This document shows, piece after piece, positions 1-64,000 of a stretch of DNA of 64,000 nt. Positions within the stretch are counted from its first letter, which is position 1. Every line of letters begins with the position of its first letter. A model generated the notes under the pieces. That model was not told the DNA's origin. It worked only from the letters and a program-made list of their open reading frames with translations, and searched no databases. A program made the translations under genes and the position numbers. This DNA is from Ruminococcus sp. GTDB lineage: Bacteria > Bacillota > Clostridia > Oscillospirales > Ruminococcaceae. Where the stretch lies: NCBI GenBank assembly GCA_017462565.1, contig JAFTQW010000054.1:25875-89874 (forward strand). Reading direction: 5' to 3'.

Positions 1-96
1 GGAAGATTTATTTATACGTCGCTTTATATGCTGATTTTTGCGGTTATAGACATTCCAATTCTGAAATCGACCGGACGTAAAGGAAAAGATAAGTGA
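1..96 (+). CDS. C-terminal end of an unidentified membrane protein (partial)
   Basis: An open frame enters from the left edge and ends at TGA 94-96, leaving 31 residues. The visible tail has one hydrophobic stretch (YTSLYMLIFAVIDIPIL) followed by a basic end (STGRKGKDK), which fits a last transmembrane helix with a cytoplasmic tail. The next gene starts at GTG 93, overlapping the stop by four bases, so the two are probably co-transcribed and translationally coupled. Too little is visible to name the family. Confidence 0.5.
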   Translation, partial: GRFIYTSLYMLIFAVIDIPILKSTGRKGKDK

Positions 97-908
97 ATAA
101 GATTATACGGAAAGTATTATTTATTGGAGCGCTGTATGCTCTTATGGAAAATACTGTAATGCTCAGGGTAAGGCATGAAAATCTTGGCGGAGATATAAAA
201 GCGGCTCATATTTCCGATCTTCATAAAAGAAGCTTCGGGCGTAATAATTCGAGAATTTGCAGAAAAATAGAGCGTGAAGCTCCTGATATAATTCTTATAA
301 CGGGCGATCTTGTTTCAAGGAGCAGCAGGAATTTCGATACTGCTTCAAAAACGCTTGAACAGCTTTGCAGGATAGCTCCGGTGTATATGATACTCGGAAA
401 TCACGAGAAAAGTATTCATCGTGATAATATATCGGCATTTAAGGACGCTGTAAGAAAATCCGGAGCAATATTGCTGAAAAACGACTGCGTGAGTCTGAAT
501 ATAAAAGGGAAAAAAATAAAATTATACGGTCTTTCCGAAAAATATTCAACATATAAGAAAAATAACGGCTATCATGATCTTGATAAGCTTACGGTTGAAG
601 ATCTTGAAAAAAATATGGGAAAATGCCCGGACAAAGCAGTTGAAAACGAGCAGATATGGCTTATGGCTCATAATCCCCTTTTCGGAAAGGAATATGCCGA
701 ATGGGGAGCAGACTATACTTTCAGCGGACACGTTCACGGCGGAGCTGTAAGGCTTTTCGGTAAGGGAATACTCTCCCCCGAGAGAAAATTTTTTCCTGAA
801 TATTCAAAAGGAGTTTATACTATAAGTAAAATGAAACTCCTTGTATCAGGAGGTCTCGGAAAGCTGAGATTATTCAATCCGCCAGAAATTGTTATATATT
901 ATATGTAA
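93..908 (+). CDS. Metallophosphoesterase, YkuE-like
   Basis: A 271-residue calcineurin-type phosphoesterase that uses a dinuclear metal centre to hydrolyse phosphate esters. The metal-binding blocks appear in order: ISDLH (about residue 40), GDLVSR, GNHEKS (about 110), then MAHNP and SGHVHGG (about 195-225). A hydrophobic N-terminal segment (VLFIGALYALMENTVML) suggests a membrane anchor, as in YkuE-like proteins, which act on lipid or cell-envelope phosphate esters. The start is GTG at 93, inside the stop codon of the upstream gene. The substrate cannot be read from sequence. The family call is secure and the exact role is not. Confidence 0.88.
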   Translation: MNKIIRKVLFIGALYALMENTVMLRVRHENLGGDIKAAHISDLHKRSFGRNNSRICRKIEREAPDIILITGDLVSRSSRNFDTASKTLEQLCRIAPVYMILGNHEKSIHRDNISAFKDAVRKSGAILLKNDCVSLNIKGKKIKLYGLSEKYSTYKKNNGYHDLDKLTVEDLEKNMGKCPDKAVENEQIWLMAHNPLFGKEYAEWGADYTFSGHVHGGAVRLFGKGILSPERKFFPEYSKGVYTISKMKLLVSGGLGKLRLFNPPEIVIYYM

Positions 909-919
909 TGTCGTTAACT

Positions 920-1105
920 TAAGCGGGGACGCTGTCCCCGTACCCCTGCCAAAGGATGAATCCACCCTTTGGAAACCCATTATTATCAATTATTAAAAAT
1001 ACCTCTTTTTAAGGGGTATTTTTAATAATTTTATTACCGGGATTCTTAAGGGGATGTACTCCCCTTAAGCAGGGGGATGGGGGGACAGAGTCCCCCGCTT
1101 AAGCT
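920..1105. repeat. Interspersed palindromic mosaic repeat, locus 1
   Basis: The gap between two convergent genes is filled by palindromes shared with many other gaps in this window. It holds GGGGACGCTGTCCCC (924-938), a CCCTTTGGAAACCC module, a long AT-rich inverted repeat (ATTATTAAAAATACC paired with GGTATTTTTAATAAT, about 988-1029) and a second block with AAGGGGATGTACTCCCCTT and GGGGGACAGAGTCCCCC. As RNA these would fold into hairpins from either strand and could act as terminators for both flanking genes. Confidence 0.85.
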
Positions 1106-1132
1106 GACGGCAGTACATAAAATTAAGTACAA

Positions 1133-1744
1133 TTATGAAAAGAATGCGAAAAGGATGAGCATAACTCCGCCTATCCATGAAAAATCGTGTCGGAGCGAGG
1201 CGATTTTTCTTCCTGTAAGGTTTCCGACAAAAATTGCCAGAAATCCGCACAAAAATGCAAAAACTGACGTTATGAAAGGTCTTATATCGTCAAATCCGCT
1301 GCTGAGTCCCATTGCTGCCGAATCAAACGAGCTTGCAAGTGCGAGCGCAGCGGCTTCGGCGGCGGAAAGAATTTTTGAATTATCAAAATCAGCGGCAGTT
1401 TCATCAAGATAAAGCTTTACGACAATAGGATTTTTGCCCATTTTAAGGGACAGCTCTCCCCTTTCCGAAATACGGCGGATAAGAGTTCTTATAAGGCTTT
1501 TCATGATGGTAAGAAGTCCTATAAAAACAAGAACGGCAATGCCTGCGATGCGGCATATTCCGACGGGAATAAAGCTTCCTAACAGCTCGGAAAATTTCAT
1601 TGAAATACCAAGAACAGCGGCTCCGATAAGATTGATTATTGCTGCCGAAAAAGCCGGAATACGTATTCCGCTGTTGCAGTATGCCGCCGCAGCAAGGTAT
1701 GTATCTATACTGACTATAAAGGCAAGGAAAATTTCTCTCTGCAA
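1133..1744 (-). CDS. ytaF: Sporulation membrane protein YtaF-like (MntP/YtaF family)
   Basis: A 203-residue polytopic membrane protein with six predicted hydrophobic segments in two three-helix halves separated by a charged loop. The loop contains LYLDETAADFDNSKILS and is followed by EAAALALASSFDSAAMG, matching the acidic inter-half linker and second-half metal-transporter-like motif of YtaF/MntP proteins. YtaF is linked to sporulation in Bacilli and Clostridia, but its transport substrate is not established. The ATG at 1744 has an upstream GGAGGTGT-type Shine-Dalgarno. The gene is convergent with the phosphoesterase across repeat locus 1. MntP-type manganese export is the alternative reading. 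Confidence 0.75.
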   Translation of the reverse strand: MQREIFLAFIVSIDTYLAAAAYCNSGIRIPAFSAAIINLIGAAVLGISMKFSELLGSFIPVGICRIAGIAVLVFIGLLTIMKSLIRTLIRRISERGELSLKMGKNPIVVKLYLDETAADFDNSKILSAAEAAALALASSFDSAAMGLSSGFDDIRPFITSVFAFLCGFLAIFVGNLTGRKIASLRHDFSWIGGVMLILFAFFS

Positions 1745-2178
1745 GTTTACACACCTCCGATATATAGTATGATTTATTCGGAAAAAGTGTGAAAGTGAAT
1801 CGGGCGTTTCAGAGTGAAAAAAATATGCCTGTCCGGATAAATTATTACCGGATTGTCATTTTTTTGTGAGAAGATGAATAATAATTTACAAAGCGGAAAA
1901 CAACCGCTTTTTAACGTAAAATGCCGTCCGGAGGCATAAACAGCACGAAAAATGTATATAACAATTTGAAAAATAAAGAGTAAATTATACAAATAGTTGT
2001 TTATTTTTTGTATCCATTGTAACTAAATTGTAACTTTTAGAAGTTAAAATATAATCTTCGTTAATTATGAATTTACTTAATGTTAACAAATTAGAAATAT
2101 AATATGTGCTGTTTTACACTAATGGCTGTGAAAAATATCTGCATTTTTGGTTGTAATATGGAAAAATCGCCAAAAGCC

Positions 2179-2207
2179 TTGATATTTTACGCCAGATGTG
2201 TTATCAT
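2179..2207 (+). promoter_or_regulatory. Sigma-A-type promoter of the SleB-type hydrolase gene
   Basis: TTGATA (2179-2184), a 17-nt spacer and TATCAT (2202-2207), 58 nt ahead of the start codon. A small GTCCC/GGGAC hairpin (2216-2231) follows in the leader. The rest of the gap 1745-2178 is AT-rich with no recognised element. Confidence 0.55.
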
Positions 2208-2264
2208 TTTACAAGTCCCAGAGAAAGGGACATCATAAACGCTTTAATTTGAAAGGATGAGTTG

Positions 2265-3176
2265 ATGAGAGAAGCTAAATTTGCAGCGAGTGTCGTCGGC
2301 GTAATTACTGCTTGTTTATTTGGCGGTGCGGCTGTTGCATATAATGCAGCGCCACAGGTTAGTACAAGAGATAATTTTGAAATAGTAGAGCCCGCAAGCG
2401 ACAGACTGACATTTTCTGCTGAAACTTCTGTTGAAACCACAACTGTTGTAACTACTGCACAGAAAACAGCCCCGAAAAAGACCAGCGTGACAAAAGAAAG
2501 AGAACAAAACCTTGCTTATTCGGCTGACAACAGAGCCGTTAAGGCAAATATGTCTTACAATAGCAAAGTAACAACTGAACCGGTTTCAACAGTTTATGTA
2601 ACTACTACTACAACTGCACAGCCTGTTACAGAGGTTACAACCGCTGCTACTACTGTGAGCGTAACGGAAGCTCCTACAGAAGCGGCAGCAGACATCAATT
2701 ACGATGAAACCATTTACACAGAGCCTGAAACAGAAGCTCCTACAGAGTATGTAGAGCCGTCTACAGAGGAAGAAACGACAGAAGCTCCGTCTGTAGATCC
2801 GACGCAGCCGCCTTCACAGGCAGTTTCCGGCGATATAAGCGATCTTCCTATTTCGGAAAGCGATTTCATTCTCCTCTGCAACGTCGTTGGACATGAAGCA
2901 GGTTCTTATTGGATCGGCGAGTATGAAAAAGCTTACGTAGTAGAAGTTGTTATGAACCGTGTGTACAGTCCTCTTTATCCGAATTCGGTTTACGAGGTTC
3001 TCACACAGCCGTATCAGTTCTCGGGAAGCAGCGCATATGTTAATCTCGGAGATTATTCGGGTTATGTTACAGAAAGCGTAAAGAATGCGGTTAAGCTCTA
3101 TTTCAGCGAGCCGGGTTCGTTTACACAGGGATATTTCAGTTTCTACGGCGACGGCTACAGAAACTACTTCCGTTAA
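2265..3176 (+). CDS. Secreted cell wall hydrolase, SleB/Hydrolase_2 family
   Basis: A 303-residue exported protein with three parts. It has an N-terminal hydrophobic segment (about residues 5-28), a long Thr/Glu/Pro-rich linker (about 45-185) typical of wall-spanning regions, and a C-terminal domain (about 195-303) with VGHEAG, AYVVEVVMNRV and QPYQFSG, as in SleB-type peptidoglycan hydrolases. The family includes spore cortex-lytic enzymes but also vegetative wall hydrolases. The ATG at 2265 sits 8 nt from GAAAGGA, whereas the TTG three bases earlier is too close to it. gpr lies downstream in the opposite orientation, so a germination role is possible but unproven. The catalytic Glu is inferred to be the one in GHEAG. 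Confidence 0.8.
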   Translation: MREAKFAASVVGVITACLFGGAAVAYNAAPQVSTRDNFEIVEPASDRLTFSAETSVETTTVVTTAQKTAPKKTSVTKEREQNLAYSADNRAVKANMSYNSKVTTEPVSTVYVTTTTTAQPVTEVTTAATTVSVTEAPTEAAADINYDETIYTEPETEAPTEYVEPSTEEETTEAPSVDPTQPPSQAVSGDISDLPISESDFILLCNVVGHEAGSYWIGEYEKAYVVEVVMNRVYSPLYPNSVYEVLTQPYQFSGSSAYVNLGDYSGYVTESVKNAVKLYFSEPGSFTQGYFSFYGDGYRNYFR

Positions 3177-3177
3177 A

Positions 3178-3217
3178 AAATCAAGGAGTTGATGCAAAAT
3201 CAGCTCCTTATTTTTTT
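3178..3217 (+). terminator. Intrinsic terminator after the SleB-type gene
   Basis: AAGGAGTTGAT pairs with ATCAGCTCCTT around a short loop and is followed by a T-rich tract (ATTTTTTTG), directly after the stop codon. Confidence 0.8.
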
Positions 3218-3244
3218 GAATTTACAGACGATAATTTCTGAAAA

Positions 3245-3531
3245 CCGTCCGATCGCAGACGCTTCGCTGTGCTCCCTGTTTTATGGCGGACAGCGTGAAA
3301 TGACTTTTATGATAATTTTAATAAGATCGTAACTTTGAATTCATTTTGGATTGCTTCACGTTGTCCTTTTCAGGGCTCTGCCCTGAAACCCGCAAGGGCT
3401 GTCTGCCCTTGACCCGACCAAAGGGTGAATACACCCTTTGGAAACCCATTATTATGGTAAATCATGAGCGATGTGTTTTTTTATCTTTTATGGGTAGTAA
3501 CTCCGTGATCGGGTGCAGCGTCACGCTGCCT
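3245..3531. repeat. Interspersed palindromic mosaic repeat, locus 2
   Basis: Contains the GGACAGCGTGAAAT and TTCACGTTGTCC arms, GGGCTCTGCCC, AAGGGCTGTCTGCCCTT, the CCAAAGGG...CCCTTTGGAAACCC module and, at the right end, the ATGAGCGATGTG...GATCGGGTGCAGCGTCACGC unit ending in CACGCTGCC. It abuts the 3' end of gpr (stop at 3532-3534). Confidence 0.85.
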
Positions 3532-4383
3532 TTAAAAAAGTCCCCGTATCTCTTCAAAAGTCAGCCGAGGCTGGAGAGCCATGTTGATTCCGAACGCTAT
3601 AAGCTGCGAGGCACGCTCTGTAAGGCGGTCTATATCCCTTGGGGTAACTATCATATTGGGGAGCTTGCTGTCGATGCTGTGACCCGTCAGGCTGCGTACA
3701 ATAGTGTGCATATCGACAACGGTCGGAACTCCTACTGCTATAACCGGAATTCCGAAAAGCTTCTCCGAAAGCTCTTTCCGTGCGTTTGAGACTCCGCTTC
3801 CGGGAGAAATTCCAGCATCGGAAAGCTGAATGGTCGTTCCGAGACGGCTTATATCGGAGCAAGCGAGAGCGTCTACAGCTATGATTCCGGCAGGATGAAG
3901 CTGTTCAACGATAGCTTTTACCATTTCGGAAGTCTCAATGCCGGTCTGACCGAGAACTCCGCCTGCAAATGCGCTCACGGGACGGAGAGAAGTGAGAAAT
4001 TCCTCCTCATCGCTGTCAAGCTCGCTTCTGAGATGACGTGTGGCGAGGATTTTTGCCGTGACCTGCGGTCCGAGAGCGTCGGGAGTTATATCGTTGTTGC
4101 CAAGTCCGACAACAAGCATTTCGCCCTCGGGAACAAGACGTTTAAGCTCGTCCGCAAGCTCGCACGCCATATCTTCGTAGTCGTCGGAAAAACGGCTCAG
4201 ACTGTTTCCCTCAAGTGTGATATACCTCCCCTTTCCCTTTCCGAGGGTTTCAAGGGAGTCGTCGTTGTCGATAATTATTTCCGTTATCTCAAAGGATTCC
4301 CCTCGGATATGCCTGTGAACGCCGTCGGGAAGCCCTTCGGCGGAGAAGCTTTCAACGGCAAGATCGGTTCTTATATTCATCAT
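3532..4383 (-). CDS. gpr: Germination protease GPR (spore protease, A25 family)
   Basis: A 283-residue peptidase that degrades small acid-soluble spore proteins at germination. The N-terminal RTDLA box, VVGLGNNDITPDALGP, the GQTGIET segment, VDALACSDISRLGTTIQLSD, GISPGSGV and VGVPTVVD are GPR hallmarks. It is shorter than Bacillus GPR (about 370 residues), mainly in the C-terminal half. The upstream AAGGAGG spaces best to the first of two adjacent ATGs. It is divergent from rpsT, a common neighbour of gpr in Firmicutes. Its presence argues for at least an ancestral capacity to make spores. Confidence 0.93.
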   Translation of the reverse strand: MMNIRTDLAVESFSAEGLPDGVHRHIRGESFEITEIIIDNDDSLETLGKGKGRYITLEGNSLSRFSDDYEDMACELADELKRLVPEGEMLVVGLGNNDITPDALGPQVTAKILATRHLRSELDSDEEEFLTSLRPVSAFAGGVLGQTGIETSEMVKAIVEQLHPAGIIAVDALACSDISRLGTTIQLSDAGISPGSGVSNARKELSEKLFGIPVIAVGVPTVVDMHTIVRSLTGHSIDSKLPNMIVTPRDIDRLTERASQLIAFGINMALQPRLTFEEIRGLF

Positions 4384-4475
4384 TATTTCCTCCTTAACGA
4401 GAAATCAGAAAGTTTATTGTGCATAATGCTTTAATTGTTGAAAAAATTCTGTTGGATAATTTTAGATTTTGCCTA

Positions 4476-4504
4476 TTGAAAAATTGCTGTATTGGTGATA
4501 TAAT
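4476..4504 (+). promoter_or_regulatory. rpsT promoter
   Basis: TTGAAA (4476-4481), 17-nt spacer, TATAAT (4499-4504). Predicted transcription starts near 4511, giving a leader of about 120 nt. Confidence 0.7.
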
Positions 4505-4521
4505 TATTATTGTCTCAGTAT

Positions 4522-4569
4522 GATAAGTGTGCGTTGCACTTATCGGAACACATAAACCCGTATGTGTTC
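4522..4569 (+). promoter_or_regulatory. Two-hairpin leader of rpsT
   Basis: Two tandem perfect stems lie in the 5' untranslated region: GATAAGTG/CACTTATC (4522-4544) and GAACACATA/TATGTGTTC (4546-4569). S20 synthesis is autoregulated in several bacteria, so a regulatory leader is plausible. That role is inferred only from position and structure. Confidence 0.45.
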
Positions 4570-4629
4570 TATTATCTGTAAAATTCAGCCGTTTATGCGG
4601 TTCGGATAATTTCAAGGAGGTGTAACGAA

Positions 4630-4890
4630 ATGCCAAACATTAAATCTGCTAAGAAGAGAGTTAAGGTTAACAAAACCAAGGCTGCTGCTAACAAGGCAAG
4701 AAAGTCCAATCTTAAGACTATTCTCAAGAAGGCTGATGTCGCTGTAACAACAGGCGCTGCCGATAAGGAAGCTGCTATCAGAGTTGCTATCAAGAGAGTT
4801 GATCAGGCTTGCGCTAAGGGTCTTATGCACAAGAACGCTGCTGCAAGAAAGAAGTCTCAGCTCGCTAAGAAGCTCAATGCTGCTGACTAA
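4630..4890 (+). CDS. rpsT: 30S ribosomal protein S20
   Basis: An 86-residue, Lys/Ala-rich protein with the standard N-terminus (MPNIKSAKKR) and the conserved VDQACAKGLMHKNAAARKKS segment. S20 binds 16S rRNA early in 30S assembly. Length is normal for the family. AAGGAGGTG lies 8 nt before the ATG. It is monocistronic, between its own promoter and an intrinsic terminator, and divergent from gpr. Confidence 0.97.
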   Translation: MPNIKSAKKRVKVNKTKAAANKARKSNLKTILKKADVAVTTGAADKEAAIRVAIKRVDQACAKGLMHKNAAARKKSQLAKKLNAAD

Positions 4891-4923
4891 TCAGTCTTAA
4901 TTTAAATAAAACAGCAAAAATTT

Positions 4924-4966
4924 ATCCCCCTGCGGACAACTCACGGTTCTGCAAGGGGGATTTTTT
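4924..4966 (+). terminator. rpsT terminator
   Basis: ATCCCCCTGC pairs with GCAAGGGGGAT around a 19-nt loop and is followed by TTTTTT (4961-4966). Confidence 0.85.
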
Positions 4967-4968
4967 GT

Positions 4969-4998
4969 TTTACAATATGATTTTATCTGTGATATAAT
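4969..4998 (+). promoter_or_regulatory. Promoter of the type I toxin mRNA
   Basis: TTTACA (4969-4974), 18-nt spacer, TATAAT (4993-4998). It reads rightward into the small hydrophobic ORF at 5069. Confidence 0.6.
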
Positions 4999-5068
4999 GA
5001 GAGCTCAGGCGCTTGCGTACACGGTAGGCGGTTCTCTATTCTTCCCTCGGAAACGGGGTTGAGCTGAA

Positions 5069-5146
5069 ATGACAATAATGGAATTATTAACATTACTTAT
5101 GCTTGTAGTTGAAATTATTAATCTCAGCAACAATAAAAAGAAATAA
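5069..5146 (+). CDS. Small hydrophobic peptide, predicted type I (holin-like) toxin
   Basis: A 25-residue ORF that reads MTIMELLTLLMLVVEIIN followed by LSNNKKK: one hydrophobic helix and a polar, lysine-rich tail. This is the build of membrane-acting type I toxins and 'putative holin-like toxin' peptides in Firmicutes. It is flanked by its own promoter, a 3' terminator hairpin (5194-5223 plus TTTGTTT) and a convergent antisense RNA gene with a consensus promoter. The Shine-Dalgarno is weak (GGGGTTGAG). The mRNA 5' part (GCGCTTG... GGCGGTTC, 5011-5034) is complementary to its 3' part, a feature of hok/fst-like mRNAs that hides the ribosome site. Toxicity is inferred. Confidence 0.65.
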   Translation: MTIMELLTLLMLVVEIINLSNNKKK

Positions 5147-5227
5147 CCGCCCCCTCGTCAAATGGGCGGTTGTTTCCATTAACAATCAACATCGAGGGTG
5201 AACCGCTTATCACAAGCGCCCTCTTTG
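5133..5227 (-). ncRNA. Predicted antisense antitoxin RNA
   Basis: On the minus strand a consensus promoter (TTGACA, 17 nt, TATAAT; plus coordinates 5256-5261 and 5233-5238) fires into the 3' half of the toxin mRNA. The transcript would be about 95 nt. It starts with a hairpin (GAGGG...CCCTC) and ends at a strong intrinsic terminator made of AACCGCCC and GGGCGGTT followed by ATTTCTTTTT (hairpin 5145-5171). It overlaps the toxin stop codon and the 3' UTR, as in convergent type I systems such as txpA/ratA. Confidence 0.65.
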
Positions 5228-5230
5228 TTT
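5194..5230 (+). terminator. Toxin mRNA terminator
   Basis: GAGGGTG pairs with CGCCCTC (5194-5223) and is followed by TTTGTTT. On the other strand the same sequence is the 5' hairpin of the antisense RNA. Confidence 0.6.
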
Positions 5231-5232
5231 AT

Positions 5233-5261
5233 ATTATATCTTGTTTAATGAATTTTGTCAA
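5233..5261 (-). promoter_or_regulatory. Antisense RNA promoter
   Basis: Minus-strand TTGACA and TATAAT with an exact 17-nt spacer, both hexamers fully consensus. It is stronger than the opposing toxin promoter, as expected for an antitoxin RNA in excess. Confidence 0.75.
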
Positions 5262-5335
5262 GGACTTTTTGAGAAAATAAGTAAAAATTATTGTTTGATT
5301 AGTGAATACTTAATATTACAAATATGAATATGTAT

Positions 5336-5620
5336 TTAAAAAAGTAATTCGTTAAGTCTTTTATAAATTTCCGGATCAACTTCTACCAAACTTTTCTTAC
5401 CATTTTTAAAATATATTGCAATTTGTGCTTTACTGTAATTTAAAAAACCTGCTGTTCCTTTAGATTGTTCTATAATTTCAATTCTATCTACATTTTTTTT
5501 ATTTAGTTCGATGTTTAGATAAAAAGGAAACGATGTATTTAATATAACTCTTCTTTTTAAACCTTTTATTTTTATCACGCCACCTTTATAATTACCAGCT
5601 GTAACAAAATTCAAAGCCAT
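5336..5620 (-). CDS. Hypothetical 94-residue protein
   Basis: The family is not recognised. The protein starts MALNFVTAGNYKGG and ends EVDPEIYKRLNELLF. It looks like an all-beta/alpha small cytoplasmic domain with alternating hydrophobic residues (VIKIKGLKRRVILN, YLNIELN, AQIAIYF) and no signal or membrane segment. The ATG at 5620 follows AAAAGGAG by 9 nt. The longer reading frame back to 5767 would run into the promoter region and is rejected. The gene lies behind a second, diverged copy of the antitoxin-RNA promoter and leader, and a fragment of a related gene occurs at 5971-6020. Its AT-rich composition differs from the housekeeping neighbours. Confidence 0.6.
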   Translation of the reverse strand: MALNFVTAGNYKGGVIKIKGLKRRVILNTSFPFYLNIELNKKNVDRIEIIEQSKGTAGFLNYSKAQIAIYFKNGKKSLVEVDPEIYKRLNELLF

Positions 5621-5639
5621 ATTTAAAATCTCCTTTTGT

Positions 5640-5767
5640 AATAAAATAAATAACCACCCCCTCTGAACAATTGTGGCAGTTATTTTATCAATACATATCA
5701 AGGGTGAACCGCTTATCATAAGAACCCTCTTTGTTTGTATTATATCTTTTTTAATGAATTTTGTCAA
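5640..5767 (-). promoter_or_regulatory. Second copy of the antitoxin-type promoter and leader
   Basis: Minus-strand TTGACA (5762-5767), 17 nt, TATAAT (5739-5744) is followed by a leader that repeats the antitoxin RNA sequence, including the AAGCGGTTCACCCT block. A degraded terminator stem (AACTGCC with GGTGGTT, wobble pairs included) precedes ATTTATTTTATT. Here the transcript would lead straight into the 94-residue gene rather than oppose a toxin ORF. It may act as a leader with leaky termination. Confidence 0.55.
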
Positions 5768-5777
5768 GAGCTTTTAA

Positions 5778-5956
5778 GGGAAATGCACGGAAATCAATTT
5801 TGTTGATTAGATTATTTACTTTTGATATTTAACATCATTTTTGATTACTTTTAATATCTTTTCAAGTAATTTTCGTGCTTTTAGGATGTTAAAAGTATCA
5901 AAAAAGCTCATGCATAATTGCTGAAATTTTGAAAATTGATTTCCGTGAGGGAAATG
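5778..5956. mobile_element. MITE-like element with 16-bp inverted ends and 8-bp target duplication
   Basis: CACGGAAATCAATTTT (5786-5801) is repeated perfectly inverted at 5932-5947. Internal arms (TTTTGATATTTAACATC versus its near-complement) make the whole 162 bp an imperfect palindrome. Directly outside lie identical octamers GGGAAATG (5778-5785 and 5949-5956), one base off the right end. No ORF is inside. This fits a non-autonomous element moved in trans by a transposase that makes 8-bp duplications. The transposase is not in the window. Confidence 0.65.
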
Positions 5957-5970
5957 TTGCATATAGTACA

Positions 5971-6020
5971 ACTTTTATTTTTATCACGCCATTTTTATAA
6001 TTGCCCGCAGTAACAAAATG
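5971..6020 (-). pseudogene. Remnant of a paralogue of the 94-residue gene
   Basis: About 50 bp closely match the start region of the gene at 5336-5620. Both share CTTTTATTTTTATCACGCCA and TTATAATT.CC.GC.GTAACAAAAT on the plus strand. The match ends on both sides, there is no usable frame, and the MITE-like element sits immediately to its left. Confidence 0.6.
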
Positions 6021-6112
6021 AATAGGACAATATGTCCATAATTCTACACTTTAACAAAAAATATGTTATAATGATATTGAAAAATTAATGTGCAATGAGA
6101 GGAGGAATTGAA

Positions 6113-6277
6113 ATGTTTGAGGTAAATAAAATATCTGCGACCAATAAGACAGTACGTATGCCGGATCCACTGATTGAAAAGCTTACAAAGCTGGCAAAAC
6201 AGAATGATATATCATTCAATCAGTTAGTAATTCAGTGCTGCGAGTACGCTATGAAGCATCTTGACAGAACAATTTGA
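6113..6277 (+). CDS. Ribbon-helix-helix (Arc/CopG-type) DNA-binding protein
   Basis: A 54-residue protein whose core (KTVRMPDPLIEKLTKLAKQ then NDISFNQLVIQCCEYAMKH) has the beta strand, helix, turn, helix order of ribbon-helix-helix repressors. Such proteins bind operators as dimers through the strand and often serve as antitoxins or plasmid/phage regulators. AGAGGAGGAATTG precedes the ATG at 6113, and the earlier in-frame ATG at 6095 lies upstream of this site. A TATAAT box is at 6066-6071. No toxin partner gene follows, so it may be an orphan antitoxin or a simple regulator. Confidence 0.7.
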   Translation: MFEVNKISATNKTVRMPDPLIEKLTKLAKQNDISFNQLVIQCCEYAMKHLDRTI

Positions 6278-6310
6278 ACATTCTTCAAATCCATTAGTTT
6301 TAATAAAAAA

Positions 6311-6342
6311 TAAGGCTGATACACAAAAGTGCGTCAGCCTTG
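6311..6342. terminator. Bidirectional terminator between the RHH and zinc-ribbon genes
   Basis: AAGGCTGA pairs with TCAGCCTT (with inner pairing across ACACAAAAGTG). On the minus strand it is followed by ATTTTTTATT, giving a good terminator for the gene ending at 6354. The plus-strand tail is weaker. Confidence 0.7.
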
Positions 6343-6353
6343 AAATATATTAC

Positions 6354-7871
6354 TTAGTTATAAGCCGGAACAGCTTCCTGTTTGATAAGATCAATAGTTT
6401 TTTCCTTTTTCTTTTTGCTCTTGCCGATTTTCTTGAATATGATTCCGAGAATCAACTCGAATGCGCCGGCAGCAGAAGCGAGGATTCCGAACATGAGCAG
6501 AACATTCTGGATAAGATAGAATATAACGTTTCCTGTTATAGAGTAAGCGATAGCCGAGCCTGCTAAAATCCCGAGACCTGAAACAAACAGAATGATTCCG
6601 GAGATGAAAAGAATATTTCCGTAGAATCCCATAATATGTCTGCCCTTTTTATCAACGATAATAGCTATCCAGATGAAAAGAACGATGATAAGAGCAAGGA
6701 AAACTCCGAGTGTGATGTAAGAAAGGATATAGCTTACGTTTTTGAGATCAAATCCTGCCTTTTTATTCCACTCCTTAACTGAAAGAGCGTCGTCGATATT
6801 TTCTTCCTCAAGACGGCTTTGAATCAGCTTCAGATCGTCTTTAGCGAGCGTATATCCGAAAACCTCGTCGGCAACATCATTGTTTGCCTTGAAGAAATCG
6901 GTTTTAATCTCGCTTGCGCCGATAGAAGGGTCTTTTCCTTTTCCGTTGAAGATATACTCAGCGTAATTTTCAGCGTTCTCTCCGATGAAGGAAAGCATAT
7001 TGGATTTTACAAGAAAATCCTTGAAGTCGGCTTCCGTTGCATTTCCGTGAGTGATACTTCTGAATCCGATAGTTTTATAGATGTTGTCCGAAATCTCGTC
7101 GTCCTCGAATTCTGCGCTGAGGAGAGTGTTTGCGCTGAGATTTTCAATACGGTTTTTGATTACTTTTCCGGAAGCTCCGAATTTAAAGCAGAGAGCAAAG
7201 CTTAAAATAATAAGGAAAACAACTGCGAAAACCGAAACTGCCGAAGCTCCTATAATGCGTCCTGCGCCTACTTTAGAGGATTTCTGAACCGGAACAGACT
7301 CTGACGGGATAAAAGGCGGAGGAGTCTGCGGCTGAACCGGAATTCCGTTATCGAAAGCAGGCTGAGTATTGAAAACGGGATGCAGTCCGGGAATATTATT
7401 CTGCTGCTGATCGTTATTCCGGCTGAAAGACTGATCATGCTCGGAAAGTCCGCTTGGAATGGTCATAGTATCGTATTTGTCGCCGTTTTTTATCAGTTCC
7501 GGCTGAGATATGGTTTCGGGATTTTTTTGTTCAGGAGAGGTGTTCAGGTTTTCTTCCGGTGCAAAAGCTTTGCCGCTCTCAGCAAAAGTGCTGTCGGGAT
7601 TTGCCTCGACGGGCGGAGGAGTTTCACTGAGTTCTTCGTCATCAGAAATTTCGGCTGTTGAAGCTTCCTGTTCATCATCCTGTATGTATTGATCGTTTAT
7701 ATTGCTGTTTTCGTTTTCTGTTTCGGGGATACAGACGTTTTTTTCGCTTTCTTCATCAGGGAAAGCAGGCTTTTCCATGAAATTATTATCGTCGCCGTTC
7801 ACCCTTGTTCCGCATTCCGGACAGAACACAGAGCCGTTATCGAGGGGTTTTCCGCAGTTACTGCAAAACAT
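6354..7871 (-). CDS. Zinc-ribbon membrane protein of unknown function
   Basis: 505 residues. An N-terminal zinc ribbon (CSNCGKPL... FCPECG, residues 3-22) is followed by a long acidic, low-complexity and Pro-rich region (about 25-195). A first transmembrane helix lies at about 203-230, a mostly alpha-helical outer segment at about 235-375, and three further helices at about 375-480. The end is basic (KKIGKSKKKKEK). Zinc-ribbon plus membrane-domain proteins of this type are common in Clostridia, usually without known function. The promoter and ATG spacing (GGAGGTATAAATT) are clear. It appears monocistronic. Confidence 0.7.
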   Translation of the reverse strand: MFCSNCGKPLDNGSVFCPECGTRVNGDDNNFMEKPAFPDEESEKNVCIPETENENSNINDQYIQDDEQEASTAEISDDEELSETPPPVEANPDSTFAESGKAFAPEENLNTSPEQKNPETISQPELIKNGDKYDTMTIPSGLSEHDQSFSRNNDQQQNNIPGLHPVFNTQPAFDNGIPVQPQTPPPFIPSESVPVQKSSKVGAGRIIGASAVSVFAVVFLIILSFALCFKFGASGKVIKNRIENLSANTLLSAEFEDDEISDNIYKTIGFRSITHGNATEADFKDFLVKSNMLSFIGENAENYAEYIFNGKGKDPSIGASEIKTDFFKANNDVADEVFGYTLAKDDLKLIQSRLEEENIDDALSVKEWNKKAGFDLKNVSYILSYITLGVFLALIIVLFIWIAIIVDKKGRHIMGFYGNILFISGIILFVSGLGILAGSAIAYSITGNVIFYLIQNVLLMFGILASAAGAFELILGIIFKKIGKSKKKKEKTIDLIKQEAVPAYN

Positions 7872-7918
7872 AATTTATACCTCCTGAGATTTAGAATTTT
7901 AAATATTCCTGTTTAATA

Positions 7919-7947
7919 ATTATATAACATAAAATAAATTCTGTCAA
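7919..7947 (-). promoter_or_regulatory. Promoter of the zinc-ribbon membrane protein gene
   Basis: Minus-strand TTGACA (7942-7947), 17-nt spacer, TATAAT (7919-7924), both fully consensus, about 48 nt upstream of the start codon. Confidence 0.75.
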
Positions 7948-8007
7948 TAAATTTATTGAAAAGAAAAATGACAAAATACGGCGAAAAAAATTTATTTTAT
8001 ATTTTTC

Positions 8008-8036
8008 TTGATTTTTCTGATATTTTATGTTATTAT
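8008..8036 (+). promoter_or_regulatory. Rightward promoter at the head of the long carB leader
   Basis: TTGATT (8008-8013), 17-nt spacer, TATTAT (8031-8036). It points at carB across about 690 nt that contain no convincing gene and a large repeat block, so it may make a long leader or an independent transcript. Confidence 0.4.
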
Positions 8037-8139
8037 ATAAGTTAAGAAATTGTGCCATAAGGACGTATATGAAAAAAAGCTTCATTTTCAGACATCCATG
8101 GCAAATATATTATCGTGCATTTTATATCCGTTTCTATTG

Positions 8140-8650
8140 AAAATTCCACATCAGCCTAAGAGATTTTGTGCCTTGAACTTTTGCCAAATGTATTCAATCC
8201 TTGGTGACAGCCATAATTATTTCAAATATTATTAGTATTTGAAATAATTAATACCGGGTTTCCAAAGGGCAGCGTGACGCTGCTCCCAACGGTCGCCCGT
8301 ACCCTCTGTCAGCAAGCTGACATCTCCCTACACTGTAGGGAGTCACCCAATCACGGAGTTATTACCCATAGAAGGCAGAAAAACACATCGCTCATGATTT
8401 ACTATAATACTGGGTATCAAAGGAATTTAAGGTAATCAATGTCAACAACTTAAGAGATGCTGTGCTTTGAACTTTTGCCAAATGTATTCGATCATTGGCG
8501 ACAGCCATAATTATTTTAAATACCATTGGTATTTAAAATAATTAATACCGGGTTTCCAAAGGGTTGAATAACCCTTTGGCAGGGGTACGGGGACAGAGTC
8601 CCCGCTAAGTTGTTGGCATTGTTAAGGGGACAGCGTCCCCTTAATAAAGG
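8140..8650. repeat. Interspersed palindromic mosaic repeat, locus 3 (double)
   Basis: Two tandem copies of a composite unit. Each has a TTTTGCCAAATGTATTC segment, the inverted pair ATTATTTCAAATA/TATTTGAAATAAT (second copy ATTATTTTAAATACC/GGTATTTAAAATAAT) and GGGTTTCCAAAGGG. The first copy continues into the CTCCCTACACTGTAGGGAG palindrome and an inverted GATCGGGTG-type unit. The second continues into CCCTTTGGCAGGG, GGGGACAGAGTCCCC and AAGGGGACAGCGTCCCCTT. The block fills most of the carB upstream region. Confidence 0.85.
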
Positions 8651-8727
8651 CGGAATTGACAATAGAGGGGAGCATATATCCGGCAGGTTTTGCTTTTATT
8701 TCATAATGTGCGAGTAAGGAGATCATT

Positions 8728-11700
8728 ATGCCAAAAAGACAGGATATTAACAAGATTATGATCATAGGTTCAGGACCTATTATTATCGGTCAGGCCTGTG
8801 AATTCGACTATTCGGGAACTCAGGCTTGCAAGGCTCTGCGTAAGCTTGGCTACGAAATAGTTCTCGTAAACTCCAACCCTGCTACTATCATGACAGATCC
8901 TGATGTAGCTGATATCACCTATATAGAGCCTCTTAACCTTGCAAGACTTACTCAGATAATCGAAAAGGAACGTCCCGACGCTCTGCTTCCTAATCTGGGC
9001 GGACAGTCCGGTCTTAATCTTTGCTCCGAGCTTGATAAGGCAGGAGTTCTTGAAAAATATAACGTTAAGGTCATCGGCGTTCAGGTCGACGCTATCGAGC
9101 GTGGAGAGGACAGAATCGAATTCAAAAACGCTATGAAAGAGCTTGGAATCGGTATGCCGAAAAGTCAGGTGGCTTATTCTGTCGACGAGGCTGTTAAAAT
9201 TGCCGAGCAGCTTAAATACCCTGTTGTTCTTCGTCCTGCATATACAATGGGCGGCGCAGGCGGCGGCATGGTTTATAATGTTGACGAGCTTAAGGTTGTC
9301 TGCGCAAGAGGACTTCAGGCTTCTCTGGTAGGACAGGTTCTCGTTGAAGAGTGCATCTTCGGCTGGGAAGAGCTTGAGCTTGAGGTCGTAAGAGACGCAG
9401 AAAATAATAAAATAACAGTATGCTTTATCGAAAATATAGATCCTATCGGCGTTCATACGGGCGATTCATTCTGCTCCGCTCCTATGCTCACCATTCCGGA
9501 GGACGTTCAGAAAGAGCTTCAGGAAATGTCTTATAAGATCATCGAATCTATCGAGGTTATCGGCGGATGCAACTGCCAGTTCGCAAGAGATCCCGAAACC
9601 GGAAGAATCGTTGTTATCGAGATAAATCCGAGAACCTCACGTTCCTCCGCACTCGCTTCAAAAGCAACGGGCTTCCCGATAGCTCTTGTTTCGGCAATGC
9701 TCGCCTGCGGTCTTACTCTTAAAGACATCCCATGCGGAAAATACGGTACTCTCGATAAATATTATCCGGACGGCGACTATGTTGTTATCAAGTTTGCCCG
9801 CTGGGCGTTTGAAAAATTCAAGGGCGCAGAAGATAAGCTCGGCACTCAGATGAGAGCGGTCGGCGAAGTTATGAGCATCGGCAAAACGTATAAGGAAGCT
9901 TTCCAGAAAGCTATCAGAAGCCTTGAAACAGGCAGATACGGTCTTGGATTCGCTAAGAATTTCCATGAGCAGACCAAGGAAGAGCTTCTTGCACAGCTCA
10001 GATTCCCTTCAAGCGAAAGACAGTTCATCATTTATGAGGCTCTCAGAAAGGGCGCAACTATTGACGAAATATTCGAGCTTACCAAGATCAAGCGCTGGTT
10101 CTTGGAGCAGATGACGGAGCTTGTTCAGGAGGAAGAGCAGCTTATCGCAATGAAAGGCTCTGTTCCTGAAAAGGACGTTCTTAAACAGGCTAAGCTCGAC
10201 GGTTTCAGCGACCGTTACCTCAGCTCGCTCCTTGAAGTTACAGAAGAAGAAATAAGAAACGCCCGTATCGGCTTCGGCATCAAGGAAGCATGGGAGGGCG
10301 TTCACGTAAGCGGAACCGAAAACGCTGCTTACTATTACTCCACATATCATCTTGACGAGGACAAGAGTCCCGTTAATACGGACAAGCCTAAGATCATGAT
10401 TCTCGGCGGCGGTCCTAACAGAATCGGACAGGGTATCGAATTCGATTACTGCTGCGTTCATGCAGCCCTTGCACTCAAGGAGCTTGGATTCGAGTCCATT
10501 ATCGTAAACTGCAACCCCGAAACCGTTTCGACCGACTATGATACGTCAGATAAGCTCTATTTTGAGCCGCTTACTCTCGAGGACGTTCTCAGCATTCATG
10601 AAAAGGAAAAGCCGGTTGGAGTTATCGCTCAGTTCGGCGGACAGACTCCTCTTAACCTCGCTAACGACCTTAAAAAATACGGCGTAAATATTCTCGGAAC
10701 AACTCCGGAGACTATCGACCTTGCCGAAGACCGCGATCATTTCCGTGCAATGATGGACAAGCTCGGTATTCCTATGCCGGAATCGGGTATGGCTGTAAAT
10801 GTTGAAGAAGCTCTTGAAATCGCTAACAGAATCGGTTATCCTGTAATGGTTCGTCCCTCCTACGTTCTCGGCGGAAGAGGCATGGAGATCGTTCACGATG
10901 ACGAGATGCTGAAGGTTTATATGTCTGCGGCAGTAGGCGTTACTCCGGACAGACCTATCCTTATCGACCGTTTCCTCAATCATGCTACAGAATGCGAAGC
11001 CGACGCTATTTCCGACGGTACAAACTGCTTCGTTCCGGCTGTTATGGAGCATATCGAGCTTGCAGGCGTTCATTCGGGCGACTCGGCTTGTATTCTTCCG
11101 TCAATGAACCTCACTGATAAGCAGGTTGAAACTATCAAGGATTATACAAGAAAAATTGCCGTTGAAATGAACGTATGCGGTCTTATGAATATGCAGTACG
11201 CTATCGAGGGCGACAAGGTTTACGTCCTTGAAGCAAATCCCCGTGCATCGAGAACAGTTCCGCTCGTTTCAAAGGTTTGCGATATAAACATGGTCAAGAT
11301 CGCAACTCAGATAATAACATCGTCCCTTACAGGCAAGGCGTCGCCCGTTCCGGAGCTTAAGGATAAGATCATCACTCATTACGGAGTTAAGGAAGCCGTG
11401 TTCCCGTTCAATATGTTCCAGGAAGTAGACCCTGTTCTCGGACCGGAAATGCGTTCAACAGGAGAGGTTCTCGGTATTGCTCCAACGTTCGGAGAGGCTT
11501 ATTACAAGGCTCAGGAGGCTACTCAGACCAGACTCCCCGAAAGCGGAACGGTTCTCCTCAGCGTTTGCGACAGAGACAAGCCGGAGCTTATCGACATTGC
11601 CAAGTCGTTCAATGAGCTTGGATTCAGAATCGTTGCAACAGGAAAGAGCTACGAGATGATAAAGGAAGCCGGAATCCCATGCGAGAGAATCTTCAAGCTT

Positions 11701-11949
11701 TACGAGGGCAGACCGAATATTGCCGACGAGATCGCAAACGGCGAGATTCAGCTTATTATCAATACTCCTGCCGGAAAGACCAGCGTTCACGACGACAGCT
11801 ATATCCGTAAGGCTGCTATCAAGCACCGTGTGACATATATCACAACTATGGCTGCTGCAAAGGCAAGCGCAGAGGGCATTAAGGCTCTTAAAGAAAACAA
11901 GCACTTCGGAGTTAAGTCGCTTCAGGCGCATCACGCTGATATCAAGTAA
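8728..11949 (+). CDS. carB: Carbamoyl-phosphate synthase large subunit
   Basis: 1073 residues, full length for CarB. It makes carbamoyl phosphate from bicarbonate, ammonia (from the CarA glutaminase) and two ATP, for pyrimidine and arginine synthesis. The two homologous halves are visible: GSGPIIIGQACEFDYSG near the N-terminus and GGGPNRIGQGIEFDYCC near residue 555. Each is followed by an ATP-grasp domain with RPAYTMGGAGGG and RPSYVLGGRGME. The C-terminal allosteric domain begins near 935. AAGGAGATC precedes the ATG. No carA lies next to it, which is unusual because carA and carB are normally adjacent. Confidence 0.97.
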   Translation: MPKRQDINKIMIIGSGPIIIGQACEFDYSGTQACKALRKLGYEIVLVNSNPATIMTDPDVADITYIEPLNLARLTQIIEKERPDALLPNLGGQSGLNLCSELDKAGVLEKYNVKVIGVQVDAIERGEDRIEFKNAMKELGIGMPKSQVAYSVDEAVKIAEQLKYPVVLRPAYTMGGAGGGMVYNVDELKVVCARGLQASLVGQVLVEECIFGWEELELEVVRDAENNKITVCFIENIDPIGVHTGDSFCSAPMLTIPEDVQKELQEMSYKIIESIEVIGGCNCQFARDPETGRIVVIEINPRTSRSSALASKATGFPIALVSAMLACGLTLKDIPCGKYGTLDKYYPDGDYVVIKFARWAFEKFKGAEDKLGTQMRAVGEVMSIGKTYKEAFQKAIRSLETGRYGLGFAKNFHEQTKEELLAQLRFPSSERQFIIYEALRKGATIDEIFELTKIKRWFLEQMTELVQEEEQLIAMKGSVPEKDVLKQAKLDGFSDRYLSSLLEVTEEEIRNARIGFGIKEAWEGVHVSGTENAAYYYSTYHLDEDKSPVNTDKPKIMILGGGPNRIGQGIEFDYCCVHAALALKELGFESIIVNCNPETVSTDYDTSDKLYFEPLTLEDVLSIHEKEKPVGVIAQFGGQTPLNLANDLKKYGVNILGTTPETIDLAEDRDHFRAMMDKLGIPMPESGMAVNVEEALEIANRIGYPVMVRPSYVLGGRGMEIVHDDEMLKVYMSAAVGVTPDRPILIDRFLNHATECEADAISDGTNCFVPAVMEHIELAGVHSGDSACILPSMNLTDKQVETIKDYTRKIAVEMNVCGLMNMQYAIEGDKVYVLEANPRASRTVPLVSKVCDINMVKIATQIITSSLTGKASPVPELKDKIITHYGVKEAVFPFNMFQEVDPVLGPEMRSTGEVLGIAPTFGEAYYKAQEATQTRLPESGTVLLSVCDRDKPELIDIAKSFNELGFRIVATGKSYEMIKEAGIPCERIFKLYEGRPNIADEIANGEIQLIINTPAGKTSVHDDSYIRKAAIKHRVTYITTMAAAKASAEGIKALKENKHFGVKSLQAHHADIK

Positions 11950-11959
11950 TTTTAAAAAG

Positions 11960-12045
11960 CTGTTGTACGAAAGACGGCGCTCATAAAGAAGTTTTCGCCA
12001 TAGCATTTATGATTTTCTGTCAAAAGTGCTATGGCGTTTCTACTG
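11960..12045. repeat. Repeated hairpin element after carB (family 5, copy A)
   Basis: GGCGCTCATAAAGAA is followed by CGCCATAGCA (11996-12005) and its complement TGCTATGGCG (12027-12036), then TTTC. The same arrangement in the opposite orientation follows atpC at 56722-56790. The hairpin could terminate carB transcripts, though its T tract is short. Confidence 0.55.
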
Positions 12046-12078
12046 ACAGTGTAACGGCTTTGATGAATAATTATTAAT

Positions 12079-12201
12079 ATTGCTCCGCCAATTAAACCTT
12101 GCCGTCAATATTTGTCAAAAATCAAATTTCTCTGCGCCTTCATCCTTGATAAATTTGATTTTTGCCTGCATCTTTTGGCAATGTTTAATTGGCAGAGCAA
12201 T
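12079..12201. repeat. Imperfect palindromic element, family 2 copy A
   Basis: 123 bp with ends ATTGCTCCGCCAATTAAAC and GTTTAATTGGCAGAGCAAT (19 bp, one mismatch as inverted repeats) and inner arms AAAAATCAAATTT/AAATTTGATTTTT. A diverged second copy is at 38810-38954. No coding potential; MITE-like. Confidence 0.65.
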
Positions 12202-12233
12202 AAGATAAATCAGGATTTGTTAGGAGGTAAATT

Positions 12234-12422
12234 ATGAGTGATGAAATAGCAAAATATATCGAAAGATTAAAAGAAGTTAAAAACGAACTATTAGAAAATT
12301 TTTCTGATAGAGATGAAGCAATAGAATATCTTGTAAAAGAAACAAATTTATCAGAAGAAGAATGTTCTAATGCTTATGACATTTTAGTTAAAATTGATTT
12401 TTCTAAAAATATACAGCAATAA
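12234..12422 (+). CDS. Hypothetical 62-residue helical protein
   Basis: A small acidic, mainly helical protein (MSDEIAKYIERLKEVKNELL... NLSEEECSNAYDILVKIDF) with no cysteine motif or membrane segment. TTAGGAGGTAAATT precedes the ATG and an intrinsic terminator follows, so it looks like a real gene. The helical pattern and size resemble small regulatory or UBA-like proteins, but no family is recognised. Its AT-rich codon use matches the accessory genes at 5-6.3 kb more than carB. Confidence 0.6.
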   Translation: MSDEIAKYIERLKEVKNELLENFSDRDEAIEYLVKETNLSEEECSNAYDILVKIDFSKNIQQ

Positions 12423-12453
12423 ATTTTGATTCATTCCGTGATGCTTTAATAAC

Positions 12454-12500
12454 AAGCCCCGAAACAATTTTCAATAATTGCTTCGGGGCTTAAACTTTTT
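12454..12500 (+). terminator. Terminator after the 62-residue gene
   Basis: AAGCCCCGAA pairs with TTCGGGGCTT, with CAATT/AATTG extending the stem, and is followed by AAACTTTTT. Confidence 0.75.
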
Positions 12501-12509
12501 ATGATTATC

Positions 12510-12664
12510 TAAGGAATCACTTAATAAATCACGCCTGAAGGCTCAGCACACATCTTGCACAGAAATTCCTTGACAGGCGCCAGCCTGCCTGCGTCATTTC
12601 TGTAAAATCTGACGAAAAATCTGACTGCGCAATCTGCGCACTGGATTTAATCAGTGCTTCCCTA
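12510..12664. repeat. Imperfect palindromic element, family 4 copy A
   Basis: Ends TAAGGAATCACTTAATAAAT and ATTTAATCAGTGCTTCCCTA are inverted repeats with four mismatches in about 21 bp. The interior shares CACGCCTGA, TGCCTGCGT and TCTGACGAAAAATCTGACTG with a second copy at 19388-19518. No ORF. Confidence 0.6.
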
Positions 12665-12856
12665 ATATAAAGCAGATTTTTATGTGAAAACGCCCTGATA
12701 GTTTTCAACGGAAGAGGTTTATTTTCTCAGTATATGTGGACAAATATAATGAGATTCAGAGCAATATTCGTTAAAACAGAAGAAAAAATAAGATTGGACA
12801 AAATGTCTCAAAAATCATTTTTTAACCAAAAAAACAGAGCAATATCGTGCTAATTC

Positions 12857-13047
12857 CTTTCCACAAATAGGTTGATATCTTTTCAACACAGTGTTGAAAT
12901 AGGTGTTGAGTTCTATATAAAATGTTGAAAACTATGTGGAAACAGTGGAAAGTAACGTAAAATCCAGTTTTTTACAGGTGGGAAAAGTTGAAAACGTTGT
13001 GGATAAACGGGGAAAATGTGTAAACAATAAAAATACGTTGTGGAAAA
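12857..13047. other. Cluster of DnaA-box-like sites in an AT-rich gap
   Basis: One perfect DnaA box (TGTGGATAA, 12998-13006) lies among near matches TTTCCACAA (12857-12865), TGTGGAAAC (12935-12943) and TGTGGAAAA (13039-13047). A perfect TTTCAACAC/GTGTTGAAA inverted repeat (12880-12898) and several GTTGAAAA repeats lie between. dnaA, dnaN and rpmH are not in the window, so this is a possible DnaA-binding or origin-like region and not a demonstrated origin. Confidence 0.4.
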
Positions 13048-13085
13048 ACACTCCACAATAATATTATGTAGAGGATATGATTTGT

Positions 13086-13412
13086 ATGAAAAAGCTTTTA
13101 GCAATATGCTCCATATTTTTATCCGTTTGTGCAACTTTCACAGGATGCGGCTCGGGAGATACACCCTATGACTCCAATAATGACAGTTCAGTTTCTTCCG
13201 ATGACAGAAATGGGAGAAATGACGACAGGAATAGTGATTCCGTTGGAGATTACGTCGATGACGCTGTCGACGGAGTAGGCGAAGCCGGAAAAGATATAAT
13301 CGACGGAGCAACTGACGCTGCCGATGATATCATTGACGGTCTTGACGGTGAAAAGGATCACGATAGAGACGACAAGGATACCAAAACAACTACCACAACC
13401 CGCAAAAGATAA
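13086..13412 (+). CDS. Small Asp-rich secreted lipoprotein, unknown function
   Basis: A 108-residue protein with a classic lipoprotein signal: MKKLLAICSIFLSVCATFTGC, lipobox FTGC at about residues 18-21. The mature part is almost entirely low-complexity and acidic (runs of D, S, N, then GDYVDDAVDGVGEAGKDIID), ending in a Thr/Arg tail. It would sit on the outer face of the membrane. The ATG at 13086 gives an 11-nt spacing from GAGG; the ATG at 13077 is only two bases from it. The family is not recognised. Confidence 0.65.
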   Translation: MKKLLAICSIFLSVCATFTGCGSGDTPYDSNNDSSVSSDDRNGRNDDRNSDSVGDYVDDAVDGVGEAGKDIIDGATDAADDIIDGLDGEKDHDRDDKDTKTTTTTRKR

Positions 13413-13413
13413 A

Positions 13414-13450
13414 AAAAGCTCCCAAGTTTTCAACACTTGGGAGCTTTTGC
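13414..13450. terminator. Bidirectional terminator between the lipoprotein and pepV genes
   Basis: AAAAGCTCCCAAG pairs with CTTGGGAGCTTTT across TTTTCAACA. The A run on the left and T run on the right make it work for both convergent genes. Confidence 0.85.
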
Positions 13451-13496
13451 TGTTGGATTTGTAGTCCCCCTTAAATAGAGCAATTAAAGTATAAAT

Positions 13497-14756
13497 TCAA
13501 CCGCAGATTTCAATGATAGCTTCTGCCATAATTTCAGCGTTTTTGAGGAGATTTTCAACAGTTATAAATTCGTCGGCGCTGTGCATATTGCCGTCCTCGT
13601 TTGGAAATTCAGCTCCGAAAGCGACTCCGCCCTTGATCTCATGGACGTAAGTTCCGCCGCCGATAGCGATACATCTGCCTTTATCTCCTGTCACACGCTC
13701 GTACGCACGCAGAAGCGACCGAACGAATTCGCTGTTTTCATCGGTGAAATGAGGTTCTGAACCCTCGCACGAGTCGATTCTGAATCCGGCGGCTTCAAGT
13801 TTTCCACATATGATGCTGTTGATTGTTGAAAACTTACAATCAAGAGGAAAACGAATGTCAATTCCGCCGTAAAGCCTTTTGTTTTCGGTATGCAAAATGG
13901 AAAGAACACAGGTCATTTTTCCCGATATATCGTCGCTGAATCCAAGACTGCAGGATTTTCCGTCCGTTTCGCCGTGCGGGAAAAGTTCGGCGAGGCTTTT
14001 CAACATCGGGTGGGAATTTTTATTCTCTGCGAGATATTTCGTTATGGCATTTTCACCTTTTTCCGGAGTCGAAGCATGAGCCGATCTGCCCCTGTATTCG
14101 CCGGAATCCGCAGTACAGCTTTCGGGAACGGCATTGATAACGCTTCCGCCGTGAACGGATTCTCCGCTGTAATCTGTTGAAAAATAGACCCTTATCATGC
14201 CCTTTTCAGCGTTGATGACAGGGTATTCGCCGTCCGGAGTAAAAACCATGGGCGGGAGCGAGCGTTTTTTTCGGTAATATGCGAGATCGGCGGAGCCGTT
14301 TTCTTCGTTTGTACCAAAAATAAGGCGTACTCCCTTTTTAAGAGGGATTCCGGCCGCTCTGACGGCTTTTGCGGCATAGAGCGCAGCTACGGCAGGTCCC
14401 TTATCGTCGCACGTTCCACGCCCTATAAGACGTCCTGTAGGCTTGTCGTAACGCAGAGTAAAGGGAGCGGAGGTCCAACCCGTTCCCTCCGGAACGACAT
14501 CGAGATGAGAGAGAATAGCAAGCTGCGGTTCAAGATTGTTAAAATCGGCTGAACCGACGTAGTTTTCAACATTTTCCACGGTAAAACCTGACTCCTCACA
14601 CTTTTCAAGCATTTTCGCAAGAGCCTCTGCCGGTTTTTTTCCAAACGGAAAATTTTCCTCCGCTTCGCCCTGAATGCTTCTTACTGCGATCAGTTCGGCG
14701 AGAAAATCAATCATTTCGTCACGTTTTTCCTCAAGATATTTTCGTATTTCCGTCAT
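13497..14756 (-). CDS. pepV: M20 family dipeptidase, PepV-like
   Basis: A 419-residue zinc aminopeptidase of the M20 (PepV/Sapep) group, which releases amino acids from dipeptides in the cytoplasm. Metal-site motifs are SHLDVVPEG (about 85-93), RGTCDDKGP (about 118) and GTNEENGSADL (about 150). The long lid domain is present, and the conserved GGGTYVHEI and DGNMHSADEF segments lie near the C-terminus. The ATG at 14756 follows TAAGGAGGAAAAT; the longer frame upstream runs over the terminator of the next gene. It lies downstream of the msmK-type gene on the same strand but is separated from it by that terminator. Confidence 0.88.
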   Translation of the reverse strand: MTEIRKYLEEKRDEMIDFLAELIAVRSIQGEAEENFPFGKKPAEALAKMLEKCEESGFTVENVENYVGSADFNNLEPQLAILSHLDVVPEGTGWTSAPFTLRYDKPTGRLIGRGTCDDKGPAVAALYAAKAVRAAGIPLKKGVRLIFGTNEENGSADLAYYRKKRSLPPMVFTPDGEYPVINAEKGMIRVYFSTDYSGESVHGGSVINAVPESCTADSGEYRGRSAHASTPEKGENAITKYLAENKNSHPMLKSLAELFPHGETDGKSCSLGFSDDISGKMTCVLSILHTENKRLYGGIDIRFPLDCKFSTINSIICGKLEAAGFRIDSCEGSEPHFTDENSEFVRSLLRAYERVTGDKGRCIAIGGGTYVHEIKGGVAFGAEFPNEDGNMHSADEFITVENLLKNAEIMAEAIIEICG

Positions 14757-14787
14757 ATTTTCCTCCTTAACGTGAATAATATAAGCA

Positions 14788-14822
14788 AAAAACCGCAGCG
14801 TTTCCACTGCGGTTTTATTAAA
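14788..14822 (-). terminator. Terminator after the MsmK-type ATPase gene
   Basis: On the minus strand AAAACCGCAGTGG pairs with its complement GCTGCGGTTTT and ends in a T run, 12-45 nt beyond the stop codon at 14834. Confidence 0.85.
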
Positions 14823-14833
14823 ATCAGCGTAAA

Positions 14834-15973
14834 TCAGTTTACGATAGCCTTTTCTGTTTCCTTATCAAAGATATGGATTCTGTTAGGATCAATAGCAACC
14901 TTGATATCGTCGCCAGGTCTTGCTGTTGATCTTGGGCTAACTCTTGCAGTAAGCGGAATGCCTTCGCAGAGGAGGTAGAGATATGTTTCAGCGCCCATCA
15001 TTTCAGTGATTTCAACGTTACAGTCGATAATACCTGTTGAAGCGTTAGAAAGATACATTTCCTCATCGTGAATGCTCTCAGGACGAATGCCGAGGATGAT
15101 CTCCTTGCCAACGTAGTTGCCGAGTTCATCGTTGACCTTTGATTCAGGAACGATGATCTGATACTTAACTCCTCTTGAAGTCTTAGTATCTTCAGAGCCG
15201 AATTCAACGATATACTGACCGTATTCTTCCTTAAGAACAGCGTCGATGAAGTTCATCTGAGGTGAACCAAGGAATCCTGCAACGAACTTATTAACAGGGT
15301 TCTCGTAAAGATTCTGAGGAGTATCGATCTGCTGAACGAAACCGTCCTTCATACAAACGATTCTGTCGCCCATTGTCATAGCCTCAGTCTGGTCATGAGT
15401 AACGTAAATGAATGTAGTACCGAGCTTCTTGTGGATCTTAGAAATTTCGGTTCTCATCTGAGCACGAAGCTTAGCGTCGAGGTTTGAGAGAGGCTCGTCA
15501 AGAAGGAATACCTTAGGTGAACGAACGATAGCACGACCGAGAGCAACTCTCTGTCTCTGACCACCGGACATAGCCTTAGGCTTTCTGTCGAGAAGATGAG
15601 TAAGATCGAGGATCTTAGCTGCTTCTGTAACCTTTCTTTCGATCTCATCCTTAGGAACCTTACGGAGCTTGAGTCCGAAAGCCATATTATCGAAAACAGT
15701 CATATGAGGATAAAGAGCGTAGTTCTGGAAAACCATCGCAATATCTCTGTCCTTAGGAGCGATATCGTTTACAAGACGGTCGCCGATGTAAAGCTCGCCC
15801 TCTGAAATTTCTTCAAGTCCGGCGATCATACGGAGCGTAGTAGACTTACCGCAGCCGGAAGGTCCAACGAGAACGATAAATTCCTTATCTCTTATCTCTA
15901 AATTAACATCTGAAACAGCAACAACGCCGCCCGGATATTTTTTATAAATGCCTTTAAGTGTTAAACCTGCCAT
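14834..15973 (-). CDS. msmK: Sugar ABC transporter ATP-binding protein, MsmK/UgpC type
   Basis: A 379-residue CUT1-family ATPase that energises oligosaccharide importers. Walker A is GPSGCGKST (about 38), the Q-loop [10 protein letters not shown] (about 81), the signature [14 protein letters not shown] (about 134), Walker [17 protein letters not shown] (about 156) and the switch VTHDQTEAM (about 190). The C-terminal OB-fold regulatory domain runs from about 240. In Firmicutes one orphan MsmK/MsmX ATPase often serves several sugar importers. No permease or binding protein is adjacent here, in line with that. Its codon use is that of a highly expressed gene. Confidence 0.9.
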
Positions 15974-16035
15974 TTAATCCAGTCCTCCAGTTCAATTTTC
16001 TTGCCGATTATTTATATACTATCAGCTATAATAAT

Positions 16036-16064
16036 ATAATACCAAACTTTGCTGAATTTTTCAA
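16036..16064 (-). promoter_or_regulatory. Promoter of the MsmK-type gene
   Basis: Minus-strand TTGAAA (16059-16064), 17-nt spacer, TATTAT (16036-16041), about 63 nt upstream of the start codon. Confidence 0.55.
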
Positions 16065-16088
16065 GATGTTAAATCCACAAAGTTACAA

Positions 16089-16868
16089 TTATTTGTTTAT
16101 TAAAAATGCCGAAAAATTGCTGAAAAAAGTGCGGCAAAAGAGCGGAAAATCAGGCTCTGAGAACAAGTTTTCAACATCTTTGTGCAATAATTCCATACAC
16201 TCGCCTATCCCCAGTTTTTCGGGAAGAATCAGACTTCCAAGAGAAATTCTCATAAGAACTTCCACATGATTTCCAACGGCGGCAAACATTCTTTTAACCT
16301 GATGATATTTACCTTCAAAAAGTTCTATAAAAGCCAATTTATCGCAATTTTCAGCGCCAATCACTCTTGCCGGAAGGCAGACCTCTCCGTCCGCTAATTC
16401 AATACCATTTTTGAATATGTCAATATATTTATTTTGAAACGGTCTGGCAAGTTTCACAATATAAATTTTGGGTATATGACTTCTTGGGGAGAGCATACGA
16501 TGAGCAAGCTCTCCGTCGTCCGTGATAAGAAGTGCGCCGAGAGAATCTTTATCAAGTCTGCCGGCAGGAAACAAACCTTTCGACCGAAGCTCCGGCGGAA
16601 TAAGCTCAAGAACGGTTCTGCCGTCCTTTTCGTTGGTCGAGCATACATATCCCTGCGGTTTGTTCAGAAGAATATATCTGAATCTTTGGGAAGAAATAAT
16701 TTTTCCCGAAACCGAAACCGTATCGGAATCGGGATCAATTTTCAGGTCGGATTTTTTAACAGTAGTATTATTAAGCTTTATTTCACCCCTTGAAGCGAGT
16801 TGTTTTATCTGGCTTCGGGAATATTCGGTTCTTTCGGAAATAAATTTATCGAGACGTATCTGGGACAT
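16089..16868 (-). CDS. RsuA-family 16S/23S rRNA pseudouridine synthase
   Basis: 259 residues. An S4 RNA-binding domain (about 3-60; MSQIRLDKFISERTEYSRSQ) is followed by the catalytic domain with GRLDKDSLGALLITDDG, the conserved Asp being in GRLD. The later KIYIV and GKYHQVKRMFAAVGNHV segments are also typical. It isomerises a specific rRNA uridine. RsuA versus RluB/RluE specificity is not clear, although the short C-terminus favours RsuA type. The start ATG at 16868 follows GAAAGGAAAAATT. A 60-codon upstream extension would overlap the divergent gene and is rejected. Confidence 0.87.
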   Translation of the reverse strand: MSQIRLDKFISERTEYSRSQIKQLASRGEIKLNNTTVKKSDLKIDPDSDTVSVSGKIISSQRFRYILLNKPQGYVCSTNEKDGRTVLELIPPELRSKGLFPAGRLDKDSLGALLITDDGELAHRMLSPRSHIPKIYIVKLARPFQNKYIDIFKNGIELADGEVCLPARVIGAENCDKLAFIELFEGKYHQVKRMFAAVGNHVEVLMRISLGSLILPEKLGIGECMELLHKDVENLFSEPDFPLFCRTFFSNFSAFLINK

Positions 16869-16944
16869 AATTTTTCCTTTCGGTATATTCTGGCAATATA
16901 TGGTAATATTATTAGGTGTACAAAAAATTTCAGGAGGCTTTAGC

Positions 16945-17373
16945 ATGAAAAAACAAACTATGATTTTCTTCTCTGCTGCGCTTATAATGACCGCCGCAGT
17001 TATTATGATCCCCTCGAGAAAAAAAGCTCCGGAAGAACCGAAAAACGGCAATGTAGCGGCATCCAGCGTGAGCGAGCGTATAGATTATTTTGCATCGCAC
17101 GGCTGGGAGGTTGAAGAAATAGCCGGAAAAGATATAACTATCCCGACCGATTTTTCAGCAGCTTACGAAGAATACGCATCTCTTCAGGATAAACAGGGTA
17201 TGCCTTTAAGGGAATATGCCGGAAGAAATGCGCAGATATATGTGTATGAAGTAAAAAATTACAGTCCCGAAAGCAAGAAAATGCTGGCAGAACTGCTTGT
17301 GTGCGACGATACCGCCATAGCTTCAATGGTCTACAGCGACGACGGCGGAAGTCTGCGTCTTGCGGTAAGCTGA
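16945..17373 (+). CDS. DUF4830-type membrane-anchored protein
   Basis: A 142-residue protein with an N-terminal signal anchor (MKKQTMIFFSAALIMTAAVI) and an extracytoplasmic domain containing ITIPTDFSAAYEEYASLQDK and ending LVCDDTAIASMVYSDDGG. This pattern fits the DUF4830 family of small Clostridial proteins, for which no function is known. CAGGAGG precedes the ATG by 7 nt. It is divergent from the pseudouridine synthase and followed directly by repeat locus 4. The family assignment is from memory of the motif pattern. Confidence 0.6.
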   Translation: MKKQTMIFFSAALIMTAAVIMIPSRKKAPEEPKNGNVAASSVSERIDYFASHGWEVEEIAGKDITIPTDFSAAYEEYASLQDKQGMPLREYAGRNAQIYVYEVKNYSPESKKMLAELLVCDDTAIASMVYSDDGGSLRLAVS

Positions 17374-17640
17374 TAAAGGGGGACTCTGCTCCCAACGGTC
17401 GCCCGTACCCTCTGTCAGCAAGCTGACATCTCCCTACACTGTAGGGAGTCACCCCTTACCCCCTGCCAAAGGGACGTACCCGCCTAACAGGCGCCCGTCC
17501 CCTCTGTCGGCAAGCCGACATCTCCCCACACTGTGGGGAGTCACCCTTTGGAAACCCGGTATTGATTCACTCATATCCCTATTTAAGGGATATGAGTGAA
17601 TCAGGGCTGGCGCCCATAGGGGCAGTATATCCTGACAGGA
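17372..17640. repeat. Interspersed palindromic mosaic repeat, locus 4
   Basis: Starts one base before the end of the previous stop codon. It has two versions of the CTCCCTACACTGTAGGGAG / CTCCCCACACTGTGGGGAG palindrome, each preceded by a GTCAGCAAGCTGAC or GTCGGCAAGCCGAC palindrome. GCGCCCGTCCCC, CCCTTTGGAAACCC and an AT-rich inverted repeat (TGATTCACTCATATCCCT/AGGGATATGAGTGAATCA) follow, with GGCGCCC at the end. Confidence 0.85.
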
Positions 17641-17699
17641 AGATAAGAGGAAACAAAATTCTCTTTACAGCTACTGCAAAACAGGCTTTATCGGTTGGT

Positions 17700-18071
17700 T
17701 CAGAAAACGTTTATTATGTTTCCGATGAAAGGAAGTCTTAAAGCCATGCCCTTAACAGCGCCGATAATGTACATTATCATAACGCCGAGAGCGCAAAGAC
17801 CGACAAGAGCGGCTATAATTGCGCCGAGAATCGGTATAATGCCGATAATACCCGTAATAATTCCCACAATTATTAAGGTTATAAACCAAGTAAGCTGCTG
17901 GTTTGCATGAAAGCGGCAGAAACTTGAATTTCTGTCCACAAGTATGGGGATAAAGAAGAGAATAGGTATGATATAGGGAAGAACGGCAACTATCATATTA
18001 TTCTGAACATCCGCCTGATTAAAAGTGCTCTGAGCGTCTTTGTCGTTGAAATTTTCAAGGATACCATCCAT
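17700..18071 (-). CDS. Small integral membrane protein, DUF4870-like
   Basis: A 123-residue protein with a polar N-terminus and about four hydrophobic segments (AVLPYIIPILFFIPIL, LTWFITLIIVGIITGIIGII, PILGAIIAALVGLCALGVMI and a last amphipathic end). The FCRFHANQQL motif before the second helix is typical of DUF4870/Tic20-like small membrane proteins. The function is unknown. It lies 23 nt downstream of nrdR on the same strand and has its own GGAGGTATTTCAAA ribosome site, so it may share the nrdR transcript. Confidence 0.65.
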   Translation of the reverse strand: MDGILENFNDKDAQSTFNQADVQNNMIVAVLPYIIPILFFIPILVDRNSSFCRFHANQQLTWFITLIIVGIITGIIGIIPILGAIIAALVGLCALGVMIMYIIGAVKGMALRLPFIGNIINVF

Positions 18072-18094
18072 TTTGAAATACCTCCATAAAAAAA

Positions 18095-18571
18095 TTAATT
18101 ATTATCAGAAGATTCATCTTCATTCTGAACGTCGTTGAATTCACTGATAGCGGCAACAAAGCTGTCGATATCGGTGAAATCCTTATAAACCGATGCAAAT
18201 CTTATATATGAAATAGGGTCTATCTCACGAAGCCTGTTAAGAACAAGCTCGCCTATTTCCTTTGATTTTGCAATGGTTTTAAGGTTATTTGCGTAGTAAT
18301 TTTCTATATAATCCGCAATTTCGCTGACCTGATCGATGGTGACAGGTCTTTTTTTGATAGCGGTGAAGATTCCCTTGATGAGCTTTGATTTATCGAAAGT
18401 TTCAAATCCTCCGTCACGTTTTTCAACCATAAGGAGAGGAACTTCAACAACTTCGTATGTGGTGAATCTTCCCCTGCACTTTATGCATTCTCTTCTTCTT
18501 CTGATTCTGTCGTCGGAAGGACGGGAATCAATTACTTTTGAGTCGTCAAAGCCGCATATCGGACATTTCAT
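18095..18571 (-). CDS. nrdR: Transcriptional repressor NrdR
   Basis: 158 residues: an N-terminal zinc ribbon (CPICG... CIKC, residues 3-34) with the basic RIRRRRECIKCRGRFTTYE stretch, then an ATP-cone domain (about 49-139). NrdR senses ATP/dATP and represses ribonucleotide reductase genes through NrdR boxes. Length is typical. Its ATG overlaps the TGA of the upstream TIM-barrel gene by four bases, so translation is coupled. No nrd gene is in the window. Confidence 0.94.
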   Translation of the reverse strand: MKCPICGFDDSKVIDSRPSDDRIRRRRECIKCRGRFTTYEVVEVPLLMVEKRDGGFETFDKSKLIKGIFTAIKKRPVTIDQVSEIADYIENYYANNLKTIAKSKEIGELVLNRLREIDPISYIRFASVYKDFTDIDSFVAAISEFNDVQNEDESSDNN

Positions 18572-19374
18572 AAATACTGCTCCTTTCCGTTTCGGGGATA
18601 ATTTCCGACCATTTTGCTGAGAATATTATAGCTTGAAACAAGCTCGCTTATATTGCTGAAATTTTTTCTGTAAAGTTCAAGAATAACGCTGCAATCGGGA
18701 TTAAGAGCATAAAGTTTTTCAAAAAACAGCTTGAAATTGAATCTTCCCTTTCCGATAGGAAGACAGTCGCCGAATTCTCCCGAATCGCTTATATGAACGT
18801 GAGCGACGCTTTTTCCGGCGGCTTCGAGAAATTTAAAGGGAGTCTCCCCCGCTCTCACCGCCTGTTTCGTATCGAGAACGAACGAGAATTCATCGCCGAG
18901 CATTTTAGCGATATCCTTTATAAAAACCGACGAACCGCTCTGACATCGTGAAACGTTTTCAACGGCGACAGTTACTCCGTGTTCTTTTCCAAGACGAAAA
19001 AGACGGCTGAAGCGTTCGCAGAAAAATTCCTTTGATTTAACGGCTTTCGGACTATGAAGGACGAAAATTTCAGCTCCGGTAATATTCATGAATCTGAAAA
19101 ATAACTTGCAGTATTCAAAAGCGTCGAGGGTTCTTCTTTCGTAATCCGAAAAGAACATAAGCTGTTCCATTTCGCTGAAGAAAGGGTGTACGGAAACGCA
19201 GTTAACGTCAAAGCGTTCAAGGATCCTGTTTATTTCATGGGCGAAGCTTTTTTGAAGTTCGGAATGTGAATTAATAAAAACCTCAGCGCACGATATTCCG
19301 TTTACTGCAAGATCGTACAAGCTTTCTTCCACTGGCTTTGGATAAAGACAGGCTGTTGAAACTCCGGCTTTCAA
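18568..19374 (-). CDS. Sugar phosphate isomerase/epimerase-type TIM-barrel protein
   Basis: A 268-residue member of the xylose isomerase-like (AP endonuclease 2) superfamily. Supporting segments are VSVHPFF (about 61), EIFVLHSPK (about 100), VTVAVENVS (about 134), FSFVLDTKQA (about 164), VAHVHISDSG (about 190) and SVILELYRK (about 230), which give the expected metal-binding Glu, Asp and His residues. The start is TTG at 19374, 8 nt after GGGAGGAG; the longer frame to 19431 runs into repeat family 4. It is translationally coupled to nrdR. The substrate is unknown. Confidence 0.72.
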   Translation of the reverse strand: MKAGVSTACLYPKPVEESLYDLAVNGISCAEVFINSHSELQKSFAHEINRILERFDVNCVSVHPFFSEMEQLMFFSDYERRTLDAFEYCKLFFRFMNITGAEIFVLHSPKAVKSKEFFCERFSRLFRLGKEHGVTVAVENVSRCQSGSSVFIKDIAKMLGDEFSFVLDTKQAVRAGETPFKFLEAAGKSVAHVHISDSGEFGDCLPIGKGRFNFKLFFEKLYALNPDCSVILELYRKNFSNISELVSSYNILSKMVGNYPRNGKEQYL

Positions 19375-19387
19375 AGATGAACTCCTC

Positions 19388-19518
19388 CCGTTGACACAAC
19401 ACCGCACAAAGCACGCCTGACGGCTTTGCACGTCATATGCCTGCGTGATTTTTATGCGATCTGACGAAAAATCTGACTGCGCATCTGCCGCACAATTTTT
19501 GTGAGGTGCTGCCTTAAT
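19388..19518. repeat. Imperfect palindromic element, family 4 copy B
   Basis: Shares CACGCCTGACGGCT, TGCCTGCGTGATTTTTAT and TCTGACGAAAAATCTGACTG with copy A at 12510-12664. Its ends (ACACCGCACAAAG and TTTTTGTGAGGTGCTG) are roughly inverted. It lies between the promoter at 19533-19560 and the TTG start of the TIM-barrel gene, so it is transcribed as part of that leader. Confidence 0.6.
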
Positions 19519-19532
19519 TATTTTATAGGATA

Positions 19533-19560
19533 ATTATAGCATATAACCGTAAAATGTCAA
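19533..19560 (-). promoter_or_regulatory. Promoter of the TIM-barrel/nrdR operon
   Basis: Minus-strand TTGACA (19555-19560), 16-nt spacer, TATAAT (19533-19538). The transcript reads through the family 4 element before reaching the start codon about 160 nt downstream. Confidence 0.65.
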
Positions 19561-19635
19561 GTGAAAAAATAATAGCGGCGGCATTTGTTTTAAATTTATG
19601 TTTATTAATGGGACGCTGCAAATACTGTTTATGTA

Positions 19636-19670
19636 AAAAACGTCCGCATATGCAGACGTTTTTTATATGT
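19636..19670. terminator. Terminator downstream of mscL
   Basis: AAAAAACGTCCGCATATGCAGACGTTTTTT is an almost symmetric stem (AAACGTC/GACGTTT) with A and T runs on both sides. It can end mscL transcription on the minus strand. Confidence 0.8.
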
Positions 19671-19675
19671 ATTGA

Positions 19676-20074
19676 TTATTTATTATCTTTAAGAAGATCC
19701 CTGATTTCGGTAAGAAGAACTTCTTCCTTTGTAGGCTCAGGAGGAGCGGCAGGTTTTTCCTCTTCCTTCTTTCTGCCGATAGACATAACCTTATTAACCG
19801 CTTTCATCATAAGGAAGATGCAGAAGGCCATGATAAGGAAGTTGATAACAGCAGTTATGAAATGTCCCCAGTTAAGAGCCTGACCGGTATCGCCGAGTCT
19901 GATCTGACCGGCAACCTCTGCTCCGCCGATACAAGCTATAATAGGATTGATAAAATCCTCGGTAAAAGCTGTAACTATATCTCCGAAAGCAGCTCCGATG
20001 ATAACGCCGATAGCAAGATCCATTACGTTGCCTTTAAGGGCAAAAGCCTTGAATTCTTCAAAAAACTTCTTCAT
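19676..20074 (-). CDS. mscL: Large-conductance mechanosensitive channel MscL
   Basis: A 132-residue channel that opens under membrane tension to release osmolytes. The N-terminal FKAFALKGNVMDLAIGVIIG with GAAFG (TM1 pore lining), the extracellular loop and the second helix with NFLIMAFCIFLMMKAVN are all present. The charged C-terminal helix follows. Length is typical. It is followed by a terminator and preceded by a separate zinc-ribbon gene 23 nt upstream on the same strand. Confidence 0.95.
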   Translation of the reverse strand: MKKFFEEFKAFALKGNVMDLAIGVIIGAAFGDIVTAFTEDFINPIIACIGGAEVAGQIRLGDTGQALNWGHFITAVINFLIMAFCIFLMMKAVNKVMSIGRKKEEEKPAAPPEPTKEEVLLTEIRDLLKDNK

Positions 20075-20097
20075 TTTAACATTCCTTCACTTTCTTT

Positions 20098-21744
20098 TTA
20101 TATTTCCGGCAAGCCGGGGATTTCAGGAGTAGATTCTTTAACTGTCTTTTTTGCCTGCATATGATCGGGAAGCTCTATTGCGTCGATCTCGTCAACATAT
20201 GTAGTTTTTTTCTTTGGAAGAGCCTCAACAGCGTGATCCGCCTCCGCCATAACGGCTTCTTTATGCTCGTGAACGTATGCTTCAAGCTGATCTGCGTCTG
20301 CCTGAGCGGTATTTTCCATAGAAATACGTGATTTCATGCGGACGTAAGAATTAAGCCTGTCTGCGTCGACATTCTGAGTAACTCCCATAATATCGTCAGC
20401 TTTTGTCTGATCTTTAGTCTGAAGCTCGTCAGCGTTGACAGCTTCCGTCTGGCGCATATAAAGCTTGTTGTATTTAGGCGAGGTATTGGCTGTAAGCTGA
20501 GAAGAATCCACAAGAGGAGTATCTCCCATATAATCGTTCTTTTTGCGTTCAAACCTTTTAAGACGGCTTGTATCGAGTCCTTCTGTGGAAACGCTTCCCA
20601 TATCGTGCTTGCCGAAGAAATCGTCGGCAGGCTCGGCGTGTTCGGTTTTCTTACCTCCGTCAAAAAACGCCCAGAAATCATCGGAAACCTCCACACGTTT
20701 TTCCGGCTTTTTTTCAGGCGGAGCGCTTTGCTGCTGGAACTGCTGCTGCGGCTGAACCGGAGGAACAGGGATTCCCGGAATTCCGCCGGAGAGCTGCATA
20801 TTGGGCATTCCCTGCATATTTGGCTGAGCGGGCATACCTGCAAACTGTGGATTCTGCGGATTGGGGCGAGGTTCGTTCATGTCTCCGTAAACCGGCTGAG
20901 GCTGACCGTAAACCGGCATACCGCTCTGGTCGTAGCCGATAATCTGGGGCTGAGCGTACATCATGGGCTGAGGCTGACCGTAAATCGGCATACCGCTCTG
21001 GTCGTAACCGATGATCTGGGGCTGAGCGTACATCATGGGCTGAGGCTGACCGTAAACCGGCATACCGCTGGGGTCGTAACCGATGATCTGGGGCTGAGCG
21101 TACATCATAGGCTGAGGCTGACCGTAAATCGGCATACCGCTGGGGTCGTAACCGATGATCTGGGGCTGAGCGTACATCATAGGCTGAGGCTGACCGTAAA
21201 CCGGCATACCTCCCGGAGCGGGCTGACCCGGCATTGTCTGCATCTGAGGCTGAACCGGCTGGGCAGGCATTGCGCCCATCTGCGGCATAGCGTTCATTTG
21301 CGGCACAGGAGCGCCGAAAGCGTTTGGCTGAGGAGATCCGTACATATTATTGTTCATGCCTGATTGATTGGGGTTAACGGCGTCGGTCTGATGATTTGCC
21401 GGACGCTGCTGAACGGCAGGCTGCTGCGGAAGAGTAACTCTTCCCGTATCAAGCTTAGGAATAAAGGGTTCGTCAAAGCTGCTGAAATCGAATTCCTCAT
21501 CGTCATCGTTAAGCTCATCTGCCGTATAAAGATCGGAGGATGAGCTTACAGGTGCGCTGTCGCTGATAGTGAAGGTTCCGCTGCCTAAAGTAAAACCTCC
21601 TGATTTGTTATCATCCTCGGAATGGTAGTTGCCCAGATCTACCTGTTCATAATTTATTTCCTGCGGATTATCAAGGTTTGCGCCGCATTTCACGCAGAAC
21701 TTGAGTTTAGGCGGATTCTCATTTCCGCATTGAGGACACATCAT
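20098..21744 (-). CDS. Zinc-ribbon protein with tandem Gln/Pro/Tyr-rich repeats
   Basis: 548 residues. An N-terminal zinc ribbon (CPQCG... FCVKCG, residues 3-20) is followed by an acidic stretch (about 30-95). A Met/Gln/Pro/Asn-rich disordered region holds about four perfect-register copies of a 24-residue unit (GQPQPMMYAQPQIIGYD then SGMP, DNA 20890-21210, period 72 bp). A charged helical C-terminal half carries several L..Y...K repeats. No transmembrane segment is seen. It is likely cytoplasmic and largely unstructured. The function is unknown; the ribbon and repeats suggest a scaffold or binding protein. Confidence 0.7.
   Translation of the reverse strand: MMCPQCGNENPPKLKFCVKCGANLDNPQEINYEQVDLGNYHSEDDNKSGGFTLGSGTFTISDSAPVSSSSDLYTADELNDDDEEFDFSSFDEPFIPKLDTGRVTLPQQPAVQQRPANHQTDAVNPNQSGMNNNMYGSPQPNAFGAPVPQMNAMPQMGAMPAQPVQPQMQTMPGQPAPGGMPVYGQPQPMMYAQPQIIGYDPSGMPIYGQPQPMMYAQPQIIGYDPSGMPVYGQPQPMMYAQPQIIGYDQSGMPIYGQPQPMMYAQPQIIGYDQSGMPVYGQPQPVYGDMNEPRPNPQNPQFAGMPAQPNMQGMPNMQLSGGIPGIPVPPVQPQQQFQQQSAPPEKKPEKRVEVSDDFWAFFDGGKKTEHAEPADDFFGKHDMGSVSTEGLDTSRLKRFERKKNDYMGDTPLVDSSQLTANTSPKYNKLYMRQTEAVNADELQTKDQTKADDIMGVTQNVDADRLNSYVRMKSRISMENTAQADADQLEAYVHEHKEAVMAEADHAVEALPKKKTTYVDEIDAIELPDHMQAKKTVKESTPEIPGLPEI
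20890..21210. repeat. 72-bp in-frame tandem repeat array
   Basis: The string GGCTGAGGCTGACCGTAAA recurs at about 20894, 20966, 21038, 21110 and 21182, an exact 72-bp period. Units differ mainly by alternating ACCGG/ATCGG and CTCTGG/CTGGGG variants. The encoded 24-residue unit is conserved apart from V/I and P/Q exchanges. Slippage or unequal crossover could change the copy number. Confidence 0.85.
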
Positions 21745-22231
21745 AGAAAAATCACTCCTTAAATTGTAAAAATACAGTATTATAAGCTATATTTCTACAC
21801 AAATTATTATAACATCAACTGGCATTCATTTCAAGAGGTTTTTAAAATATTGTGCAATAAGCGTTAAATCAAACGGAAAAACTGTGCAGTTTTAATATGC
21901 CATACTATTTAATGATGTATAATATGTTTAAATTCAACAAAAATATAGAATACAGATGCTGCCGCCGGAGAAAAATATCATATATTGAAAATATACAAAT
22001 CATAATGCGGTTTCAGGAGGAAAATAGAGCATAGTTACAAATATTTGCCGAGGGTACTATTTTTTTACGGATAAATGTGGTATAATAAAACCAGATGTAT
22101 CCGGCGTCTGCCGAACAGACCTGATAAACAGAAAGACAATGTGAAAAATTACGGGAATTTGTTCCGGATGAAACAGATCCTGAAAGAAGAACAAAAGTAT
22201 TGCCGGTATTTACGGAGATTGGAGTAAAAAA

Positions 22232-23341
22232 ATGGCAAAAAAGAAAATAAGCAGAGAAAAAAGTATAAGAAGAAGTAAGTTTGTTACAGAATTTATTATA
22301 TGCCTTGCCATAGTCGGCGCAGGAGCTTATCTTGTTAAAAGCGCTGCTGACCGTTCTTCCATTGTAGAACAGTCGCCTTATTACGATAAAGGCGATATTG
22401 CCGAGCCTTCAACAGATAATTCTGTAACCGAACCCGATACCGATAAAGTAATATACGAATCCTCGATAGTCGATACAAAAGATAAGTATAAGGGAAATCT
22501 TATTCTTGTAAACGAGGATCATCAGTATTTCGGCGGCGACGAAGATCTTGTAAGCATTCTTGAAATGAACGATCAGACCGGCAGGGATTTCTTTACGTCT
22601 GTCGATTATACCTACACTATACTTGGAAACGTTTACGAGCCGATGGCTAAAATGATATCGGATTTCTACGATATCTATCAGAACGATACTCTTACTATTT
22701 ACGGCTCTTACAGAAGCACCGAATTCCAGCAGCAGCTTTATGACGAGGATCTTGCAGCAACCGGAGAGGATGATTCTACCCGTGTTGCAAAACCCGGATT
22801 CAGCGAGCATGAAACAGGCTACGCTTTCGATTTCAGCGAAACAGTCAATTATGATTACGACGGAACAGGCGATTTTGCGTGGATAAACGAAAACTGCTAT
22901 AAATACGGTTTTGTTGAAAGATATGCCGAGGATAAGGAAGATATTACGAAAATTCAGTATGAACCGTGGCATTTCCGGTTTGTCGGAATCCCCCACGCTT
23001 ATTATATGACCAAGAATAACCTTTGTCTTGAGGAATATATCGAGCTTCTGAAAAAATATCCGTACGAGGGCGAACATCTTGAAATTACGGACGATGAGGG
23101 AAGAAATTTCGAGGTTTATTATGTTGCCTCCGACGACGGCTCTGAAACGACGACAGTTCCCGTTCCGGCAGGTATGGAATCCGATATTTCCGGCAATAAT
23201 ATAGACGGATTTATCGTTACCGTTTATAAAAGCGGCAAGCCGGAGCTTATGAAATATGAAAAGTCCGCCGAACCGGATAGCTCTGATAACGAGGGCGACA
23301 ATGCACAGGATACAGGCGAAAACGGCGGCAGTGAAGAATAA
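22232..23341 (+). CDS. Membrane-anchored D-alanyl-D-alanine carboxypeptidase, VanY family
   Basis: A 369-residue zinc peptidase that trims the terminal D-Ala from peptidoglycan stem peptides outside the membrane. A basic N-terminus and single transmembrane helix (about 18-40) are followed by the M15B domain. The zinc motifs are SEHETGYAFD (191-200; His193, Asp200) and EPWHF (244-248; His247, catalytic Glu244). A C-terminal extension ends in a low-complexity acidic tail. It is divergent from the zinc-ribbon gene. A TATAAT box is at 22081-22086 but no good -35 is seen. The gap 21745-22231 holds nothing else recognised. Confidence 0.88.
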   Translation: MAKKKISREKSIRRSKFVTEFIICLAIVGAGAYLVKSAADRSSIVEQSPYYDKGDIAEPSTDNSVTEPDTDKVIYESSIVDTKDKYKGNLILVNEDHQYFGGDEDLVSILEMNDQTGRDFFTSVDYTYTILGNVYEPMAKMISDFYDIYQNDTLTIYGSYRSTEFQQQLYDEDLAATGEDDSTRVAKPGFSEHETGYAFDFSETVNYDYDGTGDFAWINENCYKYGFVERYAEDKEDITKIQYEPWHFRFVGIPHAYYMTKNNLCLEEYIELLKKYPYEGEHLEITDDEGRNFEVYYVASDDGSETTTVPVPAGMESDISGNNIDGFIVTVYKSGKPELMKYEKSAEPDSSDNEGDNAQDTGENGGSEE

Positions 23342-23394
23342 TATATTATAGTTGCAGCATTTATTTTTTCTGTGTTATAAAGAGGATATTTTCC

Positions 23395-23560
23395 CCTTTA
23401 TTCTGTTGTTAAAGAGGCATTCACTCTATGGGCGCAGCCCTGATTTATTCAAATTTCCTGAGTGGAATTTGAATAAATCAATACCGGGTTTCCAAAGGGT
23501 GGATTCACCCTTTGGCAGGGGGGTAAAGGGGGACAGCGTCCCCCTTAATAACAGCAGAAG
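23395..23560. repeat. Interspersed palindromic mosaic repeat, locus 5
   Basis: Inverted pair TGATTTATTCAAATTCC/GGAATTTGAATAAATCA, then GGGTTTCCAAAGGG, CCCTTTGGCAGGG and GGGGGACAGCGTCCCCC. It lies between the carboxypeptidase gene and the hrcA promoter. Confidence 0.85.
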
Positions 23561-23644
23561 GAGTAAATGCTGTTGTTAATTTGCAATAAAATCACAATTT
23601 ATAAGGTTAAAAATAGGTAAAAACGCTGAAAATGCATAAAACGC

Positions 23645-23673
23645 TTGACAAAGCGTAATAATAGTGATAAATT
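23645..23673 (+). promoter_or_regulatory. hrcA-grpE-dnaK operon promoter
   Basis: TTGACA (23645-23650) with TAAATT (23668-23673) at 17 nt, or the overlapping TATAAT at 23673-23678. It sits directly before the CIRCE operator. Confidence 0.7.
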
Positions 23674-23677
23674 ATAA

Positions 23678-23704
23678 TTAGCACTCAGGGATAGAGAGTG
23701 CTAA
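23678..23704 (+). promoter_or_regulatory. CIRCE operator (HrcA binding site)
   Basis: TTAGCACTC, nine spacer bases, GAGTGCTAA: a perfect match to the CIRCE inverted repeat. Its place at the transcription start of hrcA shows that HrcA represses its own heat-shock operon. Confidence 0.96.
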
Positions 23705-23732
23705 AGAAGTATTCTGAAAGGTTGTGTGAATC

Positions 23733-24785
23733 GTGGACGACAGAAAGCTGAAAATTCTTGCTGCTGTGGTTGACGAATATGTAAGAACAGGCGAACCGGT
23801 CGGTTCAAAAGCTATTTCAAAGCTTGAAAATATCAATGTTTCCGCCGCAACTATCAGAAACGATATGGCTGCCCTTGAACAGCTCGGATATCTTGAACAG
23901 CCGCATACCTCGGCAGGAAGAGTTCCGACCTTTATGGGCTACCGCCTTTATATTGACGAGCTTATGACGCTGCCAGAGCTTTCCGATGATGAAAAATCAC
24001 GGCTGGATGAAATGCTCGGCGGAGAAGATACTCCGGAAGAGCTTCTTGTTCAGAATGCCGCAGCAGCTCTTACCGAAATAACTCAGTGCGCAGCCGTTAT
24101 AACTAATTCAGCGCCGAGATTTTCGGTTATTTCAAAGGTCGAAGTCATCCCGACTGGAAAACGGCTTTACGTTATCCTGCTTATAACCTCGAACGGAAGC
24201 ATAAAAAATAAAGCCTGCCGCCTTGAATTCGATCTGAATCACGAACAGCTCGATTTCTTTACTCATTATATAGAGGAAAACCTCAACGGAGTTTCGGTCG
24301 ATGAGCTTTCAGAGGAAATGTTCGATAAAATGGTCGCAGCTTTAAGCACATATATGGTTTCTCTTTCACCGCTGGTAAAAGGATTGTGCGAGCTTTCCGA
24401 GGATCTTCGTCAGCAGGAACTTATGGTGAGCGGAAGTGAAAAGCTTCTTTCGTGCGACGAGCTTGATAAAATGGAGGTTGTCCGATTTATCGAGCATAAA
24501 AACGGTCTTACAGAAATTCTTGAGGACGCTTTCAGCGGTATTCAGGTCAAGTTCGGTTCTGAAAACAACAGTTTCGCAATAGGAAATTCAAGCCTTATTG
24601 TTTCAAAATACCGCAAGGGCGGAAGAGAAGCAGGCTCTCTTGGAGTTATAGGCCCGATGAGAGTCGATTATAAAAAAATAATACCATACGTTGATTACCT
24701 GACTCAGAAAATATCTTACCTGATGTCGGACGACAGCGATGATATAATAACAGGAACGGTTGACGATATCGAGCCGACGCCTTAG
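23733..24785 (+). CDS. hrcA: Heat-inducible transcription repressor HrcA
   Basis: 350 residues. A winged-helix DNA-binding domain (about 1-75; VDEYVRTGEPVGSKAIS, NVSAATIRNDMAALEQLGYLEQPHTSAGRVPT) is followed by the HrcA effector domain. HrcA binds CIRCE and depends on GroE for folding. The start is GTG at 23733, after GAAAGGTTGTG. It is the first gene of the hrcA-grpE-dnaK unit and lies 28 nt after the operator. Confidence 0.96.
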   Translation: MDDRKLKILAAVVDEYVRTGEPVGSKAISKLENINVSAATIRNDMAALEQLGYLEQPHTSAGRVPTFMGYRLYIDELMTLPELSDDEKSRLDEMLGGEDTPEELLVQNAAAALTEITQCAAVITNSAPRFSVISKVEVIPTGKRLYVILLITSNGSIKNKACRLEFDLNHEQLDFFTHYIEENLNGVSVDELSEEMFDKMVAALSTYMVSLSPLVKGLCELSEDLRQQELMVSGSEKLLSCDELDKMEVVRFIEHKNGLTEILEDAFSGIQVKFGSENNSFAIGNSSLIVSKYRKGGREAGSLGVIGPMRVDYKKIIPYVDYLTQKISYLMSDDSDDIITGTVDDIEPTP

Positions 24786-24801
24786 GAAAGGAGAATCATC
24801 A

Positions 24802-25395
24802 ATGGAAAATGAAAGCAACACCGCAAACGAACCACAGGTTGAAATAGATGAAGAGCTTATCAAAAAAACTCTTGAAGCCGCAGAAAAAAACAGCGAAGCC
24901 GACGCTGAGGCGGATGCCGACGAGGATGACGCTGTAAGCGAATACAACGATACGGCTGCTAAGTACACCGAGCTTGAAGAGGCTTTAGAGGATGCAAACA
25001 ACAAGTATCTCCGTCTTTACGCCGAGTATGACAACTACCGCAAAAGGACTGCGAAGGAAAAAAACGAAACGTATCAGAACGCTTCGGCAAGATGTATTGA
25101 AGAGCTTCTCCCCTTTATCGACAGCTTTGAACGTTCTCTTGAAGCCGAATGCTCGGACGGGAATTTCAAAAACGGCATGAACATGATCTTTAATCAGCTT
25201 AAAGATTTTCTTGCAAAAATGAATGTGACCGAAATTGAAGCTCTCGGAGCAGAATTCGATCCGAATTTCCATAACGCCATCCAGCAGCTTGAAGGTACGG
25301 ATTATGCGGGCAATCATGTCTGCGCCGTTTATCAGAAAGGCTACATGATGGGCGATAAGCTTATAAGACCTGCAATGGTTGCCGTTGCGGTATAA
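24802..25395 (+). CDS. grpE: Nucleotide exchange factor GrpE
   Basis: 197 residues: an acidic disordered N-terminus (about 1-60, with EADAEADADEDDAV), the long coiled-coil dimer helix (about 65-125; LYAEYDNYRKRTAKEK) and the C-terminal beta domain (GAEFDPNFHNAIQQ, YQKGYMMGDKLIRPAMVAVA). It releases ADP from DnaK. GAAAGGAGAATC precedes the ATG at 24802, 17 nt after hrcA. Confidence 0.96.
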   Translation: MENESNTANEPQVEIDEELIKKTLEAAEKNSEADAEADADEDDAVSEYNDTAAKYTELEEALEDANNKYLRLYAEYDNYRKRTAKEKNETYQNASARCIEELLPFIDSFERSLEAECSDGNFKNGMNMIFNQLKDFLAKMNVTEIEALGAEFDPNFHNAIQQLEGTDYAGNHVCAVYQKGYMMGDKLIRPAMVAVAV

Positions 25396-25457
25396 CATTC
25401 ATATAAATAAAGCTTTTTATGAGAACTTTGTTCTCTTTATCTCAGGAGGTAATTATT

Positions 25458-27320
25458 ATGAGTAAAATTATTGGTATTGACCTTGGTACAACAAATTCAT
25501 GCGTAGCAGTTATGGAAGGCGGCAACGCCGTTGTTATCCCTAACAGCGAGGGCGCAAGAACTACTCCTTCAGTTGTCGCTTTCACAAACAGCGGCGAGCG
25601 TCTTGTCGGTCAGGTTGCTAAAAGACAGGCAATAACAAACCACGACAGAACAGTTTCTTCTATCAAGAGACATATGGGTTCTGATTATAAAGTAAACATC
25701 GACGGAAAGAATTATACTCCGCAGGAAATTTCATCCATGGTTCTCCAGAAGCTCAAGTCTGACGCTGAAGCTTACCTCGGCGAGCCTGTTACGGAAGCCG
25801 TTATCACAGTTCCCGCTTACTTCACAGACTCTCAGAGACAGGCAACTAAGGATGCCGGTCAGATCGCAGGTCTTACCGTAAAGCGTATCATCAACGAGCC
25901 TACGGCAGCAGCTCTTTCCTACGGCATTGATAAGGAAGAAGAGCAGACCGTTATGGTTTACGACCTCGGCGGCGGTACTTTCGATGTTTCTATCATTGAA
26001 ATGGGCGAGGACGTTCAGCAGGTTCTTGCAACGGCAGGCAACAACCGTCTCGGCGGCGACGATTTCGACCAGAGAATCATCAACTGGATCGTTGACGAAT
26101 TCAAAAAGGCAGAGGGCATCGACCTTTCATCCGATAAAATGGCAGCTCAGAGACTGAAGGACGCTGCTGAAAAATCCAAGATTGAGCTTTCTTCTACAAC
26201 AACTTCAAATATAAACATCCCGTTCATCACTGTTGACGCAACAGGAACTCCTAAGCACCTTGATCTTACTCTTACACAGGCTAAGTTCAATGAGATCACA
26301 GCAGACCTCGTTGAAGCTACAATGGGACCTGTTCGTCAGGCTCTCAGCGACAGCGGACTCAGCGCTTCCGAGCTTGATAAGGTTCTCATGGTCGGCGGTT
26401 CTTCAAGAATTCCGGCAGTTCAGGAAGCTGTTAAGAAGCTTATCGGCAAAGAGCCTTTCAAGGGCATCAATCCTGATGAATGCGTTGCTCTCGGTGCAGC
26501 TTATCAGGGCGGCGTTCTCGGCGGCGACGTTAAAAACGGACTCCTTCTTCTCGATGTTACACCGCTTTCACTCGGTATTGAAACAGCCGGCGGCGTATGC
26601 ACAAGAATGATCGAAAGAAATACAACTATCCCGACAAAGAAGTCGCAGGTATTCTCAACATATGCAGACAATCAGCCTGCCGTTGATATCAACGTTCTTC
26701 AGGGTGAGCGTGAATTTGCCCGTGACAACAAGCAGCTCGGTACTTTCCGTCTTGACGGAATCGCTCCCGCTCCAAGAGGAATCCCACAGATCGAAGTAAC
26801 TTTCGATATCGACCAGAACGGTATCGTTCACGTTTCCGCTAAGGACCTCGGAACAGGAAAAGAGCAGAACATCTCAATTACAGCTTCAACAAATATGTCC
26901 AAGGACGATATCGACAAGGCTGTTAAGGAAGCAGAGCAGTATGCCGCAGAGGATAAAAAGCGCCGTGAACAGGTTGACAACAAGAACGAAGCAGAAAACC
27001 TCGTATTCCAGTGCGAAAAGGCTCTTGCTGATTTCGGCGATAAGGTTTCAGCCGATGAAAAGGCAAATATCGAAGCTAAATGCGCATCGCTCAAGTCTGC
27101 AATTTCTGCCGACAATCACGATGAGATAAAGAAGCTTAAGGAAGAGCTCCAGAAGGCATTCTATGATCTTTCCGCAAAGGTTTACCAGCAGGCTAACCCG
27201 AACGGCGGAGAAGCAGGAGGAATTGATCCTTCACAGTTCGCAAACATGGGCGGAGCTGCTGCCGACAACGGCGGTAATAACGACGACGGAGTTGTTGACG
27301 CCGATTTCACAGAGGTTTAA
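25458..27320 (+). CDS. dnaK: Chaperone DnaK (Hsp70)
   Basis: 620 residues, full length. The ATPase domain (about 1-375) has [19 protein letters not shown], the phosphate-2 motif [11 protein letters not shown] and [11 protein letters not shown]. The substrate domain has [13 protein letters not shown] and the lid helices follow. The short C-terminus ends in a Gly/Asn/Asp-rich tail. It folds client proteins with DnaJ and GrpE. CAGGAGGTAATT precedes the ATG at 25458. Unusually, a mosaic repeat separates it from dnaJ. Confidence 0.98.
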
Positions 27321-27419
27321 TTAAAATATACAGTTTTAGGGCGGAATTTTCTTTCGCCCTAAAGGTGTATTAATACACTGTAACTGCGATTATTGTTCTT
27401 GTGTTTGTAAGATGATTTT

Positions 27420-27595
27420 GCCCCCCTTTTTCCCGTTGTTAAAGAGTAATTTGCTCTATGGCTTTCATCCTGATCAATTCAAGTCCCCAGTGTGGGGAGT
27501 TGAATTGATCAATTAATGGGTTTCCAAAGGGGTGATTACCCCTTTGGCAGAGGGTGCAGGGGGACAGAGTCCCCTTGCATAAACACAAGAAAAAT
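27420..27595. repeat. Interspersed palindromic mosaic repeat, locus 6 (between dnaK and dnaJ)
   Basis: Inverted pair TGATCAATTCAA/TTGAATTGATCA around CCCCAGTGTGGGG, then GGGTTTCCAAAGGGG, CCCCTTTGGCAGAGGG and GGGGACAGAGTCCCC. It lies inside the heat-shock gene group and would put several hairpins in any dnaK-dnaJ read-through RNA. Confidence 0.85.
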
Positions 27596-27636
27596 AAATG
27601 CAGTTTCAGTGATATTCACAGGAACGGAGTATACTT

Positions 27637-28788
27637 ATGGCTGAAAATAAAAGAGATTATTATGAAGTTCTCGGAATCTCCAAGGGAGCGACCGAAGATG
27701 AGATAAAAAAGGCATTCCGCAAAAAGGCAAGAGAAAATCACCCTGATCTTCATCCGGATGATCCTTCTTATGTTGAAAAATTTCAGGAGATAAACGAGGC
27801 GAACGAGGTTCTTTCAGATCCCGAAAAAAGAGCCAGATACGATCAGTACGGTCATGCCGGAGTAGACCCGAGCTACGGCGGCGGAGACGGTATGGGAGGC
27901 TTCGGCGGTTTCGGAGATATGGGAGATATTCTTGAAAATATTTTCGGCGGTTTCGGTTTCGGCGGCGGTTCAAGCCGTTCAGCGTCCGCAAACGCTCCGA
28001 GAAGAGGCGCAGATATACAGGAATCGGTTTCAATAAGCTTTATGGAAGCCTGCACGGGCAAAAAGCAGGAGGTAAGGATCAATCCTATGACAACCTGCGA
28101 TGCCTGCAAGGGAACAGGCGCAGACGGCGGAACTTCTGCCGATATATGTCCTGATTGTCACGGAAGAGGCTCTGTTAAGACGACTCAGCGTACGCCTTTC
28201 GGAGCAATTTCCTCGACCAAAGCTTGTCCGCACTGTAACGGAAAGGGCAAAATTATCAAGAATCCATGTCAGAAATGCCGCGGCTTAGGCAGACTGAGAG
28301 TTCAGAAAACGGTTTCTGTCGATATTCCGGCTGGAATCGACGACGGACAGATCATCCGTGCTTCCGGACAGGGCGACTGCGGTATAAACGGCGGTTCTTC
28401 CGGAGATCTGCTGCTTCAGATCAATGTAAAATCTCATCCTCTTTTCAAGCGCGAGGGATTTGACGTTCACTGCGAAATTCCTGTAACGTACATGGAAGCA
28501 GTCCTCGGAGCAGAAATCACCGTTCCGACTATCGACGGCGACGTTAAATACAACATCAGCGAGGGCACTCAGACCGGAACTGTATTCCGTCTTAAAGGCA
28601 AGGGCATAAAGAGACTTCACCGCACTGACAGAGGAAATCAGTATGTTAAGATAAACGTTGAAGTTCCGAAGAATCTTACCAAAAAGCAGAAAGATCTGCT
28701 GAAAGCCTTTGAATCATCGCTCAGCGAGAAGAATTACGCAAAAAGACAGAGCTTTTTCGAGAAGCTGAAAGCAAAGCTTGACTTATAA
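27637..28788 (+). CDS. dnaJ: Chaperone DnaJ (Hsp40)
   Basis: 383 residues, class I layout. The J domain (1-70) has the HPD triad in ENHPDLHPDD. A Gly/Phe-rich linker (about 75-115) follows, then a zinc-binding domain with four CxxCxGxG repeats (CDACKGTG, CPDCHGRG, CPHCNGKG, CQKCRGLG) and two C-terminal substrate domains. It stimulates DnaK ATPase. A GGAACGGAG ribosome site precedes the ATG. No separate promoter was recognised in the gap after dnaK. Confidence 0.97.
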   Translation: MAENKRDYYEVLGISKGATEDEIKKAFRKKARENHPDLHPDDPSYVEKFQEINEANEVLSDPEKRARYDQYGHAGVDPSYGGGDGMGGFGGFGDMGDILENIFGGFGFGGGSSRSASANAPRRGADIQESVSISFMEACTGKKQEVRINPMTTCDACKGTGADGGTSADICPDCHGRGSVKTTQRTPFGAISSTKACPHCNGKGKIIKNPCQKCRGLGRLRVQKTVSVDIPAGIDDGQIIRASGQGDCGINGGSSGDLLLQINVKSHPLFKREGFDVHCEIPVTYMEAVLGAEITVPTIDGDVKYNISEGTQTGTVFRLKGKGIKRLHRTDRGNQYVKINVEVPKNLTKKQKDLLKAFESSLSEKNYAKRQSFFEKLKAKLDL

Positions 28789-28814
28789 GCAGAATATATT
28801 TACTTTCCATGTTT

Positions 28815-29160
28815 ATAAAGGGGACGCTGTCCCCTTGAACCCCTGCCAAAGGGGAGTACATCCCCTTTGGAAACCCAGTATTAATAAGCCCTGATACCCA
28901 TAAAGGGTATCAGGGCTTATTAGGGCAGAATGCTCATAGGAAAGACAGCCTTTAGCAAAAGAGACAAAGGGGAAAAGGTTCTTTAAAAACAAGGCAAAGC
29001 AAATATATCGGCTGATATAAACAAAAATAACCGTTCTTCCGTAAAAAAGAAGAACGGCTTTTTATATATCCTGTTATAAAGCACAACCACGAGCGAAGTG
29101 TTCTGATATCTTTTATCGGAAGTAACTTCGTGATCGGGTGCAGCGTCACGCTGCTCACGC
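28815..29160. repeat. Interspersed palindromic mosaic repeat, locus 7
   Basis: GGGGACGCTGTCCCC, CCAAAGGGGAGTACATCCCCTTTGG, AAACCC, the inverted pair AAGCCCTGATACCC/GGGTATCAGGGCTT, then AAAAGCCGTTCTT-type arms around 29040-29065. The block ends with the ACCACGAGCGAAGTG...GATCGGGTGCAGCGTCACGC unit, which stops three bases before the khpA stop codon. Confidence 0.85.
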
Positions 29161-29162
29161 TG

Positions 29163-29396
29163 CTATTCAATGGTAACGGAAACCTTGAGGTCTTTTTTGG
29201 CAGCTCCGGCACGCATAATTGTGCGGAGAGCCTTGGCAATTCTGCCCTGCTTGCCGATAACACGTCCCATATCATCGGGTGCAACCGAAAGGTGGAAAAC
29301 GATAACGCCTTCGGCATCCGGTTCGTCCTCAATAATTTTTATAGCTGTTTTATCTTCAACAAGTCCTGCTGCGATAGCATAAAGTAAATCTTTCAT
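29163..29396 (-). CDS. khpA: KH-domain RNA-binding protein KhpA (YlqC)
   Basis: A 77-residue single KH domain with the GxxG loop in GRVIGKQGRIAKALR. KhpA proteins bind RNA, often with KhpB, and affect cell division and elongation in Gram-positives. Its place immediately after rpsP is the standard Firmicutes order. The customary rimM and trmD do not follow; repeat locus 7 does. AGGTTAATTTATT precedes the ATG. Confidence 0.93.
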   Translation of the reverse strand: MKDLLYAIAAGLVEDKTAIKIIEDEPDAEGVIVFHLSVAPDDMGRVIGKQGRIAKALRTIMRAGAAKKDLKVSVTIE

Positions 29397-29472
29397 AATA
29401 AATTAACCTCCGAACGCTTTTCGGGACAGAGGCAGAGACAGAGAGTCTCACCTCTTCCGTAAAAGCCGTTGA

Positions 29473-29715
29473 TTAAAGAACTCCCTCGTTCTTGAGGATA
29501 ACCTTTACAGTATCTGTAGGCTGAGCTCCCTTTGCGATCCAATCCTTAGCCTTATCGGCGTCAACCTTAACAACTGAAGGGTTCTTTGTAGGATCATAGT
29601 AACCGATCTCTTCAACGAATCTTCCGTCTCTTGGGTATCTTGAATCAGCGACAACAATACGATAGAAAGGAGCCTTCTTAGCGCCCATTCTTCTGAGTCT
29701 GATTTTAACTGCCAT
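29473..29715 (-). CDS. rpsP: 30S ribosomal protein S16
   Basis: 80 residues with the family signature [20 protein letters not shown] then [18 protein letters not shown] and the C-terminal [13 protein letters not shown]16 is an early 30S assembly protein. CGGAGGTGAAAT precedes the ATG. It sits between ffh and khpA, separated from ffh by a palindromic element. Confidence 0.97.
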
Positions 29716-29777
29716 TTGATTTCACCTCCGGAAATAATAGTTATATATCAAAGCGGGAGACCGCATTGAAAGCTTTT

Positions 29778-29940
29778 AGAACTTGTTCTCATAGGATATT
29801 GCACGTATCTTTTCGGCAAATTTTACTGATTACTGCGTTGAAAAAGCTTACCATACGACAGTATGCTTTCGCTTTTTCACCTTGTCCTCAGTAAAATTAT
29901 GCTCGAAAATATACGCACAAATCTTATGAGAACAAGTTCT
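29778..29940. repeat. Imperfect palindromic element, family 3 copy A (between ffh and rpsP)
   Basis: 163 bp with perfect 15-bp inverted ends AGAACTTGTTCTCAT / ATGAGAACAAGTTCT. Inner arms AAATTTTACTGA / TCAGTAAAATT and TTGAAAAAGC / GCTTTTTCA make it a long imperfect hairpin. A related copy is at 56796-56942. No ORF; MITE-like. Confidence 0.7.
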
Positions 29941-29944
29941 TAAT

Positions 29945-31330
29945 TTAAATCGTAGGCAGATTTCCTCCGCCCTTGCCTGTCATTTTATCGAAATTCATGC
30001 CAGCGAGCTGTTTTCTTGCCTTACGCAGAGACATTTTGTTGTTCTTTCCGGTAAATTTCTTCATGATCTGCTGCATCTGGTCGAACTGCTTGAGAAGCCT
30101 GTTAACGTCCTCGACCTTAGAACCCGAACCCTTTGCGATACGTCTTTTGCGTGAGGGATTGATTATCGACGGCTTGGCACGTTCAGCCTTGGTCATGGAA
30201 GTGATGATAGCCTCTATCCTGTCGAGCTGACGGTCGTCAATATCGGCGTCCTTGATCTTATCGCCGACTCCCGGCAGCATACCGATAATGGATTTCATAG
30301 AACCGAGCTTCTTTATCTGTTTCATCTGATTGAGAAGATCGTCCATATCGAATTTATTTTCCTTGAACTTCTGAGTAAGCTTTTCAGCCTCTTTTTGCGA
30401 CATAACGTTCTCGGCTTTTTCAATAAGAGTGAGAACGTCGCCCATTCCGAGGATTCTGGAAGCCATACGTTCAGGGTGGAACTGCTCGAAATCATCAAGC
30501 TTTTCTCCCATTCCGACGAATTTGATCGGCTTGCCCGTTACGGAAAGAACGGAAAGCGCAGCTCCTCCACGGGTATCGGAATCGAGCTTGGACATAAGAA
30601 CGCTTGTGATACCGACGGAATCGTCGAAGGCTTTAGCGACATTTACGGCGTCCTGACCTGTCATAGCGTCGACAACAAGCATGATCTCATCAGGCTGTGT
30701 GATTTCTTTTATATTTACAAGCTCCTGCATAAGAGTCTCATCAATATGGAGACGGCCTGCGGTGTCGATAATGAGAATATCGTGACCGTAATCCTTAGCG
30801 TGAGCGAGAGCCTGTTTTGCGATGATAACAGGGTCAATCTGTCCCATTTCAAAAACCGGAACATCGGCTTTCTGACCGACTACCTGAAGCTGGTTTATAG
30901 CGGCAGGACGGTAAATATCGCAGGCGGCAAGAAGCGGACGGTGTCCCTCTTTTTTAAGGAGCTTGGCAAGCTTTGCCGAATGAGTCGTTTTACCTGAACC
31001 CTGAAGTCCGCACATCATAATGACCGTAGGCGGCTTTGACGAAAAATTTATGCGTGAATTGCTGTTGCCCATAAGAGCGCAAAGCTCTTCGTTAACTATT
31101 TTGATAACCTGTTGGGCAGGAGTAAGGCTTGCAAGAACCTCTTCGCCGACAGCTCTTTCAGTTACTTTTTTAACAAAGTCTTTAACTACCTTATAGCTTA
31201 CATCGGCTTCAAGAAGAGCGAGACGAACCTCCCTCATAGCCTCCTTAACGTCGCTTTCCGTGAGTTTTCCTCTTGATTTAAGCTTTTTAAAGACGTTATT
31301 CAGTTTTTCGGAAAGTCCTTCAAATGCCAT
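29945..31330 (-). CDS. ffh: Signal recognition particle protein Ffh
   Basis: 461 residues: N domain, G domain with GLQGSGKTT (about 106), DTAGRLH (about 187) and SKLDSDTRGG (about 247), then the Met-rich M domain (about 330-461; DDLLNQMKQIKKLGSM, GMLPG, and the RNA-binding INPSRKRRIAKGSG). It binds 4.5S/6S RNA and signal sequences and delivers ribosomes to FtsY. A GGAGGATATCGC ribosome site precedes the ATG. It follows ylxM as usual, with a short fragment of mosaic repeat (31345-31400) between the two. Confidence 0.98.
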   Translation of the reverse strand: MAFEGLSEKLNNVFKKLKSRGKLTESDVKEAMREVRLALLEADVSYKVVKDFVKKVTERAVGEEVLASLTPAQQVIKIVNEELCALMGNSNSRINFSSKPPTVIMMCGLQGSGKTTHSAKLAKLLKKEGHRPLLAACDIYRPAAINQLQVVGQKADVPVFEMGQIDPVIIAKQALAHAKDYGHDILIIDTAGRLHIDETLMQELVNIKEITQPDEIMLVVDAMTGQDAVNVAKAFDDSVGITSVLMSKLDSDTRGGAALSVLSVTGKPIKFVGMGEKLDDFEQFHPERMASRILGMGDVLTLIEKAENVMSQKEAEKLTQKFKENKFDMDDLLNQMKQIKKLGSMKSIIGMLPGVGDKIKDADIDDRQLDRIEAIITSMTKAERAKPSIINPSRKRRIAKGSGSKVEDVNRLLKQFDQMQQIMKKFTGKNNKMSLRKARKQLAGMNFDKMTGKGGGNLPTI

Positions 31331-31344
31331 GCGATATCCTCCTT

Positions 31345-31400
31345 CTATGATGGACGCTGTCCCTCATACTCCCTGCCAAAGGGGAAACAGAATCCGGTAA
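31345..31400. repeat. Short mosaic repeat fragment between ylxM and ffh (locus 8)
   Basis: GGACGCTGTCC, CCCTGCCAAAGGGG and CCGGTAATAA match modules of the larger mosaic loci but lack the second arms, so this is a truncated copy. Confidence 0.6.
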
Positions 31401-31419
31401 TAAGTTTAAAAATTAGCTT

Positions 31420-31755
31420 TTACAGCAGTTCAAGACCGCAGCTTATCTGCTTTTTGACGGAAGCTTTAAGCTGTTCATCGGGGATATTTTCCGCAAGGGA
31501 CGAGATATTTCCGAAGCAGTCTTTCATTTTTTCAAGTCTTTCAGCGAATCTGAGTTTTTTTTCATAATTGAGAAGAATGCTTCCGGTGCGTTTTACAATG
31601 CTCATGACCGCCTGACGTGTTATGCCGAGGGGATCGCCTATTTCAGCAAGCGAGAGATCCTCGCAGTAATAAAGCTCCATAACATTCCGCTGATGATCTG
31701 TAAGAAGATCGCCGTAGCAATCAAGGAGCATAACGAATTTAAGGTCTTTAGCCAT
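31420..31755 (-). CDS. ylxM: YlxM-family helix-turn-helix protein, SRP-associated
   Basis: A 111-residue protein with a sigma-70 region 4-like helix-turn-helix (LTDHQRNVMELYYCEDLSL then AEIGDPLGITRQAVMSIVKR) followed by a helical tail. YlxM proteins are encoded with ffh in Firmicutes and have been linked to SRP function. The ATG at 31755 follows GGAGCGAAATAT. It is first in the ylxM-ffh-rpsP-khpA series. Confidence 0.9.
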   Translation of the reverse strand: MAKDLKFVMLLDCYGDLLTDHQRNVMELYYCEDLSLAEIGDPLGITRQAVMSIVKRTGSILLNYEKKLRFAERLEKMKDCFGNISSLAENIPDEQLKASVKKQISCGLELL

Positions 31756-31800
31756 AGATATTTCGCTCCTTTACAGGTGTAATCTAAAATCACTTTACAC

Positions 31801-31829
31801 ATTATACTACACTCTTTCGGATTTGTCAA
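31801..31829 (-). promoter_or_regulatory. ylxM-ffh operon promoter
   Basis: Minus-strand TTGACA (31824-31829), 17-nt spacer, TATAAT (31801-31806), both consensus, about 45 nt ahead of ylxM. Confidence 0.8.
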
Positions 31830-31919
31830 GAGCTTTTGAGAAAAAATTTCAGGACAATAGCATTTACTTTTTGTTATGTTTATCAAGTGGATTTTATTTC
31901 TTTAATTCCTTGCTGAACG

Positions 31920-32465
31920 GTGCATTTCGTCTGGGCAGTCTGCCCTAATCATTTCTGATACCATTTATGGGTATCAGAAATGATTAATAACGGGTTTCCA
32001 AAGGGTGACTCCCCACAGTGTGGGGAGATGTCGGCTTGCCGACAGAGGGGACGGGCGCCTGTTAGGCGGGTACTCCCCTTTATAATTAACATAAAAAGTA
32101 AATAACGTTGCCCTGTGAAAAAAATTTCAGGCGGTGTCTTAAAGCGTGTTCGCTCTGCGCTCACAAGAACGGCAGAAGTGAAACTGGTAGTTTTTGGACA
32201 GCGTGAAATATGTTCTGCTATGAATTTTAGCAGGAGGAAAATTTTAATTTCATTTATTTTCCCTTACGCTGTCTTTGCTGGGCTCTGCCCCGTTACCCCG
32301 TCAGGGACGCTGTCCCTGCACCCTGCCAAAGGGTTATCAACCCTTTGAAAACCCATTATTATAGTAAACCACGAGCGAAGTGTTCTTATATCTTTTATCG
32401 GAAATAACTTCGTGATCGGGTGCAGCGTCACGCTGCCGTCACGCTGCTTGTGTTTTTGCCTAAAA
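31920..32465. repeat. Interspersed palindromic mosaic repeats, loci 9 and 10
   Basis: The left block has GGGCAGTCTGCCC, the inverted pair AATCATTTCTGATACCC/GGGTATCAGAAATGATT, GGGTTTCCAAAGGG, the CTCCCCACAGTGTGGGGAG palindrome, TCGGCTTGCCGA and GGGCGCCTGTTAGGCGGGT. The right block (32115-32465) has the TGTTCGCTCTGCGCTCACAA unit, GGACAGCGTGAAATA against TTACGCTGTC, GGGACGCTGTCCC, CCAAAGGGTTATCAACCCTTTG and the GATCGGGTGCAGCGTCACGC unit. The gap between ylxM and the GH95 gene is nearly all repeat. Confidence 0.85.
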
Positions 32466-32529
32466 CACGAGTGAAAAACTTTAATGATTTATGTTTTTTT
32501 CCTAAAAAATGCGGAAATTGACTGGAAAT

Positions 32530-32558
32530 TTGCAAATGAAGCGGTTATGTGCTATAAT
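32530..32558 (+). promoter_or_regulatory. GH95 gene promoter
   Basis: TTGCAA (32530-32535), 17-nt spacer, TATAAT (32553-32558), 50 nt before the start codon. Confidence 0.6.
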
Positions 32559-32607
32559 ATTAGTATTAGAATTTATAAATAAACCTTTTATCAGGAGATC
32601 TACATAT

Positions 32608-34926
32608 ATGTCATCAGAAACAATATTAAAGTATAACAGTCCGGCGGAAAATTTTGATTGGGCGCTGCCTGTCGGAAACGGCAGGATCGGCGGAATGATT
32701 TTCGGCGTACCGGATAATGAGATAATAAAGCTTAACGAGGATTCAATCTGGTCGGGCGGACCTCGTCACAGAGTCAATCCCGATGCGAAAGAGGGACTTG
32801 AAGAAGTCCGCTCGCTTCTTAAAGAGGGAAAAATTCCCGAAGCTGAAAAGGTTGCTTTTGAAAAGCTTCAGGGAGTTACGCCGAATATGCGTCATTATAT
32901 GCCGCTGGGTGATCTTAACATTCGCATGAAGCTCGACGGAAAGGCTAAGGATTACTACCGTGAGCTTGATATCGAGGATGCCGTTGCTGATGTGGGATTC
33001 ACAGTTAACGGACTGAACATAACACGTTCGGTATTCGTATCGGCTCCGGACAATGTCATGGTGATAAGGGTAACTGCCGATTCTCCGGCTTCTTTAAGCC
33101 TTGAATGCTCGATAGACGGAAGAGACGACTATTACGACGATAACCGTCCCTGCGGTAAAAACATGATAATGTACAACGGCGGAACGGGAAGCAGAAACGG
33201 TATATTTTTTGCGGCAGTTGTCGGAGCGAAGGCGTCCGGGGGAAAGATTCGCACTCTCGGAGGAAAAATTTCTGTTGAAAATGCCGACGAGGTTATGATA
33301 GTTCTTTCGGTAAGAACGAGTTTTTACGGAGAAAACTATGAAGAGTCCGCACAGGTAGACGCCGAAATGGCTCTTCAGTGCGAATGGGATGAGCTTTATT
33401 ACCGTCATGTGTGCGATTATCAGGAGCTTTTCAACCGTGTTGAGCTTGAACTCAACGATAACAGCGGAGCTGATGTGGAAAAGCTTAATACCGACGAGCG
33501 TATTGCACGTCTTAAAGGAGACGAACTCGACAGCAAGGACTGCGAACGTCTTATCCACGATAACAAGCTTATCGAGCTTTACTTCAATTTCGGACGTTAT
33601 CTTATGATATCGGCAAGCCGTGCCGGAACTCAGCCGATGAATCTTCAGGGTATCTGGAATCAGGATATGTGGCCGGCATGGGGCAGCAAATACACCGTAA
33701 ATATCAACACGGAAATGAACTACTGGCCTGCCGAAAGCTGCAATCTTTCCGAATGTCATCTTCCGCTTTTCGATCTGCTGGAGCGTGTTTGCAAAAACGG
33801 ACGTATCACAGCAAAGGAGATGTACGGCGTTGAAAAAGGCTTTGTTTGTCACCATAATACCGATATATGGGGAGATACGGCTCCTCAGGATCTCTGGATG
33901 CCCGCAACGATATGGCCTGCGGGCGGAGCATGGCTTGCTCTTCATATTTTCGAGCACTATGAATATACTCTCGATAAGGAATTTCTTGAGGAAAAATATC
34001 ACATACTTAAAGAAGCGGCAGAATTTTTCGTCCGTTATCTAATTGACGACGGCAGCGGACATCTTGTAACGTGTCCGTCCGTATCGCCCGAAAATACCTA
34101 TATGACCGATAAAGGAGTCAAGGGAAGTCTTTGTATTGCTCCGTCAATGGATTCGCAGATAATCACGGTTCTTTTCAGCGACGTCATAAAGGCTTCGGAG
34201 ATACTCGGAAAGGACAAAACCCTTGCCAAAAAGCTCAGGAGCATGATAAAAAAGCTCCCGCAGCCGGAGATAGGCAAGTACGGGCAGATAAAGGAATGGG
34301 CTGTCGATTACGACGAGGTCGAGATCGGTCACAGACACGTTTCACAGCTTTTTGCGCTTCATCCGGCAGATCTCATTACTCCTCACAAAACGCCGAAGCT
34401 TGCTGATGCGGCAAGAGCCACTCTTGTAAGACGGCTTATCCACGGCGGAGGACATACCGGCTGGAGCTGCGCATGGATAACGAATATGTGGGCAAGACTT
34501 TATGACGGAAGAATGGTTTATGAAAACCTGAAAAAGCTTATAACTTATTCGACAAATCCAAATATGCTCGATTCGCATCCTCCGTTTCAGATAGACGGAA
34601 ATTTCGGCGGAACAGCGGCTATTGCGGAAGCTCTTATGCAGAGCTGCGGCGGCGAGATCAATCTTCTTCCGGCTCTTCCGGACGAATGGAGCAGCGGTCA
34701 TATAAAGGGACTGAGAGCAAAGGGCGGTTTCGGAGTTGATATAGAGTGGCAGGACGGCAAGCTGAAAACAGCGGAAATAACGTCCGATCACGGCGGAGAG
34801 TGCCGTCTGAGAACGAACTGTGTTGTAAGTATAATATGCCACGGTGAAAACGTAGGCTCGAGAATAGAGGACGGAGTCATCGTATTCAATACTAATAAGG
34901 GCAGTATTTATACGGTAAAAGCATAA
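32608..34926 (+). CDS. GH95 glycoside hydrolase (alpha-L-fucosidase or alpha-L-galactosidase)
   Basis: A 772-residue cytoplasmic enzyme with no signal peptide. An N-terminal beta domain (NFDWALPVGNGRIGGMIFG) precedes an (alpha/alpha)6 barrel with NLQGIWNQDMWPAWGSK, the Asn pair in YTVNINTEMNYWP, the EVEIGHRHVSQLFALHPAD segment carrying the catalytic Glu, and HPPFQIDGNFGGTAAIAE. GH95 inverts terminal alpha-1,2-fucosyl or alpha-galactosyl linkages. Being intracellular, it would act on imported oligosaccharides such as xyloglucan or host glycans. CAGGAGATCTAC precedes the ATG at 32608. Which of the two activities applies cannot be read from sequence. Confidence 0.9.
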   Translation: MSSETILKYNSPAENFDWALPVGNGRIGGMIFGVPDNEIIKLNEDSIWSGGPRHRVNPDAKEGLEEVRSLLKEGKIPEAEKVAFEKLQGVTPNMRHYMPLGDLNIRMKLDGKAKDYYRELDIEDAVADVGFTVNGLNITRSVFVSAPDNVMVIRVTADSPASLSLECSIDGRDDYYDDNRPCGKNMIMYNGGTGSRNGIFFAAVVGAKASGGKIRTLGGKISVENADEVMIVLSVRTSFYGENYEESAQVDAEMALQCEWDELYYRHVCDYQELFNRVELELNDNSGADVEKLNTDERIARLKGDELDSKDCERLIHDNKLIELYFNFGRYLMISASRAGTQPMNLQGIWNQDMWPAWGSKYTVNINTEMNYWPAESCNLSECHLPLFDLLERVCKNGRITAKEMYGVEKGFVCHHNTDIWGDTAPQDLWMPATIWPAGGAWLALHIFEHYEYTLDKEFLEEKYHILKEAAEFFVRYLIDDGSGHLVTCPSVSPENTYMTDKGVKGSLCIAPSMDSQIITVLFSDVIKASEILGKDKTLAKKLRSMIKKLPQPEIGKYGQIKEWAVDYDEVEIGHRHVSQLFALHPADLITPHKTPKLADAARATLVRRLIHGGGHTGWSCAWITNMWARLYDGRMVYENLKKLITYSTNPNMLDSHPPFQIDGNFGGTAAIAEALMQSCGGEINLLPALPDEWSSGHIKGLRAKGGFGVDIEWQDGKLKTAEITSDHGGECRLRTNCVVSIICHGENVGSRIEDGVIVFNTNKGSIYTVKA

Positions 34927-34927
34927 T

Positions 34928-35688
34928 AAAGGGATTCCAAAGGGACTGTACGTCCCTTTGGCAGGGTGCAGGGACAGCAATGTCAACAACTTAAGAGATT
35001 TTGCACCTTGAACTTTTGTTAAAAAGTATTCAATCTTTGGCGATAGCCATAATTATTTCAAATACCAATGGTATTTGAAATAATTAATACTGGGTTTCCA
35101 AAGGGTTGAATAACCCTTTGGCAGGGGTACGGGGACAGCGTCCCCGCTTAAATTGTTGGCATTGATCAGGGCAGAGCCCCGAAAGGACAGCGTGAGGGAA
35201 AATAAACGAAATTAAAATTTTCCCACTGCTAAAAATTACAGTAGAACATATTTCACGCTGTCCGTAAAGTCAGGGAGCAGAGCGTAGCGCATGCGAACGC
35301 ACGGTTTATTAAAACTATCATCAGTGATTTCTTAAGTGTACGTATTATTTTGCTCATGGCAAATTTATGGCGTGTTCGCTCTGCGCTCACAAGAACGGCA
35401 GAAATGAAATCGGTAATTTTTGGGACAGCGTGAAATAATTTCTGCTTTCATTTTTTAGTAACCTCAAGTTTCTGTTCTATTTATCCCCTCACGCTGTCCT
35501 TTTCGGGGCTCTGCCCCGATACCCCGGCAGGGACGCTGTCCCTGCACCCTGCCAAAGGGGAGTATATCCCCTTTGGAAACCCATTATTATAGTAAACTCA
35601 TAATTATAGTAACCCATGAGCGAAGTGTTCCTATATCTTTTATCGGAAATAACTTCGTGATCGGGTGCAGCGTCACGCTGCTGGAGGT
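34928..35688. repeat. Interspersed palindromic mosaic repeat, locus 11 (long composite)
   Basis: About 760 bp. It has CCAAAGGGACTGTACGTCCCTTTGG, a TTAAGAGATTTTGCACCTTGAAC segment, the inverted pair ATTATTTCAAATACC/GGTATTTGAAATAAT, CCAAAGGGTTGAATAACCCTTTGG and GGGGACAGCGTCCCC. It continues with GGGCAGAGCCC, GGACAGCGTGAGG against CTCACGCTGTCC, the TGTTCGCTCTGCGCTCACAA unit, GGGACGCTGTCCC and the GATCGGGTGCAGCGTCACGC unit. The last unit ends immediately before the GGAGG of the GH26 gene. Confidence 0.88.
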
Positions 35689-35691
35689 AAA

Positions 35692-37368
35692 ATGAAAATT
35701 TACAGATATATTTCTCTCGCTGTCTGTGCAGCAATTGCTGCTGTGCCGTTTTCCGGTTGCAGCAAGAGAAAAAAAGAACCTAAAGTTGTAAACGAACCCC
35801 CTGTTCCTATTATAGAGCAGGAATCCGTTTCAGAAGCCGAAACAACTGCTCCGATTACTACGGCTGAAACCTTTCCGGATTATCCGGTCGACGTTCCGGA
35901 GATTCAGAAACAGGATACCGGAAATATTTATGAAGCCGAAAAGGCAGTATTTCCCGAAAGCCTGAAAATTGCCGCAGATAAGGAAAATTTCAGCGGAGAC
36001 GGCTATATTACCGGATTCCCAGAGGACGGAAGCGCTTCCGTTAAATTTGATGTGAACGCTCCGAGCAATCAGCATTACGATATTTCGTTCAATATTGCTT
36101 CCGATAAAGAGGTAAACTGCCTTGTTACCCTTGGCGGCAAGCAGCTCATGAATTTTAAAACGGCAAGCGGCGGCAAGTTCACTCAGATAACTATTCCGGG
36201 AGTTTTTCTCGTCAAAGGCGGCTCGGAGATAACTATTTGCCCGACCGACGGCAATATCTGTCTCGATCACCTTAAACTGACCAACAACACCTCGCTCGGC
36301 AGTATAAGCTACGAAACAGGCGGAGAACTGGTCAATAAAAATGCCGGAGAAGCCGCAAAGGAGCTTATGGGATTCCTTACGGAAAATTACGGAAAATACA
36401 TCATTTCCGGTCAGTATGCCGCCGATGAGGACAATTCCGAGCTTGATCTTATCTATTCGGTAACGGGAAAATATCCGGTTATCAGATTTTCCAATCTTTC
36501 AGTACCGAAAGGCTCTTACGACGCAAGCTTCAAGAATATCGATTCCTGTGCAGAATGGTACAGAAACGGCGGAATATCGTGCGTGAGCTGGTATTGGAAC
36601 GCTCCGGCGGAAAAAAGCTCGGTAAGAGCCGATGAAACCGATTTCAAGCTTTCCGAAGCCGTTACCGGTCTCGATATCGCATCGATGACTCAGGAGGAGA
36701 TAAGAGGTCTTTACGGCGAGGGAAAAATTTCCGAAGAATGCTACGACCTCGTTCTCGATATCGACAGCATGGCGGGACAGCTTACCTCGCTGAAAAACAA
36801 GGGCGTTCCCGTTTTGTGGAGACCTCTTCCCGAAGGCGGAGGAGACTGGTACTGGTGGGGAGCAAGCGGAGCTGACGCCTATAAATGGCTCTGGAACCTC
36901 ATTTATACCCGTATGACCGATTATTTTGAACTCGATAATCTCATCTGGATATGGAACGGACAAAGCGAATCGGCTCTCGTTGATAAATCAACGTACGATA
37001 TTGCGGCTGTGGACATTTATTTCAGCAATGAACACGACTACGGCAGTAAATTTTACGAAAAATTTGCCGCTGTTCAGAAATTTGCCGGAAGCGATAAGCT
37101 TGTTGCAATAAGCGAATGCGGAAGCGTTCCCGATATAGACGGTTCGTTCCGTGATAACGCATTGTGGTCGTTTTTCGGACTCTGGTTCGGCGAGTATGTA
37201 GAAGCTTCCGACGGCGGATATTCCGAAAAATATACGAGCAGGGATAATCTGATCCGCACATATAATTCAGAGGGAACGCTTACTCTTGACGAATATAAGA
37301 AGCTCCGGAACGGCGAAGAGCTTTCTGTAAACGAAGAAAATAAGGAGGCGGCAGATGCAGAGCAGTAA
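35692..37368 (+). CDS. GH26 (beta-mannanase-like) lipoprotein with carbohydrate-binding module
   Basis: 558 residues. A lipoprotein signal (MKIYRYISLAVCAAIAAVPF then SGCS) anchors it outside the membrane. A CBM35/CBM6-like beta domain (about 72-200; IYEAEKA... CLDHLKL) is followed by the GH26 barrel (about 215-530; YIISGQY, VPVLWRPLPE with acid/base Glu381, LIWIWNG, and nucleophile Glu475 in VAISECGS). GH26 cleaves beta-1,4-mannans with retention. The usual His of RPLHE is Pro here. GGAGGTAAA lies 4 nt before the ATG, directly joined to the repeat. It overlaps the next gene by 14 bases. Confidence 0.87.
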   Translation: MKIYRYISLAVCAAIAAVPFSGCSKRKKEPKVVNEPPVPIIEQESVSEAETTAPITTAETFPDYPVDVPEIQKQDTGNIYEAEKAVFPESLKIAADKENFSGDGYITGFPEDGSASVKFDVNAPSNQHYDISFNIASDKEVNCLVTLGGKQLMNFKTASGGKFTQITIPGVFLVKGGSEITICPTDGNICLDHLKLTNNTSLGSISYETGGELVNKNAGEAAKELMGFLTENYGKYIISGQYAADEDNSELDLIYSVTGKYPVIRFSNLSVPKGSYDASFKNIDSCAEWYRNGGISCVSWYWNAPAEKSSVRADETDFKLSEAVTGLDIASMTQEEIRGLYGEGKISEECYDLVLDIDSMAGQLTSLKNKGVPVLWRPLPEGGGDWYWWGASGADAYKWLWNLIYTRMTDYFELDNLIWIWNGQSESALVDKSTYDIAAVDIYFSNEHDYGSKFYEKFAAVQKFAGSDKLVAISECGSVPDIDGSFRDNALWSFFGLWFGEYVEASDGGYSEKYTSRDNLIRTYNSEGTLTLDEYKKLRNGEELSVNEENKEAADAEQ

Positions 37369-38665
37369 AAAAATAAGACGTCCGCTTTCAGAGCCGCAGC
37401 TCCAGCTTCGTCAGAAGCTTATTTCCGAAGTTGAAAACAGCCGTTATAAGGCGGTAAGCTTTAAAATGCAGGATGTTCTTGTTATCTCTCCGTTTTCGGA
37501 GGAGTGCGACATTTTTCTGCTTATGGAGGACGAATTTGCTCTTTTCAACACGGGAAAAAAGTCTTTTACCGAATTGAGAATGTCCGCTCAGGAAGCGGCG
37601 CTGAAAAAATGCGGAGTCTATACCCGTGTTACGCTTGAAATGATATATAAAATATTCGCAAAGCAGAGCGGAATAAGTCCCGAAGGAAAAGAACGGCTGA
37701 TGAAGCTCGAATGCGAGCTTGCAGAGCATTTTTATTTCCCGAGAGAATGCGGAAAAGCTCTTTTCAGGGCGGCAAAGAACAAGAATAAAAAGGTGATAAT
37801 TATTTCCGAGTGGATATATCCGGCGGAGGTAACGAAAAATGTGCTTGAAAACTGCGGCTACGGCTCTTTCGACGAGCTTATAGCAGTTTCGGATATACCC
37901 GAAAGCAACGCTTCGAGCTGGTATGATATAACGCTTGAAAAAGCCGGAGTTTCCGCAGAAAGGCTTCTTCATACCGGAAGCAGCGTGGCTTTCGACGTCG
38001 AGCTTCCGATAGTTCACGGCTCAAAATCGCTTCTTCTTGCTCCGGTAAATCAGCTTATGGAAAAATCGGGCAGACTGAGCGGTTATATCCGCAGGAAGCA
38101 TATTTATGATTACGATAAGCCGGAATTTCTTGCGGTACACTGCGTTCTCGGACTCTACAGCGCATATGCGTTCGATACTCCGCAGAATAAAATTCCGCTG
38201 AGCGATTTCTGCGGCGACCGATATATGCTTGGATTCGCCGTTCCGGGAGCGCTGAGCCTTTGCGGAGACTTTTCCGCAAAAACCGAAATGCAGGCTCTTC
38301 TTCTGAAAGCTCTCGATTCCGATAAAGCTTTTCTTGACGGCAAGGCTGATTTTGAAGTAATGCTTGAAGAGCATTTCGGCAGCTTTCTTGAAAAATATAA
38401 GGCAAAGGGGTGCGAAAACGCTCTTGAATTTCTTGAGGAGTGCTGCGGCTCGGCAGACAGGGAAATGTTCAGAAGTCATTTTTCCGGCGAAAGAATGAAA
38501 AAATGGGCGGCATCCGTCAAAGAACCGGAAATAGCTCCGTTTTCCGCAGGAGCGGCAAAAAAGAACGCTCTTTACAGGCTTGCCGACAAAATGTTCCCTC
38601 CGGAAACGAAAGTCCGCAATATAGTTGACGGAATTCTCGCTAAAGGACATAAAAAACGCAGATAA
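37355..38665 (+). CDS. HAD-like protein (COG5610 type), probably catalytically inactive
   Basis: A 436-residue soluble protein resembling the HAD-family hydrolases often found with glycosyltransferases. The N-terminal AVSFKMQDVLVISPF segment (about 34-48) corresponds to the first HAD motif, where SFDIFDTL is usual. Here the nucleophilic Asp is replaced by Lys and the DxDxT pattern is lost. The second and third motif regions (VIIISEWIY, about 148, and RLLHTGSSVAFDVE, about 210) are retained in outline. The ATG at 37355 follows TAAGGAGGCGGC inside the GH26 gene, so translation is coupled to it. The role is unknown; a regulatory or glycan-related pseudoenzyme is inferred. Confidence 0.6.
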   Translation: MQSSKKIRRPLSEPQLQLRQKLISEVENSRYKAVSFKMQDVLVISPFSEECDIFLLMEDEFALFNTGKKSFTELRMSAQEAALKKCGVYTRVTLEMIYKIFAKQSGISPEGKERLMKLECELAEHFYFPRECGKALFRAAKNKNKKVIIISEWIYPAEVTKNVLENCGYGSFDELIAVSDIPESNASSWYDITLEKAGVSAERLLHTGSSVAFDVELPIVHGSKSLLLAPVNQLMEKSGRLSGYIRRKHIYDYDKPEFLAVHCVLGLYSAYAFDTPQNKIPLSDFCGDRYMLGFAVPGALSLCGDFSAKTEMQALLLKALDSDKAFLDGKADFEVMLEEHFGSFLEKYKAKGCENALEFLEECCGSADREMFRSHFSGERMKKWAASVKEPEIAPFSAGAAKKNALYRLADKMFPPETKVRNIVDGILAKGHKKRR

Positions 38666-38809
38666 TCCGTGCGCTGTTCCGACAAATTAAATTATGGAAT
38701 TTATTGTTCTTCATTTCCCGAGCAAAAGTCATTAAAAAACAGAAAATAAACTGTTGCGCCATCATTATTCCATGTGATATCATATAAAGGCAGCATAATA
38801 TTGCTCCCC

Positions 38810-38954
38810 CAACTAACTCTTGAATTTTATACTCGGCATAAATTAAATTTCTTTGCGTCAGGAATTCTTGCAGATAGTATTACTGCGGTTTTCTTCCTTG
38901 ATAAATTTAATTTCTGTCTTCGTCTAAACTTCAATAGTTAATTGGGAAAGCAAT
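38810..38954. repeat. Imperfect palindromic element, family 2 copy B
   Basis: Ends ATTGCTCCCCCAACTAACTC and GTTAATTGGGAAAGCAAT are inverted with four mismatches in 23 bp. The interior shares TAAATTTCTTTGCGTC-like and TCCTTGATAAATTTAATTT-like segments with copy A (12079-12201). It lies 60 bp upstream of spo0A; nothing else is seen in 38666-39014. Confidence 0.6.
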
Positions 38955-39014
38955 GGAATGCAGAAATGCCGTCATATGTGAGCGGTTTTTCAGAATAATG
39001 GAGGTATAAAAATA

Positions 39015-39770
39015 ATGAACAGTAAAGTAAAAGTACTTATCGGAGACGATTCAGCCGAAACAGGAGTAAGCATTGCAAATAAGCTTCGTGAAAGAGGAAT
39101 GTACGCTTACACAAGAAGAAAAGACTGCGGAGTTATTCTTGAGTCTATCAAAAATGATCCGCCTGATGTTGCAGTTCTCGATATTACGGCTCAGAACGGC
39201 GATGTTGTTTCTATTATGAAAAGAGTACGTGAGCTTGGAGTGAAGTTCCCTGTATTTATCGTGACTTCGGCATACGATAACGAATTCATCGAAAGACAGG
39301 TTATGGATAACGGAGCTTCAAAGTTCCTGTTAAAGCCGTATGATGCGGACGATCTCTGTGCGGCGATCAATTCCGCTCTCGGGGATAAGGCAAACAGTCT
39401 CAGCGACGATATGGAAATAGTCGTTACTGATATTATTCACCAGCTCGGCGTTCCGGCGCATATAAAGGGATATCATTATCTCAGAACAGCTATTCTTTAT
39501 TCAATAGAGGATAAAACGCTCCTCGATAGCGTTACAAAGCTTTTGTATCCGACTGTCGCAGGGATTTATGAAACGACCTCTTCCAGAGTTGAACGTGCTA
39601 TTCGTCATGCGATCGAGATAGCATGGGACAGAGGAAACGTTGATACGCTTAATTCATTTTTCGGCTACACTGTAGATACCGGAAAAGGAAAACCAACCAA
39701 TTCTGAATTTATCGCACTTATAACGGATAAACTCCGTTTGCGCTATAAATCTGCTCTGAAAAGAGTATAA
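39015..39770 (+). CDS. spo0A: Stage 0 sporulation response regulator Spo0A
   Basis: 251 residues. The receiver domain (about 4-125) has the acidic pair Asp11/Asp12, phospho-acceptor Asp56 in AVLDIT, Thr84 and Lys107 in LLKPYD. The C-terminal Spo0A domain (about 140-251) has [33 protein letters not shown] and [19 protein letters not shown], the last being the DNA-recognition region. Spo0A commits cells to sporulation and also controls stationary-phase genes. spoIVB, its usual upstream neighbour, is absent. ATGGAGGTATAAAAATA precedes the ATG. The receiver is somewhat diverged but keeps all catalytic residues. Confidence 0.93.
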
Positions 39771-39779
39771 TTTAAGAAA

Positions 39780-40010
39780 TGACAGCATAATACCGGGTTT
39801 CCAAAGGGATAATATCCCTTTGGCAGGGTTCAGGGACAGCGTCCCTGATGGGGTATCGGGGCAAAGCCCCACAAGGACAGCGTGGGGAGAAAAAATAGAG
39901 TTATAACTTCGCCTGATGTTAAAACAGCAGTAGAAGATATTTCACGCTGTCCGAACATAAACCAGGGAGCACAGCGGAGCGTCTGCGACCGGATGGTTTG
40001 CTTATAACTG
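39780..40010. repeat. Interspersed palindromic mosaic repeat, locus 12
   Basis: GGGTTTCCAAAGGG with CCCTTTGGCAGGG, GGGACAGCGTCCC, GGGGCAAAGCCCC, and GGACAGCGTGGGG against TTCACGCTGTCC about 60 bp later, then CAGGGAGCACAGCGGAGCGT. It fills the gap between spo0A and the flavin reductase gene. Confidence 0.85.
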
Positions 40011-40074
40011 TGATAATTTCAGAAATTGGGTAATATAAATAATCATACTAAATATATCTAAGGAGGATATTATC

Positions 40075-40584
40075 ATGGCATTTAAAAAAATCGACATTTC
40101 AGAGCTGAGCTTCAATCCGTTCGGCAAAATAGGAAAGGAATGGATGCTTCTGACCGGCGGAAGCATGGAAAATTTCAATACTATGACCGCTTCGTGGGGA
40201 CAGCTTGGCGTTCTCTGGAATAAAAATGTTTTAACTTGCTACATCCGTCCGAATCGCTATACTTATGAGTATATCGAAAAAGGCGATAGCTTTACAGCGT
40301 CGTTTTTCGGAGAAGAGTACCGCAAGGCGCTTTCATTCTGCGGCTCTCATTCCGGAAGAGACTGCGACAAGATCAGGGAAACAGGTCTTACGCCTGTTGA
40401 AACAGACGGCTGCGTAAGTTTTGGCGAGGCGGAACTGGTTTTAGTCTGCCGCAAGCTTTACAGCTATGATATGGAGGAAAGCGGATTTCTTACCGACGAT
40501 GGCATTCCTGAGCAGGCATACGGTAAAGAACCATATCACAGAGCCTATATTTCTGAGATAACCTCAGTTTATGTAAAAGAATGA
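40075..40584 (+). CDS. Flavin reductase-like (FMN-binding split barrel) protein
   Basis: A 169-residue protein of the flavin reductase/FMN-binding family. The N-terminal WMLLTGGSMENFNTMTASWG and VLTCYIRPNRYTYEYIEKGDSF segments match the FMN-binding core, in which a small barrel holds FMN and accepts electrons from NAD(P)H or a partner. The physiological partner is unknown. AAGGAGGATATTATC precedes the ATG and an intrinsic terminator follows, so it is monocistronic. Confidence 0.85.
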   Translation: MAFKKIDISELSFNPFGKIGKEWMLLTGGSMENFNTMTASWGQLGVLWNKNVLTCYIRPNRYTYEYIEKGDSFTASFFGEEYRKALSFCGSHSGRDCDKIRETGLTPVETDGCVSFGEAELVLVCRKLYSYDMEESGFLTDDGIPEQAYGKEPYHRAYISEITSVYVKE

Positions 40585-40589
40585 TAAAT

Positions 40590-40622
40590 CTAAAAAATCC
40601 CATCCGTATGGATGGGATTTTC
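40590..40622 (+). terminator. Terminator between the flavin reductase and CarD-like genes
   Basis: AAAATCCCATCC pairs with GGATGGGATTTT around GTAT and is followed by TTCAG. The A run on the left side allows it to act on the convergent CarD-like gene too. Confidence 0.85.
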
Positions 40623-40637
40623 AGTAAACGGACGATA

Positions 40638-41138
40638 TTATGTATCGATCTGTGAGCAGATATATGAAACAACTTCGTTCTTGGGAATATCAAGAGCATA
40701 TGCAAGCTCCTCGTAAAGCATATTTTCAGCTTCCTGAAGAAAATGTTCATCGGAGGAATGAAGACGCTTATGGTTTTCCTCAAGTATTTTTTTATGGATA
40801 TACAGCGATTTTATCAGCTTGACAAGCTCACGGCGGCTGCCGTTTTCTATAATTTTTCTGTAAGCTTCCTTTCTTTGGCTCTCGTCGTCTATCCAGACAA
40901 ACTTTTCGTCGGGCATGAGCTTAATAAGCTCCTCGGCTTCTTTTCTGGAAAAAACGCTCCGCATTTTCTGCGTAAGCGAGTTGTTTGACGTAGGAACGTA
41001 AAACGTATTTTTCCGGTCGTTTACAGGATGGAGAATATAATATTCGATGTTTTCTCCGCTGAAATCCCTCTTTTCGATCGCCGTAATAATGCATACTCCG
41101 TAAGAAGCATAAACAACTGCGTCGTTTAAATTGAACAT
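40638..41138 (-). CDS. CarD-like transcription regulator
   Basis: A 166-residue protein. The N-terminal Tudor-like RNA polymerase-interaction domain (about 1-60) has VVYASYGVCIITAIEKRDF and EYYILHPVNDRKNTFYVPTS. The helical C-terminal domain (about 65-166) has FSRKEAEELIKLMP and HKKILEENHKRLHSSDEHFL. CarD/CdnL proteins bind the polymerase beta subunit and modulate open-complex stability. A weak -35 (TTACAT) and a TATAAT box lie at 41254-41259 and 41231-41236 on the minus strand. AAAGGAGGCTAAGA precedes the ATG. Confidence 0.87.
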   Translation of the reverse strand: MFNLNDAVVYASYGVCIITAIEKRDFSGENIEYYILHPVNDRKNTFYVPTSNNSLTQKMRSVFSRKEAEELIKLMPDEKFVWIDDESQRKEAYRKIIENGSRRELVKLIKSLYIHKKILEENHKRLHSSDEHFLQEAENMLYEELAYALDIPKNEVVSYICSQIDT

Positions 41139-41395
41139 TCTTAGCCTCCTTTACAAACAAAAAACGCTTCAAAGACAACCGGATTTACGTCGTCTTAGAG
41201 CGGCTACACGTTGAAAATATTTATAATATAATTATAACATATTATTAAGAAAAATGTAATAGACATTGTTCACAAAAAAATATTCCGCCGTTTTGTGCAA
41301 AACACGCAGGCAATTTCAGTCTCTCAGTTTGCCGGATAAATTTGTACATAATGACAAAAAACAGGAAAAATAATTGTAAAATACGGCAGTTTCTA

Positions 41396-41424
41396 TTGAC
41401 ATAAAGTGGACTATTTGTTATAAT
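41396..41424 (+). promoter_or_regulatory. Consensus promoter of the exopolysaccharide operon
   Basis: TTGACA (41396-41401), 17-nt spacer, TATAAT (41419-41424), both fully consensus. Transcription would start near 41431, giving a leader of about 208 nt. Confidence 0.8.
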
Positions 41425-41464
41425 TACTTTATACAAACATTTATAAAGGAGACTTTGCGGTTTT

Positions 41465-41622
41465 ATACTCCCCCTGTTGCGAAACGCAATAAAGATGACA
41501 GACATAAATTTCGTATGTCAAGACGGAGGAGGAAAGCATACTGACGTATGGTGGCGACGACAACGCAGACAGACGGAATTTATGCCTGTCAGATTATTGT
41601 GGTTTGCAACAGAGGGGAGTAT
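41465..41622 (+). other. 158-nt near-continuous hairpin in the polysaccharide operon leader
   Basis: ATACTCCCCCTGTTGC (41465-41480) pairs with GCAACAGAGGGGAGTAT (41606-41622) with a single bulged A. CAATAA (41487-41492) pairs with TTATTG (41594-41599), and TGACAGACATAAATTTCG (41496-41513) pairs with 41574-41591 with one mismatch and one GU. A CATAC/GTATG hairpin sits in the loop. The lower stem hides GGGGAG, the only Shine-Dalgarno-like sequence before the start codon. It could be a regulatory RNA or a TA-flanked MITE. Confidence 0.65.
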
Positions 41623-41638
41623 ATGCCGTTATAATATT

Positions 41639-43011
41639 ATGAACAGTAAAAGAGACCGATATAAAAGATGTATCACTTTCGGCGCTGCATTACTGCTTAT
41701 GGCTGTTCTTACCGGATTTTTTGCATATGTCTGGTACAAATACTACAGCGACGCAATAATTCTTCCCTATTACAGGCGTGGAAACTGGGTGCTTATAGGA
41801 ATATACTGTCTGCTTGTAGCCTTGTTTTTCAAGGCTTACGGCGGATTCAAGCTCGGATATCTTAAAAAAACGGATATGCTTTTTTCACAGCTCATTTCGA
41901 TGTTCTGCGTAAATACGGTGACGTTTTTTATGATAAGCCTCATCGGACGCCATTTTATGGACGCAGTTCCCCTGATATTGCTTACTTTCGTCGATTTCGG
42001 CTTTATTGCCGTCTGGACTGTTATTACAGGAAAGCTCTATTTCATCATATATCCGCCGAGAAAGCTGATAATTCTTTACGGAAGCCGTCAGGCGGCGGCG
42101 CTTGTAATGAAAATGAGCCAGAGAGTAGATAAATATATGATCTGCGAATCCGTAAGCATTACGGAAGACAGCGAAAAAATAAAAGAGCAGATTCTTAAAT
42201 ACGAGGGAGTCATCATATGCGATATACCGGCGGAAATGCGGAACGATTATATTAAATTCTGCTTTGAAAAGTCGATAAGAGCGTATATTGCTCCGAAAAT
42301 CTCCGATATTATTATAAGAGGTGCGGACGATATAAGGCTTTTCGATACTCCGCTTCTGCTCTGCCGCAACTACGGCCTTGATTTTGAAGATCGGTTCATC
42401 AAGAGAACCTTCGATATAATTTTCTCGCTTATAGCCGTTATTCCGGCTCTTCCGTTTATGGCGGCTTCGGCGATCGCTGTTAAGCTGTATGACGGCGGTC
42501 CGGTTATCTATAAGCAGAAAAGACTTACCGCAGAGGGCAGGGAATTCTACGTTTATAAGTTCAGAAGCATGATCGTCGACGCTGAAAAGGACGGCAAGCC
42601 TAAGCTCGCTTCCGATGAGGACAGCCGAATTACTCCCGTCGGAAAGGTTCTGAGAAAATTCCGGCTGGACGAGCTTCCTCAGCTCTTCAATATCCTGAAG
42701 GGCGATATGTCGGTAGTCGGGCCAAGACCTGAACGTCCGGAGCTTACGGAAGAATATAAAAAGCAGATGCCCGAATTTGAGTACAGACTTAAAGTCAAGG
42801 CAGGTTTAACAGGCTATGCGCAGGTTACGGGAGTTTACGATACAACTCCGTATGATAAGCTGAAAATGGATCTTATGTATATCGAAAATTATTCGATAAT
42901 ACTGGATATCCAGATAATTTTAATGACACTGAAAACAATGCTTTTTCCGGGAAAAACCAATGCGGAGACCGAAGAGAGCATTTTAGGCTCAAGAAAAGAG
43001 GAAAATGATAA

Positions 43012-43015
<4 letters not shown>
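41639..43015 (+). CDS. Polyisoprenyl-phosphate sugar-1-phosphate transferase (priming enzyme)
   Basis: A 458-residue WbaP/WcaJ-type protein that loads the first sugar phosphate onto undecaprenyl phosphate for exopolysaccharide synthesis. It has four predicted N-terminal membrane helices (about 12-140), a nucleotide-binding-like middle domain (about 145-250), then a membrane hairpin and the catalytic C-terminus with KRTFDIIFSL, VIYKQKRLTAEG, YKFRSMIVDAEKDG, RLDELPQLFNILKGDMSVVG and PRPERPE. The ATG at 41639 is the first one after the leader hairpin. An in-frame extension back to 41477 encodes hairpin sequence of odd composition and is judged non-coding. The next gene overlaps by four bases. 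Confidence 0.88.
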
Positions 43016-45128
<2,113 letters not shown>

Positions 45129-45129
45129 C

Positions 45130-45898
45130 ACCTGATAACAGGATTCCAAAGGGTGATTCAACCCTTTGGCAGGGTGCAGGGACAGCGTCCCTGACGGGGT
45201 AACGGGGCAGAGCCCCGAAAGGACAGCGTGAGGAAAAATAAATGAAATTAAAATTTTCCTGCCGCTAAAAGCTGTGCCCGAACATATTTCACGCTGTCCG
45301 TAAAGTAAGGGAGCAGAGCGCAGCGCATGCGAACGTACGGTTTATTAAGACTCTCATCAGTGATTCCTTAAGTGTACGTATTATTTTGCTCATAGTAAAT
45401 TTATGGCGTGTTCGCTCTGCGCTCACAAGAACAGCAGAAATGAAACCGGTAGTTTGGCGGACAGCGTGAAATATGTTTTTCTATAATTTTTAGCAGTGGG
45501 GAATTTTAATTTCATTTATTCCATTCACGCTGTCTTTCCGGTGCTCTGCCCCGATACCCCGTCAGGGACGCTGTCCCTGAACCCCGCCAAAGGGTTATTC
45601 AACCCTTTGGAAACCCCTTATTATATTGTAACCCACGAGCGATGTGTTCTGATACCCTTTATCGGAAGTAACTCCGTGATCGGGTGCAGCGTCACGCTGC
45701 CTTTTGGAAACCCATAATTATATTAAACCATGAGCGATGTGTTTTGAAATCTTTTGTGGGAAGTAACTTCGTGATTGGATGCAGCGTCACGCTGCCTTCT
45801 GGAATCCCCTTATTATATTGTAACCCACGAGCGATGTGTTCTGATATCTTTTATCGGAAGTAACTCCGTGATCGGGTGCAGCGTCACGCTGCTTAAAT
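45130..45898. repeat. Interspersed palindromic mosaic repeat, locus 13 (long composite)
   Basis: About 770 bp inside the polysaccharide cluster. It has CCAAAGGGTGATTCAACCCTTTGG, GGGACAGCGTCCC, GGGGCAGAGCCCC, GGACAGCGTGAGG against TTCACGCTGTC, the TGTTCGCTCTGCGCTCACAA unit and GGGACGCTGTCCC. Three successive copies of the GAGCGATGTGTT...GATCGGGTGCAGCGTCACGC unit follow (ending near 45700, 45796 and 45893). The left part is nearly the same composite as locus 11. Confidence 0.88.
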
Positions 45899-45926
45899 TT
45901 GAGTGAATTTTGAGGTACGAGGAAGT

Positions 45927-47072
45927 ATGAAAATAACATTTGACGCAATTCCGCTTATTGCCGACAAAATAACCGGAATAGGCTGGTGCGAAGCCGGACA
46001 GACTATGAAGCTCGCCGAGCTTCATCCGGAGCATGAATTTGAATACAGCTTCTTTTCGGGAAAGGACCGCAGAGCTGTAAAAAGCATCCGGCAGTTTTCC
46101 GGCAGAAAAATCAAACTTAATGTATCATATTTTCCGAAAAAAATTTACAGAGCCGCTTCGGCTCTTCTTCCCGTTCCCTATAGTCTCTTTTTTGGAAAAA
46201 ATTCCGATATAACGCATTTTTTCAACTATATCGTTCCCCCCGGAGTAAAGGGAAAAACCGTTGTTACCGTTCATGATATGGTTTATAAGGCTTTTCCCGA
46301 AACAGTCAGAAGAAGAACTAAGCTTATGCTTAATATCGGTCTGAAAAGGTCGATGAAGCGAGCCGATATTATCGTTACGGATTCAGAGTTTTCAAAATCG
46401 GAGATAGTTAAATATTTTCCACAGCATAAAAATAAAATAAGAGTTGTTCCGTGCGGAGTGGATTTGCAGAAATTTTATCCGTGCAACGACGAAAAACGTA
46501 TCGCCGAAGTAAAAAAATCTCTCGGAATATCCGGAGATTATTTTCTTTATCTCGGAACGATAGAGCCGAGAAAAAATCTCGAAAGGCTTATAAAAGCTTA
46601 TGCGCTGTTCGTGAAAAAAGTCGGAAAGGACGCTCCGCTGCTCGTTCTTGCAGGAGGCAAGGGCTGGCTTTACAGCGGAATTTTTGAAAAAGTAAAATCG
46701 CTCGGACTTGAAAAGAAAGTCGTTTTCACCAAATATATTCCCTCCGAGGACATGAATCCACTTATGTGCGGAGCTATGGCATTTGTTTTTCCGTCGCTTT
46801 ACGAGGGATTCGGTATGCCGCCGCTTGAGGCTATGGCTTGCGGAGTTCCGGTTCTTTCTTCCGGAGAAGCCTCGCTGCCTGAAGTGACGGGCGACTGCGC
46901 TCTGATATGCGACGCCTACTCTGCAAAAAGTATTGCCGGAGGTCTTTATCGGCTTTATTCTGACGAAAAGCTGCGGAAACAGCTCAGTTACAAAGGTCTT
47001 GAAAGAGCGAAGCAATTCAGTTGGGAGGAATCGGCGCAGGCGCTTTATAATGTGTATGAGGAGCTGATGTGA
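45927..47072 (+). CDS. GT4-family glycosyltransferase
   Basis: A 381-residue cytoplasmic or membrane-associated retaining glycosyltransferase of GT-B fold. The N-terminal half contains VVTVHDMVYKAFPETVRRR and IIVTDSEFSKSEIVKYF. The C-terminal nucleotide-sugar domain has YLGTIEPRKNLERLI and the signature PSLYEGFGMPPLEAMACGVP with the two Glu residues. It likely adds a mannosyl or rhamnosyl unit from the GDP sugars made by this cluster. The start is ATG 45927 after ACGAGGAAGT; the GTG at 45903 lies too close to the repeat. It overlaps the next gene by one base. Confidence 0.88.
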   Translation: MKITFDAIPLIADKITGIGWCEAGQTMKLAELHPEHEFEYSFFSGKDRRAVKSIRQFSGRKIKLNVSYFPKKIYRAASALLPVPYSLFFGKNSDITHFFNYIVPPGVKGKTVVTVHDMVYKAFPETVRRRTKLMLNIGLKRSMKRADIIVTDSEFSKSEIVKYFPQHKNKIRVVPCGVDLQKFYPCNDEKRIAEVKKSLGISGDYFLYLGTIEPRKNLERLIKAYALFVKKVGKDAPLLVLAGGKGWLYSGIFEKVKSLGLEKKVVFTKYIPSEDMNPLMCGAMAFVFPSLYEGFGMPPLEAMACGVPVLSSGEASLPEVTGDCALICDAYSAKSIAGGLYRLYSDEKLRKQLSYKGLERAKQFSWEESAQALYNVYEELM

Positions 47073-48202
47073 TGAGCCGCAGACTCAGAGTTCTTGAGGT
47101 AAATAAGGCTTATTATCCGCATATCGGCGGAATAGAAACTCTTGTGAAGCAGTATTCGCAGGAGCTGGGGACTGTCTGTAATGCGGACGTTAAAACTCTT
47201 GTCTGCCGTGACGGACGAGGAAAAACAACCCGTGAGAAGCTGGATGGAGTAAAGCTCACCCGTGCAGGAAGTCTCGGAACTTATTTTTCGTGTCCCCTTT
47301 CGTTTTCGTTTATCCGTCTTTTCAGAAAAATGACGGAAGAAGCCGATGTGGTTCATATCCACGTTCCTTTTCCGCTTGCGGACGCCGCTCTTCTTCTTTC
47401 GGGATTTAAGGGAAGAGTTGTCGTTTCGTGGCACAGCGACGTTGTGAAGCAGAAAAAGCTGATGACGTTTTACAAGCCGTTCATGATGAAGCTTCTTAAA
47501 CGTGCAGACTGTATTATAACCGCTACAAAAGGTCATATAGACGGTTCGGATTATCTTCCCGGTTTCAGAAGAAAATGCAGGATCGTTCCGTACGGCATAA
47601 CTCCTGAGGATTATCTCTTGGTCGAAAGAAGTCCGTTTCTTACAGGCAGGCTTAATGATAAGAAAAATATCAAGGTCTTTTTCACGGGCAGGCTCGTTTA
47701 CTATAAGGGAGTCGATATTCTGCTGAAAGCTTTCACTATGACCGAAAACTGCGAGCTTTTTATTGCCGGAACAGGCGAAATGGAGCAGGAGCTGAAGGTT
47801 TTTGCTAAACGTAATAATATCGGAAAAAAAGTGCATTTTCTCGGATTTCTTCCCGATAATGAACTGAAACAGGCTTATGCGGACTGCGATATTTTTGTAC
47901 TTCCGTCGGTCGCAAAGAGCGAAGCGTTCGGGATAGTTCAGCTTGAAGCGATGGTTTACGGCAAGCCTGTCATAAATACCAAGCTGCCGTCGGGAGTTCC
48001 TTATGTCAGCGTTCACGGAAAAACCGGACTGACCGTTCCGCCGTCTGACGCAAAGGCTCTTGCGGAAGCGATAAATACTCTTGCCGCTGATGAAAAAATG
48101 CGTGAGAGCTTTGGAAAAGCGGCTGCTGAAAGGGTTATGACGGAGTTCAGCGAGAAAAACGTTATCAGAAAATTATACGGAATTTTATCAGAAAATCTCT
48201 GA
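47072..48202 (+). CDS. GT4-family glycosyltransferase
   Basis: 376 residues, GT-B fold. The N-terminus has NKAYYPHIGGIETLVKQYSQ, and the acceptor half has VVHIHVPFPLADAAL and VVSWHSDVVKQKKL. The donor half has FFTGRLVYYKGVDILLKAF, IAGTGEMEQELK and LPSVAKSEAFGIVQLEAM with the EX7E-type pair. It resembles rhamnosyl- or mannosyltransferases of capsule and O-antigen clusters. The ATG overlaps the TGA of the preceding gene (GTGATGA context), with GAGGAG upstream. A GTG three bases earlier is an alternative start. Confidence 0.88.
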   Translation: MSRRLRVLEVNKAYYPHIGGIETLVKQYSQELGTVCNADVKTLVCRDGRGKTTREKLDGVKLTRAGSLGTYFSCPLSFSFIRLFRKMTEEADVVHIHVPFPLADAALLLSGFKGRVVVSWHSDVVKQKKLMTFYKPFMMKLLKRADCIITATKGHIDGSDYLPGFRRKCRIVPYGITPEDYLLVERSPFLTGRLNDKKNIKVFFTGRLVYYKGVDILLKAFTMTENCELFIAGTGEMEQELKVFAKRNNIGKKVHFLGFLPDNELKQAYADCDIFVLPSVAKSEAFGIVQLEAMVYGKPVINTKLPSGVPYVSVHGKTGLTVPPSDAKALAEAINTLAADEKMRESFGKAAAERVMTEFSEKNVIRKLYGILSENL

Positions 48203-48222
48203 AACTGAAAGGAGAACCGTAA

Positions 48223-49158
48223 ATGAAAGCTCTTATTATAGGCGGAGCAGGCTTCGTCGGCGGTTATCTTATAAAGGAACTTGCCGATTCCGGCTGGGAT
48301 GTTCATGCGACCTGCCTTGAAAATGAAAAAATTACCGAAAAATGCTCGGTTCATAAGCTGAATATCCTCGAGGAAGACGATATAAAGCCTCTTCTTGATG
48401 AGATAATGCCCGATGTTGTTTATCATCTTGCGGCACAGAGTTCTGTTTCTGTTTCATGGAAAAAACCTCAGCTTACCGCCGAAATAAACGTTATCGGAAC
48501 TATAAATGTTCTTGAAGCAGTCAGGGATTCTCAGAAAAAGGATATACGTCTTATTCTTATAGGTTCGGGCGAGGAATACGGCTTTATAAGAGACGGAGCT
48601 TGTCCGCTTTCAGAGGAAGAGAAGCTTGATCCGGGAAATATTTATGCCGCAACAAAGGCTTGTCAGGGAATGCTCGGCGAAATTTACGCAAGGGCGTATA
48701 AAATGGATATCATCATGGTTCGTGCATTCAATCATTCCGGGCCGCAGCAGGCTCCGATGTTTGTTATTTCCGATTTCTGCCGTCAGATAGCGGTTATCGA
48801 AAAGGGAGAATCGCCTGCGGAGATGATGGTCGGAAATTTGTCGGCAAAGCGTGATTTCACCGATGTCCGTGACGTTGTAAGAGCATACAGGCTCCTTGCG
48901 GAAAAGGGCGTAAGCGGAAGAGTTTACAATGTCGGCAGGGGAAAAGCGGTTGAGATACAGTTTATTCTCGATACTGCTCTTGGATTGGCAAAATTGCCGA
49001 TAGAGGTCAAAAAAGATCCGGCAAGAATGAGAGCTTCGGATATTCCGCTGATTGAGCCGGATGTTTCTCGTATTGCAGAGGACACAGGCTGGAAAGCCGA
49101 GATCTCGATGGAGCAGACTATTGAAGATACGCTGAATTACTGGAGAGAAAATCTGTAA
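48223..49158 (+). CDS. rmd: GDP-6-deoxy-D-mannose reductase (GDP-D-rhamnose synthase)
   Basis: A 311-residue extended short-chain dehydrogenase with GGAGFVGGYL (7-16), IGSGEEYG, catalytic IYAATKACQ and the Rmd-like block RAFNHSGPQQAPMFVISDF followed by GNLSAKRDFTDVRDVVRAY. Rmd reduces GDP-4-keto-6-deoxymannose, the Gmd product, to GDP-D-rhamnose. The related Fcl/WcaG makes GDP-L-fucose and additionally epimerises. The block above favours Rmd, with the residual doubt that these families are close. AAAGGAGAACCGTAA precedes the ATG, 20 nt after the glycosyltransferase. Confidence 0.87.
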   Translation: MKALIIGGAGFVGGYLIKELADSGWDVHATCLENEKITEKCSVHKLNILEEDDIKPLLDEIMPDVVYHLAAQSSVSVSWKKPQLTAEINVIGTINVLEAVRDSQKKDIRLILIGSGEEYGFIRDGACPLSEEEKLDPGNIYAATKACQGMLGEIYARAYKMDIIMVRAFNHSGPQQAPMFVISDFCRQIAVIEKGESPAEMMVGNLSAKRDFTDVRDVVRAYRLLAEKGVSGRVYNVGRGKAVEIQFILDTALGLAKLPIEVKKDPARMRASDIPLIEPDVSRIAEDTGWKAEISMEQTIEDTLNYWRENL

Positions 49159-49183
49159 ACAGAAAATTTCAGGGGTGATGAAA

Positions 49184-49528
49184 ATGGCTGATACAAGACT
49201 TACAAATGAATTAATGAGAACCTTTGACGGTCATGAAAAAATCGGAACATTCAAAGCCGGAGAAAAATTGACCGAATTTGGCGAAAGACAGAACGAAGCG
49301 AACGAGGCTCTTGCGGCTAACGTGAACAGTCTTATAAAAAGAGTTTGCGCTTTAGAGGATAAACAGGAGAAAAACAACGAAATAATGCGGAAAATAGCCG
49401 GCGAGCTTAATGCGTTCAAGAAAGAGCTCGACAGAGTCCGTCTTAACGAAAAGCTTAATTCTTCCGCTATCGAACGCTTTAACAACGCTTTAAGACTTTC
49501 AGGCGGAGCAGAGGACGCTTCCGAATAA
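49184..49528 (+). CDS. Coiled-coil protein of unknown function
   Basis: A 114-residue hydrophilic protein with a strongly helical heptad-like middle (about 45-95; VNSLIKRVCALEDKQEKNNE and MRKIAGELNAFKKELDRVRL). No signal or membrane segment is seen. AGGGGTGATGAAA precedes the ATG at 49184; the nearby GTG and ATG at 49175 and 49178 overlap the Shine-Dalgarno. It is the last gene behind the polysaccharide cluster, 25 nt after rmd, and ends just before the ATP synthase promoter. It could be a cytoplasmic regulator or a length-control factor, but nothing specific supports that. Confidence 0.65.
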   Translation: MADTRLTNELMRTFDGHEKIGTFKAGEKLTEFGERQNEANEALAANVNSLIKRVCALEDKQEKNNEIMRKIAGELNAFKKELDRVRLNEKLNSSAIERFNNALRLSGGAEDASE

Positions 49529-49568
49529 AAGATGACGAAAATGTTATGTGAAATTTTTCGTTAAACTC

Positions 49569-49597
49569 TTGACAAAGTTTGAGTTTTGTTATATTAT
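49569..49597 (+). promoter_or_regulatory. ATP synthase operon promoter
   Basis: TTGACA (49569-49574), 17-nt spacer, TATTAT (49592-49597). Predicted start near 49604, about 88 nt before atpB. Confidence 0.75.
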
Positions 49598-49636
49598 ATT
49601 AGTGTGGAAAAAAATTCCGCAAATTCTGATTGAATC

Positions 49637-49669
49637 AACGGAGATTTATTATCTCCGTTTTATTATTTG
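49637..49669 (+). terminator. Terminator-like hairpin in the atpB leader (possible attenuator)
   Basis: AACGGAGAT (49637-49645) and ATCTCCGTT (49651-49659) form a perfect 9-bp stem with a TTATT loop, followed by TTATTATTT. It lies downstream of the promoter and 22 nt before atpB, so it would act on the operon transcript itself. Confidence 0.5.
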
Positions 49670-49691
49670 ATATGAAAGAAGGTGTTACATT

Positions 49692-50381
49692 ATGAGCATT
49701 GCCGATAAGCTTCTTGAGGAGCTTGAATGCCGTGTAGCCTTTACTATACCGATTTTCGGCGGAATCCCCGTTCCGGAATCATGCGTTATGACATGGGGCA
49801 TCATGGCGGTTATCGTTCTGGCTTCGATACTGCTGGTAAGAAAGCTTAAAACCGTTCCTACCGGAGCGCAGTGTCTGCTTGAGATCGGAATAAATTGGAT
49901 GAATAATTTCTTCCTTGAAATTCTCGGGCCAAAGGGCAAAAAATATCTGCCTATCCTCGAAACGCTTCTTATTTATATAGGAATTTCTAATATGATAGGA
50001 ATTTTCGGGCTTCGTCCGCCAACGAAAGACCTCGGAGTTACCGCAACTCTTGCAATTTTTGCAATACTGCTTATCCAGATAAGCAGCGTTAAGGAGCGTG
50101 GCGGAAAGGGCTGGCTGCATAGCTTTGTAGAGCCTATGCCGCTTCTTATTCCTATCAATATCCTTGAACTTTTTATCAAGCCGCTTTCTCTTTGTATGCG
50201 ACTTTTCGGAAACGTTCTCGGAGCTTTTGTCGTTATGGAGCTTGTAAAGCTTGTTATACCGGTAGGCATACCGCTGGTTTTAAGCTTCTATTTCGATATT
50301 TTTGACGGCGCAATTCAGGCATATGTTTTCGTTTTCCTTACTTCGCTCTTCATGGCGGAGGCTATGGAATCGGAAGATTAA
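49692..50381 (+). CDS. atpB: F-type ATP synthase subunit a
   Basis: A 229-residue membrane subunit forming the proton half-channels next to the c ring. It has five to six hydrophobic segments. The essential Arg is Arg170 in PLSLCMRLFGNVLG, and the last helices contain FDIFDGAIQAYVFVFLTSLF. GAAAGAAGGTGTTACATT precedes the ATG. It is the first gene of the operon; no atpI is present upstream. The length is at the short end of the family. Confidence 0.95.
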   Translation: MSIADKLLEELECRVAFTIPIFGGIPVPESCVMTWGIMAVIVLASILLVRKLKTVPTGAQCLLEIGINWMNNFFLEILGPKGKKYLPILETLLIYIGISNMIGIFGLRPPTKDLGVTATLAIFAILLIQISSVKERGGKGWLHSFVEPMPLLIPINILELFIKPLSLCMRLFGNVLGAFVVMELVKLVIPVGIPLVLSFYFDIFDGAIQAYVFVFLTSLFMAEAMESED

Positions 50382-50400
50382 TCTCAGGAGGTAAAATATC

Positions 50401-50622
50401 ATGGGTTCAATCGCACTCGGAGCAGCTATAGCTGTTTTAACAGGCGCAGGAGCAGGAATCGGAATCGGTCTTGCAACATCGAAAGCCGCTGAAGCGATAG
50501 CACGTCAGCCGGAAGCAAAGGGCGATATAAACAAGGCTCTTCTTCTCGGATGCGCACTTGCAGAAGCAACTGCTATCTATGGTTTCGTTATCGCTATTCT
50601 TATTATCTTTTTCCTTAAATAA
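50401..50622 (+). CDS. atpE: F-type ATP synthase subunit c, first copy
   Basis: A 73-residue hairpin of two membrane helices joined by the polar loop ARQPEAKGDI. The ion-binding carboxylate is Glu55 in ALAEATAIYG. The helix 1 position that is Gln in sodium-type c subunits (GVGQG in Ilyobacter) is Ile here (GIGIG), and the Ser after the Glu is Ala, so proton coupling is favoured. The gene is followed 19 nt later by a second copy encoding the identical protein with the same CAGGAGGTAAAATATC ribosome site. Confidence 0.96.
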   Translation: MGSIALGAAIAVLTGAGAGIGIGLATSKAAEAIARQPEAKGDINKALLLGCALAEATAIYGFVIAILIIFFLK

Positions 50623-50641
50623 ATTCAGGAGGTAAAATATC

Positions 50642-50863
50642 ATGGGTTCAATCGCACTCGGAGCAGCTATAGCCGTTTTAACAGGCGCAGGAGCAGGAAT
50701 CGGAATCGGTCTTGCAACATCGAAGGCCGCTGAAGCGATAGCACGTCAGCCGGAGGCAAAGGGCGATATAAACAAGGCTCTTCTTCTTGGATGCGCACTC
50801 GCAGAAGCAACTGCTATCTACGGTTTCGTTATCGCTATTCTTATTATCTTTTTCCTGAAGTAA
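50642..50863 (+). CDS. atpE: F-type ATP synthase subunit c, second copy
   Basis: Encodes the same 73 residues as the copy at 50401. I count eight nucleotide differences over 222 bp, all synonymous (for example GCT/GCC, AAA/AAG, TAT/TAC). The upstream spacer and Shine-Dalgarno are identical. A duplication kept by purifying selection, or refreshed by gene conversion, would explain this. Two c genes raise c-subunit output, which suits the 8-15 copies needed per ring. Mosaic repeat locus 14 starts just after it. Confidence 0.96.
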   Translation: MGSIALGAAIAVLTGAGAGIGIGLATSKAAEAIARQPEAKGDINKALLLGCALAEATAIYGFVIAILIIFFLK

Positions 50864-50879
50864 TACATCAAAGACTTGC

Positions 50880-51075
50880 CATGCGGCTTTGCCAATGACG
50901 TCAACATTAGGCGATTTTGTATCCTGACCTGTTGCAAAAGAGTATTCAATCTATGGCTTTAGCCATAATTATTTCAAATACCATTGGTATTTGAAATAAT
51001 TAATACTGGGTTTCCAAAGGGTTGTATAACCCTTTGGCAGGGGTACGGGGACAGCGTCCCCGCTTAAATTGACGT
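50880..51075. repeat. Interspersed palindromic mosaic repeat, locus 14 (between atpE and atpF)
   Basis: Holds the GATTTTGTATCCTGACC-like segment, the inverted pair ATTATTTCAAATACC/GGTATTTGAAATAAT, GGGTTTCCAAAGGG, CCCTTTGGCAGGG and GGGGACAGCGTCCCC. It separates the c-subunit genes from the rest of the ATP synthase operon. In RNA it would make at least three hairpins. Confidence 0.87.
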
Positions 51076-51120
51076 TATTGTACGGTATTGCTTAAAATAA
51101 AAACGGAAGGATGCAATATT

Positions 51121-51609
51121 ATGCTGGATATTAATATCTGGAATTTTATATGGTCGGCAGTTAATATAATCATTCTTTTTATACTGCTGAAAATATTCCT
51201 TTTCAAGCCTATAAACAAAATCATGGACGAGCGTACACGTTCGATTCAGGAAGACATTGATTCCGCTAAAAAATCAAAGGAAGAGGCAGAATCCCTGAAA
51301 CAGGAGTATGCCGAGAATATAAGTGAAGCTAAGGCTGAGGCTCAGAAGATCATCATGAAGGCTCATGAGGACGCTGAAGCCGAAAAGGCTGTTATTCTGC
51401 AAAAATCTCAGGAAGAGGCAGATCAGCTTGTAAGCGACGCAAATAAGGCTATCGAAAGCAAGCGCAAAAGAGTTCTTGCTCAGGCGCAGACTCAGATTGC
51501 CGATCTTGCTATCGAAGCGGCTTCCAGGATAATCGGTGAAAATGTCGATGACGAAAAGAACCGTCGTCTTGTCGACGAGTTCCTTTCCGAAGAGGAGGGC
51601 GGCAAGTAA
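51121..51609 (+). CDS. atpF: F-type ATP synthase subunit b
   Basis: A 162-residue peripheral-stalk subunit: one N-terminal membrane helix (about 5-28; IWNFIWSAVNIIILFILLKI), the FKPINKIMDERTRSI dimer region, then a long charged coiled coil and a C-terminal delta-binding part. GGAAGGATGCAATATT precedes the ATG at 51121; the frame is open for eleven codons more, but they precede the ribosome site. Its TAA abuts the ATG of the delta/alpha gene with no gap. Confidence 0.95.
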   Translation: MLDINIWNFIWSAVNIIILFILLKIFLFKPINKIMDERTRSIQEDIDSAKKSKEEAESLKQEYAENISEAKAEAQKIIMKAHEDAEAEKAVILQKSQEEADQLVSDANKAIESKRKRVLAQAQTQIADLAIEAASRIIGENVDDEKNRRLVDEFLSEEEGGK

Positions 51610-53646
51610 ATGACAGATTTCGATAAAGAACTTCTGAAAGACCTTATCCGCCTTGACATTTCTCAGGACGATGTTTCGGAAACACGGAAAATACTTGAAT
51701 CCTGCGGAGACGTTGCGGAAACTCTTGCAAATCCTCTTGTTACTTATGACGAGAAGAAATCGATCATTACAAAGCTTTTTCCCGAAAGCCTGCACAAATT
51801 CATTATGAATACGGTAAAAGGCGGAGCTGTTGAAAGAATCGGCGAGATACTTGATGAATATACCGATTTTCTGCTCGAACAGCAGGGAAGCATAAGAGCT
51901 GTTGTGCGCTATGTGACTCCGCTTACGGAGTCACAGCAGGCAGATCTGCGCAGCTTTATCATGAATAAATTCATGAAAGAGGATGTGGCTATCGAATATC
52001 GTCACGATCCTGATATTATCGGCGGTTTTATCCTTAATGCAGGAGATATCGAATACGATAAGAGCTATCGCACAAGCCTTCGTCTGATGAAGGAAAGTCT
52101 TCACAGCAAGGCTGCGGAGTACACTGAAAATGCCGGAGAAGATAAAATCGTTTCGGGAAGCATGAGCGATATTATTTCCGTTCTCAAAACGGAAGTAAAA
52201 GATTTCGACGTTAAAACCGGAGCTACCGAAACCGGATTTATTACACGTCTCGGCGACGGAATTGCAAGAGTTCAGGGCATGAATTCGGTAATGTACGGCG
52301 AGCTTGTCGAGTTTGAAACAGGCATCCGTGGAATAGTTCAGAGTCTTGAAGAGAAAACTGCCGGAGTCGTTCTTCTCGGGGACGATCACGGTCTTACGGA
52401 AGGCTCTTCTGTTGTAAGAACCGGAAAACGTGCCGGAATCGGCGTAAGCGACGAGCTTCTCGGACGTGTTGTCGACGCTCTTGGTTCGCCTATCGACGGT
52501 CTTGGAGGCATCAGCGCCGAGGACTATTTTCCCATTGAGCGTGAAGCTCCCGGAGTTATCGAGCGTAAATCCGTAACCGTTCCTCTTCAGACAGGAATCC
52601 TTGCGATAGATTCCATGTTCCCTATCGGCAGAGGTCAGAGAGAGCTTATTATCGGCGACAGACAGACCGGAAAAACCTCTATCGCTGTCGATACCATTAT
52701 AAATCAGAAGGGTCAGGACGTTATCTGTATCTATGTTGCCATAGGACAGAAATCGTCGACTGTTGCTCAGGTCGTGAATACGCTGAAAAAGTACGGAGCT
52801 ATGGATTATTCCGTCGTTGTTTCGGCTTCTGCCAGCGATCCTGCGCCTTTTCAGTATATTGCGCCTTATTCGGGAACGGCTATAGCTGAATATTTCATGT
52901 CCAAGGGTAAGGACGTTCTTATAGTATACGACGATCTTTCAAAACACGCCGTTGCATACCGTGCAATGTCGCTGCTTCTTCACAGACCTCCCGGACGTGA
53001 AGCTTACCCCGGAGACGTTTTCTATCTCCATTCAAGACTTCTCGAACGTTCTAGCCGTCTTGATGACGAACACGGCGGCGGTTCTATTACGGCTCTTCCC
53101 GTTATCGAGACTCTTGCCGGCGATATTTCGGCTTATATTCCTACAAATGTTATCTCTATAACGGACGGACAGATATTCCTTGAAAGCGAGCTTTTCAACG
53201 CCGGTTTAAGACCTGCGGTAAACTACGGTCTTTCGGTATCCCGTGTCGGCGGCGCAGCTCAGACAAAGGCAATGAAAAAAGCCGCGGGAAATCTTCGTAT
53301 CGACCTTGCCCAATTCAAGGAAATGGAGATCTTCACTCAGTTTTCTTCCGAGCTGGATCAGGCTACGACAGATATGCTCAATCACGGTCATATGCTGACG
53401 GAACTTCTGAAACAGCCGCTTTATAATCCACGTCCGCATTATGAACAGGTCATCCTGCTTTATGCGGCTCAGCACGGTCTTTTCGACCATATTCCGGTAA
53501 AGGAACTGAAAGAATACTGCTCGGAGCTTATGAATTATATCCGCACGTACGGTCAGGATATAATCGCTGAAATAGAGGAAAATAAGGTTCTGACCGATGA
53601 TCTTGCCGAAAGAATCGAACGCATTGTAACTGCATTCGAGGAATAA
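51610..53646 (+). CDS. atpHA: ATP synthase delta-alpha fusion protein
   Basis: 678 residues in one uninterrupted frame. Residues 1 to about 170 are a complete delta subunit ([38 protein letters not shown]), which normally joins the b stalk to the top of F1. Residues about 185-678 are a complete alpha subunit: [11 protein letters not shown], Walker A GDRQTGKT (349-356, exactly 180 beyond the E. coli position 169), [20 protein letters not shown] and the Arg finger in GLSVSRVGG. The linker is about 15 polar residues. An ATG at codon 185 (52162) lacks a convincing Shine-Dalgarno. atpH and atpA are normally separate genes, so three delta domains per F1 would be expected. Confidence 0.93.
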
Positions 53647-53659
53647 GAGGTGAATTTTT

Positions 53660-54568
53660 ATGCCGAATATGAGAGAAATCCGTGAGCGTATTGCGAGTAT
53701 TCAGCAGATCCTGAAAATCACGAACGCCATGTATCTTATGTCCTCATCCAAGCTGAAAAAAGCCCGAAAGGCTCTCGATTCGACCGAGCCGTATTTCTAT
53801 AAGCTTCAGGAAACCATAAACAGCGTTCTTGAGCATACTCCCCACACACGCCAGACGTATTTCGACAGACGTGACGATATTCCCGTTGAAAAGCGAAAAA
53901 AAGGATATATCGTCATTACGGCTGATAAAGGGCTTTGCGGAAGCTATAACCACAATGTTCTTAAATTCACGGAACAGGAGCTTGAAAAAGCCCCAGATCT
54001 GTCAAACTGCTATCTGTTCGTCCTCGGACAGGTCGGCAGACAGTATTTCACAAAGCGTATCAATAATAGTCAGAAAGCTTTCGTTGACGGAGAATTTCTC
54101 TATACTACGCAGAATCCTACCGTATACAGGGCAATGGAAATAGCTCAGCTCGTTCTCGGAAAGTTCGAGAAGAAAGAGCTTGACGAGGTTTATCTTATCT
54201 ACACCGATATGGTAAATTCCAGCGTTCAGGAGAATAAAATGGTTCAGCTTCTTCCTTTCAGCCGCAGGCATTTCGGAAAATCAGCCGACGGAACAATGAA
54301 AAAGCTCCCGAAAGCTTCGTTTATTCCGTCTCCGGAAGAGGTTATGGCTGACCTTATCCCGAACTATGCAAAGGGAATTATCTACGGCGCAATGGTCGAG
54401 TCGTTCTGCTGTGAACAGCAATCGAGAATGACCGCTATGGATGCCGCTACAACAAGCGCAAAGGACATGATAAAGGAGTTGTCGCTGCTCTATAACCGTG
54501 CAAGACAGGCGGCAATAACGCAGGAAATAACCGAAGTAGTAAGCGGCGCAGGAAGTCTTGAAGAATAG
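53660..54568 (+). CDS. atpG: F-type ATP synthase subunit gamma
   Basis: A 302-residue central-shaft subunit. The N-terminal helix has REIRERIASIQQILKITNAM then YLMSSSKLKKAR, the Rossmann-like middle has IVITADKGLCGSYNHNV, and the C-terminal helix has ESFCCEQQSRMTAMDAATTS and RARQAAITQEITEVVSGA. These are the parts that rotate inside alpha3beta3. AGAGGTGAATTTTT precedes the ATG, 13 nt after the fusion gene. A mosaic repeat begins at its stop codon. Confidence 0.96.
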   Translation: MPNMREIRERIASIQQILKITNAMYLMSSSKLKKARKALDSTEPYFYKLQETINSVLEHTPHTRQTYFDRRDDIPVEKRKKGYIVITADKGLCGSYNHNVLKFTEQELEKAPDLSNCYLFVLGQVGRQYFTKRINNSQKAFVDGEFLYTTQNPTVYRAMEIAQLVLGKFEKKELDEVYLIYTDMVNSSVQENKMVQLLPFSRRHFGKSADGTMKKLPKASFIPSPEEVMADLIPNYAKGIIYGAMVESFCCEQQSRMTAMDAATTSAKDMIKELSLLYNRARQAAITQEITEVVSGAGSLEE

Positions 54569-54785
54569 CAGCGTGACACTGCATTGCTCGTGGGTTACTC
54601 ATAATAATAGGTTTCCAAGCAGCGTGACGCTGCATCCAATCACGAAGTTACTTCCGATAAAAGATATAGGAACACATCGCTCGTGGTTTACTATAATTAT
54701 AGGTTTCCAAAGGGGATGTACTCCCCTTTGGTCAGGTCAAGGGCAGACAGCCCTTGTGGGGTATCGGGGCAAAGCCCCGTAAATT
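54568..54785. repeat. Interspersed palindromic mosaic repeat, locus 15 (between atpG and atpD)
   Basis: Inverted-orientation units: GCAGCGTGACGCTGC followed by AATCACGAAGTTACTTCCGAT and CACATCGCTCGTGG. Then come GGTTTCCAAAGGGGATGTA with CCCCTTTGG, AAGGGCAGACAGCCCTT and GGGGCAAAGCCCC. The array starts at the last base of the atpG stop codon and ends about 40 nt before atpD. Confidence 0.87.
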
Positions 54786-54824
54786 AAAACAAAAACATCT
54801 CCGGAAAGGAGCATTAAATCATAA

Positions 54825-56219
<1,395 letters not shown>

Positions 56220-56233
56220 CGGAGGGCTATTGT

Positions 56234-56644
56234 ATGGCTAAAACCTTTCACCTTGAAATAATCGCTACAGACCGCATCTTCTTTCAGGGAGAATGCGAGC
56301 ATCTCGTTATAAGGGCTATCGACGGTCTTATCGGAATCATGGCAGGTCATGAACCGCTGGTAACTTCTCTGCCGACAGGCGAAATGAAGTACATGGTTGA
56401 CGGCGAATGGCATTATGCCGCTATTTCCGGCGGATTTATACAGGTTATGCCGGATTCGGCTGTTATTCTTGCGGATTCATGCGAGCTTCCGGAAGAGATC
56501 GACATAAAACGTGCCGAGGAAGCAAAAGAGCGTGCCGCCGAAATGCTCCGTCAGAAACAGAGCATAAAGGAGTATTACCAGACTCAGGCTGCCCTGAACC
56601 GTGCTATAAACCGACTTAAAATTTCTCAGAAGCATTTCAAGTGA
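56234..56644 (+). CDS. atpC: F-type ATP synthase subunit epsilon
   Basis: 136 residues: an N-terminal beta sandwich (FHLEIIATDRIFFQGECEHL; GLIGIMAGHEPLVTSLPTGE) and a C-terminal helical hairpin (about 88-136; EEIDIKRAEEAKERAAEMLR, RAINRLKISQKHFK) that can inhibit rotation. It is the last gene of the operon, 14 nt after atpD, with GGAGGGCTATTGT before the ATG. A strong hairpin terminator follows. Confidence 0.95.
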   Translation: MAKTFHLEIIATDRIFFQGECEHLVIRAIDGLIGIMAGHEPLVTSLPTGEMKYMVDGEWHYAAISGGFIQVMPDSAVILADSCELPEEIDIKRAEEAKERAAEMLRQKQSIKEYYQTQAALNRAINRLKISQKHFK

Positions 56645-56721
56645 AGCACCGCACAAAGTCCGCTTGATAATGAAATAAAAAGTTCTAAAATTACAGCATG
56701 GTCAAAATAATATTTCAATAA

Positions 56722-56790
56722 TAAAGCCATAGCACTTCCAATCGTAAAAATGAAAGTGCTATGGCTTGAATTTTTTATGAGCGCCGCAAA
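56722..56790. terminator. Terminator of the atp operon, also repeat family 5 copy B
   Basis: AAGCCATAGCACTT pairs with AAGTGCTATGGCTT across a 17-nt loop and is followed by GAATTTTTTATG. The stem and the adjoining ATGAGCGCC repeat, in reverse orientation, the element behind carB (11960-12045). The gap also holds a GCACCGCACAAAG scrap (56648-56660) that matches an end of repeat family 4. Confidence 0.75.
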
Positions 56791-56795
56791 ACGCA

Positions 56796-56942
56796 GCAGT
56801 TTCATAGGATAATTTGCACGTTTTTTCGGCGGATTTTGCCGCTTACTGCGTCAAAAAATCAGTATCTCAGCGGATTTTTTCCTTGTAATCGGCAAAATTA
56901 CGCTCGAAAAATCCGCACATATTTCCTACAAATACAGGTTCT
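56796..56942. repeat. Imperfect palindromic element, family 3 copy B
   Basis: Shares TTCATAGGATAATTTGCACG, TTTTTTCGGC, TTACTGCGT and GGCAAAATTACGCTCGAAAA with copy A at 29778-29940 and folds into a similar long hairpin. Its outer ends are more degraded. It sits between the atp terminator and the 3' end of the xylanase gene. Confidence 0.6.
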
Positions 56943-56947
56943 TATAA

Positions 56948-58879
56948 TTAATCAGTGATAGCGTCATTGATTGGGAGAGAATCAACAATTTCAAGTTTAA
57001 GCATCTGGATAGCAAGAGCGTCCTGATTTGTTACGCCGTCGCCGACATTAGCGCAGTCGGCATTCTGCAAACCTTCTTCAGTAATATGTGTAGGATCAGA
57101 ACCTTCCAGACCATACTTATCGGGGTTGGAAAGCGACTGCATGATAAGAACGGCGTCGGACATATCTACCTCCCCGTCACAGTTTGTGTCGCCGTATTCT
57201 ACTGTCGGAACAGGAGGAGTTACCGATTCTCTGCCTTCTACGATAGAATAGAAAGCAGGCTTTGCCTTATAATCAGCATCGAAAAGAAGCGGCTGCTGTT
57301 TAGCTCTCCAGCTCTGGTCGTCAGTTACACCCCAGACAATGAGCGCTGAAATGCTGTCCTTGTATTCGTAGATGGCGTCCACGATACCTTTATAGTATTC
57401 AGCCTGAACATCGAGGTACTGATCGCCGGAATTTTCCGGAATAGTAGCGTCAAGCTCTGTTATCTGGATATCAAGACCAAGCTCGGAATATGTCTGAAGA
57501 GCTTTTTTGTAAGCGCTTACAGACGGGAAAGCGGCGTCAAGGCTCTGTCTTACATCGAGGTGAGACTGCATACCGATACCGTCGATAAGACCTTTTTCCT
57601 TCAATTCCGTTGCCATATTGACAATAGCGTTCATTTTGCCGGACATATACTCGTTATAATCGTTATAGTAAAGCTTACAGCCCTTTGGAGCATATTTTCT
57701 TGCATAGGTGAATGCAGGCTCAATAAAGGAGTTATCGCCGAAAATCTGTACCCATGCCGACTTTGCAGAGCCGCTGCTGCCTTGTTCGCCGGGCTGACGG
57801 GGATTACCGTCTTCCATCCATGCTTCGTTTACAACGTCGCAGGCATAGAAGTCGATATCCGGATAAAGCTCGGTAAGAACCTCGAAATAATTCTTTATAT
57901 AGTTCTCCATACGCTGGAGCATTTTTTCTTTTGAGACCCATTCGCCGTCGGAAGCATAATTCTCTTTAAAGAACCAGTCCGGCGTCTGACTGTGCCATAC
58001 AAGAGTATGAACACGAACAGGGATATTATTTTTCTGGCAGTAGTTGAGGAAAGGCTTTGCAGCGGAGAATGAAACCTGCGGATTTGTATCGTCGCCTGTT
58101 TCTTCCGCATAAGCAACGCAGGCGTCATGATTAAGAACAGAGTCCGGCTTCATTTCATTTCCGGCAGTAAGGCTTCCGCTGAAATGCTTTTCAACAAGCT
58201 TCATAAAAGGCTTAGAACTGAGGTTTGACGGAGTTATAGCAGTTCCGACCTTGAAATCGTTCGCAAAAACGTCTTTAAGCGAAACTATGTCGTTTTCTAT
58301 ATCCACGTTTGGAACCTCAACAATGCTGAAATCGTCGATAAGGATATCGTCCGTTCCGCCCTCAAAGTAAACGTAAACTCCTGTCATTTCATCAGTAAAG
58401 CTCACTTTAAGGTTTTCAATTGTCTGCCAGCCGTTGCCGTTGAGTGTTACAAGATTCTGGTATGTTTCCTTGCCGTCGCTTGTATACTGGAAACTGAGCA
58501 TAGAGTTTGTATAATACTTTCCCTTGACCTTTGCGCTGATATAGTATTCGGTATATGGTTTGCATATGGTATCAAGACGGAATGACGGTCCATTCCAGCT
58601 GCTGGAACGTCCGCTTGCAAGAAGCGAAGTCGAGCCGCTTACAGCGTCCTCTGTTGTTGTTGAAATAACAGTCGTATCCCTGTCGCCTCTGTTGGCAAAA
58701 GCTGAAACGTCGCCGTCCTCGAAGTCCGAAGAATAAACAACGTTTCCCGAATCCGCCTTTTGAGCTGACGATACAGAAACATCTGTCGGAACAACTGCAT
58801 ATGCGGCTGCCGGAAATGCCGAGCACATCATAGAAGCGCACATAGCGGCTGCAATAAATTTACTGAACTTTTTTTTCAT
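56948..58879 (-). CDS. Secreted GH10 endo-1,4-beta-xylanase with N-terminal CBM and C-terminal dockerin
   Basis: 643 residues. A signal peptide (about 1-28, cleavage near AAAYA) is followed by a CBM22-like beta domain (about 45-190; VVYSSDFEDGDVSAFANRGD... DDILIDDFSI) and the GH10 barrel (about 205-545) with DVVNEAW (acid/base Glu352) and ITELDA (nucleophile Glu475). A type I dockerin follows (about 563-640), with calcium loops DTNCDGEVDMSD and NVGDGVTNQDAL. It cleaves xylan backbones and would dock to a cohesin scaffold on the cell surface. No scaffoldin is in the window. It has its own promoter and is monocistronic. Confidence 0.94.
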   Translation of the reverse strand: MKKKFSKFIAAAMCASMMCSAFPAAAYAVVPTDVSVSSAQKADSGNVVYSSDFEDGDVSAFANRGDRDTTVISTTTEDAVSGSTSLLASGRSSSWNGPSFRLDTICKPYTEYYISAKVKGKYYTNSMLSFQYTSDGKETYQNLVTLNGNGWQTIENLKVSFTDEMTGVYVYFEGGTDDILIDDFSIVEVPNVDIENDIVSLKDVFANDFKVGTAITPSNLSSKPFMKLVEKHFSGSLTAGNEMKPDSVLNHDACVAYAEETGDDTNPQVSFSAAKPFLNYCQKNNIPVRVHTLVWHSQTPDWFFKENYASDGEWVSKEKMLQRMENYIKNYFEVLTELYPDIDFYACDVVNEAWMEDGNPRQPGEQGSSGSAKSAWVQIFGDNSFIEPAFTYARKYAPKGCKLYYNDYNEYMSGKMNAIVNMATELKEKGLIDGIGMQSHLDVRQSLDAAFPSVSAYKKALQTYSELGLDIQITELDATIPENSGDQYLDVQAEYYKGIVDAIYEYKDSISALIVWGVTDDQSWRAKQQPLLFDADYKAKPAFYSIVEGRESVTPPVPTVEYGDTNCDGEVDMSDAVLIMQSLSNPDKYGLEGSDPTHITEEGLQNADCANVGDGVTNQDALAIQMLKLEIVDSLPINDAITD

Positions 58880-58936
58880 AATAAAATCCTCCTGAAAAAT
58901 GCATTGTACGAGGGAACAATAATCTATAACAGTTTT

Positions 58937-58965
58937 ATTTTAACATATTATTCAAACATTGTCAA
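58937..58965 (-). promoter_or_regulatory. Xylanase gene promoter
   Basis: Minus-strand TTGACA (58960-58965), 17-nt spacer, TAAAAT (58937-58942), about 58 nt before the start codon; AGGAGGATT is the ribosome site. Confidence 0.7.
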
Positions 58966-59044
58966 CAGAAATTTGTTATAAAATCCGGACAACAGCATTT
59001 ACTTTTTCTGTTAGTTATTAATGGGAAAATGCTGTTTCTCGTAC

Positions 59045-59260
59045 AATGACAGCAAATTAAGTGGGGACTCTGTCCCCGTACCCCTGCCAAAGGGTTATTC
59101 AACCCTTTGGAAACCCAGTATTAATTATTTCAAATACCAATGGTATTTGAAATAATTATGGCTGTCGCCAATGATTTAATACTATTTAACAGAAGTTCAA
59201 GGTACAAAATCTCCTAAGCTGCTGGTATTGTATGGGGGACAGCGTCCCCCTTAGCAATTA
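59045..59260. repeat. Interspersed palindromic mosaic repeat, locus 16
   Basis: GGGGACTCTGTCCCC, CCAAAGGGTTATTCAACCCTTTGG, AAACCC, the inverted pair ATTATTTCAAATACC/GGTATTTGAAATAAT, then the TTCAAGGTACAAAATCTC segment and GGGGGACAGCGTCCCCC. It is the mirror-image arrangement of locus 14. Confidence 0.86.
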
Positions 59261-59288
59261 ACAAAAAAGTAAATGCCGTTGCCCTCAC

Positions 59289-59317
59289 TTGACTTTAAAC
59301 CTGATATAATGTATAAT
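59289..59317 (+). promoter_or_regulatory. PP2C gene promoter
   Basis: TTGACT (59289-59294), 17-nt spacer, TATAAT (59312-59317), 78 nt before the TTG start. Confidence 0.7.
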
Positions 59318-59395
59318 AAATGTGAATATACTTGAACATAACGGCGGTGTTTTTAGTTTCAACTATATTGAAGCATAAACGGAGGGGGAAAAATT

Positions 59396-60163
59396 TTGGA
59401 ATATATCGCAGCCGCCGATACTGATATCGGCATTTCAAAAAAAATAAATCAGGACAGTATCTGTGTCAAAAGCGCCAGAACAAGTCAGGGAAGAGCAGCT
59501 CTTATCATGATATGCGACGGCATGGGCGGACTTTCAAAGGGCGAACTCGCAAGCGCAAGCGTTATACGAAGCTTTGCCCAATGGTTCGATAACGAGCTTC
59601 CTTACGAGCTTGACTGCTGGAACTGGGAGGATGCCGGCAAAAACGCTGCAAACCGCCTTCAGAAGCTGAATCAGCAGCTTATAGACTACGGCAGCCGTAC
59701 CGGCTTCCAGATGGGTACTACCGCCACGGGAATCCTTGCCGTAAACTCGCAGATGATGACATTTCATGTGGGGGACAGCCGCATTTATAAGCTCTCCTAC
59801 CGTATCAAACAGCTTACAGAGGATCACACGTTTGTGAATCGTGAAATAAAAGCCGGACGCATGACTCCTCAGCAGGCAATGCTCGATCCGAGAAGAAACG
59901 CGCTTACTCAGTGTATAGGAGTGACAGGAAGCGTTTCTCCGGATATCAGGTTCGGCTCGATCGAAAACGGAGCGAATTATTTGATCTGCTCCGACGGATT
60001 CAGACACGTTATAAACGAACAGGAAATACTGCACGTCCTTTCTCCCGAACGTATTACGACCAAAAGTTCTATGCAGGCTAAAATCAGAGAGCTTATCGAA
60101 ACTGTCAAGGCAAGAAACGAGCGTGATAATATTTCCGCAGCAATGTTCAGAGCGGAATTTTAA
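59396..60163 (+). CDS. PP2C-family Ser/Thr protein phosphatase
   Basis: 255 residues with the PP2C metal motifs in order: TDIGISKKINQDS (about 9), CDGMGG (about 40), TTATGILAV, VGDSRIY (about 124), SDGFRHVI (about 199) and ERDNISA near the end. It removes phosphate from Ser/Thr residues, usually opposing a PASTA-type or FHA-linked kinase. No kinase gene is in the window. The start is TTG at 59396, 8 nt after GGAGGGGG. The small membrane protein gene follows 12 nt later, probably on the same transcript. Confidence 0.9.
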   Translation: MEYIAAADTDIGISKKINQDSICVKSARTSQGRAALIMICDGMGGLSKGELASASVIRSFAQWFDNELPYELDCWNWEDAGKNAANRLQKLNQQLIDYGSRTGFQMGTTATGILAVNSQMMTFHVGDSRIYKLSYRIKQLTEDHTFVNREIKAGRMTPQQAMLDPRRNALTQCIGVTGSVSPDIRFGSIENGANYLICSDGFRHVINEQEILHVLSPERITTKSSMQAKIRELIETVKARNERDNISAAMFRAEF

Positions 60164-60175
60164 GGAGCATCAGCG

Positions 60176-60463
60176 ATGACCAGAGAAGAATTAATGGTAA
60201 TTGCCGCAGCAGCGGCGGTCTTTATAGTAATAAATATTATTATGTGGACTATTATAGCAAAAATTGAAAAAAGGAAAAAAACTAAAGAACAGACGTCCTC
60301 TGCCGTGAAAACAGCAGAACCCAAAGCTCCGACAGCAGCTTTAACAGAGCAGAAGCCGGTTAAAACAACCGCAGAAAGGTCGGTGCAGATCTCAAGAGAG
60401 CCGCGAAGCGATTTCGTTCTTATAGACGATATTGTTATAATTCATACGGATGAATTTATCTGA
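60176..60463 (+). CDS. Small membrane-anchored protein, unknown function
   Basis: A 95-residue protein: one N-terminal transmembrane helix (about 7-30; VIAAAAAVFIVINIIMWTII), a basic stop-transfer segment (KIEKRKKTKE), a low-complexity Ala/Thr/Lys/Pro stretch and a short C-terminal hydrophobic end (SDFVLIDDIVIIHTDEFI). AAGGAGCATCAGCG precedes the ATG. Its coupling to the PP2C gene suggests it may be a partner or substrate at the membrane, but no known domain supports this. Confidence 0.6.
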   Translation: MTREELMVIAAAAAVFIVINIIMWTIIAKIEKRKKTKEQTSSAVKTAEPKAPTAALTEQKPVKTTAERSVQISREPRSDFVLIDDIVIIHTDEFI

Positions 60464-60539
60464 AAATGAGAATGTATAATCTTTTGTATGTTGTGATATT
60501 TATTCAACAATCAATCGGAATTTACTGTAGCTTTTTGTG

Positions 60540-60790
60540 TAGCCTATTGAGGGAAACCCTTTTGAAAAAGGGGTCCTCTAACCGAGGCGTGTCCCCTCTG
60601 TCCCTTCGGGACATCTCCCCACACTGTGGGGAGTCACCCTCAAACTCCCTTCCTGAAACTTTCAATATTAATTTCTATGATAGGCATATTTATGCCTATC
60701 ATAGAAATTTAAAACTAAAAGTCTTTGGAAAGGGGTCTGGGGAAGAACCTTTCCTCAGAAAGGTTTTCCCCAGAAGGGTTACACAGAAAG
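60540..60790. repeat. Interspersed palindromic mosaic repeat, locus 17 (variant)
   Basis: A variant composite: AGGGAAACCCTTTTGAAAAAGG, CTCTGTCCCTTCGGGACATC, the CTCCCCACACTGTGGGGAG palindrome, the inverted pair AATTTCTATGATAGGCATA/TATGCCTATCATAGAAATT, then CTTTGGAAAGGGGTCTGGGG and AACCTTTCCTCAGAAAGGTT. The core module spelling differs from the CCAAAGGG type. Confidence 0.75.
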
Positions 60791-60828
60791 CTGTAATAAA
60801 TTCCAATTTGTCCATGAAATCATAAAGA

Positions 60829-60866
60829 GCCTGAGAAGAAAATAAATCTTCTCAGGCTTTACTTTT
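60829..60866. terminator. Terminator downstream of pssA
   Basis: AAAGAGCCTGAGAAGA pairs with TCTTCTCAGGCTTT around a short A/T loop. With an A run on one side and a T-rich tail on the other it suits both the pssA transcript and rightward RNA from the PP2C region. Confidence 0.82.
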
Positions 60867-60879
60867 TATGAATGCACGG

Positions 60880-61524
60880 TTATTTAATTTTCGTTTTATA
60901 AAGCATCCAGATCATTTCGACAGCTCCTATCCCGATAAAGCAGAGCATCGTTTTCATACCGGGCTTTTTTACTTTAAATCTCGTAATAAACGCCAATGCG
61001 ATAAGAATAAGCGCAGCGCCGTAAACTATCGGGAAATAATCCGAACCGATATCACGGTGAAAACTGTAGATAACAGGCAGTATCAGCGCAACGCTTGTAA
61101 CCGGAAGTCCTTCATAAACCTTTCTTGTATCGTCGGTTTTCGTTTGTCTTTCCTCTTCGGCAACATTGAAATACGCAAGCCGTATAACTGCACAAAGCGG
61201 AAAGAACACCAGAATCGGAATATCCGCCCAGCATTTCATGCCGACAGAATATCCGATGACCGACGGCAGAACTCCGAAACAGACTGCGTCGCATAGGGAA
61301 TCTATCTGTATTCCGAATTTTTTCTCGCATTCAGTGCGGTTTTTCTTCGTTCTTGCAACTTTTCCGTCGAACATATCGCAAAGACCGGAAATCATAAGAC
61401 AGATTATAGCGTATTCGGGATTAGGCGAAGAGCCGTTTATTCCAAGAGCCAGAAAAACTCCGGCAACCGACGAAATAAGGCTCATGTATGTAAGAATAAC
61501 CGTATAGTTATAGAAACCAATCAT
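60880..61524 (-). CDS. pssA: CDP-diacylglycerol--serine O-phosphatidyltransferase
   Basis: A 214-residue integral membrane enzyme joining serine to CDP-diacylglycerol to make phosphatidylserine. The CDP-alcohol phosphotransferase motif reads CDMFDGKVAR, then GIQIDSLCDAV, giving the four metal-binding Asp residues. About six to seven membrane helices follow. Specificity for serine is inferred from family resemblance (GLPVTSVALILP is typical of PssA). It starts 18 nt after the ppk stop on the same strand and so is probably the second gene of a ppk-pssA unit. Confidence 0.85.
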   Translation of the reverse strand: MIGFYNYTVILTYMSLISSVAGVFLALGINGSSPNPEYAIICLMISGLCDMFDGKVARTKKNRTECEKKFGIQIDSLCDAVCFGVLPSVIGYSVGMKCWADIPILVFFPLCAVIRLAYFNVAEEERQTKTDDTRKVYEGLPVTSVALILPVIYSFHRDIGSDYFPIVYGAALILIALAFITRFKVKKPGMKTMLCFIGIGAVEMIWMLYKTKIK

Positions 61525-61542
61525 TTTTTTAAGTCCTTAATA

Positions 61543-63678
61543 TTATGCTTTGCTTTTTCTTTTGGCAGAAGTTTTTTTATTCCTTTTTGCAGCGCCTTTC
61601 TGACGATTTACACGCATACGCTCCTGACGAGCCTTTTTATCGGCAAGCTTTTTGTAGGCTTCCTCATAGAAATATTCCTGCGAGTTAAGCTCCTCTTCGT
61701 TTTCCGAACGCTCTGCACGGATGTAAGTTCCGTCATTCTGCATTATACGAGCCTTAACGTTGTCGTGCATGAGAACGCTGAACATTTCACGAATACGTTT
61801 TTTCAGTTTTTCGTCCTCAACAGGCGCAGCTACCTCGACACGGCGGATAGTATTTCTGCTCATGTAGTCGGCTGAACCGATATAGATCTTCTGCTCTTTT
61901 CCGTCTTTTCCGAAAATGAAAATACGGCTGTGTTCAAGAAAACGTCCCACTATGCTTCTGACGGTGATATTGTCGGTATAACCCTCTACCTGCGGAATAA
62001 TGCAGCAGATTCCTCTTACAACGAGGTCGATCTTCACTCCTGCCTGCGAAGCTTCCACAAGCTTTTCGATAATGACCTTATCGCAGAGGGAATTTATCTT
62101 AGCGGCAATATAGCCGTTTCCGCCATTCTGAGCGATTTTTATCTGCTCGTCCATCATCGCAAGGATCTGCGGTCTGAGAGCAAGCGGCGAAACAAGAAGC
62201 TTGTTCGTTTTTTCGACAAACGTTCCGTTAAGCAGTCCGCTGAAAACGGCTTCTGCGTCCTCGGCAATAGCACGGTCGGAAGTAAGGAGCATAAGGTCGG
62301 TGTATATAGCGGAGGTTTTTTCGTTGTAGTTACCCGTACCTATCTGGGTGACGTAATCATATCCGCCGCCCTGAGCCTTTCTTGTGATAAGAAGAAGCTT
62401 TGAATGCGCCTTGAAATCCTTAGGACCGTAAATGACCTTAACTCCAGATTTTTGGAGTACTTTAGACCACTCGATATTGTTAGCCTCGTCAAATCTTGCC
62501 CGAAGCTCTATCATGACAAGAACGTCCTTGCCGTGTTCTGCGGCAGTGCAGAGAGCAGCGATTATCTTGCTGTTGCGTGCAAGACGATATAACGTTATCT
62601 TTATGGACGCTACTTTCGGATCGTCGGCAGCTTCCTGAAGAAGCTTCACGAACGAAAGGCTCATCGATTCAAACGGATAGCTTAAAAGCATATCCTTTGC
62701 CTTTATCTGCGAGAAAATTGATTTTGATTCCGAAATTGAAGCCGGTCTCTGCGGCGAACGCTGGATATAGTGAAGCTTTGGGTTCTCATCAAGCTCCTGA
62801 AGAGCGAAAAGGTAAGAAAGATCGAGCGGAATTCTCGAAGTGAACACACGGGAATTCTTTATCTTCAGCTTTTTGCAGATGTAATCGAGCGCGTCACGGG
62901 AGAAATCGTCGGAAATTTCAAGACGGACGGGCGCAAGCTTTTTGCGGTTTGCGACAAGCTCTTCCATACGGTCACGGAAATCAGCTCCCTTGCCGGAAAC
63001 CATAATATCGGCATTTCTCGTAACTCTGATAAGCGCACGGTCGATGACCTTATAATTCTTGAACATAAGATGAGCAAAATGAAGTACCACCTCTTCTTCA
63101 AGAACAAAGCGTTTTCCGCCGTTTCCGAGAGGTATCATACGGTCACGATTTTCAAAGTTCACAGGTATAATGCCGATTGCGACATCCTTTTTCGCATGAA
63201 GCTGAACAGCGGCATAGATTTCCTTATTTTTGAGAAAAGGGAACGGCAGGGCGTCGTTTACTACGATTCCGGAAATAAACGGCTTTATCTCACGCTTGAA
63301 ATAAAGTTCCAGAAACGCAAGCTCGTCCTTTGCGGCATTTTCAACACTGACGTGTTCAAAGCCGAATTCCGACAGCTCGCCCATAGTTTTGCGGTAAGCA
63401 TCCTCAACGGACGGCTGAAGTCTGCGGACTGCCGTAAAAACAGAGTCAAGCTGCTGTGCAGGAGTCATATTGGTGCGGCTGTCCTTCTTCTTTTTATCGT
63501 TTTTGGCTGCATCGGTGAGAGAACCGACACGAACCATGAAAAATTCATCAAGATTATTCTGATATATAGCGGAAAAAGAGAGCCTTTCAAGAAGCGGATT
63601 CTGTTCGCATACAGCTTCTTCAAGCACTCTTTTATTAAATTTAAGCCATGAAAGCTCTCGGTTTTCGAGATATTCCAT
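61543..63678 (-). CDS. ppk: Polyphosphate kinase 1
   Basis: 711 residues. It transfers the gamma phosphate of ATP to polyphosphate chains and back. The N-terminal domain starts ENRELSWLKFNKRVLEEA and contains NNLDEFFMVRVG. The head domain and two phospholipase D-like catalytic domains follow, with RFDEANNIEWSKVLQKSGV, the catalytic His in KDFKAHSKLLLI, and IGSADYMSRN. A Lys/Arg-rich tail of about 35 residues extends beyond the family core. It has its own consensus promoter and is probably co-transcribed with pssA. Confidence 0.96.
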   Translation of the reverse strand: MEYLENRELSWLKFNKRVLEEAVCEQNPLLERLSFSAIYQNNLDEFFMVRVGSLTDAAKNDKKKKDSRTNMTPAQQLDSVFTAVRRLQPSVEDAYRKTMGELSEFGFEHVSVENAAKDELAFLELYFKREIKPFISGIVVNDALPFPFLKNKEIYAAVQLHAKKDVAIGIIPVNFENRDRMIPLGNGGKRFVLEEEVVLHFAHLMFKNYKVIDRALIRVTRNADIMVSGKGADFRDRMEELVANRKKLAPVRLEISDDFSRDALDYICKKLKIKNSRVFTSRIPLDLSYLFALQELDENPKLHYIQRSPQRPASISESKSIFSQIKAKDMLLSYPFESMSLSFVKLLQEAADDPKVASIKITLYRLARNSKIIAALCTAAEHGKDVLVMIELRARFDEANNIEWSKVLQKSGVKVIYGPKDFKAHSKLLLITRKAQGGGYDYVTQIGTGNYNEKTSAIYTDLMLLTSDRAIAEDAEAVFSGLLNGTFVEKTNKLLVSPLALRPQILAMMDEQIKIAQNGGNGYIAAKINSLCDKVIIEKLVEASQAGVKIDLVVRGICCIIPQVEGYTDNITVRSIVGRFLEHSRIFIFGKDGKEQKIYIGSADYMSRNTIRRVEVAAPVEDEKLKKRIREMFSVLMHDNVKARIMQNDGTYIRAERSENEEELNSQEYFYEEAYKKLADKKARQERMRVNRQKGAAKRNKKTSAKRKSKA

Positions 63679-63744
63679 AAAAGAAACTCCAATCTGCCGT
63701 CATGCGGCATTATTCAATAAAATGAACAGCTTATACATACATTT

Positions 63745-63773
63745 ATTATATTACTTTTATTGTAATATGTCAA
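63745..63773 (-). promoter_or_regulatory. ppk promoter
   Basis: Minus-strand TTGACA (63768-63773), 17-nt spacer, TATAAT (63745-63750), both fully consensus, about 67 nt before ppk. Confidence 0.8.
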
Positions 63774-63827
63774 GTTTTCTGCTGAAATTTAACACGCAGC
63801 AGTTGTTTTTTTATCGCTTATATTAAT

Positions 63828-64000
63828 GGGACGCTGTCCCCTTAACAATGCCAAAAACCTAAGCGGGGACTCTGTCCCCGTACCCCTGCCAAAGGGTTAT
63901 TCCTCCCAACGGTCGCCCGTCCCCTTTGTCACTTCGTGACATTTCCCCACACTGTGGGGAATCACCCTTTGGAAACCCAGTATTAATTATTTCAAATACC
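63828..64000. repeat. Interspersed palindromic mosaic repeat, locus 18 (runs off the window)
   Basis: GGGACGCTGTCCC, AAGCGGGGACTCTGTCCCC, CCAAAGGGTTATTC, GTCACTTCGTGAC, TTCCCCACACTGTGGGGAA, CCCTTTGGAAACCC and the first arm ATTATTTCAAATACC, whose partner lies beyond the right edge. Here the CTCCCCACACTGTGGGGAG-type block has been inserted within the CCAAAGGG...CCCTTTGG module. Confidence 0.85.

Follow-up and report, generated by a model that had tools for sequence, protein, structure and literature searches.

Delta and alpha subunits of F-type ATP synthase are fused in Ruminococcus, and the resulting enzyme could have more than one peripheral stalk

The window analyzed here, a stretch of 64,000 nucleotides from a Ruminococcus sp. 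genome, contains an F-type ATP synthase operon with the gene order a-c-c-b-[delta-alpha]-gamma-beta-epsilon, which is otherwise ordinary and is shared by relatives. At positions 51610-53646 on the forward strand, the list of open reading frames has a single stop-free frame of 678 codons that encodes a delta subunit (OSCP) joined by a variable linker to an alpha subunit. The genes of the operon and the parts of the fused gene are given below in window coordinates.

49692..50381, + strand: atpB, subunit a, 229 aa (ORF list; order and homology in relatives)
50401..50622, + strand: atpE, subunit c, first copy, 73 aa (ORF list; tandem duplication)
50642..50863, + strand: atpE, subunit c, second copy, identical protein (ORF list; 96% DNA identity)
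51121..51609, + strand: atpF, subunit b, 162 aa counted from ATG (ORF list, sequence, relatives)
51593..51598, + strand: AGGAGG, likely ribosome site of the fusion gene, within the 3' end of b (sequence)
51610..53646, + strand: fused delta-alpha gene (atpHA), 678 aa (ORF list, Pfam, atpA model, genus conservation)
51610..51885, + strand: delta N-terminal domain, residues 1-92 (six predicted helices; helix 1 short, without the YAxA motif)
51886..52113, + strand: delta C-terminal (b-binding) domain, residues 93-168 (Pfam, alignment, dN/dS, AlphaFold2)
52114..52164, + strand: variable linker, residues 169-185 (alignment, dN/dS analysis)
52162..52164, + strand: internal ATG at residue 185, not conserved (genus start-codon survey)
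52165..52218, + strand: alpha N-terminal helix, residues 186-203, strongly conserved (alignment, dN/dS, AlphaFold2)
52219..53643, + strand: alpha barrel, nucleotide-binding and C-terminal domains, with Walker A at 52654-52677 (Pfam, atpA model, alignment)
53660..54568, + strand: atpG, subunit gamma, 302 aa (ORF list; match in relatives' operons)
54825..56219, + strand: atpD, subunit beta, 464 aa (ORF list; relatives; genome profile search)
56234..56644, + strand: atpC, subunit epsilon, 136 aa (ORF list; match in relatives' operons)

The two c-subunit genes form a 241-base tandem duplication (50379-50860) with 96% identity and identical proteins, and two c genes are also found in other operons of the genus, such as L037 and L041-L044. 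The ATG of the fusion gene adjoins the stop of b (TAAATG), and the AGGAGG motif ends 11 bases upstream. The calculated mass is 74.7 kDa for the whole chain and 53.9 kDa for the portion from residue 185 onward.

The delta part of the protein is matched by the OSCP/delta family PF00213 at residues 16-164 (profile positions 20-172 of 172) with 90 bits against a cut-off of 22.3. The alpha part has Pfam matches to the barrel (208-272), the nucleotide-binding domain (329-544) and the C-terminal domain (551-676), and its match to the atpA equivalog model TIGR00962 covers residues 185-677 with 757.8 bits against a cut-off of 484.45. Its Walker A motif, GDRQTGKT, occupies residues 349-356 and is invariant in an alignment of 39 rows; the offset of 180 residues given in the preliminary description is counted from the position of this motif in E. 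coli alpha. By family cut-off, alpha domains and Walker A the protein is an F-type alpha subunit, and by PF00213 cut-off and OSCP fold it is also a delta subunit. The preliminary claims of both subunits in one 678-residue frame and of the Walker A location are therefore borne out.

The delta part had also been called complete, which holds for the Pfam match and the six predicted helices but not for the very N-terminus, where a short stretch of dissimilar sequence stands in for the first ~19 profile positions. The helix-1 motif YAxA[L/I/V] is absent from the window protein and from the fusion rows of the genus; it is kept in 15/15 separate deltas of the genus and in 4 of 83 aligned fusions (L066, L067, L068 and L071, all from other genera). 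An early reading that helix 1 is lost completely had to be softened, as AlphaFold2 predicts a short helix at residues 3-14 or 3-15. The AlphaFold2 model based on 39 fused sequences has six helices in the N-terminal domain (the first at 3-14) and a normal C-terminal domain, with a mean pLDDT of 73.7 and low confidence at residues 173-205 and in portions of the alpha core; the model of the delta part alone (17 sequences) reaches a pLDDT of 80.8, with the first helix at 3-15. When the delta model was submitted to Foldseek, the first 48 listed matches were chains from ATP synthase entries or the engineered 9jc1, the best being the Bacillus PS3 delta (6n2y_I, E 5e-10, TM 0.62, 23% identity). Residues 1-92 thus form a delta N-terminal domain according to both AlphaFold2 and Foldseek.

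The genome that contains the window (2.63 Mb, 66 contigs, 99.99% complete) has one OSCP match and one match above the atpA cut-off, both of which are the fused frame. A separate delta or a second F-type alpha elsewhere in this genome was considered and rejected, as searches with the OSCP and atpA profiles found neither. Since these are the only such matches, the fused gene must supply both the F-type alpha and the delta. Weaker matches of the atpA model fall on the beta gene and on frames of contig C35, which from their score and pairing we read as putative V-type A and B subunits. The genome also has an rnfC match of 438.8 bits against a cut-off of 245.95.

Judged by OSCP match and frame length, the fused frame is present in 116 of 125 genomes of the genus. 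The frame has 670-699 aa in 113 of them and is shorter in three (G018, 577 aa; G033, 420 aa; G025, 545 aa), of which G033 and G025 are counted as fusions by OSCP match and length alone. Delta and alpha share one frame in 63/63 of the fusion genomes that were fetched (63 of 116). A separate delta is found in 15 of the 125 genomes (L002-L016), beside a fusion in 11 and without one in four, and five genomes, 64-82% complete, have no OSCP match. No separate delta frame was detected in 105 of the 116 fusion carriers, one of which, G002, has two fused copies. We also used the fused delta as a query for named loci and took the best 80 of 428 confirmed matches. Among these 80, the full fusion lies in one frame with alpha in 78, including the Ruminococcus flavefaciens isolates FD-1, 007c, MA2007 and ATCC 19208; the nearest named relative is a metagenome bin of R. 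flavefaciens, at 94% over the delta part. Of the other two loci, L250 is, by its length, the G036 contig a second time, and L251, with 34% delta identity, has a separate alpha frame. Two irregular cases were noted within the genus. In G036 (L085; likewise L250) the frame is open and the first usual start codon lies ~60 residues in, inside the N-terminal domain, which reflects either a changed start or an error in that single bin, and in G018 (L017) alpha is split into two frames near its end. The fusion is near genus-wide and not peculiar to one genome. The search in other Ruminococcus genomes recommended in the preliminary description has thus revealed a real fusion, and in place of the separate atpH and atpA genes in all close relatives, which it had named as a sign of error, we found fused genes.

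Selection along the gene was estimated from 200 gene pairs with alpha identity >93%; the dN/dS values are rough because synonymous differences per site are 0.48-0.65, near saturation. The values are 0.21 for delta residues 1-20, 0.18 for residues 21-92, 0.078 for the delta C-terminal domain, 0.335 for the linker, 0.046 for the alpha N-terminal helix and 0.023 for the nucleotide-binding domain. This pattern suggests a tight hold on the b-binding domain and on the alpha N-terminal helix, a loose tether between them, and purifying selection on the delta N-terminal domain (roughly 0.18-0.21). The weaker constraint on the N-terminal than on the C-terminal domain (0.18-0.21 vs 0.078) was considered as relaxed selection during decay, a reading that is unsupported because separate deltas of the genus vary in both directions (N-terminal/C-terminal 0.105/0.207 in nine sequences and 0.212/0.112 in five, without L013) and saturation is nearly reached at synonymous sites.

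The distribution of the fusion is much wider than the genus. In the union of our overlapping samples (genomes G000-G1351), at least 240 of 1,352 distinct genomes carry it, at least 124 of them outside the genus, in at least 36 family groups, all of these counts being lower bounds. In the family sample of 297 genomes, where grading rests on 72 chosen genomes, at least 34 have a fused frame no shorter than 570 aa, comprising 14 with a full OSCP match and 20 with a match to its C-terminal half; G281, G385, G407, G263 and G157 among these 20 were classed without a reading of alpha, with G157 below the cut-off, and G366 and G243 are triple fusions. A profile built from 39 rows over the delta C-terminal domain, the junction and the start of alpha (A1) was used for the higher ranks, counting frames without a stop that begin no later than profile position 50 and have 570 aa or more. 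It identified such frames in at least 49 of 295 genomes of the order, at least 38 of 341 of the class and at least 20 of 348 of the phylum, 16 of the latter outside the class.

Three grades of fusion exist: the full fusion, as in the window; a half fusion that has the delta C-terminal domain only; and a triple b-delta-alpha fusion. A domain profile found no delta N-terminal domain beside the half-fusion gene in 23/23 half loci, one of which ends at 5.5 kb, and the same profile did detect the separate deltas of L064, L065 and L115, which were absent from its building set. L064 and L065, from one small-genome genus, were set aside from this count. There (L064:2090-4463; L065:3547-6048, +) a complete delta is followed by an extra delta C-terminal domain, which is fused to alpha in L064 and is a free 109-aa gene in L065, possibly a step before fusion. 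Outside the genus, 10 of 20 half-fusion carriers and 7 of 9 full-fusion carriers in the family sample have a separate full-size delta as well. The number of residues between two marker residues has a median of 53 (48-63, 21 rows) in the full fusions of the genus and of 41 (33-56, 11 rows) in half forms, and is 43-47 (7 rows) in the full fusions of other genera. In many canonical operons a single stop is all that separates delta from alpha in a shared reading frame, so that one mutation could fuse them; by chance alone, a third of such pairs would share a frame. At L120:3741-5768 (+), alpha follows two tandem delta C-terminal domains in a frame of 675 aa, which would give six such domains per F1. 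A 758-aa frame on contig C19 of G060 (L051:1243-3483, -; OSCP E 1e-5) was rejected as spurious, as the 746-aa ORF has no ATP synthase similarity; it resembles a membrane-anchored surface protein.

Triple fusions of b, the delta C-terminal domain and alpha were identified at 11 loci (L062, L063, L252-L260), with lengths of 736-759 aa. Two of them are located as follows.

L062:4212-6422, - strand: triple fusion (PF00430, Pfam delta C-terminal domain, alpha)
L063:3500-5749, + strand: triple fusion (PF00430, Pfam delta C-terminal domain, alpha)

Their N-terminus is b-like, with a PF00430 match in 11/11 (best E 7e-11) and a profile-profile probability of 97.3 with b; the delta C-terminal domain is recognized by Pfam in L062 and L063 and by A1 in the other nine. 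The triple fusions adjoin a second, short b gene; the gamma of these loci is ~20% identical to that of the window (compared in L062 and L063), and epsilon is short or was not found. In such an enzyme every alpha would be anchored in the membrane on its own, perhaps the most peculiar arrangement seen in this work.

An alpha-only tree of 113 rows was used to trace the history of the fusions (44 separate, 44 half, 19 labeled full with L120 included, 4 full with YAxA, and 2 triple; with the genus reduced to 10 rows and fragments excluded). The window falls in a group of 53 rows with an SH-aLRT of 97, composed of 33 half, 19 full and one separate row. The four fusions with YAxA form their own group beside canonical rows, further half forms lie among canonical rows, and the half form L054 is nested in a full-fusion branch with L069, L070 and L111. 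At least seven changes between separate and fused states are required, or 12 when the presence of the N-terminal domain is counted too (L120 left out), counts that do not distinguish gain from loss. A single origin of all fusions was rejected, one clade of the 69 fused rows having a p-AU of 9.8e-7 on a quick tree with the group chosen post hoc. We read this as several fusions with a repeated later loss of the N-terminal domain; the lone separate row in the window's group, L170, may be explained by a split of a fused gene. The fusion architecture thus reaches far beyond the genus and recurs across the phylum, apparently with several origins.

The closest known system is an engineered one. Ueno et al. 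2025 (PMC12229609) took the delta of Bacillus PS3, deleted residues 2-104 and joined the remainder to alpha. The stoichiometry of a and b in this enzyme is given there as 2.2 and 1.8 times wild type and the H+/ATP ratio as 5.8 vs 3.0, with cryo-EM classes of 0, 1, 2 and 3 stalks at 15, 51, 26 and 8%. A delta C-terminal domain on each alpha suffices, according to the same paper, for the docking of a b dimer together with an a subunit; its authors conclude that it is the delta N-terminal domain which usually limits the enzyme to one stalk, and they name natural cases without this domain (Acidaminococcus fermentans, UniProt G4Q3K6 and A0A1I2C5T3) (PMC12229609). The solved chain 9jc1_I matches residues 93-672 of the window protein and is the lone delta-alpha chain among the 60 of 169 matches listed. 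To our knowledge, the engineered PS3 enzyme is the first F-type case with more than one stalk. The window shares with this form (deltaDeltaN-alpha FoF1, PDB 9jc1) the link of the delta C-terminal domain to the alpha N-terminus, the lack of a separate delta and three fused chains per F1; it differs in retaining the delta N-terminal domain, which the engineered form lacks, and its aligned junction is 11 residues longer (147 vs 136). Because a missing delta N-terminal domain also defines the multi-stalk class of Ueno et al., the window enzyme is a sister form and not a member of that class. The natural half forms resemble the window in the delta-alpha fusion and in their operon order (a-c-b-[delta-alpha]-gamma-beta-epsilon), and 33 of 44 half rows group with it on the alpha tree; unlike the window, they have no delta N-terminal domain, the loci compared being those found here.

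Other arrangements are more distant. Canonical F1Fo operons with separate atpH and atpA have the same gene order and domains as the window, with a separate delta, and their alpha is 56-64% identical to that of the window. A fusion of b to delta keeps one delta per F1. In such proteins from mycobacteria and Gordonia (PDB 7jg5_d, 9vkp_d), described in excerpts of a 2017 survey (PMC5709465), delta is also joined to a neighboring stalk subunit, but this is b and not alpha; in the window, b is a separate gene (51121-51609). The N-ATPase (alternate F1Fo) likewise has no separate delta gene, but the window has a delta and a different gene order (N-ATPase order from excerpts of PMC5709465), and its alpha scores 614.7 bits with the N-ATPase model TIGR03324 against a cut-off of 750.5. 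In the open-licence PubMed Central literature, our searches turned up neither a delta-alpha fusion with a retained N-terminal domain nor a fusion of b, delta and alpha. As far as these searches reach, the full-length form of the genus and the triple fusions are new; the truncated form has been in print since 2025.

Normally a single, axial delta N-terminal domain links the three alphas to one b dimer. The preliminary description rightly pointed out that a fused alpha would bring three delta domains to this one site. Of the four outcomes that it listed, two idle delta domains and a stalk built in a new way are both serious candidates, and the latter gains support from the engineered PS3 fusion with its up to three stalks. 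The reading to which we incline, at somewhat less than an even chance, is a natural F1Fo that offers three docking sites for b and forms more than one peripheral stalk, a function predicted from sequence and from analogy with the engineered enzyme for a fusion that is confirmed and much broader than first noted. Each F1 head would have three delta C-terminal domains, one clamped on each alpha N-terminus, and the covalent delta-alpha bond would take over the joining role of the axial N-terminal domain, so that each alpha could dock its own b dimer. One of the three copies of the retained N-terminal domain would probably fill the axial site. Each docked b dimer would bring an a subunit, giving more than one side stalk in at least part of the molecules. 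The number of peripheral stalks and a subunits bears on protons per ATP, which extra stalks would raise; the enzyme could then work at a low proton motive force, making ATP or pumping more protons per ATP.

Several observations are consistent with the multi-stalk reading. The fused gene supplies the sole delta and the sole F-type alpha of its genome, 105 of the 116 fusion genomes show no separate delta frame, and no internal start is conserved (see below). The constrained delta C-terminal domain and alpha helix flank a loose linker (0.078 and 0.046 vs 0.335), and the fusion of the PS3 delta C-terminal domain to alpha, whose solved chain matches the window protein, gives up to three stalks (PMC12229609). 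In relatives the N-terminal domain looks lost after fusion (L054; the 23 half loci, the genus of L064 aside), b too is part of the fusion at 11 loci, where each F1 would have three b chains, and one origin of all fusions is rejected. Against these stand the N-terminal domain of the window, which is kept and appears to be under purifying selection and to which the engineering paper ascribes the one-stalk limit (PMC12229609), as well as the 66% of engineered cryo-EM particles that had one stalk or none. The operons read have a single b and a single a gene, with no sign of extra a or b dosage, and the literature search yielded no natural fusion with a solved structure, a determined stoichiometry or a measured proton-to-ATP ratio. 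The separate full-size deltas outside the genus also weaken the case for a dispensable N-terminal domain, because a free delta could help in those carriers.

A close rival, which we regard as quite possible, is an enzyme of three fused chains with one stalk, in which one delta is axial and binds the stalk, the other two idle on their linkers, and the fusion is a tolerated loss of a stop codon that improves co-assembly. It directly explains why a full, constrained N-terminal domain with a six-helix OSCP-like fold is kept. The linker of the genus is longer (48-63) than that of half forms and other full fusions, so an idle domain could move away, and the single in-frame stop of many canonical operons would make such an event easy. 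However, the repeated origin of the fusion and its near-fixation in the genus exceed what would be expected of a neutral accident, the N-terminal domain seems to be repeatedly lost once delta is fused, and the b chains of the b-delta-alpha fusions would not fit a single stalk.

A gene with two products would restore a conventional enzyme: internal initiation near 52162, or a cut in the linker, would yield some or most of the alpha free of delta. We consider this improbable. The ATG at 52162, which the preliminary description proposed as the start of a shorter alpha, does exist and is common to the window and its nearest relative L172, but it has no Shine-Dalgarno-like motif upstream. Among 141 fusion frames of the genus, 99 are distinct around the junction, and only 6 of them have an ATG no more than three codons away from alpha residue 1; this candidate start is not conserved, which makes a separately started alpha unlikely. 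A start in the junction stretch with a Shine-Dalgarno-like motif occurs in 5/99, and 35/99 lack every kind of start codon over the 30 codons that run from 22 before alpha residue 1 to 7 beyond it, whereas the gene's own start is preceded by such a motif in 97/99. The linker is free to vary, with a majority-residue share of 0.37 and a distance of 54 to 69 residues from delta S152 to alpha residue 212 (97 genus genes), and is poorly predicted (pLDDT <50 at 173-205), both points in favor of this reading. Yet no conserved cleavage motif is visible in the genus alignment, and in the relative L052 the linker is almost absent, leaving little to cut. At the genome level, the gene product is a single 75-kDa polypeptide, the only delta and the only F-type alpha, and it probably persists as one polypeptide in the cell.

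A sequencing or assembly error, or a broken gene, is ruled out to near certainty by the conservation of the fused frame across the genus (116 of 125 genomes) and in 78 of the best 80 named loci, together with a dN/dS well below 1 in each region measured, and nothing in the window speaks for it, the odd single cases (G036, G018) lying elsewhere.

Extended to physiology, the multi-stalk reading can be taken further, at clearly less than an even chance. The sole F-type ATP synthase of Ruminococcus may be a natural low-gear machine, with two or three b-a stalks round one rotor and the axial delta N-terminal domain kept, unlike the normal or the engineered enzyme, and the same trend carried further may have given the membrane-anchored b-delta-alpha form. 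An rnfC gene and V-type-like subunits, as indicated in the genome of the window, are also known from anaerobes living on small ion gradients, and it is our physiological guess that a low gear would help under such conditions. Full, half and triple fusions provide a graded series on the role of the delta N-terminal domain once delta is covalently bound, and in a cultivable rumen genus, where the fusion is near genus-wide and mostly the sole F-type enzyme seen, the question of natural multi-stalk enzymes is directly testable. The fusion is also a warning for annotation, as operons seemingly without delta may hide it in a long alpha. Excerpts of the 2017 survey report Clostridia operons without delta in addition to the b-delta fusion (PMC5709465), and we infer that some of these operons may be hidden fusions.
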